From NCBI GenBank assembly GCA_019683695.1, contig JADGHX010000022.1:1-41330 (forward strand): 41,330 nucleotides of DNA. Direction: 5' to 3'. Each line of letters begins with the position of its first letter. Within the stretch, counting starts at the first letter, position 1. Origin of the DNA: Steroidobacteraceae bacterium. GTDB lineage: Bacteria; Pseudomonadota; Gammaproteobacteria; Steroidobacterales; Steroidobacteraceae. The translations under genes were made by a program, and so were the position numbers. Below are positions 1 through 41,330 of this stretch, piece by piece. The notes below the pieces were generated by a model, which was not told the DNA's origin, searched no databases, and worked only from the letters and a program-made list of their open reading frames with translations.

Positions 1-76
1 CTTCAAACCCCTGCGCGAGCAGGCTCGAGCCCGTCATAACAACAACTCACAGGTCTCCGGGAGCTGCGCGTCATGA
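1..76 (+). other. possible 3' end of an upstream gene
   Basis: One frame is open from base 2 to a TGA at 74-76, overlapping the next start codon as ATGA. Another frame stops at a TAA at 37-39. Either could be the tail of a gene that begins outside the window. About 24 codons is too little to recognise a family, so this records only that the first gene may be coupled to an upstream one. Confidence 0.25.
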
Positions 77-666
77 ACCCGCTCAACAATCACCGTCAGT
101 CCCTCATTCTCGGCATCGTGCTGGCCGTCGTGCTGGCGCTCGTGATCCAGGGCCCGGAGTTCAACCCGGCGGGCCTCGCACGCTGGATTCACATCGTCGC
201 CGGCGTGTTCTGGATCGGGCTGCTGTACTACTTCAATGCCGTGCAGGTGCCGGCGCTCGCAGATGCCGCGGCCGACAAGGGTGGCCCGGGCGGCGCGGGC
301 ATCACGAAGTATGTCGCGCCCCGCGCCCTCTTCTGGTTCCGCTGGGCCGCGGTCGTCACCTGGCTGGCGGGCGCCTGGCTCCTCGGGCCGCGGTTCGTCC
401 CGGCCTTCACGCTGGGCCTCAGCGTCGGCGGGGACGTGTACAGCCTCATCATCGGCATCGGCGCGTGGCTCGGCACGATCATGCTGTTCAATGTCTGGGT
501 GCTCATCTGGCCGAGCCAGAAGAAGATTCTCGGCCTCACACCCGCGACGGACGCGGAGAAGGCCTCCGCGCGCAAGGTGGCGCTGTACGCCTCACGCGCG
601 AACTTCGTGCTCTCCATTCCCATGCTCCTCTGCATGGGGAGCGCAACCCATGGCCTGCCGATCTGA
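73..666 (+). CDS. PuuD-like integral membrane protein (urate hydroxylase N-terminal, DUF989 family)
   Basis: A 197-residue membrane protein with about five hydrophobic segments. It resembles the membrane domain of PuuD, the membrane-bound urate hydroxylase. Visible family motifs are HIVAGVFWIGLLYYFN near residues 38-53, WPSQKKILG near 146-154 and RANFVLSIPML near 174-184. Full-length PuuD carries a C-terminal cytochrome c domain; no CxxCH motif is present and the protein ends after the last membrane segment, so electron transfer would need a separate partner. The start follows a GGGAG about 10 bases upstream. A strong terminator follows. Family membership is fairly clear; urate as substrate is not shown, since no purine catabolism gene is nearby. 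Confidence 0.8.
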   Translation: MNPLNNHRQSLILGIVLAVVLALVIQGPEFNPAGLARWIHIVAGVFWIGLLYYFNAVQVPALADAAADKGGPGGAGITKYVAPRALFWFRWAAVVTWLAGAWLLGPRFVPAFTLGLSVGGDVYSLIIGIGAWLGTIMLFNVWVLIWPSQKKILGLTPATDAEKASARKVALYASRANFVLSIPMLLCMGSATHGLPI

Positions 667-1587
<921 letters not shown>

Positions 1588-1590
1588 TCC

Positions 1591-4272
1591 TCAGGCCACT
1601 GCGGACTTGAGCACGCGCTGGGGCTGCGCGATGCCGTAGCCCTGCGCGTAATCGATGCCGAGGCTCGTGAGCATCTGGATGATCTCGGCATTCTCGGCGA
1701 ACTCGGCGATGGTCTGCTTGCCGGTGAGATGGCCGATCTCGTTGATCGAGCGCACCATCTCCCGGTCGATGGGGTCGCGCAGGATCTCGCGCACGAAGCT
1801 GCCGTCGATCTTCAGGAAATCCACCGGGAAGTGCTTCAGATACCCGAACGAGGACAGCCCGGTTCCGAAGTCATCCAGCGCGAACTTGCAGCCCAGCTCC
1901 TTCAGCGACTGAATGAACCGGTTGGCTTGCGAGAAGCTCGCCACCGCCGCCGTCTCGGTGATCTCGAAGCAGATCTTGGAGGCATCGAGCCCGCTGCGGT
2001 GGAACTGATCGATGACGAACGGCAGGAACTTGTCGTCCCCGAGGCTCTGGCCGGAGAGGTTGATCGAGCACATCATGAGCTTCTCGCGCTCGTCCGCCTC
2101 CGATACGAGCCAGCGGAAGGCGTTCTCGATCACCCAGCGATCGATCGCCGGCGTGATGCCATAGCGCTCGGCGGCTGAAATGAAATCGTTCGGCGCCACG
2201 ATGCGCCCGTTCTCATCGCGCAGCCGGATGAGCAACTCGTAGTGCTGACCGGGATCCACCCGCTGGAGCGGCTGGATCTGCATGCGGAACAGCTCGAACC
2301 GCCCTTCTTCCAGCGCGGCATTGATGCGAGCGGCCCATTGCATCTCGCGCCGCCGGCGCATGAGCTCGATGTCGTTCTCGGCGAAGCTGTGCACGCGATT
2401 GCGGCCCCCTTCCTTCGCGGCCTGACACGCGCTGTCCGCCGCCGAGAGAATCGACGCGACGTCTTCGTTGTCCGCCGCGATGGGCACCACGCCGATGCTC
2501 GCGCCGAGCCGGAACACGCGGTCTTCCCACGTGAAGCGGAAGTTGCGCACGGCCTCGCGCAGCGCCTCCGCGGTGCGCATGGCTTCGTCGAGCGAGCAGC
2601 TCTCGAGCAGAATGCCGAACTCGTCGCCACCGAGGCGCGACAGCGTGTCCCGCCAGCGCACCTTGGATTTCAGCAGCGCGCCCACCTGCCCGAGCAGCGC
2701 ATCGCCGGCGCTGTGGCCGCAGGTGTCGTTGACGATCTTGAACTGGTCGATGTCGAGATAGCAGAGCGCGTAGGAGGCTTCGCGGGCCTTGGCGCTCTTC
2801 AGCGCCCGCTCGAGCCGCGCTTCGAACTCGCGGCGATTCACGAGGCCCGTGAGCAGGTCGTGGCTCGCGTGATACGAGAGGCGCCGGTTCAGCTCGCGGG
2901 ACTCGCTCACGTCGTGAAAGACGAGCACACCACCGGCAACGTGCCCGGAGCCATCCCGGATGGGTGCCGCCGTGCTCTCCACGTACAGCTCGTTGCCGTC
3001 CCGCCGGATGAGCAGCATGGGTCGCACGGATTTGATCGGCCGGATGCGCCGGATCGACACCGTGAGCGGATTTTCCAGCGGCTCGCACGTCTCCTCGTGG
3101 AATGCACGGAAGATCTCCTCGACCGGGCGGCCCATCGCATCCTCGAGGCGCCAGCCGGTGAGCTCTTCGGCAACGGGATTGATGTAGTCGATGGTGGAGT
3201 TCGCGTCCGTGGTGATGACGCCGTCCCCGATCGACTGCAGGGTGATCTGCGCGCTTTCCTTCTCGCGGAAGAGCGCTTCCTCGTAGATCTTGCGCTCGGT
3301 GATGTCCAGCTCCACGCCCACGAGGCGCAGCAGCCGGCCGTGCTTGTCGACACGCGCCTGCGCGCGGCTGATGACCCAGCGCCACTCGCCATTGCGGTGG
3401 CGCATGCGATGCGTGCTTTCGAAGATGGGCGTCTTGCCCGCGACGTGATCGCGAATGGCCGCCTGCACGCGCGAGAGGTCGTCCGGATGCACGAGACTGC
3501 GCCAGTCCGGCGAGCCGCGCATGTCCTCGTCCTCGTAGCCGAGCATCGCCTTCCAGCGCGGCGAGAAATAGACCTCGTTGCTCTCGACGTCGAAGTCCCA
3601 GAGCCCGTCGTTCGCCGCGGCCTGGGCGAGCGCGGTGCGCTCTTCGAGCTTGGCGAGCCGCGCCTCGATGCGGATGCGCTCGAGGCCGGTGGCGAGACTC
3701 GTGCCGATGAGCTTCAACATGAGCTGCAGGTTCACGTCCCACGCGCCACGCGGCAGGTCGTGCGCCAGACCCAGGAAGCCCGCGGGCCGCCCCTGGATGC
3801 GAAACATCACCAGCAGCACCGACCCGATCTGCAGCTCGAGGAAGCGGTGAGCCTCTGCCATCTGCTCACGACGCGGGGCGCTGGTGTCGCGCAGCTCGGA
3901 GAGCCTCAGGTGCTCGGACCGGGACTTGAGCCACGGGAACCGATCGAGACTCTCGCCACGCAGGGCTTCCGGGCGGCACTGGGCGAAGGCGCTGCGTGCC
4001 ACCTGGATGTCCTCGATCGTGGCGGGCTCCTCGGTGCCGAAGATGGCGGCGAAGGCGCAATCGCACGACGTGGCCTCCCGCAACAACTCGAGATTCGTGC
4101 GGAGGGTGGCCTCGACCTCCGGCCGGCGCATGTTCTGGAAGTCGACGGCGATCTTGGTGCAGGCGACGTCGAGACCGAGAACGGGTTTGGCGGAGCGTCC
4201 ATTCCAGGCATCGGCGGACAGGATGTCCGAAGCGGTGAACTCCGATGTCTTGTCGGGCGGCAGACTTGCCAT
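1591..4272 (-). CDS. GAF-PAS-PAS-GGDEF-EAL cyclic-di-GMP signalling protein
   Basis: A cytoplasmic, probably bifunctional, c-di-GMP enzyme of about 893 residues. Order: a GAF-like N-terminal region (about 45-200), PAS with PAC (about 205-330), second PAS (about 335-460), GGDEF (about 465-625) and EAL (about 640-890). The diguanylate cyclase signature RLGGDEF is intact. In the phosphodiesterase domain the signature glutamate is in YELLIRL (fits ExLxR), and INLSG, FEITET, the DDFGTG acid pair, LKIDGSF and AEFAE are all kept, so both activities are possible. The longest frame starts at 4344, but ATG 4272 has a GGGGAGAG Shine-Dalgarno 8-10 bases upstream and gives a better N-terminus. There are no membrane segments. 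The 207 bases upstream hold only a weak promoter candidate. Confidence 0.93.
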   Translation of the reverse strand: MASLPPDKTSEFTASDILSADAWNGRSAKPVLGLDVACTKIAVDFQNMRRPEVEATLRTNLELLREATSCDCAFAAIFGTEEPATIEDIQVARSAFAQCRPEALRGESLDRFPWLKSRSEHLRLSELRDTSAPRREQMAEAHRFLELQIGSVLLVMFRIQGRPAGFLGLAHDLPRGAWDVNLQLMLKLIGTSLATGLERIRIEARLAKLEERTALAQAAANDGLWDFDVESNEVYFSPRWKAMLGYEDEDMRGSPDWRSLVHPDDLSRVQAAIRDHVAGKTPIFESTHRMRHRNGEWRWVISRAQARVDKHGRLLRLVGVELDITERKIYEEALFREKESAQITLQSIGDGVITTDANSTIDYINPVAEELTGWRLEDAMGRPVEEIFRAFHEETCEPLENPLTVSIRRIRPIKSVRPMLLIRRDGNELYVESTAAPIRDGSGHVAGGVLVFHDVSESRELNRRLSYHASHDLLTGLVNRREFEARLERALKSAKAREASYALCYLDIDQFKIVNDTCGHSAGDALLGQVGALLKSKVRWRDTLSRLGGDEFGILLESCSLDEAMRTAEALREAVRNFRFTWEDRVFRLGASIGVVPIAADNEDVASILSAADSACQAAKEGGRNRVHSFAENDIELMRRRREMQWAARINAALEEGRFELFRMQIQPLQRVDPGQHYELLIRLRDENGRIVAPNDFISAAERYGITPAIDRWVIENAFRWLVSEADEREKLMMCSINLSGQSLGDDKFLPFVIDQFHRSGLDASKICFEITETAAVASFSQANRFIQSLKELGCKFALDDFGTGLSSFGYLKHFPVDFLKIDGSFVREILRDPIDREMVRSINEIGHLTGKQTIAEFAENAEIIQMLTSLGIDYAQGYGIAQPQRVLKSAVA

Positions 4273-4479
4273 CCGGTGTGCTCTCCCCGTGTCCGGCCGC
4301 GAATTCTCATGTCGCTCGCGGGCGTGTGCCACGACGCACGACACAGTTCACAGCTTCTGTTCTCTGTTCTCAGACGATTGCGCCGGATTCTGGCACAGTC
4401 TTTCAGGAATACAAGCTAACCTGCTGTTCGCATTTGAAGTTCCGCGAACGGCTCGTGCGAGCGATTGGACATATCGAGC

Positions 4480-6240
4480 CTAGGGAGTGGATCGCGGCGG
4501 CGTGTAGGTCAGGGCACGACTCAGGTCCCCGCGTCTGACGCATGCATCGTCCGCCGCGCCCGTCACGAGCAGCCACACATCACCGCTCGAGGTGCCAGCC
4601 GGCTGGCGTTGAGCATGCTCGAAACAGGGACTGACAGCGGATTCCGGAATGAGCAGCGTGCGTCCCGGCGCCGCGTTGAGCCACGCGGAAGCGTCGTAGG
4701 CTTCCTGCGAGCCTTCACGCCAGCGTGCATGGCCGAAGTTGACGACGGGTCTGTCGAGATAGAGCAGAAACTGCTCCTTGTAAGCCATCAAACCCAGATC
4801 CGTTCCCGGCGGAACCTGCGCGAGCATCTCGCGAGTGAACGTGCTCGCGGAGCGCTCGCCATCGATTCGCGGAGCGATACCGTAGGACCAGACCACCGCG
4901 AGCGTTGCGAACACCGTTGGCCACGCCAGCACCGGGCGTTTCCAGGCGCACACCAGCCATGCGAGCAAACCGAGTGCGGCGAAGATGCTCACGGGCGCAA
5001 GTGAATCGACTCCCGCTTCGTTGAGCGTGTTTCGCAGCCGCTGGTCTCCGACCACCGTGTCCATGACGAGCACGGCGAGCGCGCCCAGCACCAGCACTGC
5101 ACCGAGCGCGAGACTCACGCGCTGCACGCCCTTCCTCTGGAACAGCGTCGGCAGAAAAGGCGCAGCGGCGAGTGCGGTGATGGGCAATGCCGGAAAGATG
5201 TAGACGCCCCTCTTCCCGGCGCTCAACGAAAAGAACAACAAGGTGAGCAGCACCCAGGCGAGCGGCAACCCCACTCGCGCATCCCGCTCGCGGAATGCGC
5301 CGATCCACCGTGGCACCAGCCAGAACAGCAGCACGCTCAACGGTAGCCACAGTGGCGGAATCACTTCCGTGAGAAAGTAGTACCAGGGCTTCACGTGATG
5401 CCACGCCGAGGCGTATCGCTCTACGGTTTGCTGAAAGAGGATTTCGTCGCGGTAGGCGACGAGATTCGGATCGTTCCGCGTGGCCACGGCGACGAGCATC
5501 GGCATGAGCCAGATGGCGACGCCGAGCAGGAAGGCCGGCACAACGAGCGCCCACCGCGCGCCGCCCTCGATGCGCGCCAGGCCTGCGAACCCGCGCGCGC
5601 GCATGAGCGCGTACGGGATGAACACGAGCAAAGGGAGAAACCCCACGCCCTTTGTCACGACGCCCACGCCCGCCGCGAGGCCGCCCACGAAGTACCAGCC
5701 CCAAGCGGGGCCGAGCAGCAGGTGTCGCAGAAGCCCGTACATGGAGAGCGTCGTGAGCCCACACAGCACGGGGTCGATCTGCGCGCCGCGCATCGTCAGG
5801 CCGAACTGCACGCAGAAGGCCAGCATGAGTGCGCCCGCCAGTCCGGCGATGCGCCCGAACAGGCGCCGCCCGAGGTCGTACACCAACGCCACGACCGTGC
5901 ACGCCGCAACGAACGAAGGCACCAGAAACGATGCCCTGATCGAGCCTGTGAGCGCGTAGCCCAGCGCCAGCAGCCAGAAGAAGACCGGTGGCTTGTCTGC
6001 GTAGAGGTCCCCGCCAATGCGCGGGAACAGCCAGTCGCCGGTGAGCACCATGTCTCGTGCGATGAGCACGAACCGCGGCTCATCCGCAGGCCATGGCATG
6101 CGCGTGCCGAGGCCCGTGCCGACCACGAGCAGCACGGCGAGCCCGAGCCACAGGAGATCCTGAAGCTGCGCACGCTCGACGACACGCCCGGCGGGCGCGA
6201 CGCCGTTGGCAGCAGGGATCACGGGCGGCGCCTCAGGCAT
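4480..6240 (-). CDS. ArnT-like polytopic glycosyltransferase (GT83/GT39, lipid-linked sugar to lipid A or glycan)
   Basis: A 586-residue inner membrane protein with about 11-13 membrane segments in the first 440 residues and a soluble periplasmic C-terminal part. The first periplasmic loop carries the acidic DEPRF motif, followed by YADKPPVFFWL, typical of ArnT/PMT-type enzymes that move a sugar from a polyprenyl-phosphate donor. It overlaps the upstream LAB_N gene by 8 bases and ends the four-gene operon. No aminoarabinose genes (arnA, arnB, arnD) are present, so the sugar is more likely a plain hexose made on the lipid by the neighbouring GT2 enzyme. That substrate assignment is inference. 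Confidence 0.88.
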   Translation of the reverse strand: MPEAPPVIPAANGVAPAGRVVERAQLQDLLWLGLAVLLVVGTGLGTRMPWPADEPRFVLIARDMVLTGDWLFPRIGGDLYADKPPVFFWLLALGYALTGSIRASFLVPSFVAACTVVALVYDLGRRLFGRIAGLAGALMLAFCVQFGLTMRGAQIDPVLCGLTTLSMYGLLRHLLLGPAWGWYFVGGLAAGVGVVTKGVGFLPLLVFIPYALMRARGFAGLARIEGGARWALVVPAFLLGVAIWLMPMLVAVATRNDPNLVAYRDEILFQQTVERYASAWHHVKPWYYFLTEVIPPLWLPLSVLLFWLVPRWIGAFRERDARVGLPLAWVLLTLLFFSLSAGKRGVYIFPALPITALAAAPFLPTLFQRKGVQRVSLALGAVLVLGALAVLVMDTVVGDQRLRNTLNEAGVDSLAPVSIFAALGLLAWLVCAWKRPVLAWPTVFATLAVVWSYGIAPRIDGERSASTFTREMLAQVPPGTDLGLMAYKEQFLLYLDRPVVNFGHARWREGSQEAYDASAWLNAAPGRTLLIPESAVSPCFEHAQRQPAGTSSGDVWLLVTGAADDACVRRGDLSRALTYTPPRSTP

Positions 6241-6541
6241 TCCGGGCCATGCCGCCGGACTTCACATCCATGACCCAGTTGTACACCGCGACTCCCATGG
6301 GGAAGAGGTTCGAAAGCACGCCGACCGAGTCGTTCTTGCCCCAGATGAAATACGAAAGCAGCAGCGCGCTGCCGAGCATGCTCATGGTCCAGAACAGACG
6401 CGGGATCACGGGCCGCCCATGCGCGCGCGTCGCCAGCACCTGCACGACCCAGCGCCCCGCAAAAAGGAACACACCGAGATAGCCGACGATCTTCCAGGGC
6501 GTGACGACGACGCCGAACACTTCCCCGATCACCTCATTCAT
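6233..6541 (-). CDS. LAB_N domain membrane protein (lipid A biosynthesis N-terminal domain)
   Basis: A small inner membrane protein of 102 residues with three hydrophobic segments. The pattern GRWVVQ near residue 29, IPRLFWTMSMLGS near 46-58 and YFIWGKND near 64-71 matches the LAB_N domain, which is often found between a GT2 and an ArnT-like gene. Its role in such clusters is not firmly known; a flippase-like or scaffold role for the lipid-linked sugar has been suggested by analogy with small EamA/ArnE-type proteins. Its start lies 5 bases after the GT2 stop and its end overlaps the next gene. Confidence 0.85.
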   Translation of the reverse strand: MNEVIGEVFGVVVTPWKIVGYLGVFLFAGRWVVQVLATRAHGRPVIPRLFWTMSMLGSALLLSYFIWGKNDSVGVLSNLFPMGVAVYNWVMDVKSGGMARNA

Positions 6542-6546
6542 CTGCC

Positions 6547-7269
6547 TTATTCCTCACGCACGGCCAGGCCGGGCTTGTAGCGTCGCCGGAGCCACATGAC
6601 GCCGCCGATATCGACGATGCCGACCCACAATCGGTCCAGCATGCCGTACTTCGACGTGCCACGCGCCCTGGGCCGGTGATTCACCGGCACGGAAATGACT
6701 CGCCCGCCGGCGCGCTGGAACAGCGCCGGCAGGAACCGATGCATGTGATCGAACTTCGGCAGCTCGAGATAGCTGGCGCGATGCATGAGCTTGATGCCGC
6801 AGCCCGTGTCGGGTGTGCCGTCTCCCAGCAGGCACGAGCGCACCGCATTCGCGATGCGGGACTGCAGGCGGCGGAAGCTGGTGTCCTTGCGGGTGACGCG
6901 ATGGCCCTGGATCAGCACCACATCCGCGTTCGCCGGATCGAGCCGCGCGGCCATGAGCTTCGGCAGGTCCGCCGGGTCGTTCTGCCCGTCACCATCCAGC
7001 GTGCCCACCCACTCCGCGCGGGCGTGCTTCACGCCGGTGGTGACGGCAGCGCTTTGCCCGCTTCGGAAGGAATGCCGCAGCAATCGCACCTGCGGCACTT
7101 TCTCGCGGGCGCGCAGCACCGCGGCCGCGGTGTCATCCGTGCTGCCGTCATCCACGAACAGGATCTCGAAGGCGCGCCCCTTCAGCGCGATGGCGATTTC
7201 CTCCGCGAGAGGCCCGACGTTCTCGGCCTCGTTGCACACGGGAATGACAATGGAGATTTCTGGATTCAT
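6547..7269 (-). CDS. family 2 glycosyltransferase (polyprenyl-phosphate sugar synthase type)
   Basis: A 240-residue GT-A fold enzyme of the DPM1/ArnC group: EISIVIPVCNEAENV at the N-terminus, FVDDGSTDDT near residues 38-47 and the metal-binding TLDGDGQNDP near 89-98. The C-terminal RPRARGTSKYG is the typical motif of polyprenyl-phosphate sugar synthases. ArnC-type enzymes end with two membrane helices; this one has only one weak amphipathic segment, so it is the short form. It probably charges undecaprenyl phosphate with a sugar that the ArnT-like enzyme then transfers. The start overlaps the upstream acyltransferase stop by 4 bases (ATGA), indicating translational coupling. Confidence 0.9.
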   Translation of the reverse strand: MNPEISIVIPVCNEAENVGPLAEEIAIALKGRAFEILFVDDGSTDDTAAAVLRAREKVPQVRLLRHSFRSGQSAAVTTGVKHARAEWVGTLDGDGQNDPADLPKLMAARLDPANADVVLIQGHRVTRKDTSFRRLQSRIANAVRSCLLGDGTPDTGCGIKLMHRASYLELPKFDHMHRFLPALFQRAGGRVISVPVNHRPRARGTSKYGMLDRLWVGIVDIGGVMWLRRRYKPGLAVREE

Positions 7270-8021
7270 GCCGAACGCCTGCCGAGTGCCGAGCGCGCCA
7301 CGCCGTACAGCCGCTTCAGTTCCGCGGTGAGCTCATTCTGCAGCGCCTCGATGGCACCGGAATCCGTCACGCGCGGCACGTATCGCGGCGGACCGACGGC
7401 AATGGCAATTCTGGAAAACGGCACGGGGATGACGAACTTGTCCCACTTGATGAGCCACGCCCGGGAGGCCGCATACGCGATCGGCAGAATGGGACGGCCC
7501 GACATCTGGGCCAGCAGGATCGCACCCGGCTTGAACTGGAAGCGAGGCCCGCGCGGCCCATCCGGCGTGATGACGGGCGACACGCCGTGCTTGACGAGCG
7601 CTTCGTAATAATCCTTGAGCGCCCGCGCGCCGGTGGCAGTGGACGACCCGCGGATGACATGCCCCCCGAAGCGCCGGACCATCATCGCCCCGAGCTCGCC
7701 ATCGACGGAGGGGCTGATGAGCCAGCCCACCTGCAGCCCGCGCGAGCGCTGATCGACGAGGTAACGGGCCCCGAAGAGCTGGTGCTGGTGCCAATAGCAG
7801 GGGATGAGTGAGGGGTTCCGGGCGAGCGCCGCTTCGAGATGCTCATCCCCCTCGATGCGCACGATGCGGCACGTGAGCCACCAGAAACGGATGATGCCCA
7901 CCCCCAGAGGCGCCGCGACGGCGTACAGCATCCGCCGCCAGACCGTCATGCGCCGCCCGGAGCGGGTGATTCGCCGGTAGATGGAGTTGCGCAGTCCGCC
8001 GCCGGGGCCGGATTCGATCAT
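7266..8021 (-). CDS. DUF374-type lysophospholipid/lipid A acyltransferase
   Basis: A membrane-associated acyltransferase of about 251 residues. The region CYWHQHQLFGARYL carries the conserved histidine of this family; ISPSVDGE, RGSSTATG and the signature TPDGPRGPRFQFKPG follow in DUF374 order. A single N-terminal hydrophobic segment (YAVAAPLGVGIIRFWW) fits membrane anchoring. The open frame runs to 8261, but that overlaps the divergent P450 gene. ATG 8021 is preferred, with ATG 7949 as alternative; neither has a clear Shine-Dalgarno site. It is the first gene of the envelope operon. The acyl acceptor cannot be read from sequence. Confidence 0.85.
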   Translation of the reverse strand: MIESGPGGGLRNSIYRRITRSGRRMTVWRRMLYAVAAPLGVGIIRFWWLTCRIVRIEGDEHLEAALARNPSLIPCYWHQHQLFGARYLVDQRSRGLQVGWLISPSVDGELGAMMVRRFGGHVIRGSSTATGARALKDYYEALVKHGVSPVITPDGPRGPRFQFKPGAILLAQMSGRPILPIAYAASRAWLIKWDKFVIPVPFSRIAIAVGPPRYVPRVTDSGAIEALQNELTAELKRLYGVARSALGRRSA

Positions 8022-8190
8022 GGTGAGCCAGAGTGCCTGTCCGATGACTGCTCGCCTGCTGCGGCCGTGAACATTCCCCGGACAGGCTCCGGTAACGCGC
8101 GCACCGCCTGCGCGAGGCCGCGCAGTTTCCGTGATCGGACGCGGCGAAACAAGGCGTTGGCGCGCCCGGGGTCGCGCGCAGGGACTCTTG

Positions 8191-8196
8191 TAAGAT
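8191..8196 (+). promoter_or_regulatory. possible -10 element for the P450 / FAAL pair
   Basis: TAAGAT, preceded by CTTG, lies 31 bases before the P450 start in the divergent region. No good -35 hexamer is found at normal spacing, so this is only a candidate. Confidence 0.25.
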
Positions 8197-8227
8197 ACGC
8201 GCCCATTCCCGGACTCAGCTGACGCAC

Positions 8228-9538
8228 ATGACCGCTCCCGAGAAAGCCGCCCGCCACCCACCCGAGCCCGAGCTGCAGTTCGACATCGGCTCCACGGAGG
8301 ATTCCCTGGAGCGCATGCAGGAGCTGTTTGCCCGGTTCGGCGACATCTATCGTGTGTACGCCCCCGGCCGCAAATCCTACACGTACGTCATCAACCACCC
8401 GGACGACGTGAAGCGCGTGCTGGTGTCGAACCACCGCAACTACACCAAGGGCGTGGGGCTGGATCGGGTGAAGATCCTGCTCGGCAACGGCATCATGACC
8501 AGCGAGGGCGAGTTCTGGAAGCGCCAGCGCTACATGATGCAGCCGATGTTCCATCGGCGCGTCATCACGCAGTTCGCGGGCACGATCGACGAAGAGAACG
8601 AGCGCCTCATCGCCCGCTGGGAGGCGCAGGCCGCACGCGGCGAGAAGGTGAACGTCACGGACGACATGAGCGAGCTCACCCTGCAGATCGTGCTGCGCTC
8701 CATCTTCGGCCCCGATCTGGACCGCCTGGCGCAGCAGACGGGCGGCAATCCGTTCGACGTGGTGACGAAGGAGCCGGCGCGTAACCTCCAGTTCGCCTAC
8801 AAGTTCCGCCAGCTCGGCCGGGTGATCGCGGATCTGATCAAGCGCCGGCGGGAGAACGGCGAGGAGCATCCGGATTTCCTCGGCATGCTCATGAACGCGC
8901 GCGACAAGGAAACCGGCGACGGCATGAGCGAGCGCGAGCTGATCGACGAGGTGATGACACTCGTCGTGGCCGGCCACGAGACCACCGCCAGCGCGCTCAA
9001 CTGGACGTGGTACCTGCTGTCGCAACATCCCGACGTGGACGCGAAGCTGCACGCCGAGCTCGCCGCCACGCCCGAGCAGCGGGCGCCGAGCCTCACGCAG
9101 ATGGAAGCGCTCAGCTACACGAGCCAGGTGGTGAACGAGTCCCTGCGCCTGTATCCGCCCGGCTGGCTGCTCTCCCGCCGCACCATCGGGCCGGACGTGC
9201 TGTGCGGCTACGAGATTCCGGCGGGCACGAGCGTGATGCTGAGCCCTTACCTGCTCCACCGGCATCCGCGCTACTGGAAGGACCCCGATGCGTTCCGGCC
9301 GGAGCGCTTCGCACCCGAGCATGAAGCCGAACGGCCCCGCTTCGCGTACATCCCCTTCGCCGCGGGGCCGCGGCACTGTATCGGCGAAACGCTCGCCCTT
9401 TACGAAATGCTGATGCATCTGTACAAGGTCGCCCGTCGCTATCGGCTCACCTTCGTGGCCGACCGCCCCGTCGAGCTTGAAGCGCAGATCAACCTGCGTA
9501 CGCGGCATCCCCTGTACATGAGGCTGGAACGGCGCTGA
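8228..9538 (+). CDS. cytochrome P450
   Basis: A soluble bacterial P450 of 436 residues. The I-helix oxygen-activation motif AGHETT is near residue 247, the K-helix ExxR is ESLR near 302, and the heme-binding loop FAAGPRHCIGE near 377-387 has the axial cysteine at about 384. There is no N-terminal membrane anchor and no fused reductase; no ferredoxin gene is nearby. The overall look (long-chain hydroxylase-like, with GPRHCIGExLAxYEM after the heme loop) suggests a fatty acyl substrate. Its stop overlaps the next start (TGATG, one base), so P450 and acyl-AMP ligase are almost certainly made together. Oxidation of a carrier-bound acyl chain is inference from that coupling. Confidence 0.95.
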   Translation: MTAPEKAARHPPEPELQFDIGSTEDSLERMQELFARFGDIYRVYAPGRKSYTYVINHPDDVKRVLVSNHRNYTKGVGLDRVKILLGNGIMTSEGEFWKRQRYMMQPMFHRRVITQFAGTIDEENERLIARWEAQAARGEKVNVTDDMSELTLQIVLRSIFGPDLDRLAQQTGGNPFDVVTKEPARNLQFAYKFRQLGRVIADLIKRRRENGEEHPDFLGMLMNARDKETGDGMSERELIDEVMTLVVAGHETTASALNWTWYLLSQHPDVDAKLHAELAATPEQRAPSLTQMEALSYTSQVVNESLRLYPPGWLLSRRTIGPDVLCGYEIPAGTSVMLSPYLLHRHPRYWKDPDAFRPERFAPEHEAERPRFAYIPFAAGPRHCIGETLALYEMLMHLYKVARRYRLTFVADRPVELEAQINLRTRHPLYMRLERR

Positions 9539-11502
9539 TGACCCGAGCTGTCACACTCACCGAGCTGATCGAAACCAACCGCACCGCGAACCGCAGCATC
9601 ACCTATCTCGAGGGCGAGAACGAGACACGCGCCGTCTCGTTCGCCGAGCTGCACGAGCGCGCGCTCGGCATTCTCTATCACCTGCAGAAGCTCGGCGCCC
9701 GGCGGGGCGACAAGCTGATCCTGTTCCTGGGGAACAACGAGCAGTTTATCGACGCGTTCTGGGGCGCCGTGCTGGGCGGGATCATCCCCGTGCCCGTGGC
9801 GCTCGGCATCAGCGATGAGCACCGCCACAAGCTGCTGCGCATTGCGCGCAAGCTGGGCAAGCCCTTCATCTACACCGACCGGCGCTCGCTCGATCGCATC
9901 GGTGCGTTTGCGGCCCAGGTCGGAGCGGAAGACGTGTTCGAAGGGCTGCGCTCGCGCGCGTTCCTCGTGGATACGCTGGACGACATCTCGCGCGCGGGGC
10001 AGGTGCATCGTGCACAGCCGGGGGACGTGGCGTTCATCCAGTTCTCATCCGGCTCCACCAGCGAGCCGAAGGGCGTGGTGCTCACGCACGCGAACATCCT
10101 GGCGAACTCGCGCGGCTCGAGCGAAGTGGCGCGATTCACGCCGGATGACGTGAGCCTCTCGTGGATGCCGCTGACGCACGACATGGGGCTCATCGGCTTC
10201 CACATCTTCATGTTCGCGAACCGCATTCACGCGCATCTCATGCCGACGGAGCTGTTCATCCGCCGGCCGCTGCTGTGGCTCACGTTCGCCACGCGCGTGC
10301 GCGCGACCATCCTGTGCTCGCCGAACTTCGGGTACAAGCATTACCTGAAGGTGCTGGGGGACCGGCCCATCGAGGGGCTGGACCTCTCCTCCGTGCGGCT
10401 CATCTTCAATGGCGCGGAACCGATCTCGGTGGATCTGGTGGACGAGTTCCTGCGGCGGCTGGAGCCCGCGAAGCTTGCGCGCAACGCCATGTATCCGGTG
10501 TACGGCCTCGCGGAAGCCTCGCTGGCGGTGAGCTTCCCGCCGGTGGGGCGCGAGTATCGGTCCACGAGCTTCAGGCGGCACGAGCTCGGCGTCGGAAACG
10601 TGGCTCGCGTCGTGGCCCGGGATGACAGGGACGCGGTCGAGCTCATGTCCGTGGGGCGCCCGATTCCCTACTGCGATGTGCGTATCGCGGGGGACGATGA
10701 CGCGCCGCTGCCCGATGGGCAGGTGGGCAACATCTACATCCGCGGCGAGAACGTCACGCAGGGCTACTTCGAGAATCCCGAAGCGAATGCCGCTTCACTC
10801 ACCGCCGATGGGTGGGTGCGTACCGGGGATCTCGGCGTGATCCACGAGGGCGAGCTGTACATCACCGGGCGCGCGAAAGAGATCATCTTCGTCAACGGGC
10901 AGAACTACTACCCGCACGATCTGGAGAACATCGCGCAGCGCGCCCAGGGCCTGGAGCTGGGCAAGGTGGTGGCGGCCGGCGCCAAGCCGCGCGGCGCGCA
11001 GACGGAGCAGCTCGTGGTCTTCGTGCTGCATCGTGGGGAAATGAAGGACTTTCTGCCCACCGCAAACGAGGTGGCACGGCTCATCAACGAGAGCACCGGC
11101 GTGGAAGTCGCCGAGGTGGTTCCCGTCAAGCGCATTCCGAAGACGACGAGCGGCAAGATCCAGCGCCATCTGCTCGAGCAGAGCTACGTCGATGGCGAGT
11201 TCGATGCGGAGCTCGCCGAGCTGCGCGCCCTGCGCGAGGCGCAGCGCGGCGCGGATGCCACTTCCCGCTCGGTGATCGAGGATCAGCTCAAGACCATCTG
11301 CGACGCGGCCCTCGAGGGCAAGAGCGTGGGCATCCACGACAACCTGTTCGAGGTCGGCGCCAGCTCGCTGAAGCTCATCGAGATCCACGAGAACATCGAC
11401 CGGAAGTACCCGGGCATGGTGGACCTGACGGAGCTGTTCGACTTTCCGACCATCGCCGAGCTGGCGCAGCATCTGGAAGGGAAGCTCGCGGCTCGCGGGT
11501 AG
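9538..11502 (+). CDS. fatty acyl-AMP ligase fused to a C-terminal acyl carrier domain (FAAL-ACP)
   Basis: A 654-residue two-domain protein. Residues about 1-570 form an adenylation enzyme: P-loop FSSGSTSEPKGV near 169, SWMPLTHDMGLIGF near 204, PVYGLAEASLAVS near 320, and the C-terminal hinge GRAKEIIFVNGQNYYPHD near 444, which resembles FAALs (GRxKDxIIxxGxNxYPxD) more than acyl-CoA synthetases. Residues about 580-650 are a carrier domain with VGASSLKLIEI; the serine near 610 would take phosphopantetheine. It should activate a fatty acid and load it onto its own carrier. Known FAAL-carrier units feed polyketide or peptide synthases or dedicated tailoring enzymes; here only the upstream P450 is adjacent. 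The stop touches the convergent pilY1 stop with no bases between. Confidence 0.92.
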   Translation: MTRAVTLTELIETNRTANRSITYLEGENETRAVSFAELHERALGILYHLQKLGARRGDKLILFLGNNEQFIDAFWGAVLGGIIPVPVALGISDEHRHKLLRIARKLGKPFIYTDRRSLDRIGAFAAQVGAEDVFEGLRSRAFLVDTLDDISRAGQVHRAQPGDVAFIQFSSGSTSEPKGVVLTHANILANSRGSSEVARFTPDDVSLSWMPLTHDMGLIGFHIFMFANRIHAHLMPTELFIRRPLLWLTFATRVRATILCSPNFGYKHYLKVLGDRPIEGLDLSSVRLIFNGAEPISVDLVDEFLRRLEPAKLARNAMYPVYGLAEASLAVSFPPVGREYRSTSFRRHELGVGNVARVVARDDRDAVELMSVGRPIPYCDVRIAGDDDAPLPDGQVGNIYIRGENVTQGYFENPEANAASLTADGWVRTGDLGVIHEGELYITGRAKEIIFVNGQNYYPHDLENIAQRAQGLELGKVVAAGAKPRGAQTEQLVVFVLHRGEMKDFLPTANEVARLINESTGVEVAEVVPVKRIPKTTSGKIQRHLLEQSYVDGEFDAELAELRALREAQRGADATSRSVIEDQLKTICDAALEGKSVGIHDNLFEVGASSLKLIEIHENIDRKYPGMVDLTELFDFPTIAELAQHLEGKLAARG

Positions 11503-13140
11503 TCACTCCACGGTGGCGTGGTGCCAGTAGGTTCGCTGCAGCGGGCTGAAGGGCACGCAGGTTTTGAGCACACGCGTACCGACGATGCATTGAACGGCTT
11601 CGTTGGGTGAAGGCGGCTGCGGCGCGCCCGGGTTATCCGGTGGCGCGTCCGTGGGTGGGCGGACGGTGCCGCCCGCGCTGGGGGTCGCGATCTCGATGCT
11701 CACGGCGGCTGGCGGGCCCGCGTGCTGCATTTCGAGTGAACGGTCGGATGGGGTGATCTCGCCGTCGCTGTCCAGGTCCACGGCCGCCGCGCCGCTGTCC
11801 ACTCGCACCGCGTACACACGACTGGAGCCCGTCTGTTCGCACGCGCCGTCGTCTGCCGGCGCGGACTCCGGGCTGCGTTCGGGCTGGTAGGTTGTGAACA
11901 GAACGACCTTGTTCACCGTAATGGACTCGGAGAGCACTTGTTCGCCGAGCGCGAGCACATCCGGCGGCGCCAGATCCATGCGCCAGCCCTTCGCATCGCG
12001 CGGAACACGCGCATTCACGTCTGCGGTGATGTCAATGAGGTCCGTCGCGAGGATGGTGTCAAGGCCGTCGTACGCGGGCTGTGTCAGTGCCGTGAACGCA
12101 TTCGAGTCCCGAATCGAGTAGAAGCGGTTCGGGACGAGCGGCGGGGCCGTGCCGTCCGCGTCACCCGAGCCGAGGGCAACGTTGTAGTACGGCGCACCCG
12201 CGCGAGGCACGATGAGCGCCACATCCGGCCTGTTGAAGAAGCGCGCGCTGCCATTCACGGGCAAACCCGGGCTCGCCGGCGCGCTGAGGTCTGCCAGCAC
12301 GCCGCCCGTCACGAGCTCTGTGCGCGCTCTGCCGTTCCACACGTCGAAGCGAAACACCTGTCCGGCGAGATCGACCGCGTAGAAGCGATCCGCGTAGTCA
12401 TCTCCATCCACGTCCAGCACAGCAACGCCCGCCGGCACGGGATGGATCATCTTTTCGAGCTGCAGGTCCGGCGTCTCATCCGGCGAAACGCCGCCCGCCG
12501 ACCACAGACGCTGCCCCGTGGCCGCATCGAGCATGAAGATGCGGTTGCCGGCGCTCACGGAAGTGGCGTTCGCGTATCCGCCGCCGATGATGAGCACGAA
12601 GTGCTCGCCATTCTGCGCAGCGCCGGAGAGGCGCACGCGTGCGATTGCGGGAGGCGACCACGCGTCCGCAAGCCCCTTCAGCGAGTCCGCGCCGCGTTTC
12701 CAGAGCACGCGCGACCGCGAGGGGTCCGAGATGTCCAGCGCGTAGTAGAAGGGCCCTGCCCTCCGCAGGCCGAAGTACAGCCACACACGATCGCCGTCGC
12801 CCACGTCCACCGCACCGTCGCCTTCGGCATCGAAGCGCAGCACGCGCGGCGAAGAAATCAGGCCCGTGAGGCCGCGCTCACGCGCGGCAATGGCTTCCGG
12901 TGCGGTGAAGGTCCAGAGTGTTGCACCCGTTTCCGAATCCGTTGCGCGTACTGTGCCGTCTGCGGAGGCAGTCAGCGTGATCGCGAGGGTCTCGACCCCT
13001 CTGTACGTCATGGTGATCGGTTTGTTCTCGATCGCAGGCGCGGCGCACTCCTGCGCTCGCGCGGACGCGGAGCCGAGTGCCGCTGCCAGGGCACACGCGA
13101 AGAAGACGATGAATGTAACGGGAGACTGCATGGTCGCCAT
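11503..13140 (-). CDS. pilY1: short PilY1-like type IV pilus protein (C-terminal beta-propeller only)
   Basis: Secreted pilus-associated protein of about 545 residues. MATMQSPVTFIVFFACALAA begins a clear signal peptide with likely cleavage after ASARA. The mature part matches the quinoprotein-like beta-propeller of PilY1: ADGTVRATDSETGATLWTF, FYYALDISDPSRSRVLWKRG, FVLIIGGGYAN, IFMLDAATGQRLW, and a calcium-loop motif DVDGDDYADRFY. PilY1 proteins are usually over 1000 residues with an N-terminal von Willebrand A region, which is missing here; the propeller starts soon after the signal peptide. ATG 13140 was chosen because the longer frame runs into pilX and lacks a signal peptide; ATG 13131 is possible. 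Last gene of the minor pilin operon. Confidence 0.82.
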   Translation of the reverse strand: MATMQSPVTFIVFFACALAAALGSASARAQECAAPAIENKPITMTYRGVETLAITLTASADGTVRATDSETGATLWTFTAPEAIAARERGLTGLISSPRVLRFDAEGDGAVDVGDGDRVWLYFGLRRAGPFYYALDISDPSRSRVLWKRGADSLKGLADAWSPPAIARVRLSGAAQNGEHFVLIIGGGYANATSVSAGNRIFMLDAATGQRLWSAGGVSPDETPDLQLEKMIHPVPAGVAVLDVDGDDYADRFYAVDLAGQVFRFDVWNGRARTELVTGGVLADLSAPASPGLPVNGSARFFNRPDVALIVPRAGAPYYNVALGSGDADGTAPPLVPNRFYSIRDSNAFTALTQPAYDGLDTILATDLIDITADVNARVPRDAKGWRMDLAPPDVLALGEQVLSESITVNKVVLFTTYQPERSPESAPADDGACEQTGSSRVYAVRVDSGAAAVDLDSDGEITPSDRSLEMQHAGPPAAVSIEIATPSAGGTVRPPTDAPPDNPGAPQPPSPNEAVQCIVGTRVLKTCVPFSPLQRTYWHHATVE

Positions 13141-13201
13141 GAATGAATTCAGTGTTCGGTAACGTCGATTGACGGTGCACGGCTTCCGCGACTGTCCCGG
13201 A

Positions 13202-13729
13202 TCAGGGCAGGGGCACATCACCGAGCCCGGCGGCGCGACGAGTAAACGTTCGTTCGCCGCTGCCGACGGGCCGAAGGATCATCACGCCCTGGCGTTGTTC
13301 GTCGAGCGCATTGCGCCCGGCCTCTCCGCGGCTCTCGATCTCGAAGTGACGGGCGGCGAAGCGTTGGGCACTGAAGTTGGGCAACGCGGTTTCCTCGCCC
13401 GCGTATCGCGTGATCGTGATGTAACTTGCGCCCGCCACAGCGCCACTGTGCGTTGCCTCGTTCTCCGGCTCCGAGCTGCCCGACCCCAAACGGGCCAGTG
13501 CAGCGAGCGCGACCTCGATGCCCGATGACGCCGCTTCCGCCGCTTGCCGGCGAAACTGCTCGTTGCCCGCCATGGCCAGCTCGCCGGTGGACATGGTGAC
13601 CCCTGCAGTCGCGAGGATCGTGATGATGAGCAGGAGCAGCAGAGAAATGACGAGTGCGGCGCCCCGCTGCGCGCGAGACTGCGTATGTGCGCCCGAGTGC
13701 TGCTCTTCCGTTCGCATGAGCCGAGTCAT
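13202..13729 (-). CDS. pilX: minor pilin assembly protein PilX
   Basis: A 175-residue type IV pilus minor pilin. QRGAALVISLLLLLIITILA (from about residue 21) is the PilX N-terminal signature: a basic leader ending in glycine, then a long hydrophobic helix, without the glutamate at +5. It is followed by AGNEQFRRQAAEAASSGIE, a conserved feature of the family. It sits between pilW and pilY1, as in other gammaproteobacterial operons. The protein joins the priming complex at the pilus tip in the inner membrane and periplasm. Confidence 0.88.
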   Translation of the reverse strand: MTRLMRTEEQHSGAHTQSRAQRGAALVISLLLLLIITILATAGVTMSTGELAMAGNEQFRRQAAEAASSGIEVALAALARLGSGSSEPENEATHSGAVAGASYITITRYAGEETALPNFSAQRFAARHFEIESRGEAGRNALDEQRQGVMILRPVGSGERTFTRRAAGLGDVPLP

Positions 13730-13740
13730 GACCCCTCCAC

Positions 13741-14811
13741 TCAGAACGTGCGCGCATTGCGCACGGCGATCGTCCGCGAGATGAGTACGCGCCGGTAATT
13801 GCGTTCAGCGCCGGTGGGCGTGAACTCCACGTTCGCATACCGATACGTCTGCCGATCCGTGAACTGCGCGTCGGGCTCTTCCGCACGCACGCGCAGCCAG
13901 ATGCGGACGGCCATCACCTGAAGGCGCGGAAGATCCGGATGATCCGGATTCACATACCGCATCGCGTCGCCCTGCCCTTGCGTTACCGCGAACTGGATCT
14001 GCAGGTCCTCGACTCCGTGCATCACCTCCTCGTCCGCAAACGTGGCCTGCGTGCCCGAGCGCGTGAGGGATTTCACGCGCAGCGCCGGCACACCCGGCTC
14101 CCCCACCGAGTCCTGCGCGATGTAGTACGTGCGCACGAGAAGATCGTGGATGCGATGGTTGGCATCCACCGGCCCCGGCGCAGTGCCATCCGCGAACAGC
14201 CGGTGCGACGCTCCGCCGCCGAACCGCGATGCGTAAATCTGAATGCGATCCGGTTCCGCGAATGTGGTGCGCGTGGAAACGCGCCGGAGCGTGAGTGTGT
14301 CTGCACCGACCCGCGCGCGGTTCTGATAGGCGCGGCACACCGCGCCTGGGTTGCGTCCCGTGGCAAACACGCCGTCTGCGCCTTGCACGGGCATCGAGAG
14401 ATCCACGGCGAAGTTCACTCCGCACGCGTGTGCGTTCGGAGGCAAGCCAGCCATCGGCGCCGGAAGCGCACCACCCGCTCGAACAGGAAATTGTCTGAGC
14501 TCGTCCAGCGTCGCGAGGCTCACCTGCGGCTGCGCGCCCCGCACCAGACGGATGCCGTCCGGCACGTTCGTGAAGCCCAGGTAGCCGGCCATTTCGATAT
14601 CCGGCTCGAGCACTGAGAGCGCATAGCGACCCTGCTCCTGCAACCGCGCGATTCTCTCGTTCGTGCGGTACACGTTGCGCGCATGTGCGTGCATGGCCAG
14701 CGCTGCCGCGATGAGCACGGTGCTGATCGCGAGCGCAATCATCAGTTCAACCAGAGTGAAGGCGGCGCAACGCTCGAGGAAACCGCGCACTCGTCTGCTG
14801 TGGTCTTCCAT
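13741..14811 (-). CDS. pilW: minor pilin PilW
   Basis: A 356-residue prepilin-like protein. The prepilin peptidase site is CAAFTLVELMIAL near residues 15-27, with glutamate at +5 and a long hydrophobic helix. The residue before the cleavage point is alanine rather than the usual glycine, which the peptidase can tolerate but which is worth noting. The region after the helix, RIARLQEQGRYALSVLEPDI, followed by MAGYLGF, is the conserved PilW segment. Large C-terminal region of beta character. Spacing is 11 bases to pilX and 12 bases from pilV. Confidence 0.92.
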   Translation of the reverse strand: MEDHSRRVRGFLERCAAFTLVELMIALAISTVLIAAALAMHAHARNVYRTNERIARLQEQGRYALSVLEPDIEMAGYLGFTNVPDGIRLVRGAQPQVSLATLDELRQFPVRAGGALPAPMAGLPPNAHACGVNFAVDLSMPVQGADGVFATGRNPGAVCRAYQNRARVGADTLTLRRVSTRTTFAEPDRIQIYASRFGGGASHRLFADGTAPGPVDANHRIHDLLVRTYYIAQDSVGEPGVPALRVKSLTRSGTQATFADEEVMHGVEDLQIQFAVTQGQGDAMRYVNPDHPDLPRLQVMAVRIWLRVRAEEPDAQFTDRQTYRYANVEFTPTGAERNYRRVLISRTIAVRNARTF

Positions 14812-14823
14812 GACCCCGATACC

Positions 14824-15354
14824 TCACTGTGATGTAGCAGGCGCCATGAGCAGCACATCCGCGACATACGTGGACGCTGCCGAGTCGCCACGCTGGACCC
14901 ACGGCACGCTCACGCGATACCGCGCGGGATCGCCCGCGAGGGCGGGTGGAACATAGGCGACATCCGCCGCGCAAGGCTCGCTGCTTGCGAGCGGCAACGA
15001 GCGCCTCACCAAGGCGAGCCAGCGCGCGAGATCGTCCTCGGCGAGCTCAGCGGCCGTGCAGTTCGAGCCCAAGGGACTCGCCGCAGACGGCGCGCAGTTC
15101 CGTTCTGACGGGCCGCCTGGATAGCGAGCACAGTGGTACGCCTCGCCAGCCGCAGGATTTGCACGAATTCGGTCCGCGATGTCGCTCACGAGCGTGGCGA
15201 CTTGCGTGTGGAGCAGTGCGTTGTGCCCGATGCGCAGCGCCTGCACCGTCAATGTGGCCACGCCGAGCATCCCCACGCTGACAATCACCAGCGCGACCAG
15301 CACTTCGACCAGCGTTGCACCACGCGCGCGGCGCATGACCATCACGCCCCGCAT
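14824..15354 (-). CDS. pilV: minor pilin PilV
   Basis: A type IV prepilin of about 176 residues. The leader ends in RARG and the mature protein starts ATLVEVLVALVIVSVGMLG, the standard pilin helix with glutamate at +5. ATG 15354 is chosen because AGGAGGAGG lies 4 bases upstream, an excellent ribosome binding site. ATG 15342, which overlaps the fimT stop as TGATG, is the alternative. The longest frame (15438) lies inside fimT and has no support. Cysteines in the C-terminal half (YHCARY, NCAPS, NCTAAEL, EPCAAD) could form disulfides in the periplasm. Confidence 0.9.
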   Translation of the reverse strand: MRGVMVMRRARGATLVEVLVALVIVSVGMLGVATLTVQALRIGHNALLHTQVATLVSDIADRIRANPAAGEAYHCARYPGGPSERNCAPSAASPLGSNCTAAELAEDDLARWLALVRRSLPLASSEPCAADVAYVPPALAGDPARYRVSVPWVQRGDSAASTYVADVLLMAPATSQ

Positions 15355-15971
15355 GCGGCCTCCTCCTGAGCCACACGCGGCCGGCCGGTTTGGCTCACCA
15401 CCACCGCTCGCCCACGCGGCTGCGCGCTGATTTCGCACAAGTCGAACGTGCTGGTCGTGCCGGCGCGGCTCACCGGCCAGAACGTGACAGCAGGCCGGCT
15501 GCCGTGCACGGTGAGCTGGGTTGGGAGGCGGAACTGGTGCAGGAGGTGCTGACCCTGCTCATCTGGCTCTGGCGCAAGATCCATGACCCCGGGCGCCCGA
15601 CGAACCACCAGCCAGCCGCGTGCAGCGGACGCCGGCGATGAAAGGCACGTGCGATCGTCCGCTGTGAGGCAAAGCGTGACGGGCGCACCGTTGAGAATGG
15701 CGGAGCTGCGGGCGAAATGGAGCGCCCACAAAAGCTGATGAGTGGCTGTGCTCAGATCCGCCGCGCGGCGAAAGGCTGCAAAGCTCGGCAGCGCCATCGC
15801 GGCAAGCAAGGCCGCAATCGCCAGCCCGAAGAGCAGCTCGGCGAGCGTGAACCCTCGAGCGCGCCGCCCGCTGCCCGCGCCCGTCAACGGCGCGTGAGCG
15901 GCCAAGCCCGCGTACCGAAATGCGCCCCATCGCGCCGGCCTGCGCGGCGCGCACGCTGAAACCCTGCCCAT
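15342..15971 (-). CDS. fimT: GspH/FimT family pseudopilin
   Basis: A 209-residue prepilin with RARG then FTLAELLFGLAIAALLAAM, glutamate at +5. ATG 15971 has a strong GAGGAGG Shine-Dalgarno 7 bases upstream, but it implies a 40-residue leader, long for a type IV prepilin. The only nearer in-frame starts are non-ATG, such as TTG 15887 (12-residue leader), with no ribosome site. The mature part shows the GspH pattern (HQLLWALHFARSSAILNGAPVT). First gene of the minor-pilin operon; transcription starts in the 183-base divergent gap shared with the Fur-type gene. Confidence 0.85.
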   Translation of the reverse strand: MGRVSACAPRRPARWGAFRYAGLAAHAPLTGAGSGRRARGFTLAELLFGLAIAALLAAMALPSFAAFRRAADLSTATHQLLWALHFARSSAILNGAPVTLCLTADDRTCLSSPASAARGWLVVRRAPGVMDLAPEPDEQGQHLLHQFRLPTQLTVHGSRPAVTFWPVSRAGTTSTFDLCEISAQPRGRAVVVSQTGRPRVAQEEAACGA

Positions 15972-16140
15972 CCGTGGACCTCCTCAACGCCAGCTCCCTG
16001 CCGGCTCGCGCGCAGAATGCCTCCGTCCAGCCGCCGGGCGCGACGCGAATAATTGAGGCGAACGGCCAGAAATCGCGGAATAGCGTGGGGAGCGCGGACC
16101 CCGGAACGACGCCGGGACGTGCGCCCGTCCGAGGCGCGGC

Positions 16141-16146
16141 TATAAT
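16141..16146 (+). promoter_or_regulatory. perfect -10 box of the Fur-type gene, close to its start codon
   Basis: TATAAT, a perfect sigma-70 -10 hexamer, ends 8 bases before the ATG at 16155. Transcription would start about at 16152-16154, giving a leaderless or nearly leaderless mRNA. No good -35 hexamer is seen at 16-19 base spacing. Confidence 0.6.
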
Positions 16147-16154
16147 GGCCCGCC

Positions 16155-16583
16155 ATGAAAGGGCCCGCTCCGCACGCTCACGCCGCCGCAAGCTGCGCAC
16201 ACAAGCTCGAGGCGTTGGGAATCCGTCCCACCGCCCAGCGTGTGCAGATTGCCGAGCTGCTGCTCTCCGCGCCTCAGCACCTGTCGGCGGAGCAGATCCT
16301 CGCAAGCCTGCGTGCCGCGGGCGCCCGGGTGTCCAAGGCCACGGTGTACAACACGCTGAACCTGTTCGCGGCCCACGGCCTCATCCGCCAGCTCACGGTG
16401 GATGGCTCCCGCGCCTGGTTCGACTCGAACGTCGTGCCCCACTACCACTTCCACGATGAGGATACGGGAGCCCTCATGGACGTGGCCGTTCCCGAGGTGG
16501 AATTCAGCCGCCTGCCCCCGCCGCCGCCCGGCATGGAAGTCGCCGGCATCGATCTGGTGATACGGCTGCGAAAAAAACTGTAG
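16155..16583 (+). CDS. Fur family transcriptional regulator, Irr-like
   Basis: A 142-residue DNA-binding metalloregulator. The winged helix is GIRPTAQRVQIAELLL followed by VSKATVYNTLNLFAAHGLI (near residues 59-77). The dimer domain begins AWFDSN and VPHYHFHDEDTGALMDV. Fur has HHH and CxxC motifs here for metal and structural zinc; this protein keeps the HYHFH cluster but has no CxxC. Together with WFDSN in place of YE, that is the pattern of the Irr branch (heme- or iron-responsive). Sensing ligand and regulon cannot be read from sequence. It has a perfect -10 box and apparently no 5' leader, lies upstream of tRNA-Thr, and diverges from the pilin operon. Confidence 0.9.
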   Translation: MKGPAPHAHAAASCAHKLEALGIRPTAQRVQIAELLLSAPQHLSAEQILASLRAAGARVSKATVYNTLNLFAAHGLIRQLTVDGSRAWFDSNVVPHYHFHDEDTGALMDVAVPEVEFSRLPPPPPGMEVAGIDLVIRLRKKL

Positions 16584-16646
16584 AATCCGCGCCCTCGTCG
16601 CGCCGTCGCCCCCACGGGGCCGCGCGAGCGGGCACAGCTCATCGGT

Positions 16647-16722
16647 GCCGGCTTAGCTCAGCTGGTAGAGCACATCATTCGTAATGATGGGGTCGGGGGT
16701 TCGATCCCCTCAGCCGGCACCA
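16647..16722 (+). tRNA. tRNA-Thr (anticodon CGT)
   Basis: A complete cloverleaf. The acceptor stem GCCGGCT pairs with AGCCGGC, followed by A and an encoded CCA (16720-16722). The D-loop has AGCTCAGCTGGTAGAGC, the anticodon stem is CATCA/TGATG with loop TTCGTAA, and the anticodon CGT lies at 16680-16682. The T-arm is GGGGGTTCGATCCCC. It lies 63 bases after the Fur-type gene. Confidence 0.97.
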
Positions 16723-16731
16723 CTTCCTGCA

Positions 16732-16757
16732 GCACCCTGCGGAGCACCGCGGGGTGC
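16732..16757 (+). terminator. hairpin just after tRNA-Thr, possible terminator
   Basis: An 11-bp stem (16732-16742 with 16747-16757, one G-T pair) around an AGCA loop, ten bases after the CCA end. There is no clean T run, so it may serve as a weak terminator or a processing barrier. Confidence 0.45.
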
Positions 16758-16901
16758 ATGTTCTCCGGCCAGGTCTCGATGTCGCCGTGTTCCACGGCGG
16801 TGACCTGCTGCTTTTTCTTGTGGCAAGCCGGCGGATGGGCGCGATTGCTGCGCGCGCTCGAAAGATCATCGCTCGCCCAGCAGGCCGGGCATTCGGCTAC
16901 T

Positions 16902-17663
16902 TCACGGCCCGAGCCATGTCCCAGCCGTCTGCGACTGCGTCTGGATAAATATGCGCACGTAGTTGTCTCGCCCCGGCGGCATGTCGCCCAGATACATGAA
17001 CCCCCTGACGGGCCCATCGGTGGGCGCATTGCATGAGCTCTGATTGCCGCTCCAGCGGTAGTAGTTGAACTCCGGGTGCACGACCTGGACCGTGCCATTC
17101 ACCATGCATCCTTCGGCCGTGGAGAAGTTGATGGTGAACACGCCATCGCTGTTGATGCTGGCGGTTACCGTGAATCCCTGAGGGTTTGGCGGGACCGAAT
17201 ACACACCAGCCAGTCTCGCAAGCGAGGCGCCCCTCTCGTACACGAAGTCCTGGGGCACGAGGTTGAATGTGCCGCTCTCTCCAGGCAGGGAGTAACTGCC
17301 GGAGAGCGACCCGTCGGCCGCGACAGTCCCGGCAATCGTGGCGGACTGCCCGCCCGGCGGCGCGCCAAGCAGATAGCTCGAGCCCGTGCCGGAGAAGCTG
17401 TTGCCCGAGGCCGTTGCCGAACCGAAGAAGATACGGTGACCCGTCGCCACGAGAACGAACTCGCCCTCTTCGGTGGCGAGCACAAACGCCGCGCGGGAAT
17501 CCGTCTGGCCGTCGATGCGGTACGTGCCCTCCCAGATACCGCCTCCGGAGTTGTCCTCCGGCTCTTCGCCCAGATCGTCCTCGTCTTCCTCGTCCCCGCC
17601 GCCGCCGCAGGCGGCGAGGCTCGCCAGCAGCACCAGACACGCCGTCGCCAATTTGCCCTTCAT
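16902..17663 (-). CDS. putative lipoprotein of unknown function
   Basis: A 253-residue secreted lipoprotein. The signal MKGKLATACLVLLASLAACG ends in a lipobox with cysteine near residue 19, followed by a run of glycines and a very acidic linker (DEEDEDDLGEEPEDN). The body has repeated beta-like units, such as GIWEGTYRIDGQ, FVLATEEGEFVLVATG, ATIAGTVAADGSLSGSYS and FTVTASINSDGVFTINF; the GTV-x-DGSLSGSY pattern recalls small secreted beta-barrel or sandwich proteins. I do not recognise a named family. ATG 17663 is chosen for its signal peptide; the longer frame crosses the dyad upstream. It diverges from the hydrolase gene. Confidence 0.75.
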   Translation of the reverse strand: MKGKLATACLVLLASLAACGGGGDEEDEDDLGEEPEDNSGGGIWEGTYRIDGQTDSRAAFVLATEEGEFVLVATGHRIFFGSATASGNSFSGTGSSYLLGAPPGGQSATIAGTVAADGSLSGSYSLPGESGTFNLVPQDFVYERGASLARLAGVYSVPPNPQGFTVTASINSDGVFTINFSTAEGCMVNGTVQVVHPEFNYYRWSGNQSSCNAPTDGPVRGFMYLGDMPPGRDNYVRIFIQTQSQTAGTWLGP

Positions 17664-17707
17664 GACCCGATTCCCGTCGTGAATACAGGGTCCCGATGCT
17701 ATTGGGC

Positions 17708-17757
17708 GGTACAGATCGTGGACATGATGCAAATGCATCATGTGTCCGTGGCGTACC
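17708..17757. promoter_or_regulatory. large symmetric dyad, probable operator
   Basis: Perfect 10-base arms ACATGATGCA (17722-17731) and TGCATCATGT (17734-17743) flank a two-base AA centre. Around the same centre, GGTAC (17708-17712) pairs with GTACC (17753-17757). The site is AT-rich in GC-rich surroundings, 45 bases from the lipoprotein start and 163 bases from the hydrolase start. It has the shape of a dimeric regulator's operator; which protein binds is unknown. Confidence 0.6.
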
Positions 17758-17920
17758 CCGGCGATGATGCCGGCCATGGTGCATTCCGGTGCGCCCCCGC
17801 CCCGTTGCGCCTTGAGCGGCTCTCCGGACAAGATGACACCAGCACGCGCGCCACTCAGGGCGGGTGCGCGACCTGCGAAAAACAAGACCCTGCGAACAAG
17901 AACAACAAAAGGGAGCTCAA

Positions 17921-18823
17921 ATGTCCTCGATCACGAATGGCCCGAGCGCAGTCCACGCGCACCTTTCGGCACGTGCCCGCGAGCTCGCTGCGGCGGATCC
18001 CGCCGATCTGGCCCGCATTCGCACGATCATCGATGCGCTGGCAATCGATTCGAAACCGCTCGCCGGCGTGAAGTTCGTGCAGAGCGCCCATGCGGCAATC
18101 CGCGGCGTGTGGGCCGTTCCCGAGAACGCTGATCCAGACCGGCGCATCGTGTACTGCCACGGATGCAGCTTCATGGCGGGCAGTCTCGATTTGTATTCGG
18201 GTGTCGTGAGCCGGCTTGCCGTGCTCGCCCGGGCATGTGTGTTCTTCGTCGAGTATCGGCTGGCGCCCGAACACAGATTCCCCTGCGCTGCGGACGATTG
18301 TCTGAGGGCGTTCCATTGGGCGCGCACAAACGGCCCGGATGGCGAAGGCCGGGCGGCCGCATGCTTCCTGGTGGGCGATTCCTCTGGCGCAGCGCTCACA
18401 ATTGCCATAGCGCTCGATGCCGCGCGAGCGGGCGCGAGTCCGGATGGCATCGTGACGCTTTCGCCGTTTGTCGACCTGAGCGTATCCGGCGATGCGAACG
18501 ACGGGCGCGATCCCCTCACGACCCGCGAGATGGCGATGGCGTGCGCCTCCATCTACGCGCCCGGGATGGATCCACGCGATCCGCGACTGTCCCCGCTATT
18601 TGCCGACCTCTCTGCGCTTGCACCGATTCAGATCCACGGAGCCACTCAGGATCCGCTGCTGGACGACGCGTTGCGACTTGCAAAGCGAGCGCGCAAGGCA
18701 GGTGCGCGCGTTGAACTGCACGTGTGGAGTGACGTTCCGCACGCGTGGTACCTGTTTCCGACCGAGCTCCCGGAGGCTTCCCTCGGCCTCGAACTCGCGG
18801 CGACATTCCTGCGGCGGTTGTGA
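17921..18823 (+). CDS. alpha/beta hydrolase, hormone-sensitive-lipase-like esterase
   Basis: A cytoplasmic esterase of about 300 residues. The nucleophile motif is GDSSG (serine near 154), the acid is in TQDPLLDD (aspartate near 244) and the histidine is in VPHAWYLF (near 274), so the triad is complete. The oxyanion-hole motif, normally HGGG, reads HGCS (H80) in CHGCSFMAGS, an uncommon substitution. YRLAPEHRFP is the standard HSL segment. ATG 17921 has GGGAG 6 bases upstream, better than the earlier start at 17864. The LuxR gene follows with no gap. Substrate unknown; short-chain esters or lactones are typical of the family. Confidence 0.9.
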   Translation: MSSITNGPSAVHAHLSARARELAAADPADLARIRTIIDALAIDSKPLAGVKFVQSAHAAIRGVWAVPENADPDRRIVYCHGCSFMAGSLDLYSGVVSRLAVLARACVFFVEYRLAPEHRFPCAADDCLRAFHWARTNGPDGEGRAAACFLVGDSSGAALTIAIALDAARAGASPDGIVTLSPFVDLSVSGDANDGRDPLTTREMAMACASIYAPGMDPRDPRLSPLFADLSALAPIQIHGATQDPLLDDALRLAKRARKAGARVELHVWSDVPHAWYLFPTELPEASLGLELAATFLRRL

Positions 18824-19807
18824 GTGCACCACGTTGCGATGGACACAGCACTGACATTCGTTCTGGAAATCTACCGAGCCGCGCACGAAACGCCGGCAGA
18901 AGAGTTCCACACGCTGTTGTTCAGGCTGCTCCAGCAAGTGATCCCGTTTCGCTCGGCGGCCTGGTGCAACAACGCCGGAGTGGACAGGCAGGGGTACGTC
19001 ATTCGCGGACTGCAAACCTACAACGAACCGGACTCCTTGCTCGAAGAGATGCCGGATGTGAACAACAAGCACTCGTCAGAGATGGAGCGGGTCGCCGCGC
19101 ACCCGGGAATCGCCTTGCGCCGCTTCACGCCGGACCTCTACCCGAAAGAGGCGACGGACATCCAAAAGTACATTCGTCGCTACGGCCATGAGCGAAATCT
19201 GCTGATTGCCGATATCGCCCACCCGCGCGGGCGCGGCGAGTGGCTCTCGCTGTTCCGCCCGGCGAACGAGGACCATTTCAGCCGCCAGGAGCAGCGCCTG
19301 CTCACGTTGCTCATGCCGCATCTCGTAGAGGCACTCACGATCAACCGAAAGCTGGCGCTGGTCACCGGGGGTGAGGAGTCTCCGCTCAACGGCACGCGCG
19401 CGTTGATCAAGGCCAACGGAGCCGTCCTTCACTGCGGTGCCCGGTTCTGTGAGTTGCTGGGCGATGCGTGGGCTGAAAGCCGGTACACACGCCTGCCCTC
19501 TCAGCTGTTGTCGGCCCTTCAGCGAAACGGCAAGGCGATGGTTGCGCGCGGCACGGTGCTCGTCACGGCGAACAGACTGGGCGATCTGCTGCTGCTCCGT
19601 GCGATGAAGGTGTCCCCGCTGGCCAGACTGACCGAGCGGGAGCGAACTGTCGTACAGCTCTATGCCAGCGGCAGCTCGTACAAGGAAGTGGCGCGCACGC
19701 TCGGCCGCTCGCCAACCACCATCCGCAATTTCATCCAGCACGCGTACCGCAAGCTGGGCATCGACGACAAGACAGCTCTCGCGCGCTTGCTGCAGGAGGA
19801 GTCGTAG
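18824..19807 (+). CDS. LuxR-type transcriptional regulator
   Basis: About 327 residues. The C-terminal 60 form a LuxR/NarL-type helix-turn-helix: LTERERTVVQLYASGSSYKEV, then RSPTTIRNFIQHAYRKLGI. The long N-terminal part has no receiver aspartate and no autoinducer-domain signature that I can see; its pattern (ERNLLIADI, WLSLFRP, FSRQEQRLLTLLMPHLVEAL) is that of the GAF-like sensor found in many orphan LuxR proteins. GTG 18824 directly follows the hydrolase stop; ATG 18839 in the same frame is about equally likely. It is probably co-transcribed with the hydrolase and a good candidate for the dyad upstream. Confidence 0.88.
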   Translation: MHHVAMDTALTFVLEIYRAAHETPAEEFHTLLFRLLQQVIPFRSAAWCNNAGVDRQGYVIRGLQTYNEPDSLLEEMPDVNNKHSSEMERVAAHPGIALRRFTPDLYPKEATDIQKYIRRYGHERNLLIADIAHPRGRGEWLSLFRPANEDHFSRQEQRLLTLLMPHLVEALTINRKLALVTGGEESPLNGTRALIKANGAVLHCGARFCELLGDAWAESRYTRLPSQLLSALQRNGKAMVARGTVLVTANRLGDLLLLRAMKVSPLARLTERERTVVQLYASGSSYKEVARTLGRSPTTIRNFIQHAYRKLGIDDKTALARLLQEES

Positions 19808-20233
19808 CAAGCTCCGGCTCCGGATGTTGCGAAAGCTGTGCGGGATCGCCGATGCTGGCCGGCCACCAGAGCTTGGCACTCACGTGCCTCAGCGTCGGGA
19901 GAATCCGCCGACAACCTGCAACGCCTGCCGACGCAATGGCCCGCGGCGTGGACACGCCGGGAATGTCCCGTGCGACCGCGTGACGCCTGCAGCTCGCGCA
20001 GCGCGGGCGAGGCAGTAGAATCGCCGCCCCGCCGAATTCCCGGCACCTCCCCGCGGCACCTCACGCCAACGTGACGGCGCCCCGCCTCGTCTCATTGCAC
20101 CCGCAGACGCGACGAGATGCCCGCATGGTGCGGACGGATCGTGCCGCGAGAGGGTAAACTTTCCGGCTTCTGCGCCTGTCCTACGGGCGCCACAAATGAG
20201 CGGCTGGAACCGCCGCGTACTGAAGGATCCATC
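19808..20233. other. intergenic region, no convincing gene
   Basis: Separates the LuxR gene from the RND operon. Two -10-like hexamers on the plus strand, TAGAAT (20016-20021) and TAAACT (20155-20160), lack good -35 partners. An open frame from 20117 leads into the adaptor gene but has no ribosome site. Nothing else is seen. Confidence 0.5.
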
Positions 20234-21496
20234 GTGAGCGCCTATCCGGAGCCTCCTCACAACGAAGCGCCTGCGCCCCGTCGCGAGCCGGTCACCTGGA
20301 TCGGAGATCGCATCCCGCATGCCGATCATGCAGAAGCGCCGGCTGCCACGCCACCCAAGGGCATTCCGCTGCCGGAGTTCATCCGCCGCAACCCGGCGCG
20401 GTGGGTCATCGGTCTCGTCGTGCTCATCGTGGCGATCGTCGCGCTGCTCGTTGCGCGCGAGTCCACGTCGCCCTCGCGACCGATTGCTGGCGCAACCACG
20501 CCGGAATCCCAGTGGCCGCTCGTTTCTGTGCTCACGCCGGGCGTGCGGCCGGTGACCACCACCGTCACGTTCACGGGCACCATCCACGCCCGCTACGACA
20601 TGCCGATCAGCGCGGAGGGTGAAGGCGGCCGCATCACCGCCGTGCTCGTCGAAGCGGGCGATCATGTGAAGCGCGGTCAGGTGCTCGCGCGGCTCGATCA
20701 GTCCGTGCTGCTGCCGCAGGTGAATCGCCTCGCCGCCTCGCTGGAAGAAGCAAAAGCGCAGGCCGCCCTGTCCGCCGCGGAATACCGCCGGGCGCAGGGC
20801 GTGGAAGCGGCCGGCGCCCTCTCGGCCGAAGAGATTGCGCGCCGGCGGGCCGCCGCCGTCACCGATGAAGCGCGCGTGAAGGTGGCTGCCGCGCAGCTCG
20901 CCGAAGCGCAGGCCCGTCTCCAGAAAACCGAGATCCGCGCGCCCGCGGATGGCCTCGTGCTCACGCGCACGGCCGAAGTCGGCCAGATGGCGAGCCCCGG
21001 CAACACCCTCTTCCGGCTGGCCGCCGGCGGCGAGATGGAAATGCGCGGCCAGGTCGCCGAGCAGGATCTCGCGGCACTCTCGGTGAAGCAGAAGGCGCTC
21101 GTGCGCCTGACGGGGATCGATGAGCCCTTCGAGGGTGAAGTGCGGTTGCTCGGCGCTGTCATCGATCCGCAGACGCGACTCGGCGAAGTCCGCATCTCAC
21201 TCAAGCCGCATCCGTCCATCCGCCCCGGCGCGTTCGCGCGCGCGGCGGTGGTGGTGGGCGCGGCGCAGCGGCCCGTGCTGCCGCAGACGGCCGTGTTGTC
21301 GGATGCACAGGGCACCTACGTCCTCGTCGTGAACGACGACAATCAGACCGAGCGCCGGCCCGTGCGCGTGGGCGACACCATCGCCGAAGGCATGATCATT
21401 TCGGAGGGGCTCACGGGAAGTGAGCGTGTGGTCGCCACGGCAGGTGCGTTCCTGCGCATCGGCGAGCACGTGCGCATCGCGGAAACGCCGCTATGA
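20234..21496 (+). CDS. RND efflux periplasmic adaptor (membrane fusion protein)
   Basis: About 420 residues linking an RND pump to an outer membrane channel. GTG 20234 is preferred, with GAAGGA six bases upstream; the ORF from 20117 has no such site. A proline-rich cytoplasmic tail precedes one membrane segment (WVIGLVVLIVAIVALLVA). Then come a lipoyl half-motif (GGRITAVLVEAGDHVKRGQVLARLD), an alpha-helical hairpin with coiled-coil character, the second lipoyl half (IRAPADGLVLTRTAEVGQMA) and beta-barrel regions. The C-terminal ATGA overlaps the permease start. No outer membrane factor gene is nearby, so the pump must borrow one. Confidence 0.92.
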   Translation: MSAYPEPPHNEAPAPRREPVTWIGDRIPHADHAEAPAATPPKGIPLPEFIRRNPARWVIGLVVLIVAIVALLVARESTSPSRPIAGATTPESQWPLVSVLTPGVRPVTTTVTFTGTIHARYDMPISAEGEGGRITAVLVEAGDHVKRGQVLARLDQSVLLPQVNRLAASLEEAKAQAALSAAEYRRAQGVEAAGALSAEEIARRRAAAVTDEARVKVAAAQLAEAQARLQKTEIRAPADGLVLTRTAEVGQMASPGNTLFRLAAGGEMEMRGQVAEQDLAALSVKQKALVRLTGIDEPFEGEVRLLGAVIDPQTRLGEVRISLKPHPSIRPGAFARAAVVVGAAQRPVLPQTAVLSDAQGTYVLVVNDDNQTERRPVRVGDTIAEGMIISEGLTGSERVVATAGAFLRIGEHVRIAETPL

Positions 21497-24400
21497 GAAA
21501 TCTCTCCGCATGGGCCATCCGGCACCCCGTCACGCCGGTGGTGCTGTTCGTGGTGCTGTTCTTCCTGGGCGTCGTGTCGTTCATCCGGCTGCCCATTAAC
21601 GAGAACCCGGACATCTCCTTCCCGTTCGTGATGGTCACGGTGTCGCAGCCGGGCGCGGCGCCACCGGAAATCGAAACGCAGATCATCCAGAAGATCGAAG
21701 GTGCGGTCGCGAACGTGGGCGGGGTGAAGAGCATCCAGTCCACGGCGATGGAAGGCTCGGCCCAGGTGGGCATCGAGTTCCAGATCGGCACGCCGGTGGA
21801 CCGCGCGGTCACGGATGTGCGCGATGCTGTGGCGAAGGTGCGCGCGGACCTGCCCGAGGGCATTCAGGAGCCCATCGTCCAGCGCCTGGATGTCGATGGC
21901 GGCGCCATCGTGTACTACGCCGTCAGCACCACCTCCATGACGGAGGAGGAGCTGTCCTGGTTCGTCGATAACACCATCACCAAGCGCCTGCTCTCCATCG
22001 CGGGCGTTGCGCAGGTGACGCGCGGCGGCGGCGTGAGCCGTGAGATCCGCGTGGAGCTGGACCCTGCGCGCATGCAGGCGCTCGGCCTCACCGCCGTGAA
22101 CGTGAACCAGCAGCTGCGCACGCTCAACCTCGACGCGCCCGGTGGCCGCGCGCAGGTGGCGGGCGGCGAACAGGGCATTCGCGTGCTCGGCAGCGCGAAG
22201 ACCGCGGCGGACCTGGCGGACACGCAGATCGTGCTGCCTGGCGGCCGCTTCGCGCGGCTCTCGGATATCGCGGAGGTGCGCGACAGCGTCGCCGAGATCC
22301 GCTCGCTCTCGCGCCTGAACGGGCGTCCTGCGACAACCTTCGGTGTCTTCCGCTCGAAGGGCTCCTCGGACGTCACGGTGCTCGAGGAAGTGCAGAAGGA
22401 ACTGGCGTCGATCGCCGAGCAGTATCCGCAAGTGAAGATCGACCAGGTCTTCACCACGGTGGACAACACGAAGCTCCAGTACGACTCGGCCATCGCCATG
22501 CTCATCGAGGGATCGATACTCGCTGTCGTGGTGGTGTGGCTCTTCCTGCGGGACTGGCGCGCCACGGCCATCTCGGCGCTCGCCATTCCCCTTTCGGCGA
22601 TTCCGACGTTCGCGTTCATGTACTGGATGGGCTTCACGCTGAATGGCGTGAGCCTGCTCGCGCTGTCGCTCGTCGCCGGCGTGCTGGTGGACGACGCCAT
22701 CGTGGAAATCGAGAACATCGTGCGCCACATGCGCATGGGCAAGACGGGCTATCAGGCCGCGTTCGATGCCGCCGACGAGATCGGTCTTGCGGTGGTGGCC
22801 ACGTCCGCCACGATCATGGCGGTGTTCCTGCCCGTGAGCTTCATGTCGGGCATCGTCGGGCAGTTCTTCAAGCAGTTCGGGCTCACGGTGGCCGCGGCGG
22901 TGTTCTTTTCGCTCTTGGTGGCGCGCCTCATCACACCGGTGATCGCGGCCTTCACGCTGCGTGCGGACAGCATCGCCACGCACAAGGACGGCCCGATCAT
23001 GCGCTGGTACCTCGATTTCGTGGGCAAGTGCATCCGTCACCGCTGGAAGACGCTCGCGGGCGGCACCGTGTTCTTCGTGCTCTCGGTGGTCGCGCTGAGC
23101 TTCGTGCCGACGTCGTTCATCCCGGAGGGCGACATGGCGAGCGCCCAGCTCAATATCGAGCTGCCGCCCGGCGTGCAGCTCGAAGACACGGCGGCCGTGT
23201 CGCACCGAGCCTACGAGATCCTGAAGCAGTATCCGGAAGTGACGAGCATCGTCGAGCAGATCGGCGGATCGGAGGAGATCCGTACCGCCACGCTGTTCGT
23301 GACTCTCGTGCCCGCGAAGGAACGCAAGATGACTCAGGTCGAGTGGCAGGACATGGCGCTCAAGGAGCTGAGGAAAATCCCCGACGCGCGCATGAGCTTC
23401 CAGAACTTCCAGGGCGCGAGCGAAGGCCGCGACGTGACGCTCTACGTGACCGGCGACGACGCGCCGCTCGTCGAGGAGACGGCTCAGAAGATCATCGCGG
23501 AGATGCAGAAGCTGCCCGAGCTCACCGAGGCGCGCATCAACGGCGACCTGCAGCGGCCCGAGATCATCATCAAGCCGCGGCTGGACCTGGCAGCGCAGCT
23601 CGGCGTCACCGTGCAGAGCATCAGCCAGACCATCCGCATCGCCACCATCGGCGATCTGCCGCAGAACGGCGCGAAGTTCTCGCTCTCCGACCGGCAGGTG
23701 CCCATTCGCGTGAGCCTGATCGAACGCTCGCGGCGTGACCTGTCCACCCTCGAGAACCTGCCGGTGCCCACCGCAACCGGCTCCACGGTGCCGCTGAAGG
23801 CCGTTGCGGACATCAGTTTCGGCACGGGCCCGACCCGCGTGCGCCGCTTCAACCAGAGCCGGCGCGTGGCGCTCGAGGCGGATCTGAACGGGGTGGAGCT
23901 CGGCGACGCGCTCGAGAAGATCCGTGCGCTGCCTTCCGTGCAGAACATGCCCAGCGGTGTGCAGCTCATCGAACGCGGGAACGCGGAAGTGATGGTGGAG
24001 CTCTTCACCAACTTCGCCATCGCCATGGGCACGGGCATTCTCATGGTGTTCGCGGTGCTGGTGCTGCTGTTCGCGCGCGTGTTCCAGCCCATCACGATTC
24101 TCTCGGCCCTGCCGCTCTCGATCGGCGGCGCCGCCCTCGCCTTGCTCATCACCGGGTATGCGTTCTCGCTGCCCGTGGTGATCGGGTTCCTCATGCTCAT
24201 GGGCATCGTCGCGAAGAACTCGATCCTGCTGGTGGACTTCGCCATCGAGGAGATGCGCGCCGGCAAGGACCGGCTCTCCGCCCTGCTCGAAGCCGGGCAC
24301 AAGCGTGCACGACCCATCGTCATGACCACGGTGGCGATGATCGCCGGCATGATCCCGGTGGTCTTCGGGTTCCACGGGGACAAGTCCTTCCGCGCGCCGA

Positions 24401-24576
24401 TGGCGGTGGCCGTGATCGGCGGCCTGCTCACCTCGACGGCGCTCACACTCGTGATCGTGCCCGCGGCGTTCACGCTCATCGACGACATCGAGCGCTGGCT
24501 CGGGCCGAAGGTCAGGCGCGTCCTCGCGGCGAGCCCCTCCACCGTCACGGCGACGAAGCCTCATCCGGCGAGATAA
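21493..24576 (+). CDS. RND family efflux permease
   Basis: A proton-driven inner membrane pump of 1027 residues, usual length for the AcrB/MdtB superfamily. It begins LSAWAIRHPVTPVVLFVVLF, has a large periplasmic loop, then helices with GVLVDDAIVEIENIVRHM near residues 395-412, including the two aspartates of the proton relay, and PVSFMSGIVGQFF. The second half repeats this plan, with MGIVAKNSILLVDFAIEEM holding the conserved lysine. It is closer to the group of multidrug or lipid-type RND permeases paired with one adaptor (MexF/VexF-like) than to heavy-metal pumps. Substrate cannot be told from sequence. Translation is coupled to the adaptor. Confidence 0.95.
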   Translation: MRNLSAWAIRHPVTPVVLFVVLFFLGVVSFIRLPINENPDISFPFVMVTVSQPGAAPPEIETQIIQKIEGAVANVGGVKSIQSTAMEGSAQVGIEFQIGTPVDRAVTDVRDAVAKVRADLPEGIQEPIVQRLDVDGGAIVYYAVSTTSMTEEELSWFVDNTITKRLLSIAGVAQVTRGGGVSREIRVELDPARMQALGLTAVNVNQQLRTLNLDAPGGRAQVAGGEQGIRVLGSAKTAADLADTQIVLPGGRFARLSDIAEVRDSVAEIRSLSRLNGRPATTFGVFRSKGSSDVTVLEEVQKELASIAEQYPQVKIDQVFTTVDNTKLQYDSAIAMLIEGSILAVVVVWLFLRDWRATAISALAIPLSAIPTFAFMYWMGFTLNGVSLLALSLVAGVLVDDAIVEIENIVRHMRMGKTGYQAAFDAADEIGLAVVATSATIMAVFLPVSFMSGIVGQFFKQFGLTVAAAVFFSLLVARLITPVIAAFTLRADSIATHKDGPIMRWYLDFVGKCIRHRWKTLAGGTVFFVLSVVALSFVPTSFIPEGDMASAQLNIELPPGVQLEDTAAVSHRAYEILKQYPEVTSIVEQIGGSEEIRTATLFVTLVPAKERKMTQVEWQDMALKELRKIPDARMSFQNFQGASEGRDVTLYVTGDDAPLVEETAQKIIAEMQKLPELTEARINGDLQRPEIIIKPRLDLAAQLGVTVQSISQTIRIATIGDLPQNGAKFSLSDRQVPIRVSLIERSRRDLSTLENLPVPTATGSTVPLKAVADISFGTGPTRVRRFNQSRRVALEADLNGVELGDALEKIRALPSVQNMPSGVQLIERGNAEVMVELFTNFAIAMGTGILMVFAVLVLLFARVFQPITILSALPLSIGGAALALLITGYAFSLPVVIGFLMLMGIVAKNSILLVDFAIEEMRAGKDRLSALLEAGHKRARPIVMTTVAMIAGMIPVVFGFHGDKSFRAPMAVAVIGGLLTSTALTLVIVPAAFTLIDDIERWLGPKVRRVLAASPSTVTATKPHPAR

Positions 24577-24597
24577 TCCGCGACGAGGCGAGCGATC

Positions 24598-25515
24598 TTG
24601 CACGGGTTGCAGCAGAGCGTCCGGGCGACGCAGCCTGAAGCGGGCCAACGTCGTTCCGCATGGTGGGTGCGCGCATTGTCGGCGCTGCCCCTGCCGGTGC
24701 TTTACGTGTTCGCCGCGTTCCTGGGCTGGCTCGCGTACCGCGTGTTCCCGTACCGGCAGCACGTCGTCCGCGAGAACCTCTCGAAGGCCTTTCCGGAGTT
24801 CGACGAGGCGCGCCTTCAGGACACCATGCGGCGCTACTACCGTGGCTTTGCGCAGGTGCTGGTCGAGCTGATCAAGGCGGCGACCGTCTCGCCGGAGGAG
24901 CTCCGGCGGCGCGTGAAGATCCTCAATCTCGATGCCGCTCGCACCCTGCTCGACAGTGGCAAGCCCGTACTGCTCGTGGCCGCTCACCAGTGCAACTGGG
25001 AGTGGATGCTGCTGGGCTTGTCCCTGCAGCTCGGGTATCGCGTGGATGCTGCGTACAAGCCGCTCGTGAACCCGTGGGCCGAGCGCGAAATGCTCACGAT
25101 CCGCACGCGCTTCGGCAGCCGGCTCATCGCGGCCAAGGGATTACTGGCGGACATCCTCAAGCACGGCAAGGACGTGCGCGCCATCTGCATGGTGGCGGAT
25201 CAGGAGCCCACCACGAGCGAGCACAAGCACTGGACGCGCTTCCTCAACCGCGATACCGCGTTCTACATGGGCGCCGAAGAGATCGCCCGCGTCACGAAAT
25301 ATCCGGTGTTCTTCGTGGGCATGCGCCGCACGGCGCGCGGCTTTTACGAGATGGAGCTGAAGCCGCTTTCCCTCGGTGGCGAGAAGCTCGCGCCCGGCGA
25401 GCTGACGGAACGTTACGCGCGCCTGGTGGAGGAGCAGATCCGCGCCGCACCGCCGGACTGGCCGTGGTCACACAAGCGGTGGCGACTGAAGAAATCGCTG
25501 TACGGCAACCGCTGA
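24598..25515 (+). CDS. LpxL/HtrB-type lipid A acyltransferase
   Basis: An inner-membrane-associated acyltransferase of about 305 residues. One N-terminal hydrophobic segment (LPLPVLYVFAAFLGWLAYRV) is followed by the family pattern VRENLSKAFPE. The catalytic H-x4-E is AAHQCNWEW near residue 128. Later GLLADILKHGKDVRAICMVADQEP matches the LpxL consensus, and the C-terminus has PPDWPWSHKRWR. It probably adds a secondary acyl chain to lipid A from acyl-ACP. The start is a TTG with GAGG 9 bases upstream; no better in-frame ATG exists. It follows the RND permease by 21 bases and may be co-transcribed with it. Confidence 0.9.
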   Translation: MHGLQQSVRATQPEAGQRRSAWWVRALSALPLPVLYVFAAFLGWLAYRVFPYRQHVVRENLSKAFPEFDEARLQDTMRRYYRGFAQVLVELIKAATVSPEELRRRVKILNLDAARTLLDSGKPVLLVAAHQCNWEWMLLGLSLQLGYRVDAAYKPLVNPWAEREMLTIRTRFGSRLIAAKGLLADILKHGKDVRAICMVADQEPTTSEHKHWTRFLNRDTAFYMGAEEIARVTKYPVFFVGMRRTARGFYEMELKPLSLGGEKLAPGELTERYARLVEEQIRAAPPDWPWSHKRWRLKKSLYGNR

Positions 25516-25536
25516 ATGGCTCCGCCGTCGCCTCGC

Positions 25537-26493
25537 TCAGTGGAATTCGGCTTCCGGGAGATTGCGCAGCTCGCGCGGCAAGCCGAAAAAGACTTTCTCT
25601 TCGCGCCCGTTGACCTCGACGGGCACTTCGCCACCCCACTCGCGCAATCGCTCCACTACCTGCTGCACGAGCAGCTCGGGCGCCGAGGCGCCGGCAGTGA
25701 CGCCCACCGCGGACTTGCCGGTGAACCATTCGGGATGCAGGTCATCCGGCCCGTCCACGAGATACCCCGGAACGCCGGCGCGATCCGCCAGCTCCCGCAA
25801 ACGATTTGAATTAGAGCTGGTGCGCGAGCCCACCACGAGCAGCACGTCGCATTGCGCGAGAAGCTTCTTCACTGCGTCCTGCCGATTCTGGGTGGCGTAG
25901 CAGATATCTTCCTTGCGAGGCGTGGCGAGCAGCGGGAAGCGCTTACGCAACGCATTGACGATCTCGGCCGTGTCGTCCACGGACAGGGTCGTCTGCGTGA
26001 CGAAGGCAAGCCGTTCCGGATCGCGAACATTGAGCGTTTCGACGTCCGCAACGCTTTCGACCAGATGAATCCGGCCGCCGAAGGAGGAATCGAAGCGCCC
26101 CATCGTGCCTTCCACTTCCGGGTGCCCGGCATGGCCGATGAGAATGACGTCGCGCGCATCGCGCGCGTACCGCTGCACTTCCATGTGCACCTTCGTGACG
26201 AGCGGGCACGTGGCGTCGAACACGCGCAGGTTCCGGCGGGAGGCCTCCTCGACCACGGCTCGCGACACGCCGTGGGCGGAGAAGATGACCGTGGCGCCTT
26301 CGGGCACCTGATCCAGCTCCTCCACGAACACTGCGCCCAGCCCGCGCAGACGATCGACGACGTATCGGTTGTGAACCACTTCGTGCCGCACGTAGATCGG
26401 CGGGCCGAAGAGCTCGAGTGCGCGTTCGACGATGTCGATGGCCCGGTCGACGCCCGCGCAGAAGCCGCGCGGATTGGCGAGAAGCACTTTCAT
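25537..26493 (-). CDS. ispH: 4-hydroxy-3-methylbut-2-enyl diphosphate reductase
   Basis: The last step of the MEP pathway: reduces HMBPP to IPP and DMAPP with an iron-sulfur cluster. 318 residues, normal length. The three cluster cysteines are present: C12 ([11 protein letters not shown]), C96 ([12 protein letters not shown]) and C198 ([10 protein letters not shown]). Active-site histidines 41, 74 and 124 and the glutamate of HPEVEGT (residue 126) are kept, as is [11 protein letters not shown]. Its start overlaps the lspA stop by one base (TGATG). The gene fkpB, often between lspA and ispH, is missing here. Confidence 0.97.
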
Positions 26494-27008
26494 CAGCGTG
26501 CCGCCTCATTGCCGCCGGCCCGGGCCCTGGCGCGGCGGCCTTCCAGCAGAGCATCCAGGAGCAGAAGCCCGGCGCCCACTGTAATGGCGCTGTCCGCCAC
26601 ATTGAAAGCCGGGAAATACGCGTCGCCCCAGTGCACGTGGATGAAGTCCACGACGTGCCCATGCCAGAGCCGGTCGATGAGGTTGCCGAGCGCGCCACCG
26701 AGGATCAGCGCCAGACTGCACGCGAGCAGCCCTTGCGTGCGCGCCTTGAGCCTGCCGAGCCAGATGATGATGGCGACGCCCACGCCCAGGGCGAGTGCTG
26801 TGAACAGCCACCGCTGCCACCCTGACGCCGTGGCCAGCATGCTGAAGGCGGCGCCCGTGTTGTGCAGGCGGGTGATGTCGAGCACCGGCAGCACCTCGAT
26901 GCGCTCGTAGAGCTCGAAGTTACCGACGATGAGGTGCTTCGTGATCTGATCCAGCACGATCACGGCCACCGACACGGGCAGCCAGCGCCAGCCGTTGGGC
27001 TCGTTCAT
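26493..27008 (-). CDS. lspA: lipoprotein signal peptidase (signal peptidase II)
   Basis: An inner membrane aspartyl protease that cleaves lipoprotein signal peptides, 171 residues with four membrane segments. The catalytic aspartates are in [16 protein letters not shown] and [12 protein letters not shown], and LDQITKHLI near the N-terminus is conserved. ATG 27008 overlaps the ileS stop as ATGA, which fixes the start better than the longer frame beginning at 27053. The window encodes at least two likely substrates (lipoproteins at 16902-17663 and 39240-39890). Confidence 0.96.
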
Positions 27009-29842
27009 GCGTACATCCGTTTCTCGCCGGGGCCGGTGATGTTCGTCAGGCAACGGTCGCAGATTTCCGGGTGCTCCGCACGGTGACCCACTTCAGGGCG
27101 ACGATGCCAGCAGCGCACGCACTTCGCCGCATCCGTGGGCCGCACCAGGATCAGCCGGCCGTCGATCAGGCTCGTGGAGGCCTTCTCCTCTTCCGTGGCC
27201 ACGTCCAGCGTATGCAGGCGCGCTTCGGACGTGATCAGGAAGAACCGCAGCTCGCTCTTGAGCGCATTCAGCGCGTCGTATTCCTCGCGCGGCACGTAGA
27301 TGTCCACTTCGGCCTCGAGCGGCGCGCCGATCTCGCCACGCACGCGGGCTTCTTCCAGCTTCTTCAGCACACCGCTGCGCAGGGCCATGAGCTTCGGCCA
27401 GTCGATGTTGTCCGCGCCGTCCGCCGGCAGCTCATACCAGGTGGAGAGGAATACGGATTCCGCGCGTTTGCCGGGGAGATGCCGCCACATCTCTTCCGCC
27501 GTGAACGACAGGATGGGCGCCAGCCAGCGCACCATGCTTTCCGCGATGTGATACATCGCCGTCTGCGCGGCACGGCGCGGCGTGCTCTCGCGCGGCATGG
27601 TGTAGAGCCTGTCCTTCAGCACATCCAGATAGATGCCGCCCATGTCCACGACACAGAAGTTGTGCACCTTCTGGTAGATGACGTGGAACTCGTAGCGCCG
27701 ATACGCCTCGACCACTTCCGTGTGCACTTCGCGCGCGCGTTGCAGGGCCCAGCGATCGAGCGCCACCATCTCCGCGGGTTTCACGGCGTGCTGCTCCGGA
27801 TCGAAGCCGTGCAGGTTGCCTAGCAGGAAGCGGAAGGTGTTCCGCATGCGGCGATACGAATCCGCCATGTGCTTGAGGATGGTGTCGGAAACGCTGATCT
27901 CGTTCGCGTAATCCGTAGCCGCCACCCACAGGCGCAGGATGTCTGCGCCGAGCGTGCTCATCACCTTCTGGGGCAGGATGACGTTGCCGAGCGACTTCGA
28001 CATCTTGCGGCCCTTGTCGTCCACGGTGAACCCGTGGGTGAGCACGCCGCGATACGGTGCCCGCTCGTACAACGCTTCGGACATGAGCAGCGAGCTGTGG
28101 AACCAGCCGCGATGCTGATCCGAGCCTTCGAGGTAAAGATCGACCGGCGCGGTCACTTCGGGCCGCATGGCGCCGACGCATTCGAACGAGAGGCCGGAAT
28201 CGGCCCACACGTCCATCACGTCGGTGACCTTGTCGTACTGATCCGCCTCGGCGCCGAGCACCTCCGCCGGATCGAGCGCGAACCACGCTTCGATGCCCTG
28301 CTGCTCCACGCGCGCGGCCACGGCTTCGATGATCTCCTGCGTGCGCGGATGCAGCTCGCCCGTGCTCTTGTGCACGAACAGCGTGATCGGTACGCCCCAG
28401 GTGCGCTGGCGGGAAATGCACCAGTCCGGCCTGTTCTCGATCATGCCGAGAATGCGCTGCTCGCCCCACGCGGGCGTCCACTGCACCTTGGGGATGTCCC
28501 GCAGCGCGTTGGCGCGCAGGCCCTTCTGATCCATGCTGATGAACCATTGGGGCGTGGCGCGGAAGATGACGGGCGTCTTGTGCCGCCAGCAATGCGGATA
28601 GCTGTGGCGATAGGACTCATGGTGCACGAGCCTGCCGCGCTTCTTCAGCTCCTCCAGAATGGCCGCATTGCCCTCGTCGAGCTTCATACCGCCGACGAGC
28701 GGCGTATCCGGCAGGAAGCGGCCGTCGTTGCCCACCGGATTCGTCACCGGAAGGTTGTAGAGCTTGCCGACCGCGAAGTCTTCGAGACCATGCCCGGGCG
28801 CGGTGTGCACGGCGCCGGTGCCGGCATCGAGCGTCACGTGCTCGCCGAGAATGACGGGCACCTGCCTGTCCTGAAATGGATGCTGCAGCGTCAGGTGCTC
28901 GAGCGCCTTGCCGGGGAACTCCGCAAGGCGCGCGCGCAGCATCATTCCATAGCGCTTGAGTGACGCCTCGGCGAGATCCCCGGCGACAATCATCCGCTGC
29001 GTCTGATGCGGGCGCTCGTCATCGCCCATGCGCTCGGCTTCAATGAGCCAATAGATGAACTCATCGCGCAGCGCCACGGCCTGGTTGCCGGGCAGGGTCC
29101 AGGGCGTGGTGGTCCAGATGACGAGACCCACGGGCTCCTCGCCGAGCTGGCCAGCGGGCAGACCAATCCGGCGCTCCAGATCGCGGTTGTCGGCCACGGG
29201 GAAGGCTACGTCGATGGCGGGCGAGGTCTTGTCCTCGTACTCCACTTCCGCTTCAGCGAGCGCCGAACGGCAATCGAGACACCAGTACACGGGCTTCACG
29301 CCCTTGTAGACATGGCCGTTGCGGATGATCTTGCCGAACGCGCGGATCTGCTGCGCCTCGTAGGCGGGCGCCATCGTCAGGTACGGGTTGTCCCAGTCGC
29401 CGAACACACCGAGGCGCTTGAAGTCCTTGCGCTGCTGCTCCACCTGGGACTGCGCGTACTCGCGGCACGCCTTGCGGAACGCGGCGGCATCCAGCTTCTG
29501 CCCGGGACGGCCGTGCTTCTTTTCCACCTGCAGCTCGATCGGCAGGCCGTGGCAGTCCCATCCGGGAATGTAGGGCGCGTCGTAGCCGTCGAGCCCGCGG
29601 GACTTGACGATGATGTCCTTCAGCACCTTGTTGACCGCGTGCCCGATGTGAATCTCCCCGTTCGCATACGGAGGACCATCGTGCAGCACGAAGCGCGGGC
29701 GCCCGGCGGCGGCCTCGCGCATCTTCCGGTAGATGCCGCGCTCTTCCCACGACTGCTGAATGCCGGGCTCGCGCTGGGCGAGGTCCGCCTTCATGGGGAA
29801 GTCCGTCTGCGGCAGGTTGATGGTGTGCTTGTAGTCGGTCAT
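27005..29842 (-). CDS. ileS: isoleucyl-tRNA synthetase
   Basis: A class I aminoacyl-tRNA synthetase charging tRNA-Ile, 945 residues. Signatures: [19 protein letters not shown] (HIGH near residue 65), WDCHGLPIE in the editing region, KMSKS near 615, and a C-terminal zinc knuckle CVRCWHRR with CDRCL. The length and the zinc finger are those of the bacterial type. The end overlaps lspA (ATGA). Upstream is ribF with a 76-base gap, so the two may be co-transcribed, as in related bacteria. Confidence 0.98.
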
Positions 29843-29918
29843 GCGGTGCCGGATAAACCCTTCTGTCGTGAATCGTCAGGAGCCCGCCCAGGCCGGTGGC
29901 CTCAAGGCGGACCGCTCT

Positions 29919-30854
29919 TCAGCCGGTGCGCGCTCCCAGAATCTCGCGCGCCTGCGCGGCATCCCGGTGCATCTGCTCGACGAGCACTTCGAGGCTCGGG
30001 AAGCATTCTTCCTCGCGCAGCTTGGCGACAAACTCCACCTCGATCTCGCGACCGTAGAGATCGCCACCGAACTCGAACAGATGCACCTCGAGCACCGGCA
30101 CCGTCCCCCCTACTGTGGGGCGCGTCCCGAGACTTGCGACACCCGGCCAGCCGGGCGTGCCCTCGAGCCCATGCACCCGCACGGCGAAGATGCCCTGCAG
30201 GGCGGATCGTTTGCGCCCCAGCCGCAGGTTCGCGGTCGGGAAGCCCAGATCCCGCCCGAGCTGCTGCCCGCGCACGACGCGGCCGATCATCGAATACGGC
30301 CGACCGAGCCAGTGCTTCGCCGCCTCGAGGTCGCCGCGTTCCAGCGCGCCACGGATGAGGCTGCTGCTGACACGCTGCCCGTCGATCATCACGGGCGGCA
30401 CCACGTCCACCTCGAAGCCGAGCCGCTGGCCCGCCTCGCGCAACATGTCCGCCGTGGCCTCGCCGTTGCGCCCGCAGCGGAAGTCGTGGCCGATGACGAC
30501 CACGGGCGTTTTCAGATCCTCCGCCAGCAAGCGCGCGAACGCTTCGCCGGAGAGGTTCCGCAGCTGCTCCCCGAACCGCAGCTGGAGCACGTAGCTGAGC
30601 GCCGTCCGCTGCAGAACGCGCCAGCGTTCGCGCCAGGACGTGAGCCGCGCCGGCGGGTTCTCCGCGGCCAGGTACTCGCGTGGCATGGGCTCGAACGTCA
30701 GCATCATGGCCGGACGCGACAATGCCCTGCCGTGGTCCAGCAGGCGCCGGATGAGGGCCTGATGTCCCCGATGGATGCCGTCGAACGTGCCGATGGTGAC
30801 GACGGAGCCCTGGTGGCGCGGGCGCAGATTGGGAAGTCCGCGAATGAGCTCCAT
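29919..30854 (-). CDS. ribF: bifunctional riboflavin kinase / FAD synthetase
   Basis: Makes FMN from riboflavin and then FAD. About 311 residues. The N-terminal adenylyltransferase half has TIGTFDGIHRGHQ (phosphate-binding, HxGH-like). The C-terminal kinase half has GRPYSMIGRVVRGQQLGRDLG, then FPTANL and GIFAVRV. ATG 30854 is preferred; the longer frame begins with a TTG. No FMN riboswitch is seen upstream. A TATACT on the minus strand (30883-30888), 29 bases before the start, may be the -10 box, but its -35 is poor. A standard neighbour of ileS. Confidence 0.95.
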   Translation of the reverse strand: MELIRGLPNLRPRHQGSVVTIGTFDGIHRGHQALIRRLLDHGRALSRPAMMLTFEPMPREYLAAENPPARLTSWRERWRVLQRTALSYVLQLRFGEQLRNLSGEAFARLLAEDLKTPVVVIGHDFRCGRNGEATADMLREAGQRLGFEVDVVPPVMIDGQRVSSSLIRGALERGDLEAAKHWLGRPYSMIGRVVRGQQLGRDLGFPTANLRLGRKRSALQGIFAVRVHGLEGTPGWPGVASLGTRPTVGGTVPVLEVHLFEFGGDLYGREIEVEFVAKLREEECFPSLEVLVEQMHRDAAQAREILGARTG

Positions 30855-30943
30855 GTGCGCCGTTGCCGAAAAAGGCTGCAAGTATAGAGTCCGGGGGAGT
30901 GAGCCGCGAGGGGCGGTTCCGCCTGGGGCGGCCTCGCAGACGC

Positions 30944-31141
30944 TTCAGCCCGCGGCTCCGGATGTCAGCCCGGGGGCGCCGGATTGCGCGCCCCCTCCGG
31001 CGCCGTGGCGCCCCGGGAACGCGGTGCTCTCATTGCCCGTCATGCGCGCGGCGTCAGCCCGCGGCTGCGGGCGTCACACCGGGGAGAGTCGTGTGTCAGT
31101 CCGCCCGGCGTCGCGTGTCAGTGTGCCGGGCGTCAGTCCCC
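30944..31141. repeat. degenerate GC-rich GTCAG repeats between murJ and ribF
   Basis: Six irregularly spaced TCAG/GTCAG units (30945, 30964, 31053, 31095, 31117, 31132), most followed by CCCGCGGCT-like or CCG-rich sequence. Two units share TCAGCCCGCGGCT exactly (30945-30957 and 31054-31066). The murJ stop codon lies inside the last unit. No gene is seen in the 278-base gap. Confidence 0.5.
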
Positions 31142-32725
31142 GGCTCGGGGTGCCGGGCGGCGCGCCTCCGGCCGGCCGAGCACATCACGCGGCCGCAGGC
31201 CGAGCAGCAGCAGCGCCGCGAAGTACACGGCGGCCGCGGCGAGGATGTCGAAGCCGCAGCGGCCCAGCCGCTGCCACGTGCCGGCTGCGATCCACCCGTC
31301 CAGGTCGCCGGCGAGCCAGACGAGCAGCGCCGCCATCGCCGCGTTCGCCAGCACAACCTGCGTCAGGAGTTTCAACCAGCCCGGCGAGGGCATGAGGACG
31401 CTCGCCCGTCGCAACCCTCGCCAGAGAAGCACGGTGTTCAGGATCGCCGAGATCGAAGTGGACGCCGCCAGCAGCGCGTGTGGCGCGATGAACCCCATGC
31501 GGGCCGCAGGGAGCACGACGGCAACGTTGAGGGCGACGTTCACGGACAGCGCGATCAGGCTGATGCGCATGGGCGTTCGCGTGTCCTGTCGCGCGAAGTA
31601 GCCGGGCGCGAGCACCTTGACCAGGCTCATGCCGAGCAGCCCCGCCGAATAGGCCATGAGCGCGTAGGCGGCCATGTGCACGTCCTGCGCCGTGAAGGCG
31701 CCGCGCCCGAATATGGTGGCGGTGAGCGGCACGGCGAAGAAGAGCATGCCGACCGCAGCCGGCGTGGCGAGCAGCACGGTGAGCCGCAAAGCCCAGTCCA
31801 GCGTGCCCGAAAACTGCTCGCGGGATTCGGCGGCGTGGTGCCGTGAAAGCCCGGGCAGGATCACCGTCGCGAGCGCAATGCTGAACACGCCGAGCGGGAA
31901 TTCCATGAGCCGGTCCGCGTAGTAGAGCCACGCGATGCTGCCCGTGACGAGGAACGACGCGATGAGCGAATCGAGCAGCAGGCTCACCTGCGCCATCGAC
32001 GACCCCAACACACCCGGCAGCATCAGCCGGGCAACGCGCCCCACGCCCTCGAGCGCAGGCCGCCAGCGCGGCCACGACAGCAGCCCGAGCCGGGCTACGG
32101 CGGGCAACTGGAAAGCGAGCTGCAGCACGCCGCTCACGAACACGCCGATCGCCAGCACCAGCCCGGGGTTCTGCGCATCCGCGGCCAGCCACGCGGTGAA
32201 CAGGATCATGACCAGGTTCATGATCACGGGCGTGAAGGCCGCCACCCCGAACCGCCCGTAGCTGTTCAGAACGCCGCTGAAGAGCGAGGTGAGCGAGATG
32301 AAGAACAGGTACGGGAACGTGAAGCGCAGCATCGCCACGGCCTGCTCGTACTTGCCGGCCGTGCTCGTGAACCCGGGCGCGAAGATCAGGATGAGGACCG
32401 GCGCCGCGATCACGCCGATGAGCGTCACAGCGAGCAGCACCGCGCCGAAGGTGCCCGCGAGGCCTGCTACGAGGGCGCGCACCTCCGCGTGGGTGCGCTT
32501 GTGCCGGTACTCCGAGAGCACGGGCACGAGACCCTGGAAGAACGCGCCTTCCGCGAAGAGCCGGCGCAGGAAATTGGGCACCTTGAACGCGACGAGGAAC
32601 GCGTCCATGAGCGCGCTCGCGCCGAAGAAATTCGCGTAGATGATCTCGCGCGCGAGTCCCGTGACGCGCGAGATCAGCGTCATCGCTCCCACGACGCCGG
32701 TGCTGCGGACGATGGCTTTGCTCAC
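31133..32725 (-). CDS. murJ: lipid II flippase MurJ
   Basis: A polytopic inner membrane protein of 530 residues with about 14 membrane segments that moves lipid II across the membrane for peptidoglycan synthesis. The N-terminus has MTLISRVTGLAREIIYANFF, then DAFLVAFKVPNFLRRLFAEG and FFQGLVPVLSEY, the classic MurJ signature with its essential arginines. The last residues (RPEARRPAPRAGD) and the stop lie in a GC-rich repeat tract, so the C-terminus may be variable. It lies upstream of ribF in the same direction and diverges from rpsT, a standard arrangement. Confidence 0.96.
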   Translation of the reverse strand: MSKAIVRSTGVVGAMTLISRVTGLAREIIYANFFGASALMDAFLVAFKVPNFLRRLFAEGAFFQGLVPVLSEYRHKRTHAEVRALVAGLAGTFGAVLLAVTLIGVIAAPVLILIFAPGFTSTAGKYEQAVAMLRFTFPYLFFISLTSLFSGVLNSYGRFGVAAFTPVIMNLVMILFTAWLAADAQNPGLVLAIGVFVSGVLQLAFQLPAVARLGLLSWPRWRPALEGVGRVARLMLPGVLGSSMAQVSLLLDSLIASFLVTGSIAWLYYADRLMEFPLGVFSIALATVILPGLSRHHAAESREQFSGTLDWALRLTVLLATPAAVGMLFFAVPLTATIFGRGAFTAQDVHMAAYALMAYSAGLLGMSLVKVLAPGYFARQDTRTPMRISLIALSVNVALNVAVVLPAARMGFIAPHALLAASTSISAILNTVLLWRGLRRASVLMPSPGWLKLLTQVVLANAAMAALLVWLAGDLDGWIAAGTWQRLGRCGFDILAAAAVYFAALLLLGLRPRDVLGRPEARRPAPRAGD

Positions 32726-32903
32726 GGATGCTGAACCGGCGCCCCTCTCTGGCCGGCGCGACTATACCCGAGGCTCCGGGCGGCGCCGGTGCGCTTCGAA
32801 GGTGGGAACCTGAGGCTGAGCCGCGGCCCCTTCGCTTCCAGCCCGCGCATTTGGTCCCGGGTTAAGACAAATTCCCGGGCCTGGCGGGGGCGCGGTACCC
32901 ACG

Positions 32904-32932
32904 TTGACAAGGCGGGGTGCCGTGCTCAGACT
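32904..32932 (+). promoter_or_regulatory. rpsT promoter
   Basis: A perfect -35 TTGACA (32904-32909), a 17-base spacer and a weaker -10 CAGACT (32927-32932), followed by a GC-rich discriminator, as expected for a stringently controlled ribosomal protein promoter. It lies 41 bases before the rpsT start. Confidence 0.7.
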
Positions 32933-32972
32933 ACCGCCCCCTTTTTCTGGTCGATTCGGAAACGGAGACGTC

Positions 32973-33239
32973 GTGGCGAATACCAAGTCCGCTGAGAAAG
33001 CGGCTCGGCAGGCAGAAAAACATCGTGCGCAGAACGTGGCGCTGCGCTCCCGCATGCGTACGGCCATCCGCAAGGTGACGGATGCCATCGCGCGCGGCAA
33101 TCGTGAAGAGGCCCGGAAGTACTACACGGCCGCCGTTCCCGTCATCGACTCGCTGGTCAACAAGCAGATCGTCCATCGGAACAAGGCCGCACGGCACAAG
33201 AGCCGGCTCGCGGCGCGCATACGAGGGATGTCCACATGA
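32973..33239 (+). CDS. rpsT: 30S ribosomal protein S20
   Basis: A primary 16S rRNA-binding protein of 88 residues, the usual size. ANTKSAEKAARQAEKHRAQN at the N-terminus and NKAARHKSRLA near the C-terminus are diagnostic. The start is GTG 32973 with GGAG 6 bases before it; the earlier start at 32904 lies in the promoter. GTG starts are rare for ribosomal genes, but rpsT uses a weak start (UUG) in other bacteria for autoregulation, so this may matter here too. Confidence 0.97.
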   Translation: MANTKSAEKAARQAEKHRAQNVALRSRMRTAIRKVTDAIARGNREEARKYYTAAVPVIDSLVNKQIVHRNKAARHKSRLAARIRGMST

Positions 33240-33388
33240 GCAGCAAAGCGACAAGCGCCCGGCGCTCCGCCCCCCGCACGGCTCCCACGCTGAGCCGCAC
33301 CCCCGCAGGTCGCCGGTCGTTTGTCTTGCGCCTGGTCCACGACCGGGCTTGCCGCGCAGCCCGCGCGGCCGCTGCTCCCAAAGCCTGA
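33236..33388 (+). CDS. possible very small basic ORF overlapping the rpsT stop
   Basis: A 50-codon frame starting at an ATG that overlaps the rpsT stop (ATGA). The peptide is rich in arginine and alanine (begins MSSKATSARRSAPRTAP) and resembles no family I know. Its body contains the inverted repeat at 33313-33346. The overlap is typical of coupled genes, but the composition is also what random GC-rich sequence gives. Confidence 0.15.
   Translation: MSSKATSARRSAPRTAPTLSRTPAGRRSFVLRLVHDRACRAARAAAAPKA
33313..33346 (+). terminator. hairpin downstream of rpsT
   Basis: CCGGTCGT (33313-33320) pairs with ACGACCGG (33339-33346) around an 18-base loop. There is no T run. It is the first strong inverted repeat after rpsT and could end that transcript. 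Confidence 0.3.
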
Positions 33389-33409
33389 GCTCACGTCTTC
33401 TCCCCTCCC

Positions 33410-33445
33410 GTCAGCACGGTCTGCGTGCTGACGCGCACGTGCGCG
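33410..33445. repeat. hairpin and adjacent 14-bp palindrome
   Basis: GTCAGCAC (33410-33417) pairs with GTGCTGAC (33425-33432) over a 7-base loop. CGCGCACGTGCGCG (33432-33445) is a perfect palindrome directly after it. It could be a terminator-like structure or a relic of a mobile sequence. Confidence 0.5.
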
Positions 33446-33468
33446 ACCAGACCATGCCCGTGCTCGTC

Positions 33469-33605
33469 AAGGCGCTCGCCTTGCGTGCTGCTGAGCGTGA
33501 CGCTCGTCTTCTCGGCAGCGCCTTGAAGATGTCCAGCAGCTTGCGGCCGGGCACCGTGATATCCCCACTGCTCTGGACGCTTACGGCGCTCGTCGCCATG
33601 AGCTC
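33469..33605 (-). pseudogene. dnaN: fossil fragment of a DNA polymerase III beta clamp gene
   Basis: About 45 codons read like the first domain of DnaN: STELMATSAVSVQSSGDI, then TVPGRKLLDIFKALP, and after a one-base deletion near 33512, EKTSVTLSSTQGERL. The pattern (GxITVPxRKLxDIxxALPEGxxVTL) is that of the sliding clamp. The sequences before and after do not continue the protein, so this is a short, frameshifted piece with no start or stop of its own. Recognition is by eye. It may be from this genome's own dnaN or from a phage clamp. Confidence 0.5.
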
Positions 33606-33653
33606 CGTGCTCTCCGCGCGAGGTCTCCAATTGGAGCCCCCATGGCGACGAGC
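33588..33653. repeat. nested inverted repeat
   Basis: Outer arms GCTCGTCGCCATG (33588-33600) and CATGGCGACGAGC (33641-33653) match perfectly over 13 bases. In the 40-base loop sits CTCCAATTGGAG (33625-33636), a perfect 12-base palindrome. The left arm overlaps the dnaN-like fossil. Confidence 0.6.
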
Positions 33654-33721
33654 ACCCTGGCCATGTATTCGTGTGCCCGGAAGGCGATCGCTGCCGGCTG
33701 ATCTGAGTCACCGACCGGCTT
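33620..33721 (-). pseudogene. coding-like fragment of unknown origin, upstream of the dnaN-like fossil
   Basis: A minus-strand frame just after a stop reads KPVGDSDQPAAIAFRAHEYM, then ARVLVAMGAPIGDL, with GC-rich third positions and the composition of a real protein, and degenerates before the dnaN-like piece. I do not recognise the family. Both fragments on the same strand suggest remains of one imported segment. Confidence 0.25.
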
Positions 33722-34083
33722 TCAACCGCACGCCGTCGCCGCCGCACTGATGGGGCGCAGAAGCTTCACATGGCTTCGCCAGCGCGCTCACGACCGGTCG
33801 TGCACCCGCCCCGCCTGATCGAATCCCGGTGATCCAGGGCAGAAAACTTGTAAACCGGACCTGCCGCCGCGCGCTGCACGCGCCGCGGGGGATGACACTC
33901 ACAAGGAAGCACCCATCGCAGGTTGTCTGGGAGGTGAAGCCCGCGAACGGGTCGCGCGAACCCCCGCCAAGTCCCCGAAATCTTGCAGAGAGCTGCCGAT
34001 GATGACCGATTGTTGTGAAGACGCCGCGCCCGAGAAACTTTGTGTGCGGGTTGTTGCCAAAGCGAACCGTGTCCGACACAACC

Positions 34084-34854
34084 ATGACAATTGACGCGCG
34101 CGCGCCACATCCACACGGCCCCGCGAATCTCACCTCTTCCGGCACTCGTCACATCGTCGTTGTGGATGACGACCGTGACGTGCGGATGCTGCTCACGCAG
34201 TACCTCGAAAAGCACGGGTTCCGCGTGACCACGGTGCCGGATGGCCGCAGTCTCCGGCGCGTGATGTTCACGCAGCGCGTGGATCTCGTCGTGCTGGACG
34301 TGATGCTTCCCGGCGAGGATGGCCTGTCGATCTGCCGCCGCCTGAGCACGGAGGTTCAGGTGCCCATCATCCTGCTCACGGCGCGCAGTGACGACGTGGA
34401 CCGCATCATCGGCCTCGAGATCGGCGCGGATGACTACATCGCGAAGCCCTTCAATCCGCGTGAGCTGCTCGCCCGCGCGCGCAACGTGCTGCGGCGCTGG
34501 GACCTTGCGCCGCGTCGGCCGATTTCCGACGAAGCCTCGCGCTACAAGTTTCTTGGCTGGACGCTGGATACCGCCGCGCGCGAACTGATCGACCCCGAAG
34601 GCACGCGCCAGACACTCACGGGCTCTGAATACCGCCTGCTGCTGGCGTTTGTGTCGCATCCGAACCGCGTGCTCACACGCCAGCAGCTCATCGAGCTCAC
34701 GAGCACGCGCCGCACCGAGCTCTTCGACCGGAGCATCGACGTGCGCATCAGCCGGCTGCGACACCTTCTGCGGGACCCGCCGCGCGCACCGCGCATCATC
34801 AAGACCGTTTACGGCGACGGGTACGTGCTGGGAGCCACCGTGGAGGTTGAATGA
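34084..34854 (+). CDS. OmpR-family response regulator
   Basis: About 256 residues. The receiver domain has HIVVVDDDRDVRMLL with the acidic pocket, the phosphorylation aspartate in VVLDVMLPGEDG (near residue 72), LLTARSD and DDYIAKPFNPREL with the conserved lysine. The C-terminal winged helix ends in RIIKTVYGDGYVLG, as in OmpR/PhoB proteins. ATG 34084 is preferred over the earlier GTG 34015, though neither has a strong ribosome site. The stop overlaps the kinase start (ATGA), so the two form a cognate pair. Target genes are unknown. Confidence 0.93.
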   Translation: MTIDARAPHPHGPANLTSSGTRHIVVVDDDRDVRMLLTQYLEKHGFRVTTVPDGRSLRRVMFTQRVDLVVLDVMLPGEDGLSICRRLSTEVQVPIILLTARSDDVDRIIGLEIGADDYIAKPFNPRELLARARNVLRRWDLAPRRPISDEASRYKFLGWTLDTAARELIDPEGTRQTLTGSEYRLLLAFVSHPNRVLTRQQLIELTSTRRTELFDRSIDVRISRLRHLLRDPPRAPRIIKTVYGDGYVLGATVEVE

Positions 34855-35858
34855 ATGGAGCATCTGCGCGAGCGCACGCGTGGAATGGCCTGAAGCGGCT
34901 TGTCTGCAAGCTCCCGCTGCCGGACACCGTGTTCGGGCGCTTGCTGCTCACCACGCTCGCGTGCCTCGCTTTGCCGTACGCAGCGGCCGTGCTGATTGCG
35001 CCGGCGGATCATCGGGCATCGCTCATTGGCGCGTTCTTTCTCTTCGTGCCGCCGCTCGCGGCCGGGCTCTATCTGGTTGCGCGCCACATCACGAAGCCGC
35101 TTGCCGCGATGGTGGCCGAAGCGGATCTGCTCGGGCGTGGCGCGGAAACAAGTGCTCACGAGCCGTCGGGGCCACGCGAGCTGCGGGCGCTGTCGGTGGC
35201 GTTCGACATGGCTCAGAGCCGCGTGCAGGCGTATGTGTCGAACCGCTCTCGCGCGCTTGCTGCCGTGTCCCACGACCTGAAGGCACCACTCACGCGAATG
35301 CAGCTGCGTGTGGCCACGATCGACGATGACGCGGTTCGGGCAAAACTGGAGGCAGACATAGAGGAACTGTCGTCGATGGTGCGGTCGGCGATCGCCATGC
35401 TGAAGGATCTGGAGCAGACCGAGTCCGTCGAACCGATCGACATGAACCAATTGCTCGCGCGCCTGCAGACCGAGTTCGCCGAGATGGGCAGACGCGTCGC
35501 GGTGACGGGCCGGGCGAGGCAGCCGTACCTCGGCCGCATGCAGTCCCTGCGCCGGTGTATCGCGAACCTGATCGACAATGCGGTGAAGTTTGGCGAAAGC
35601 GCGTGGGTGACGCTGGAAGACGGGCACGCGCTGCGCGTGAAGGTGGCCGACCGGGGCCCGGGCATCCCGCAGGAAGAGCTGGAGAAGGTGTGCGAGCCCT
35701 TCTACCGCGCGCGAAGCGCGACGACGACGGGCGTTGCTGGTAGCGGATTGGGACTGAGCATCGCGCGCGACATCGCCCTGGGCCACGGCGGACAGCTTCT
35801 TCTGCGTAACCGCGAAGCCCGCGGGCTGGAGGCGGAGGTTGTGCTACCCCGCGGGTGA
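34851..35858 (+). CDS. sensor histidine kinase, EnvZ-like, with minimal periplasmic loop
   Basis: An inner membrane kinase of 335 residues. Two membrane segments (about 28-50 and 57-76) are separated by only a few residues (around APADHRAS), so there is no periplasmic sensor domain. A HAMP linker (HITKPLAAMVAEADLL) follows. The H-box is AAVSHDLKAPLTRM, phosphoacceptor about H141. The N-box is NLIDNAVKFG, G1 is DRGPGIP, and G2 is GSGLGLSI. The start is preceded by GGAGG 4 bases away and overlaps the regulator stop. Sensing is probably through the membrane or cytoplasm. A degenerate copy of its last 127 bases lies just downstream. Confidence 0.94.
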   Translation: MNGASARAHAWNGLKRLVCKLPLPDTVFGRLLLTTLACLALPYAAAVLIAPADHRASLIGAFFLFVPPLAAGLYLVARHITKPLAAMVAEADLLGRGAETSAHEPSGPRELRALSVAFDMAQSRVQAYVSNRSRALAAVSHDLKAPLTRMQLRVATIDDDAVRAKLEADIEELSSMVRSAIAMLKDLEQTESVEPIDMNQLLARLQTEFAEMGRRVAVTGRARQPYLGRMQSLRRCIANLIDNAVKFGESAWVTLEDGHALRVKVADRGPGIPQEELEKVCEPFYRARSATTTGVAGSGLGLSIARDIALGHGGQLLLRNREARGLEAEVVLPRG

Positions 35859-35892
35859 GCGGGCGCCATTCATTCCACGGCTACCGACAAGA

Positions 35893-36019
35893 CAGCGGAT
35901 TGGGACTGAGCGTCGAGCGTGACATCGCACTGAGCCACGGCGGACAGCTTCCTCTCCGCAACCCAAGAGGCGCGCAGGCTCAAGGCGGAGGTTGGGGTAC
36001 CCGCGGGGTGACGAGCGCC
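35893..36019 (+). pseudogene. degenerate second copy of the histidine kinase 3' end
   Basis: This 127-base stretch repeats 35741-35867 at an offset of 152 bases, roughly 80% identical by eye with a few compensating indels. It covers the G2 box (SGLGLSVERDIALSHGGQ), the last codons and the stop region, and ends with the same GCGCC after the stop. It has no start or upstream part, so it cannot make a kinase. It keeps the direction of the real gene. Confidence 0.85.
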
Positions 36020-36051
36020 GCTCGCGCACGGCTTCTGCCGACAACGCGGTC

Positions 36052-36172
36052 TTACACGGATTCGGTGCGTGCGGCCTCGGCTTCCTGTTCCGCCAGCCTT
36101 GCCGCCGCGTCAAGTTCCTCCGGCGGGCGCGTCACAGCCCGCATGAGCTGTCGCATGCCCCATTCCGGTTGC
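36052..36172 (-). pseudogene. degenerate second copy of the obg 3' end
   Basis: Repeats the end of obg (about 36195-36315) at an offset near 142 bases. The minus-strand reading gives MRQLMRAV, then, after divergence, [17 protein letters not shown] and RTESV followed by TAA, against [17 protein letters not shown] and RTQSV in the real gene. One frameshift lies near the start of the block. It keeps the direction of obg and has no GTPase part. Confidence 0.85.
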
Positions 36173-36194
36173 ACCGAGCAGCAGACAAACCGCT

Positions 36195-37262
36195 TCAGAC
36201 CGATTGGGTGCGAGCGGCCTCAGCTTCCTGCTCCGCCTGCCTTGCCGCCGCGTCAATTTCCTCCAGCGCGCGCATCACAGCTTGCATCAGCTCTCGTGTG
36301 CCCTTTCCGGTGGCGCCGGAAATCTTGTAGACGGGGCCCTTCCACCGCAAACGGCGGACGATGTCCGCGCAGCGTTTGTCGGCCTCTTCCGGCGGCAGCA
36401 GGTCGATCTTGTTGAGCACGAGCCACCGGGGCTTCGCGGCGAGCTCCTTGCTGAACTTCTTCAGCTCCCCGACGATGGCTCGCGCGTCCTTCACCGGATC
36501 CGCCTCCGGGTCCGGCGGCGCGATGTCGACCAGATGCAGCAGCACTCGCGTCCGCTGAAGGTGCTTCAGGAACCGGATGCCGAGGCCCGCGCCTTCCGCC
36601 GCCCCTTCGATGAGCCCTGGGATGTCCGCCATCACGAAGCTGCGATGCTCGCCCACTGAGACCACACCCAGGTTCGGGTGCAGCGTGGTGAAGGGATAGT
36701 CCGCAATCTTCGGCCGCGCCGCGGAGACGGCGCTGATGAGCGTGGATTTGCCCGCGTTCGGCAACCCGAGCAACCCGACATCCGCAATCACCTTCAGCTC
36801 GAGGAGCAGCGTGCGCTTTTCCCCGGGAAGGCCCGGGCCGTACTGCCGCGGGGCGCGGTTCGTGCTCGACTTGAAGCGCGTGTTGCCCCAGCCGCCCTTG
36901 CCGCCTTTCGCCACGAGCAGCGTTTCACCTTCGCGCAGGAGGTCGCCCAGTTGCTCGCCCGTATCCGCGTCCGTGATGACGGTGCCCACGGGCACGGGGA
37001 TGTAGAGGTCGTCCCCGCCGCGGCCGGTGCAGTCGTTGCCCGAACCGGGCTCGCCGGATTTCGCCTTGAACGTGCGCTCCACACGAAAGTCCGCCAGCGT
37101 GTTGATGCCGGTGGCCGCACGCAGGTACACGCTGCCGCCGTTGCCGCCATCGCCTCCATCCGGCCCGCCGAAGGGAATGAACTTCTCCCGCCGGAAGCTG
37201 ACAGCGCCGCGCCCGCCGTTGCCGGCGTGGACCTTGATTCGGGCTTCGTCGACGAACTTCAT
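36195..37262 (-). CDS. obg: Obg/CgtA GTPase
   Basis: An essential ribosome-associated GTPase of 355 residues, involved in 50S maturation and stress control. The N-terminal Obg fold is glycine-rich ([35 protein letters not shown]). The G1 motif GLPNAGKST is near residue 166, G3 is DIPGLIEGA near 213, and the NKID motif is near 285. The C-terminus is a Glu/Ala-rich tail rather than a folded OCT domain. It lies downstream of rpmA, separated by a terminator hairpin, so it may rely on read-through. A second, broken copy of its 3' end lies just beyond its stop. Confidence 0.97.
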
Positions 37263-37302
37263 GACGGTACCGGTTCGCTCGCGGGCTCAAACGCCCTTCA
37301 TA

Positions 37303-37329
37303 AAGCAAAACCCCGGCGAAAGCCGGGGT
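37303..37329 (-). terminator. terminator between rpmA and obg
   Basis: An 8-bp stem, ACCCCGGC with GCCGGGGT (37310-37317 and 37322-37329), loop GAAA on the plus strand. Read on the minus strand it is followed by TTTTGCTTT, so it acts on rplU-rpmA transcripts before obg. Confidence 0.85.
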
Positions 37330-37364
37330 CTTGCCGTCAATCATTCACCCAGGGGCGAACGTGA

Positions 37365-37631
37365 TCAGGTGGCCTCTGCGGGCACCACGCTCACGAACAG
37401 ACGGCCTTCCGGCCCCTTGCGCTTGAACTGCACCTTGCCCTCGGCCAGGGCGAAGAGCGTGTGATCCGACCCCATGCCGACACCCGGGCCGGGGTGCATC
37501 TGCGTGCCGCGCTGGCGCACGATGATGTTGCCCGCGAGCACGTACTCGCCGCCGAAGCGCTTCACGCCGAGGCGCTTGGAGTGGGAATCGCGGCCGTTGC
37601 GAGTGCTGCCGCCTGCCTTTTTGTGTGCCAT
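37365..37631 (-). CDS. rpmA: 50S ribosomal protein L27
   Basis: An 88-residue 50S protein near the peptidyl transferase centre. [20 protein letters not shown] is the standard N-terminus, with no leader peptide to be cleaved, unlike Firmicutes L27. [18 protein letters not shown] follows. It is second in the rplU-rpmA operon, 40 bases after rplU, with a terminator after it. Confidence 0.98.
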
Positions 37632-37671
37632 GACTGCGTATCCTGCTAGAGCGGAAGATGACGCGGGGCTC

Positions 37672-37986
37672 TCAGCCCGCGCTGATCTCCGTGACCTTCA
37701 CTTCGGTGAAGGGCTGACGATGGTTCTTGCGGCGCAGGTAGTGCTTGCGCCGGCGGAATTTCACGATGGTGACCTTGTCGCCCTTGCCGTGGCGAACCAC
37801 GGTGGCAACGACCTTGCTGCCCTTCAGCAGCGGCGCGCCGAGCTTGACATTGGCACCCTCACCCACGAGCAGCACCTCGCCGAACTCGACGGTGGCGCCT
37901 GGCTCGGCGTCCAGTTTTTCGACGCGCAGTGTGGCGTCTTTCGTGACCCGGTACTGTTTGCCACCGGTGGCGATGACGGCGTACAT
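37672..37986 (-). CDS. rplU: 50S ribosomal protein L21
   Basis: A 104-residue 23S rRNA-binding protein. [14 protein letters not shown] at the start, and [20 protein letters not shown] near the end, are diagnostic. GGAAG lies 7 bases before the start. A strong promoter lies 45-73 bases upstream; the 5' leader is about 38 bases. Confidence 0.98.
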
Positions 37987-38030
37987 GAGAAACTTCCGGA
38001 AAGTATCGTCGACCCGACGAAAGGTCGCGC

Positions 38031-38059
38031 ATTCTACTGACCAGCCCGCGCAGGGTCAA
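38031..38059 (-). promoter_or_regulatory. rplU-rpmA promoter
   Basis: On the minus strand, TTGACC (38054-38059) and TAGAAT (38031-38036) are separated by exactly 17 bases, a near-consensus sigma-70 promoter. Expected start of transcription is about 38 bases before the rplU ATG. Confidence 0.85.
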
Positions 38060-38186
38060 ACCGCGCTTTCCCATTCCGGGACCGGCACTTACGCGCATTG
38101 CGGCCATTCGCGTCGATGGCGGCCGCACGCCGTTCTCGCCGGCCCCGCTCTCGGCTAGGATGCGTGACCCCCAAGGCGCCCCCGGC

Positions 38187-39155
38187 ATGACCCTCGATCA
38201 GATTCGCGCTCTCGTCCGTTCCGACCTCGCGTCCGTCGACAACGTCATCCGTGCCCGGCTGAAAAGCGCGGTCCCCCTCGTGGACCGCGTGGCCGAGCAC
38301 ATCATCTCTGGCGGCGGCAAGCGGCTGCGGCCGCTGCTCGTGGTGCTGGCCAGCCGCGCCTGCGGAGCCACGGGCCAGGGCTACCTGGAAGCGGCGGCGT
38401 TCATCGAGTTCATCCACACCGCCACGCTCCTCCACGATGATGTGGTGGACGGCTCCTCCATGCGGCGCGGCCGGGACACGGCGAACGAAGTGTTCGGGAA
38501 CCAGGCGAGTGTGCTCGTGGGCGACTTCGTGTACTCCCGCGCGTTCCAGATGATGGCGGCGCTCAGCTCCCAGCGCGTGATGGAAATCATGGCGGACGCC
38601 ACGAACGTGATCGCCGAAGGGGAAGTGCTGCAGCTGATGAATGCGCACGACCCGGACACCACCGAGCAGCGCTATCTGGAAGTGATCTATCGCAAGACGG
38701 CGCGCCTGTTCGAAGCCGGCGCCGAAGTGGCGGGCGTGCTGGCGAACGGCACGCCGGAAGTGCAGCGCGCGCTCGCTACCTACGGGCGCCATCTGGGCAC
38801 GGCTTATCAGCTCGTGGATGACGTGCTGGACTATCGCTCGGACCCTGCGGTGCGCGGCAAGAACATCGGCGACGATCTCGCGGAGGGCAAGCCGACACTG
38901 CCGCTCATCCACGCGCTGAAGCACGGGTCGGAGTCGCAGAAGGCGGCGATCCGCGCTGCGATCCAGCAAGGCGGCCTCGACCAACTCGACACCATCATTG
39001 CCGCCATCGATGCCACGGGCGGGCTGGACTATGCCGCCCACCTCGCGCGACAGGAAACGGAAAAAGCGCTCGTTGCGCTCGCGCCGCTGGCGGACACGCC
39101 GTACAAGGAAGGCCTCGCCGCACTTGCGCGCTTTGCGGTGGAACACACCACCTGA
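38187..39155 (+). CDS. ispB: polyprenyl diphosphate synthase (octaprenyl diphosphate synthase type)
   Basis: Elongates an allylic diphosphate with IPP to make the quinone side chain. About 322 residues. The first aspartate-rich motif is LLHDDVVDGSSMRRG (near residue 82) and the second is LVDDVLDYRSD (near 209). GGGKRLRPLL is the IPP-binding site. The residues before the first motif (FIEFIHTAT) are small, consistent with a long-chain product; exact chain length is not determined. ATG 38187 has AAGGCG upstream and is preferred to 38160. Divergent from rplU, as in many relatives. It uses IPP from the MEP pathway that includes the window's ispH. Confidence 0.95.
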   Translation: MTLDQIRALVRSDLASVDNVIRARLKSAVPLVDRVAEHIISGGGKRLRPLLVVLASRACGATGQGYLEAAAFIEFIHTATLLHDDVVDGSSMRRGRDTANEVFGNQASVLVGDFVYSRAFQMMAALSSQRVMEIMADATNVIAEGEVLQLMNAHDPDTTEQRYLEVIYRKTARLFEAGAEVAGVLANGTPEVQRALATYGRHLGTAYQLVDDVLDYRSDPAVRGKNIGDDLAEGKPTLPLIHALKHGSESQKAAIRAAIQQGGLDQLDTIIAAIDATGGLDYAAHLARQETEKALVALAPLADTPYKEGLAALARFAVEHTT

Positions 39156-39239
39156 AAACGCTTATGCCTGATGCAACCGCGGCCCCTCTGCCGGGTTATG
39201 CGGGGGCGCAACTCTAAACAAGAGAGGGAGGGCTCGAGG

Positions 39240-39890
39240 ATGGCGCACCAGCTGAACACTCTTTTTCAGGTTGCCCTGATCGTGGCGTTCTGCGCGATCT
39301 CCGCATGCGGCATGGGTTCCGTGAACGGCCCGGTGACCGTGTCCGCGGGCACCTCGACAGGGAGTGTCTCGACGGTGAACGGCTCCGTGACGGTGGAAGA
39401 TGGCGCCCGGGTGACCCATGCCATGACGGTGAATGGGGCCGTCACCCTCGGCTCGAAAGTCACGGCGGACTCGGTGAAGACCGTGAATGGCGCCGTGCGC
39501 CTCGGCGAGAACACCACCGTGCACAACGATGTGCTCACGGTGAATGGCGCCATCGATCTCCAGCGCGGTGTCGACGTGGGCGGCGGCCTCATCAACGTGA
39601 ATGGCCGCATACGGCTGCTGGGCGCTCGCGTGGGCGGCACCATCACCACGGTGAATGGCGATATCGAGGTGGGCCGCGGGTCGCACGTGGTGGGCGGCAT
39701 CACGGTGAAGCGGCCCGAAGAAAACTGGTCCAAGAACCTGCCGCGCATCGTGATCGGCCCCGAGGCAGTGGTGGAAGGGCCGATGGTGTTCGAGCGGCCG
39801 GTGAAGCTCTATGTGAGTGAGACCGCCCGGGTGGGCCAGATCGAAGGCGCTTCGCCAGAAACGTTCACAGGAGACGCGCCGGCGGGCTGA
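39240..39890 (+). CDS. beta-helix-like lipoprotein with TVNG repeats
   Basis: A secreted lipoprotein of 216 residues. The signal peptide ends in a lipobox at ISAC (cysteine near 23). The body is six to seven repeats of about 18-21 residues, each centred on (T/N)VNG followed by a hydrophobic strand: STVNGSVTVED, MTVNGAVTLGS, KTVNGAVRLGE, LTVNGAIDLQR, INVNGRIRLLG, TTVNGDIEVGR. This regular array suggests a right-handed beta-helix or solenoid, as in DUF4097 or bactofilin-type proteins. ATG 39240 has a GGGAGG upstream. Function unknown; a structural or surface role is likely. It lies 84 bases after ispB. Confidence 0.85.
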   Translation: MAHQLNTLFQVALIVAFCAISACGMGSVNGPVTVSAGTSTGSVSTVNGSVTVEDGARVTHAMTVNGAVTLGSKVTADSVKTVNGAVRLGENTTVHNDVLTVNGAIDLQRGVDVGGGLINVNGRIRLLGARVGGTITTVNGDIEVGRGSHVVGGITVKRPEENWSKNLPRIVIGPEAVVEGPMVFERPVKLYVSETARVGQIEGASPETFTGDAPAG

Positions 39891-40012
39891 GCGCCAGCCG
39901 CGACGAAAGCCCTGTTTCCCACGGCGGGAAGGCCTGACTTCGCGCAGGCGCGGCGGTAGGCTGTGCGGCCATCTCACGGGCCGTGCTCTATCGCGCTCCT
40001 GAAAGGTCTCGC

Positions 40013-41330
40013 ATGAAGCTGCCGCTGATGCACGCGAAGTCTCGGGTCACCACCACTCTTGCCGCCGCATGCATGATTGGCGGCTGGGCTTACGCGCAGG
40101 CGCCCGGCCCCGCCGCCGCTCCACCCGCACCCATCGCTTTGAAGGCCGCGCATTTGTTCGACGGCACGAACGGCACGCTGCGCTCGAACGGTGTGGTGGT
40201 CGTGCAGGGGGAGAAGATCGTTGCCGTTGGAAGCGGCATCGATATTCCCTCGGGCGCGCGCATCATCGATCTGGGTGAGGCCACGCTGCTGCCGGGGTTC
40301 ATCGATTCGCACACGCATCTCGACACCGAGTTCGATGCGAACTTCTATCGTGGCCGATACAACGACCTGATTCGTTTCCCCGCCGAGAAGGCGTTCTACG
40401 CGGCGCGCCGGGCGCTCGCGACGCTGGAGGCCGGCTTCACAACCGTGCGCAACCTGGGTGCGTCGGACCACGTGGACGTGGGGCTGCGCAACGCGATCAA
40501 CGCGAACGTGCTTTCCGGACCACGCATTCTGACCGCCGTGTACTCGCTCGGCTCCACGGGCGGCCACTGCGACGCGCCGCCGTTTCCGCCGGAGAACGTG
40601 CCGCCGCCGGGCCCGATCCAGGGTGTGTGCAATGGCCCGGAGGAGTGCCGGGAGACGGTGCGTCAGCAAATGAAGTTCGGCGCGGACGTGATCAAGATCT
40701 GCGCCTCGGGCGGCGTGCTCTCGGAGGCAGACCCGGTGGACGTGCCGCAGCTCACCCCCGCGGAGCTGGACGCCATCATTTCCGAAGCGCACGCCTGGAA
40801 GCGCAAGGTGGCCGCGCACGCCCATGGCGACACGGCTGCGCGCCTGGCGATCGAAGCGGGCGTGGACTCCATCGAGCACGGCAGCTTTCTCACCGAGGCG
40901 ACCCTGAAGCTGATGAAGCAGAAGGGCGTGTACCTCGTGCCCACCCGCCTGGCCGTGGATTGGGTGAATCAGTCCGCCGACACCTATCCACCCGCGATCG
41001 CCGAGAAGGCGCGCGCGGCCTACGCTGCGCACGAGGCAATGTTCAAGACCGCGCTGCGCGTAGGCACGCCCATCGCCTTCGGCACCGACGCCGGCGTGTT
41101 CCCGCATGGGCAGAACGCGCGGGAGTTCGGCCTCATGACAGACCTCGGCATGTCCCCCGCCGCCGCCCTGCTCTCCGGCACCCGCGAAGCCGCCAAGCTG
41201 CTGGGGATCGATGCGGAGGTCGGGACCCTCGAGGCGGGGAAGGTCGCCGATGTGGTCGCCGTGCCGGGGAATGTGCTGGAGGACATTCGGGCCACGGAGC
41301 GGCCGGTGTTTGTGATGGCGCGGGGGCAGG
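40013..41330 (+). CDS. secreted amidohydrolase, metal-dependent (3' end outside the window)
   Basis: The first 439 codons of an amidohydrolase with a signal peptide ending in AYAQA. GAAAGG lies about 6 bases upstream. The binuclear metal site is complete: DSHTHLD (H100, H102), the carboxylated lysine in VIKICASGG, histidines in AAHAHGD and SIEHGS, and the aspartate in FGTDAGVFPHG. The pattern matches the Xaa-Pro dipeptidase or imidazolonepropionase-like secreted group, in which peptides, lactams or carbamates are substrates. GKVADVVAV near the end is the typical return of the beta-sandwich, so only the last 10-20 residues are probably missing. Substrate unknown. Confidence 0.93.
   Translation, partial: MKLPLMHAKSRVTTTLAAACMIGGWAYAQAPGPAAAPPAPIALKAAHLFDGTNGTLRSNGVVVVQGEKIVAVGSGIDIPSGARIIDLGEATLLPGFIDSHTHLDTEFDANFYRGRYNDLIRFPAEKAFYAARRALATLEAGFTTVRNLGASDHVDVGLRNAINANVLSGPRILTAVYSLGSTGGHCDAPPFPPENVPPPGPIQGVCNGPEECRETVRQQMKFGADVIKICASGGVLSEADPVDVPQLTPAELDAIISEAHAWKRKVAAHAHGDTAARLAIEAGVDSIEHGSFLTEATLKLMKQKGVYLVPTRLAVDWVNQSADTYPPAIAEKARAAYAAHEAMFKTALRVGTPIAFGTDAGVFPHGQNAREFGLMTDLGMSPAAALLSGTREAAKLLGIDAEVGTLEAGKVADVVAVPGNVLEDIRATERPVFVMARGQ

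Follow-up and report, generated by a model that had tools for sequence, protein, structure and literature searches.

A cytochrome P450 and a FAAL-carrier didomain linked with a DUF374/LpxJ-type acyltransferase: a candidate acyl-supply and acyl-modification unit of the bacterial envelope

In the window, by which we mean the whole stretch of 41,330 nucleotides of Steroidobacteraceae DNA that was analysed, a cytochrome P450 gene (8228..9538, plus strand, 436 aa) runs into the gene of a fatty acyl-AMP ligase with a C-terminal carrier domain (FAAL-ACP; 9538..11502, plus strand, 654 aa), and a gene for a DUF374/LpxJ-family acyltransferase (7266..8021, minus strand, 251 aa) lies divergent from the P450. 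We consider it somewhat probable that these genes form a dedicated unit that supplies and modifies acyl chains for an envelope acyltransferase. This reading builds on gene content, conserved linkage, gene fusion, family membership and essential residues, from which we infer the substrate, the order of the steps and the acceptor. The P450/FAAL-ACP pair keeps company with an acyltransferase in many bacterial families, which suggests a private line that would prepare special fatty acids and bring them to the outer membrane.

The genes and their linkage across genomes

The P450 and FAAL-ACP reading frames overlap by one base, just as the preliminary description of this DNA had it, the A of the P450 stop codon TGA being the A of the FAAL start codon ATG. 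Pfam assigns the P450 at 268.8 bits (cut-off 22.8) and the two parts of the didomain at 190.2 bits for AMP-binding and 38.1 bits for PP-binding (cut-offs 29.9 and 20.8). The adenylation domain takes up residues 23-411 (9604..10770, plus strand), and the carrier domain, placed by Pfam and alignment, residues 592-646 (11311..11475, plus strand), with Ser610 encoded by the TCG at 11365-11367. The acyltransferase gene (PF04028, 69.5 bits, cut-off 26.8) is the only DUF374 gene found in the genome; it starts with the ATG at 8021, in a reading frame that is open to a GTG at 8261. It overlaps the gene of a GT2 polyprenyl-phosphate-sugar-transferase-like protein (ArnC/RgtE-like; 6547..7269, minus strand; PF00535, 98.7 bits), and on the same strand there are also a small LAB_N protein (lipid A biosynthesis N-terminal domain; 6233..6541; PF07578, 60.4 bits, cut-off 26.7) and an ArnT/PMT-type glycosyltransferase (4480..6240; PF13231, 68.3 bits). 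The nearest NCBIfam models of the GT2 and ArnT/PMT-type genes are the ArnC type (94 bits, below its cut-off of 529) and ArnT (98 bits, below its cut-off of 567). An LpxL-like acyltransferase gene (24598..25515, plus strand; PF03279, 138.2 bits) is found 13 kb from the unit. A pilus-type gene is placed at 11503, and the window has one general alpha/beta hydrolase, at 17864-18823.

Of 568 relatives in one search, the best 80 were kept. For the census of loci, 98 of 125 dereplicated loci were retained, those with <4 kb of upstream or <2 kb of downstream sequence being dropped by thresholds of our own choice. A P450 stands beside the FAAL-ACP in 77 of the 98 loci, and 74 of these 77 have a late acyltransferase of the lipid A type within 4 kb (DUF374/LpxJ in 67, LpxL-like in 22); the other three are two loci with serine palmitoyltransferase (SPT) and one (L085) with an LpxL-like gene further off. 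Among all 98 loci, an LpxL-like relative lies within 4 kb of the FAAL-ACP in 29. The preliminary description had called for a search for conserved third partners of the pair, and had named the neighbouring acyltransferase as a possible user of the chain; the acyltransferase is indeed the most conserved partner, which supports it in that role. Counted by genome, a P450 match was present in 60 (the window's own included), and 52 of these have the P450 within 200 bases of the FAAL; the adjacency is therefore not a matter of chance. Of the remaining eight, six are contig ends, and in two (G023, G087) P450 and FAAL lie on separate contigs with flanking sequence.

The genome sample, arranged as a two-by-two table, comprised 148 genomes. 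In the part of the order outside the window's family, DUF374 occurs in 8 of 8 FAAL-positive genomes and in 1 of 49 FAAL-negative ones (p 5e-9, a value that carries no correction for kinship), and in that single genome DUF374, the P450 and the FAAL-ACP start lie at a contig end. The class-wide sample gave 31 P450 matches in 28 of 369 genomes, two of them from the window's own family; the rest divide into 18 above 490 bits and 11 below 370 bits, of which 17 and 9 were examined (two second copies and one broken contig were left out). All 17 high-scoring P450s adjoin a FAAL-ACP, 16 together with DUF374 and one with an LpxL-like gene, and none of the nine low-scoring ones examined has a FAAL-ACP beside it, two of them having no more than weak FAAL-like matches, which are on the opposite strand. 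Many of the Steroidobacteraceae loci are syntenic and thus not independent. The placement of DUF374 varies among loci, being upstream divergent, downstream convergent or downstream co-directional, and the linkage is therefore not merely one inherited gene order.

There are also observations that count against the model. A DUF374 without any FAAL match is seen in 24 of the 90 genomes of the window's family, some of these cases being at contig ends; in 12 of these the loci were inspected, and four held only a distant DUF374 type, seven a kindred DUF374 without FAAL, and one (G079) a contig end. Eleven of 69 FAAL genomes have no DUF374 within 4 kb, with four contig breaks beside the P450, three cases of DUF374 on another contig (two inspected, both of the distant type), one at 47 kb and three in which none was found. 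Six loci have a FAAL-ACP and no P450, acyltransferase or SPT partner, and in five of the six a radical SAM gene takes the place of these.

That the P450 and the FAAL-ACP act as a functional unit, as had been proposed, is supported by their conserved adjacency and by two natural fusions in which P450, FAAL and ACP form one reading frame (L050 and L051, from two genomes). It does not hold for every locus, as 21 of the 98 have a FAAL-ACP without an adjoining P450, 13 of these with DUF374. Since the P450 is optional in these loci, and two genomes have it on another contig, the core is the FAAL-ACP with the acyltransferase. A phosphopantetheinyl transferase (PPTase) gene is near 35 of the 98 loci, 29 with and 6 without the P450, and three such PPTases that were tested all scored over the ACPS cut-off. 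A GGDEF-EAL gene, present in 50 of 107 loci, was considered as a partner; since a FAAL distant from the window's occurs in just 7 of the 50, we take it for family synteny.

The P450, the FAAL-ACP and the order of the steps

The ligase is closest to FAALs and not to CoA ligases, by its matches as well as by an insertion, and it is predicted to transfer acyl chains to a carrier and not to CoA. Its best NCBIfam model is the fatty acyl-AMP ligase PRK09192 (368.8 bits, under the curated 600), and its PDB sequence matches are led by McyG, followed by FAAL-type entries. The insertion makes it 24-28 residues longer there than four AMP-binding paralogues of the genome, which were taken as CoA ligases without being classified, a fifth row (L002) being left out because its frame was wrong; it is common to the six family rows compared, and its site is presumably that of the FAAL-specific insertion. 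The carrier Ser610 is invariant in a 22-row alignment.

The motifs FAAGPRHCIG at residue 377, ESLR at 304 and AGHETT at 248, conserved among relatives, are what we take to be the haem cysteine motif, the ExxR and the acid-alcohol pair of helix I, and by them the product of 8228..9538 reads as a cytochrome P450 monooxygenase. The structure model (pLDDT 86.8) has CYP120A1, CYP102A5/BM3, CYP97C1 and CYP184A1 as its first neighbours, which would place the protein in a clan near CYP102, CYP120, CYP184 and CYP97. BM3, an enzyme of fatty acids, and CYP184A1, solved with oleic acid, are the fatty-acid binders among these neighbours. Close behind come CYP3A4 and CYP46A1, which are not fatty-acid enzymes, with structural scores almost equal to that of BM3; this weakens the case for a fatty-acid substrate, which is only a candidate. 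Kinship with CYP107/BioI was considered and seems less likely, as no BioI-named entry is among the 60 of 275 sequence matches and the 50 structural rows listed.

In the route that we propose, the FAAL would adenylate a free fatty acid and load it onto its own C-terminal carrier, which would have its 4'-phosphopantetheine from an Sfp-type transferase that adjoins the unit in many relatives and has its gene at another place in this genome. The P450, served by redox partners from other loci, would oxidise the chain, hydroxylation being most likely, and slightly more probably on the carrier than as the free acid. The divergent DUF374 enzyme, as a late acyltransferase of the LpxJ type, would hand the chain on to a glycolipid of the envelope, with lipid A as the likeliest acceptor; in related units an LpxL-like enzyme would replace it, or the unit sits with SPT.

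The nearest competitor to this order of steps has the P450 hydroxylate the free fatty acid first, the FAAL then activating the hydroxy acid, with no oxidation on the carrier. We regard it as a serious possibility, a little short of even. The fatty-acid binders among the nearest solved P450s agree with it, and so do the loci whose FAAL-ACP lacks an adjoining P450. The arginine of an APGR motif (residues 45-48), presumably at the position of the carboxylate-binding arginine of BM3, points the same way, being kept in 17 of 19 P450 rows, but it is lost in L058 and L060. The fusions fit oxidation on the carrier at least as well, and so does the finding that, in the part of the class sample examined, every member of this P450 group has a FAAL-ACP as its neighbour. 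Fusion and adjacency are suggestive, and only that, of a P450 acting on an ACP-bound chain as in JamABC or BioI.

The acyltransferase and the acceptor

The neighbouring acyltransferase is of the DUF374/LpxJ type and not a canonical LpxL or LpxM. The essential residues of the Rickettsia typhi LpxJ are W60, H61, D86, D132, W172 and D173 (PMC6148475, excerpt), and their counterparts in the window protein, matched by motif and spacing with no aligned LpxJ sequence, are W77, H78, D107, D154, W193 and D194. The positions of W60, H61, D132 and W172 are invariant in 97 of 97 rows and that of D173 is kept in 95; that of D86 is kept in 90, and its replacement in the other seven counts against the LpxJ-type reading. 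Like LpxJ, the protein lacks the HX4D/E motif, with no D or E five residues after H78 or H80. Together with PF04028, these features predict secondary acylation of lipid A. In the DUF374 tree, the FAAL-linked sequences of many families come together, and a branch (100/100) separates them from a second DUF374 type that occurs in the window's family. They are not one strict clade, since the tree has five label changes (shuffled mean 13.5) and a clade of six genomes without FAAL is nested among them, as are L171, L176 and L180; these FAAL-free members may be losses or contig ends.

LpxJ function is established in few species, and the acceptor could be another glycolipid. It is possible, though we doubt it, that DUF374 puts the FAAL-supplied chain on an envelope lipid other than lipid A, whether a glycolipid, an aminolipid or a glycerolipid. 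The predicted fold (pLDDT 87.7; PlsC/PatA/GPAT/LpxM fold, Z 10.8-12.7) matches PlsC (Z 12.7) and PatA (12.2) no worse than LpxM (10.9), and 7zkq_T, a chain of a complex I assembly intermediate, is also at Z 10.9. The six LpxJ-essential residues argue against such an acceptor, as do the LpxL-like genes that replace or flank DUF374, and the part of the family that has DUF374 with ArnT-like, GT2 and LAB_N genes. The preliminary description saw a whole lipid A operon as the possible user; its conserved acyltransferase stands, but relatives of ArnT (14 of 107 loci) and GT2 (13 of 107) are too few for ArnT, GT2 and LAB_N to be an obligate part. Lipid A structures of carrier organisms (Steroidobacter, Panacagrimonas) were not among the matches listed in an unspecific literature search.

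No ketosynthase, peptide synthetase, thioesterase or ferredoxin family was present among 36 window proteins scanned with Pfam (all 35 called genes and one further reading frame), in line with the earlier description. The wider comparison of 138 loci (near-duplicates included), with flanks of mostly 8-10 kb on each side, extends this: no synthase accompanies the pair, and it is not the case that the pair always sits inside a PKS/NRPS cluster. Only one reading frame exceeds 1300 aa, and it groups with the pilus-type gene that the window has at 11503; just four loci have additional adenylation-type domains, two of these being the second FAAL (FAAL2) of SPT loci. Within these flanks, membership in a PKS/NRPS as a starter module is thus rejected. 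A free-standing loading didomain could still feed a small lipopeptide or polyketide pathway to a secreted metabolite, with DUF374 as a bystander. FAAL-ACP didomains are known as natural-product starters (PMC11837247, excerpt), and relatives of about 40% identity in plasmid records include bacillomycin-type loading modules. We find this improbable, as the 138 loci have no megasynthase-size gene apart from the pilus-type reading frame, DUF374 or LpxL-like genes accompany nearly all P450-bearing loci, and KAS III-type genes are near only 15 of 98.

The acceptor is not always the same, as two loci pair the unit with SPT. In Panacagrimonas perspica (L151) and on the Diaphorobacter plasmid pDCB2 (L187), PPTase, P450, FAAL-ACP, a second FAAL and SPT are consecutive, and DUF374 or LpxL-like genes were not found near the unit there, which counts against the model. 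A chain destined for SPT or for ceramide N-acylation, as in AasR-AcpR-SPT, is retained for these two loci and is otherwise very improbable, since SPT occurs in 2 of 98 loci and has its own FAAL2 there, with a separate ACP as well in the case of the plasmid. No SPT was found in the window's genome, which is 97.65% complete; the nearest two matches, BioF and Kbl, each pass the NCBIfam cut-off of their own family, so that a sphingolipid role is rejected for this genome.

Known systems and significance

The individual parts are already known; for the combination of P450, FAAL-ACP and late acyltransferase we found no description among the literature matches listed, as far as their excerpts go. In sphingolipid-making Proteobacteria, AasR-AcpR-SPT has a dedicated acyl-ACP synthetase that loads a dedicated carrier for one lipid-making enzyme, and the likeness is that the chain is withdrawn from the general pool (PMC9386255, excerpt). 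The unit of the window, by contrast, has synthetase and carrier joined in a single protein, comes with an oxidase as well, and probably serves an acyltransferase of the DUF374/LpxL type, no SPT having been found in this genome. LpxJ (formerly DUF374) shares the Pfam family and the six residues with the window protein, but an acyl-loading ligase and carrier of its own are not described for it in the excerpt of PMC6148475. The rhizobial acpXL-lpxXL cluster likewise pairs a private carrier with a dedicated acyltransferase that puts a special chain on lipid A; it has ketosynthases and a dehydratase (fabF1XL, fabF2XL, fabZXL) (PMC7663294, excerpt), whereas the FAAL of the window would start from a fatty acid that is already complete, and the window proteins scanned include no ketosynthase; in relatives the search covered ketosynthases of the KAS III type. 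The loading didomains of HapA, BamA and McyG have the same domain order (PMC11837247, excerpt), but that of the window is free-standing, with no synthase seen downstream. BioI (CYP107H1) is a P450 for which activity on fatty acyl-ACPs has been reported (PMC11089781, excerpt), and the product of the window P450 is probably different.

It is a tentative thought that many Gammaproteobacteria have a private branch of lipid A acylation that bypasses the acyl-ACP pool of the fatty acid synthase, in which a FAAL would activate free, perhaps salvaged, acids and put them on a private carrier, a dedicated P450 family would oxidise them in the bound state, and an enzyme of the LpxJ or LpxL type would attach them. 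Such a cassette would be modular: the modifier could be a P450 or a radical SAM protein, and the user could be LpxJ, LpxL or a pathway of sphingolipids. To our knowledge, the late acyltransferases of lipid A draw their acyl chains from the general acyl-ACP pool. If the proposed unit is real, the acyl chains of the outer membrane can derive from free fatty acids and bear functions made by a P450, and bacteria that are known chiefly through metagenome assemblies would have a way to make LPS of unusual chemistry. The DUF374 enzymes would then gain a possible natural acyl donor, and this group of P450s a testable substrate.

The gene pair and its coupling

The P450 gene (8228-9538, + strand) and the gene for the FAAL-ACP, a fatty acyl-AMP ligase with a C-terminal carrier domain (9538-11502, + strand), overlap by one base, as the preliminary description had stated, in the sequence TGATG. 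Its claim that ketosynthase, peptide synthetase, thioesterase and ferredoxin genes are missing also holds, with no member of these families among the 36 window proteins scanned; elsewhere in the genome there are 13 Fer2 matches. The haem motif, ExxR and helix I of the P450 are all intact, and so are the adenylation domain, the FAAL-type insertion and the carrier with Ser610 in the FAAL-ACP. Upstream of the P450 lies a divergent gene for a DUF374 acyltransferase of the LpxJ family (7266-8021, - strand), followed in tight order by GT2, LAB_N and ArnT-like genes. Downstream of the FAAL-ACP there is a convergent run of minor-pilin-type genes (11503-15971; PilX, PilW and GspH), the stop of which abuts the FAAL stop, and its large first gene may, by position only, be PilY1-like.

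Among relatives the P450 and FAAL-ACP are separated by at most 20 bases in 78 of 102 measured junctions, a count with approximate gene starts that includes near-duplicate loci. Two genomes of one genus carry a natural fusion of the two in a single ORF (L050:8340-11681 and L051:8190-11516), and the one tested has all three Pfam domains. DUF374 and the pair frequently flank a gene that Pfam identifies as an Sfp-type phosphopantetheinyl transferase (PPTase); the window genome's own PPTase is larger and located on another contig.

The best structural alignments of the P450 model are to CYP120A1, CYP102 enzymes, CYP97C1 and CYP184A1, the last of which has also been solved with oleic acid; the scores of CYP3A4 and CYP46A1 are only slightly lower. 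Judging from the model, a fatty chain may be an allowed substrate.

The acyltransferase partner

A search for the same pair elsewhere, with a conserved third partner, had been proposed, and such a partner was found: of 98 dereplicated loci with enough flank, pooled from the searches described below, 77 have the P450, and 74 of these carry within 4 kb DUF374 (67) or an LpxL-like acyltransferase (22), with PPTase in 29 and serine palmitoyltransferase (SPT) in 2. The corresponding numbers for the 21 loci lacking the P450 are 15 with either acyltransferase (DUF374 13, LpxL-like 7) and 6 with PPTase. The DUF374 gene stands either upstream in divergent orientation or downstream, where it can be convergent or codirectional. 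Two DUF374 genes lie on the far side of the FAAL-ACP in L164 (9947-11433, where they are in tandem), L223 and L224, and L171 (4916-8403) has one run of GT2, DUF374 and two LpxL-like genes without FAAL.

A class-wide search gave a P450 relative in 28 of 369 genomes. Outside the window's family, FAAL-ACP adjoins all 17 high-scoring P450s examined, beside a DUF374 (16) or LpxL-like (1) acyltransferase, and none of the nine low-scoring relatives examined. The scan of named genomes, where the best 80 of 568 relatives were kept as loci, includes among these Woeseiaceae, Panacagrimonas perspica and one record named Endozoicomonas.

Within a sample of 148 related genomes, the window's own included, FAAL was present in 69 (E-value up to 1e-100), P450 in 60 (up to 1e-70) and DUF374 in 91. 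DUF374 lies within 4 kb of FAAL in 58 of the 69 FAAL-bearing genomes; in the other 11 it is on another contig (7, of which 4 beside the P450), 47 kb away on the same contig (1) or not found (3). In the order's other families DUF374 occurs in 8/8 FAAL-positive versus 1/49 FAAL-negative genomes, and the sole exception has a contig end bearing DUF374, P450 and the start of a FAAL-ACP. DUF374 and FAAL do not co-occur significantly in the window's own family (Fisher p 0.11), since 24 of its 90 genomes retain DUF374 while lacking a FAAL match.

Rickettsia LpxJ belongs to DUF374, and its description names six residues, the loss of which abolished activity (PMC6148475). By matching motifs and spacing the window protein has all six, and four are invariant in 97/97 distinct DUF374 rows. 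Structural matches to its predicted model (pLDDT 87.7) include PlsC, PatA, plant GPAT and LpxM, with Z scores of 10.8-12.7. A 100/100 branch of the DUF374 tree has 44 FAAL-linked and 9 unlinked rows on one side, with a clade of six genomes lacking FAAL nested among the linked rows; the other part holds six rows of a second DUF374 type from the same family.

Variants and a predicted supply line

In five loci (L063:7008-8381, L088, L092:6628-7998, L096 and L121:5028-6323) a radical SAM/SPASM gene replaces the P450 directly before a close FAAL-ACP relative, and neither DUF374 nor an LpxL-like gene was found within 4 kb; it is possibly a second, oxygen-independent chain modifier. In 18 Woeseiaceae-type loci a FabH-like KAS III gene (for example L058:11566-12534) closely follows the FAAL-ACP, at a median of 6 bases. 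In Panacagrimonas perspica, and likewise on pDCB2, a conjugative IncP plasmid of Diaphorobacter sp. JS3051, a second FAAL and SPT adjoin the unit. The gene row on pDCB2 (L187:5928-13437) is PPTase, P450, FAAL-ACP, second FAAL, ACP and SPT-like, adjoining LptF/LptG-type permeases and a CDP-alcohol transferase; it is a putative mobile sphingolipid-type cluster.

The most economical account of the P450, FAAL-ACP and acyltransferase unit is a predicted acyl supply line, in which a chain would be activated on a private carrier, optionally oxidised (before or after loading), and then transferred by the lipid-A-type acyltransferase. The DUF374 genes without FAAL in the window's family weigh against this reading, and so do the SPT-linked variants. 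A single lipid enzyme is supplied by a synthetase and a carrier of its own in the sphingolipid system AasR-AcpR-SPT (PMC9386255). The unit in the window's genome is not a member of that system, but it would work alike, from a private carrier to one lipid enzyme.
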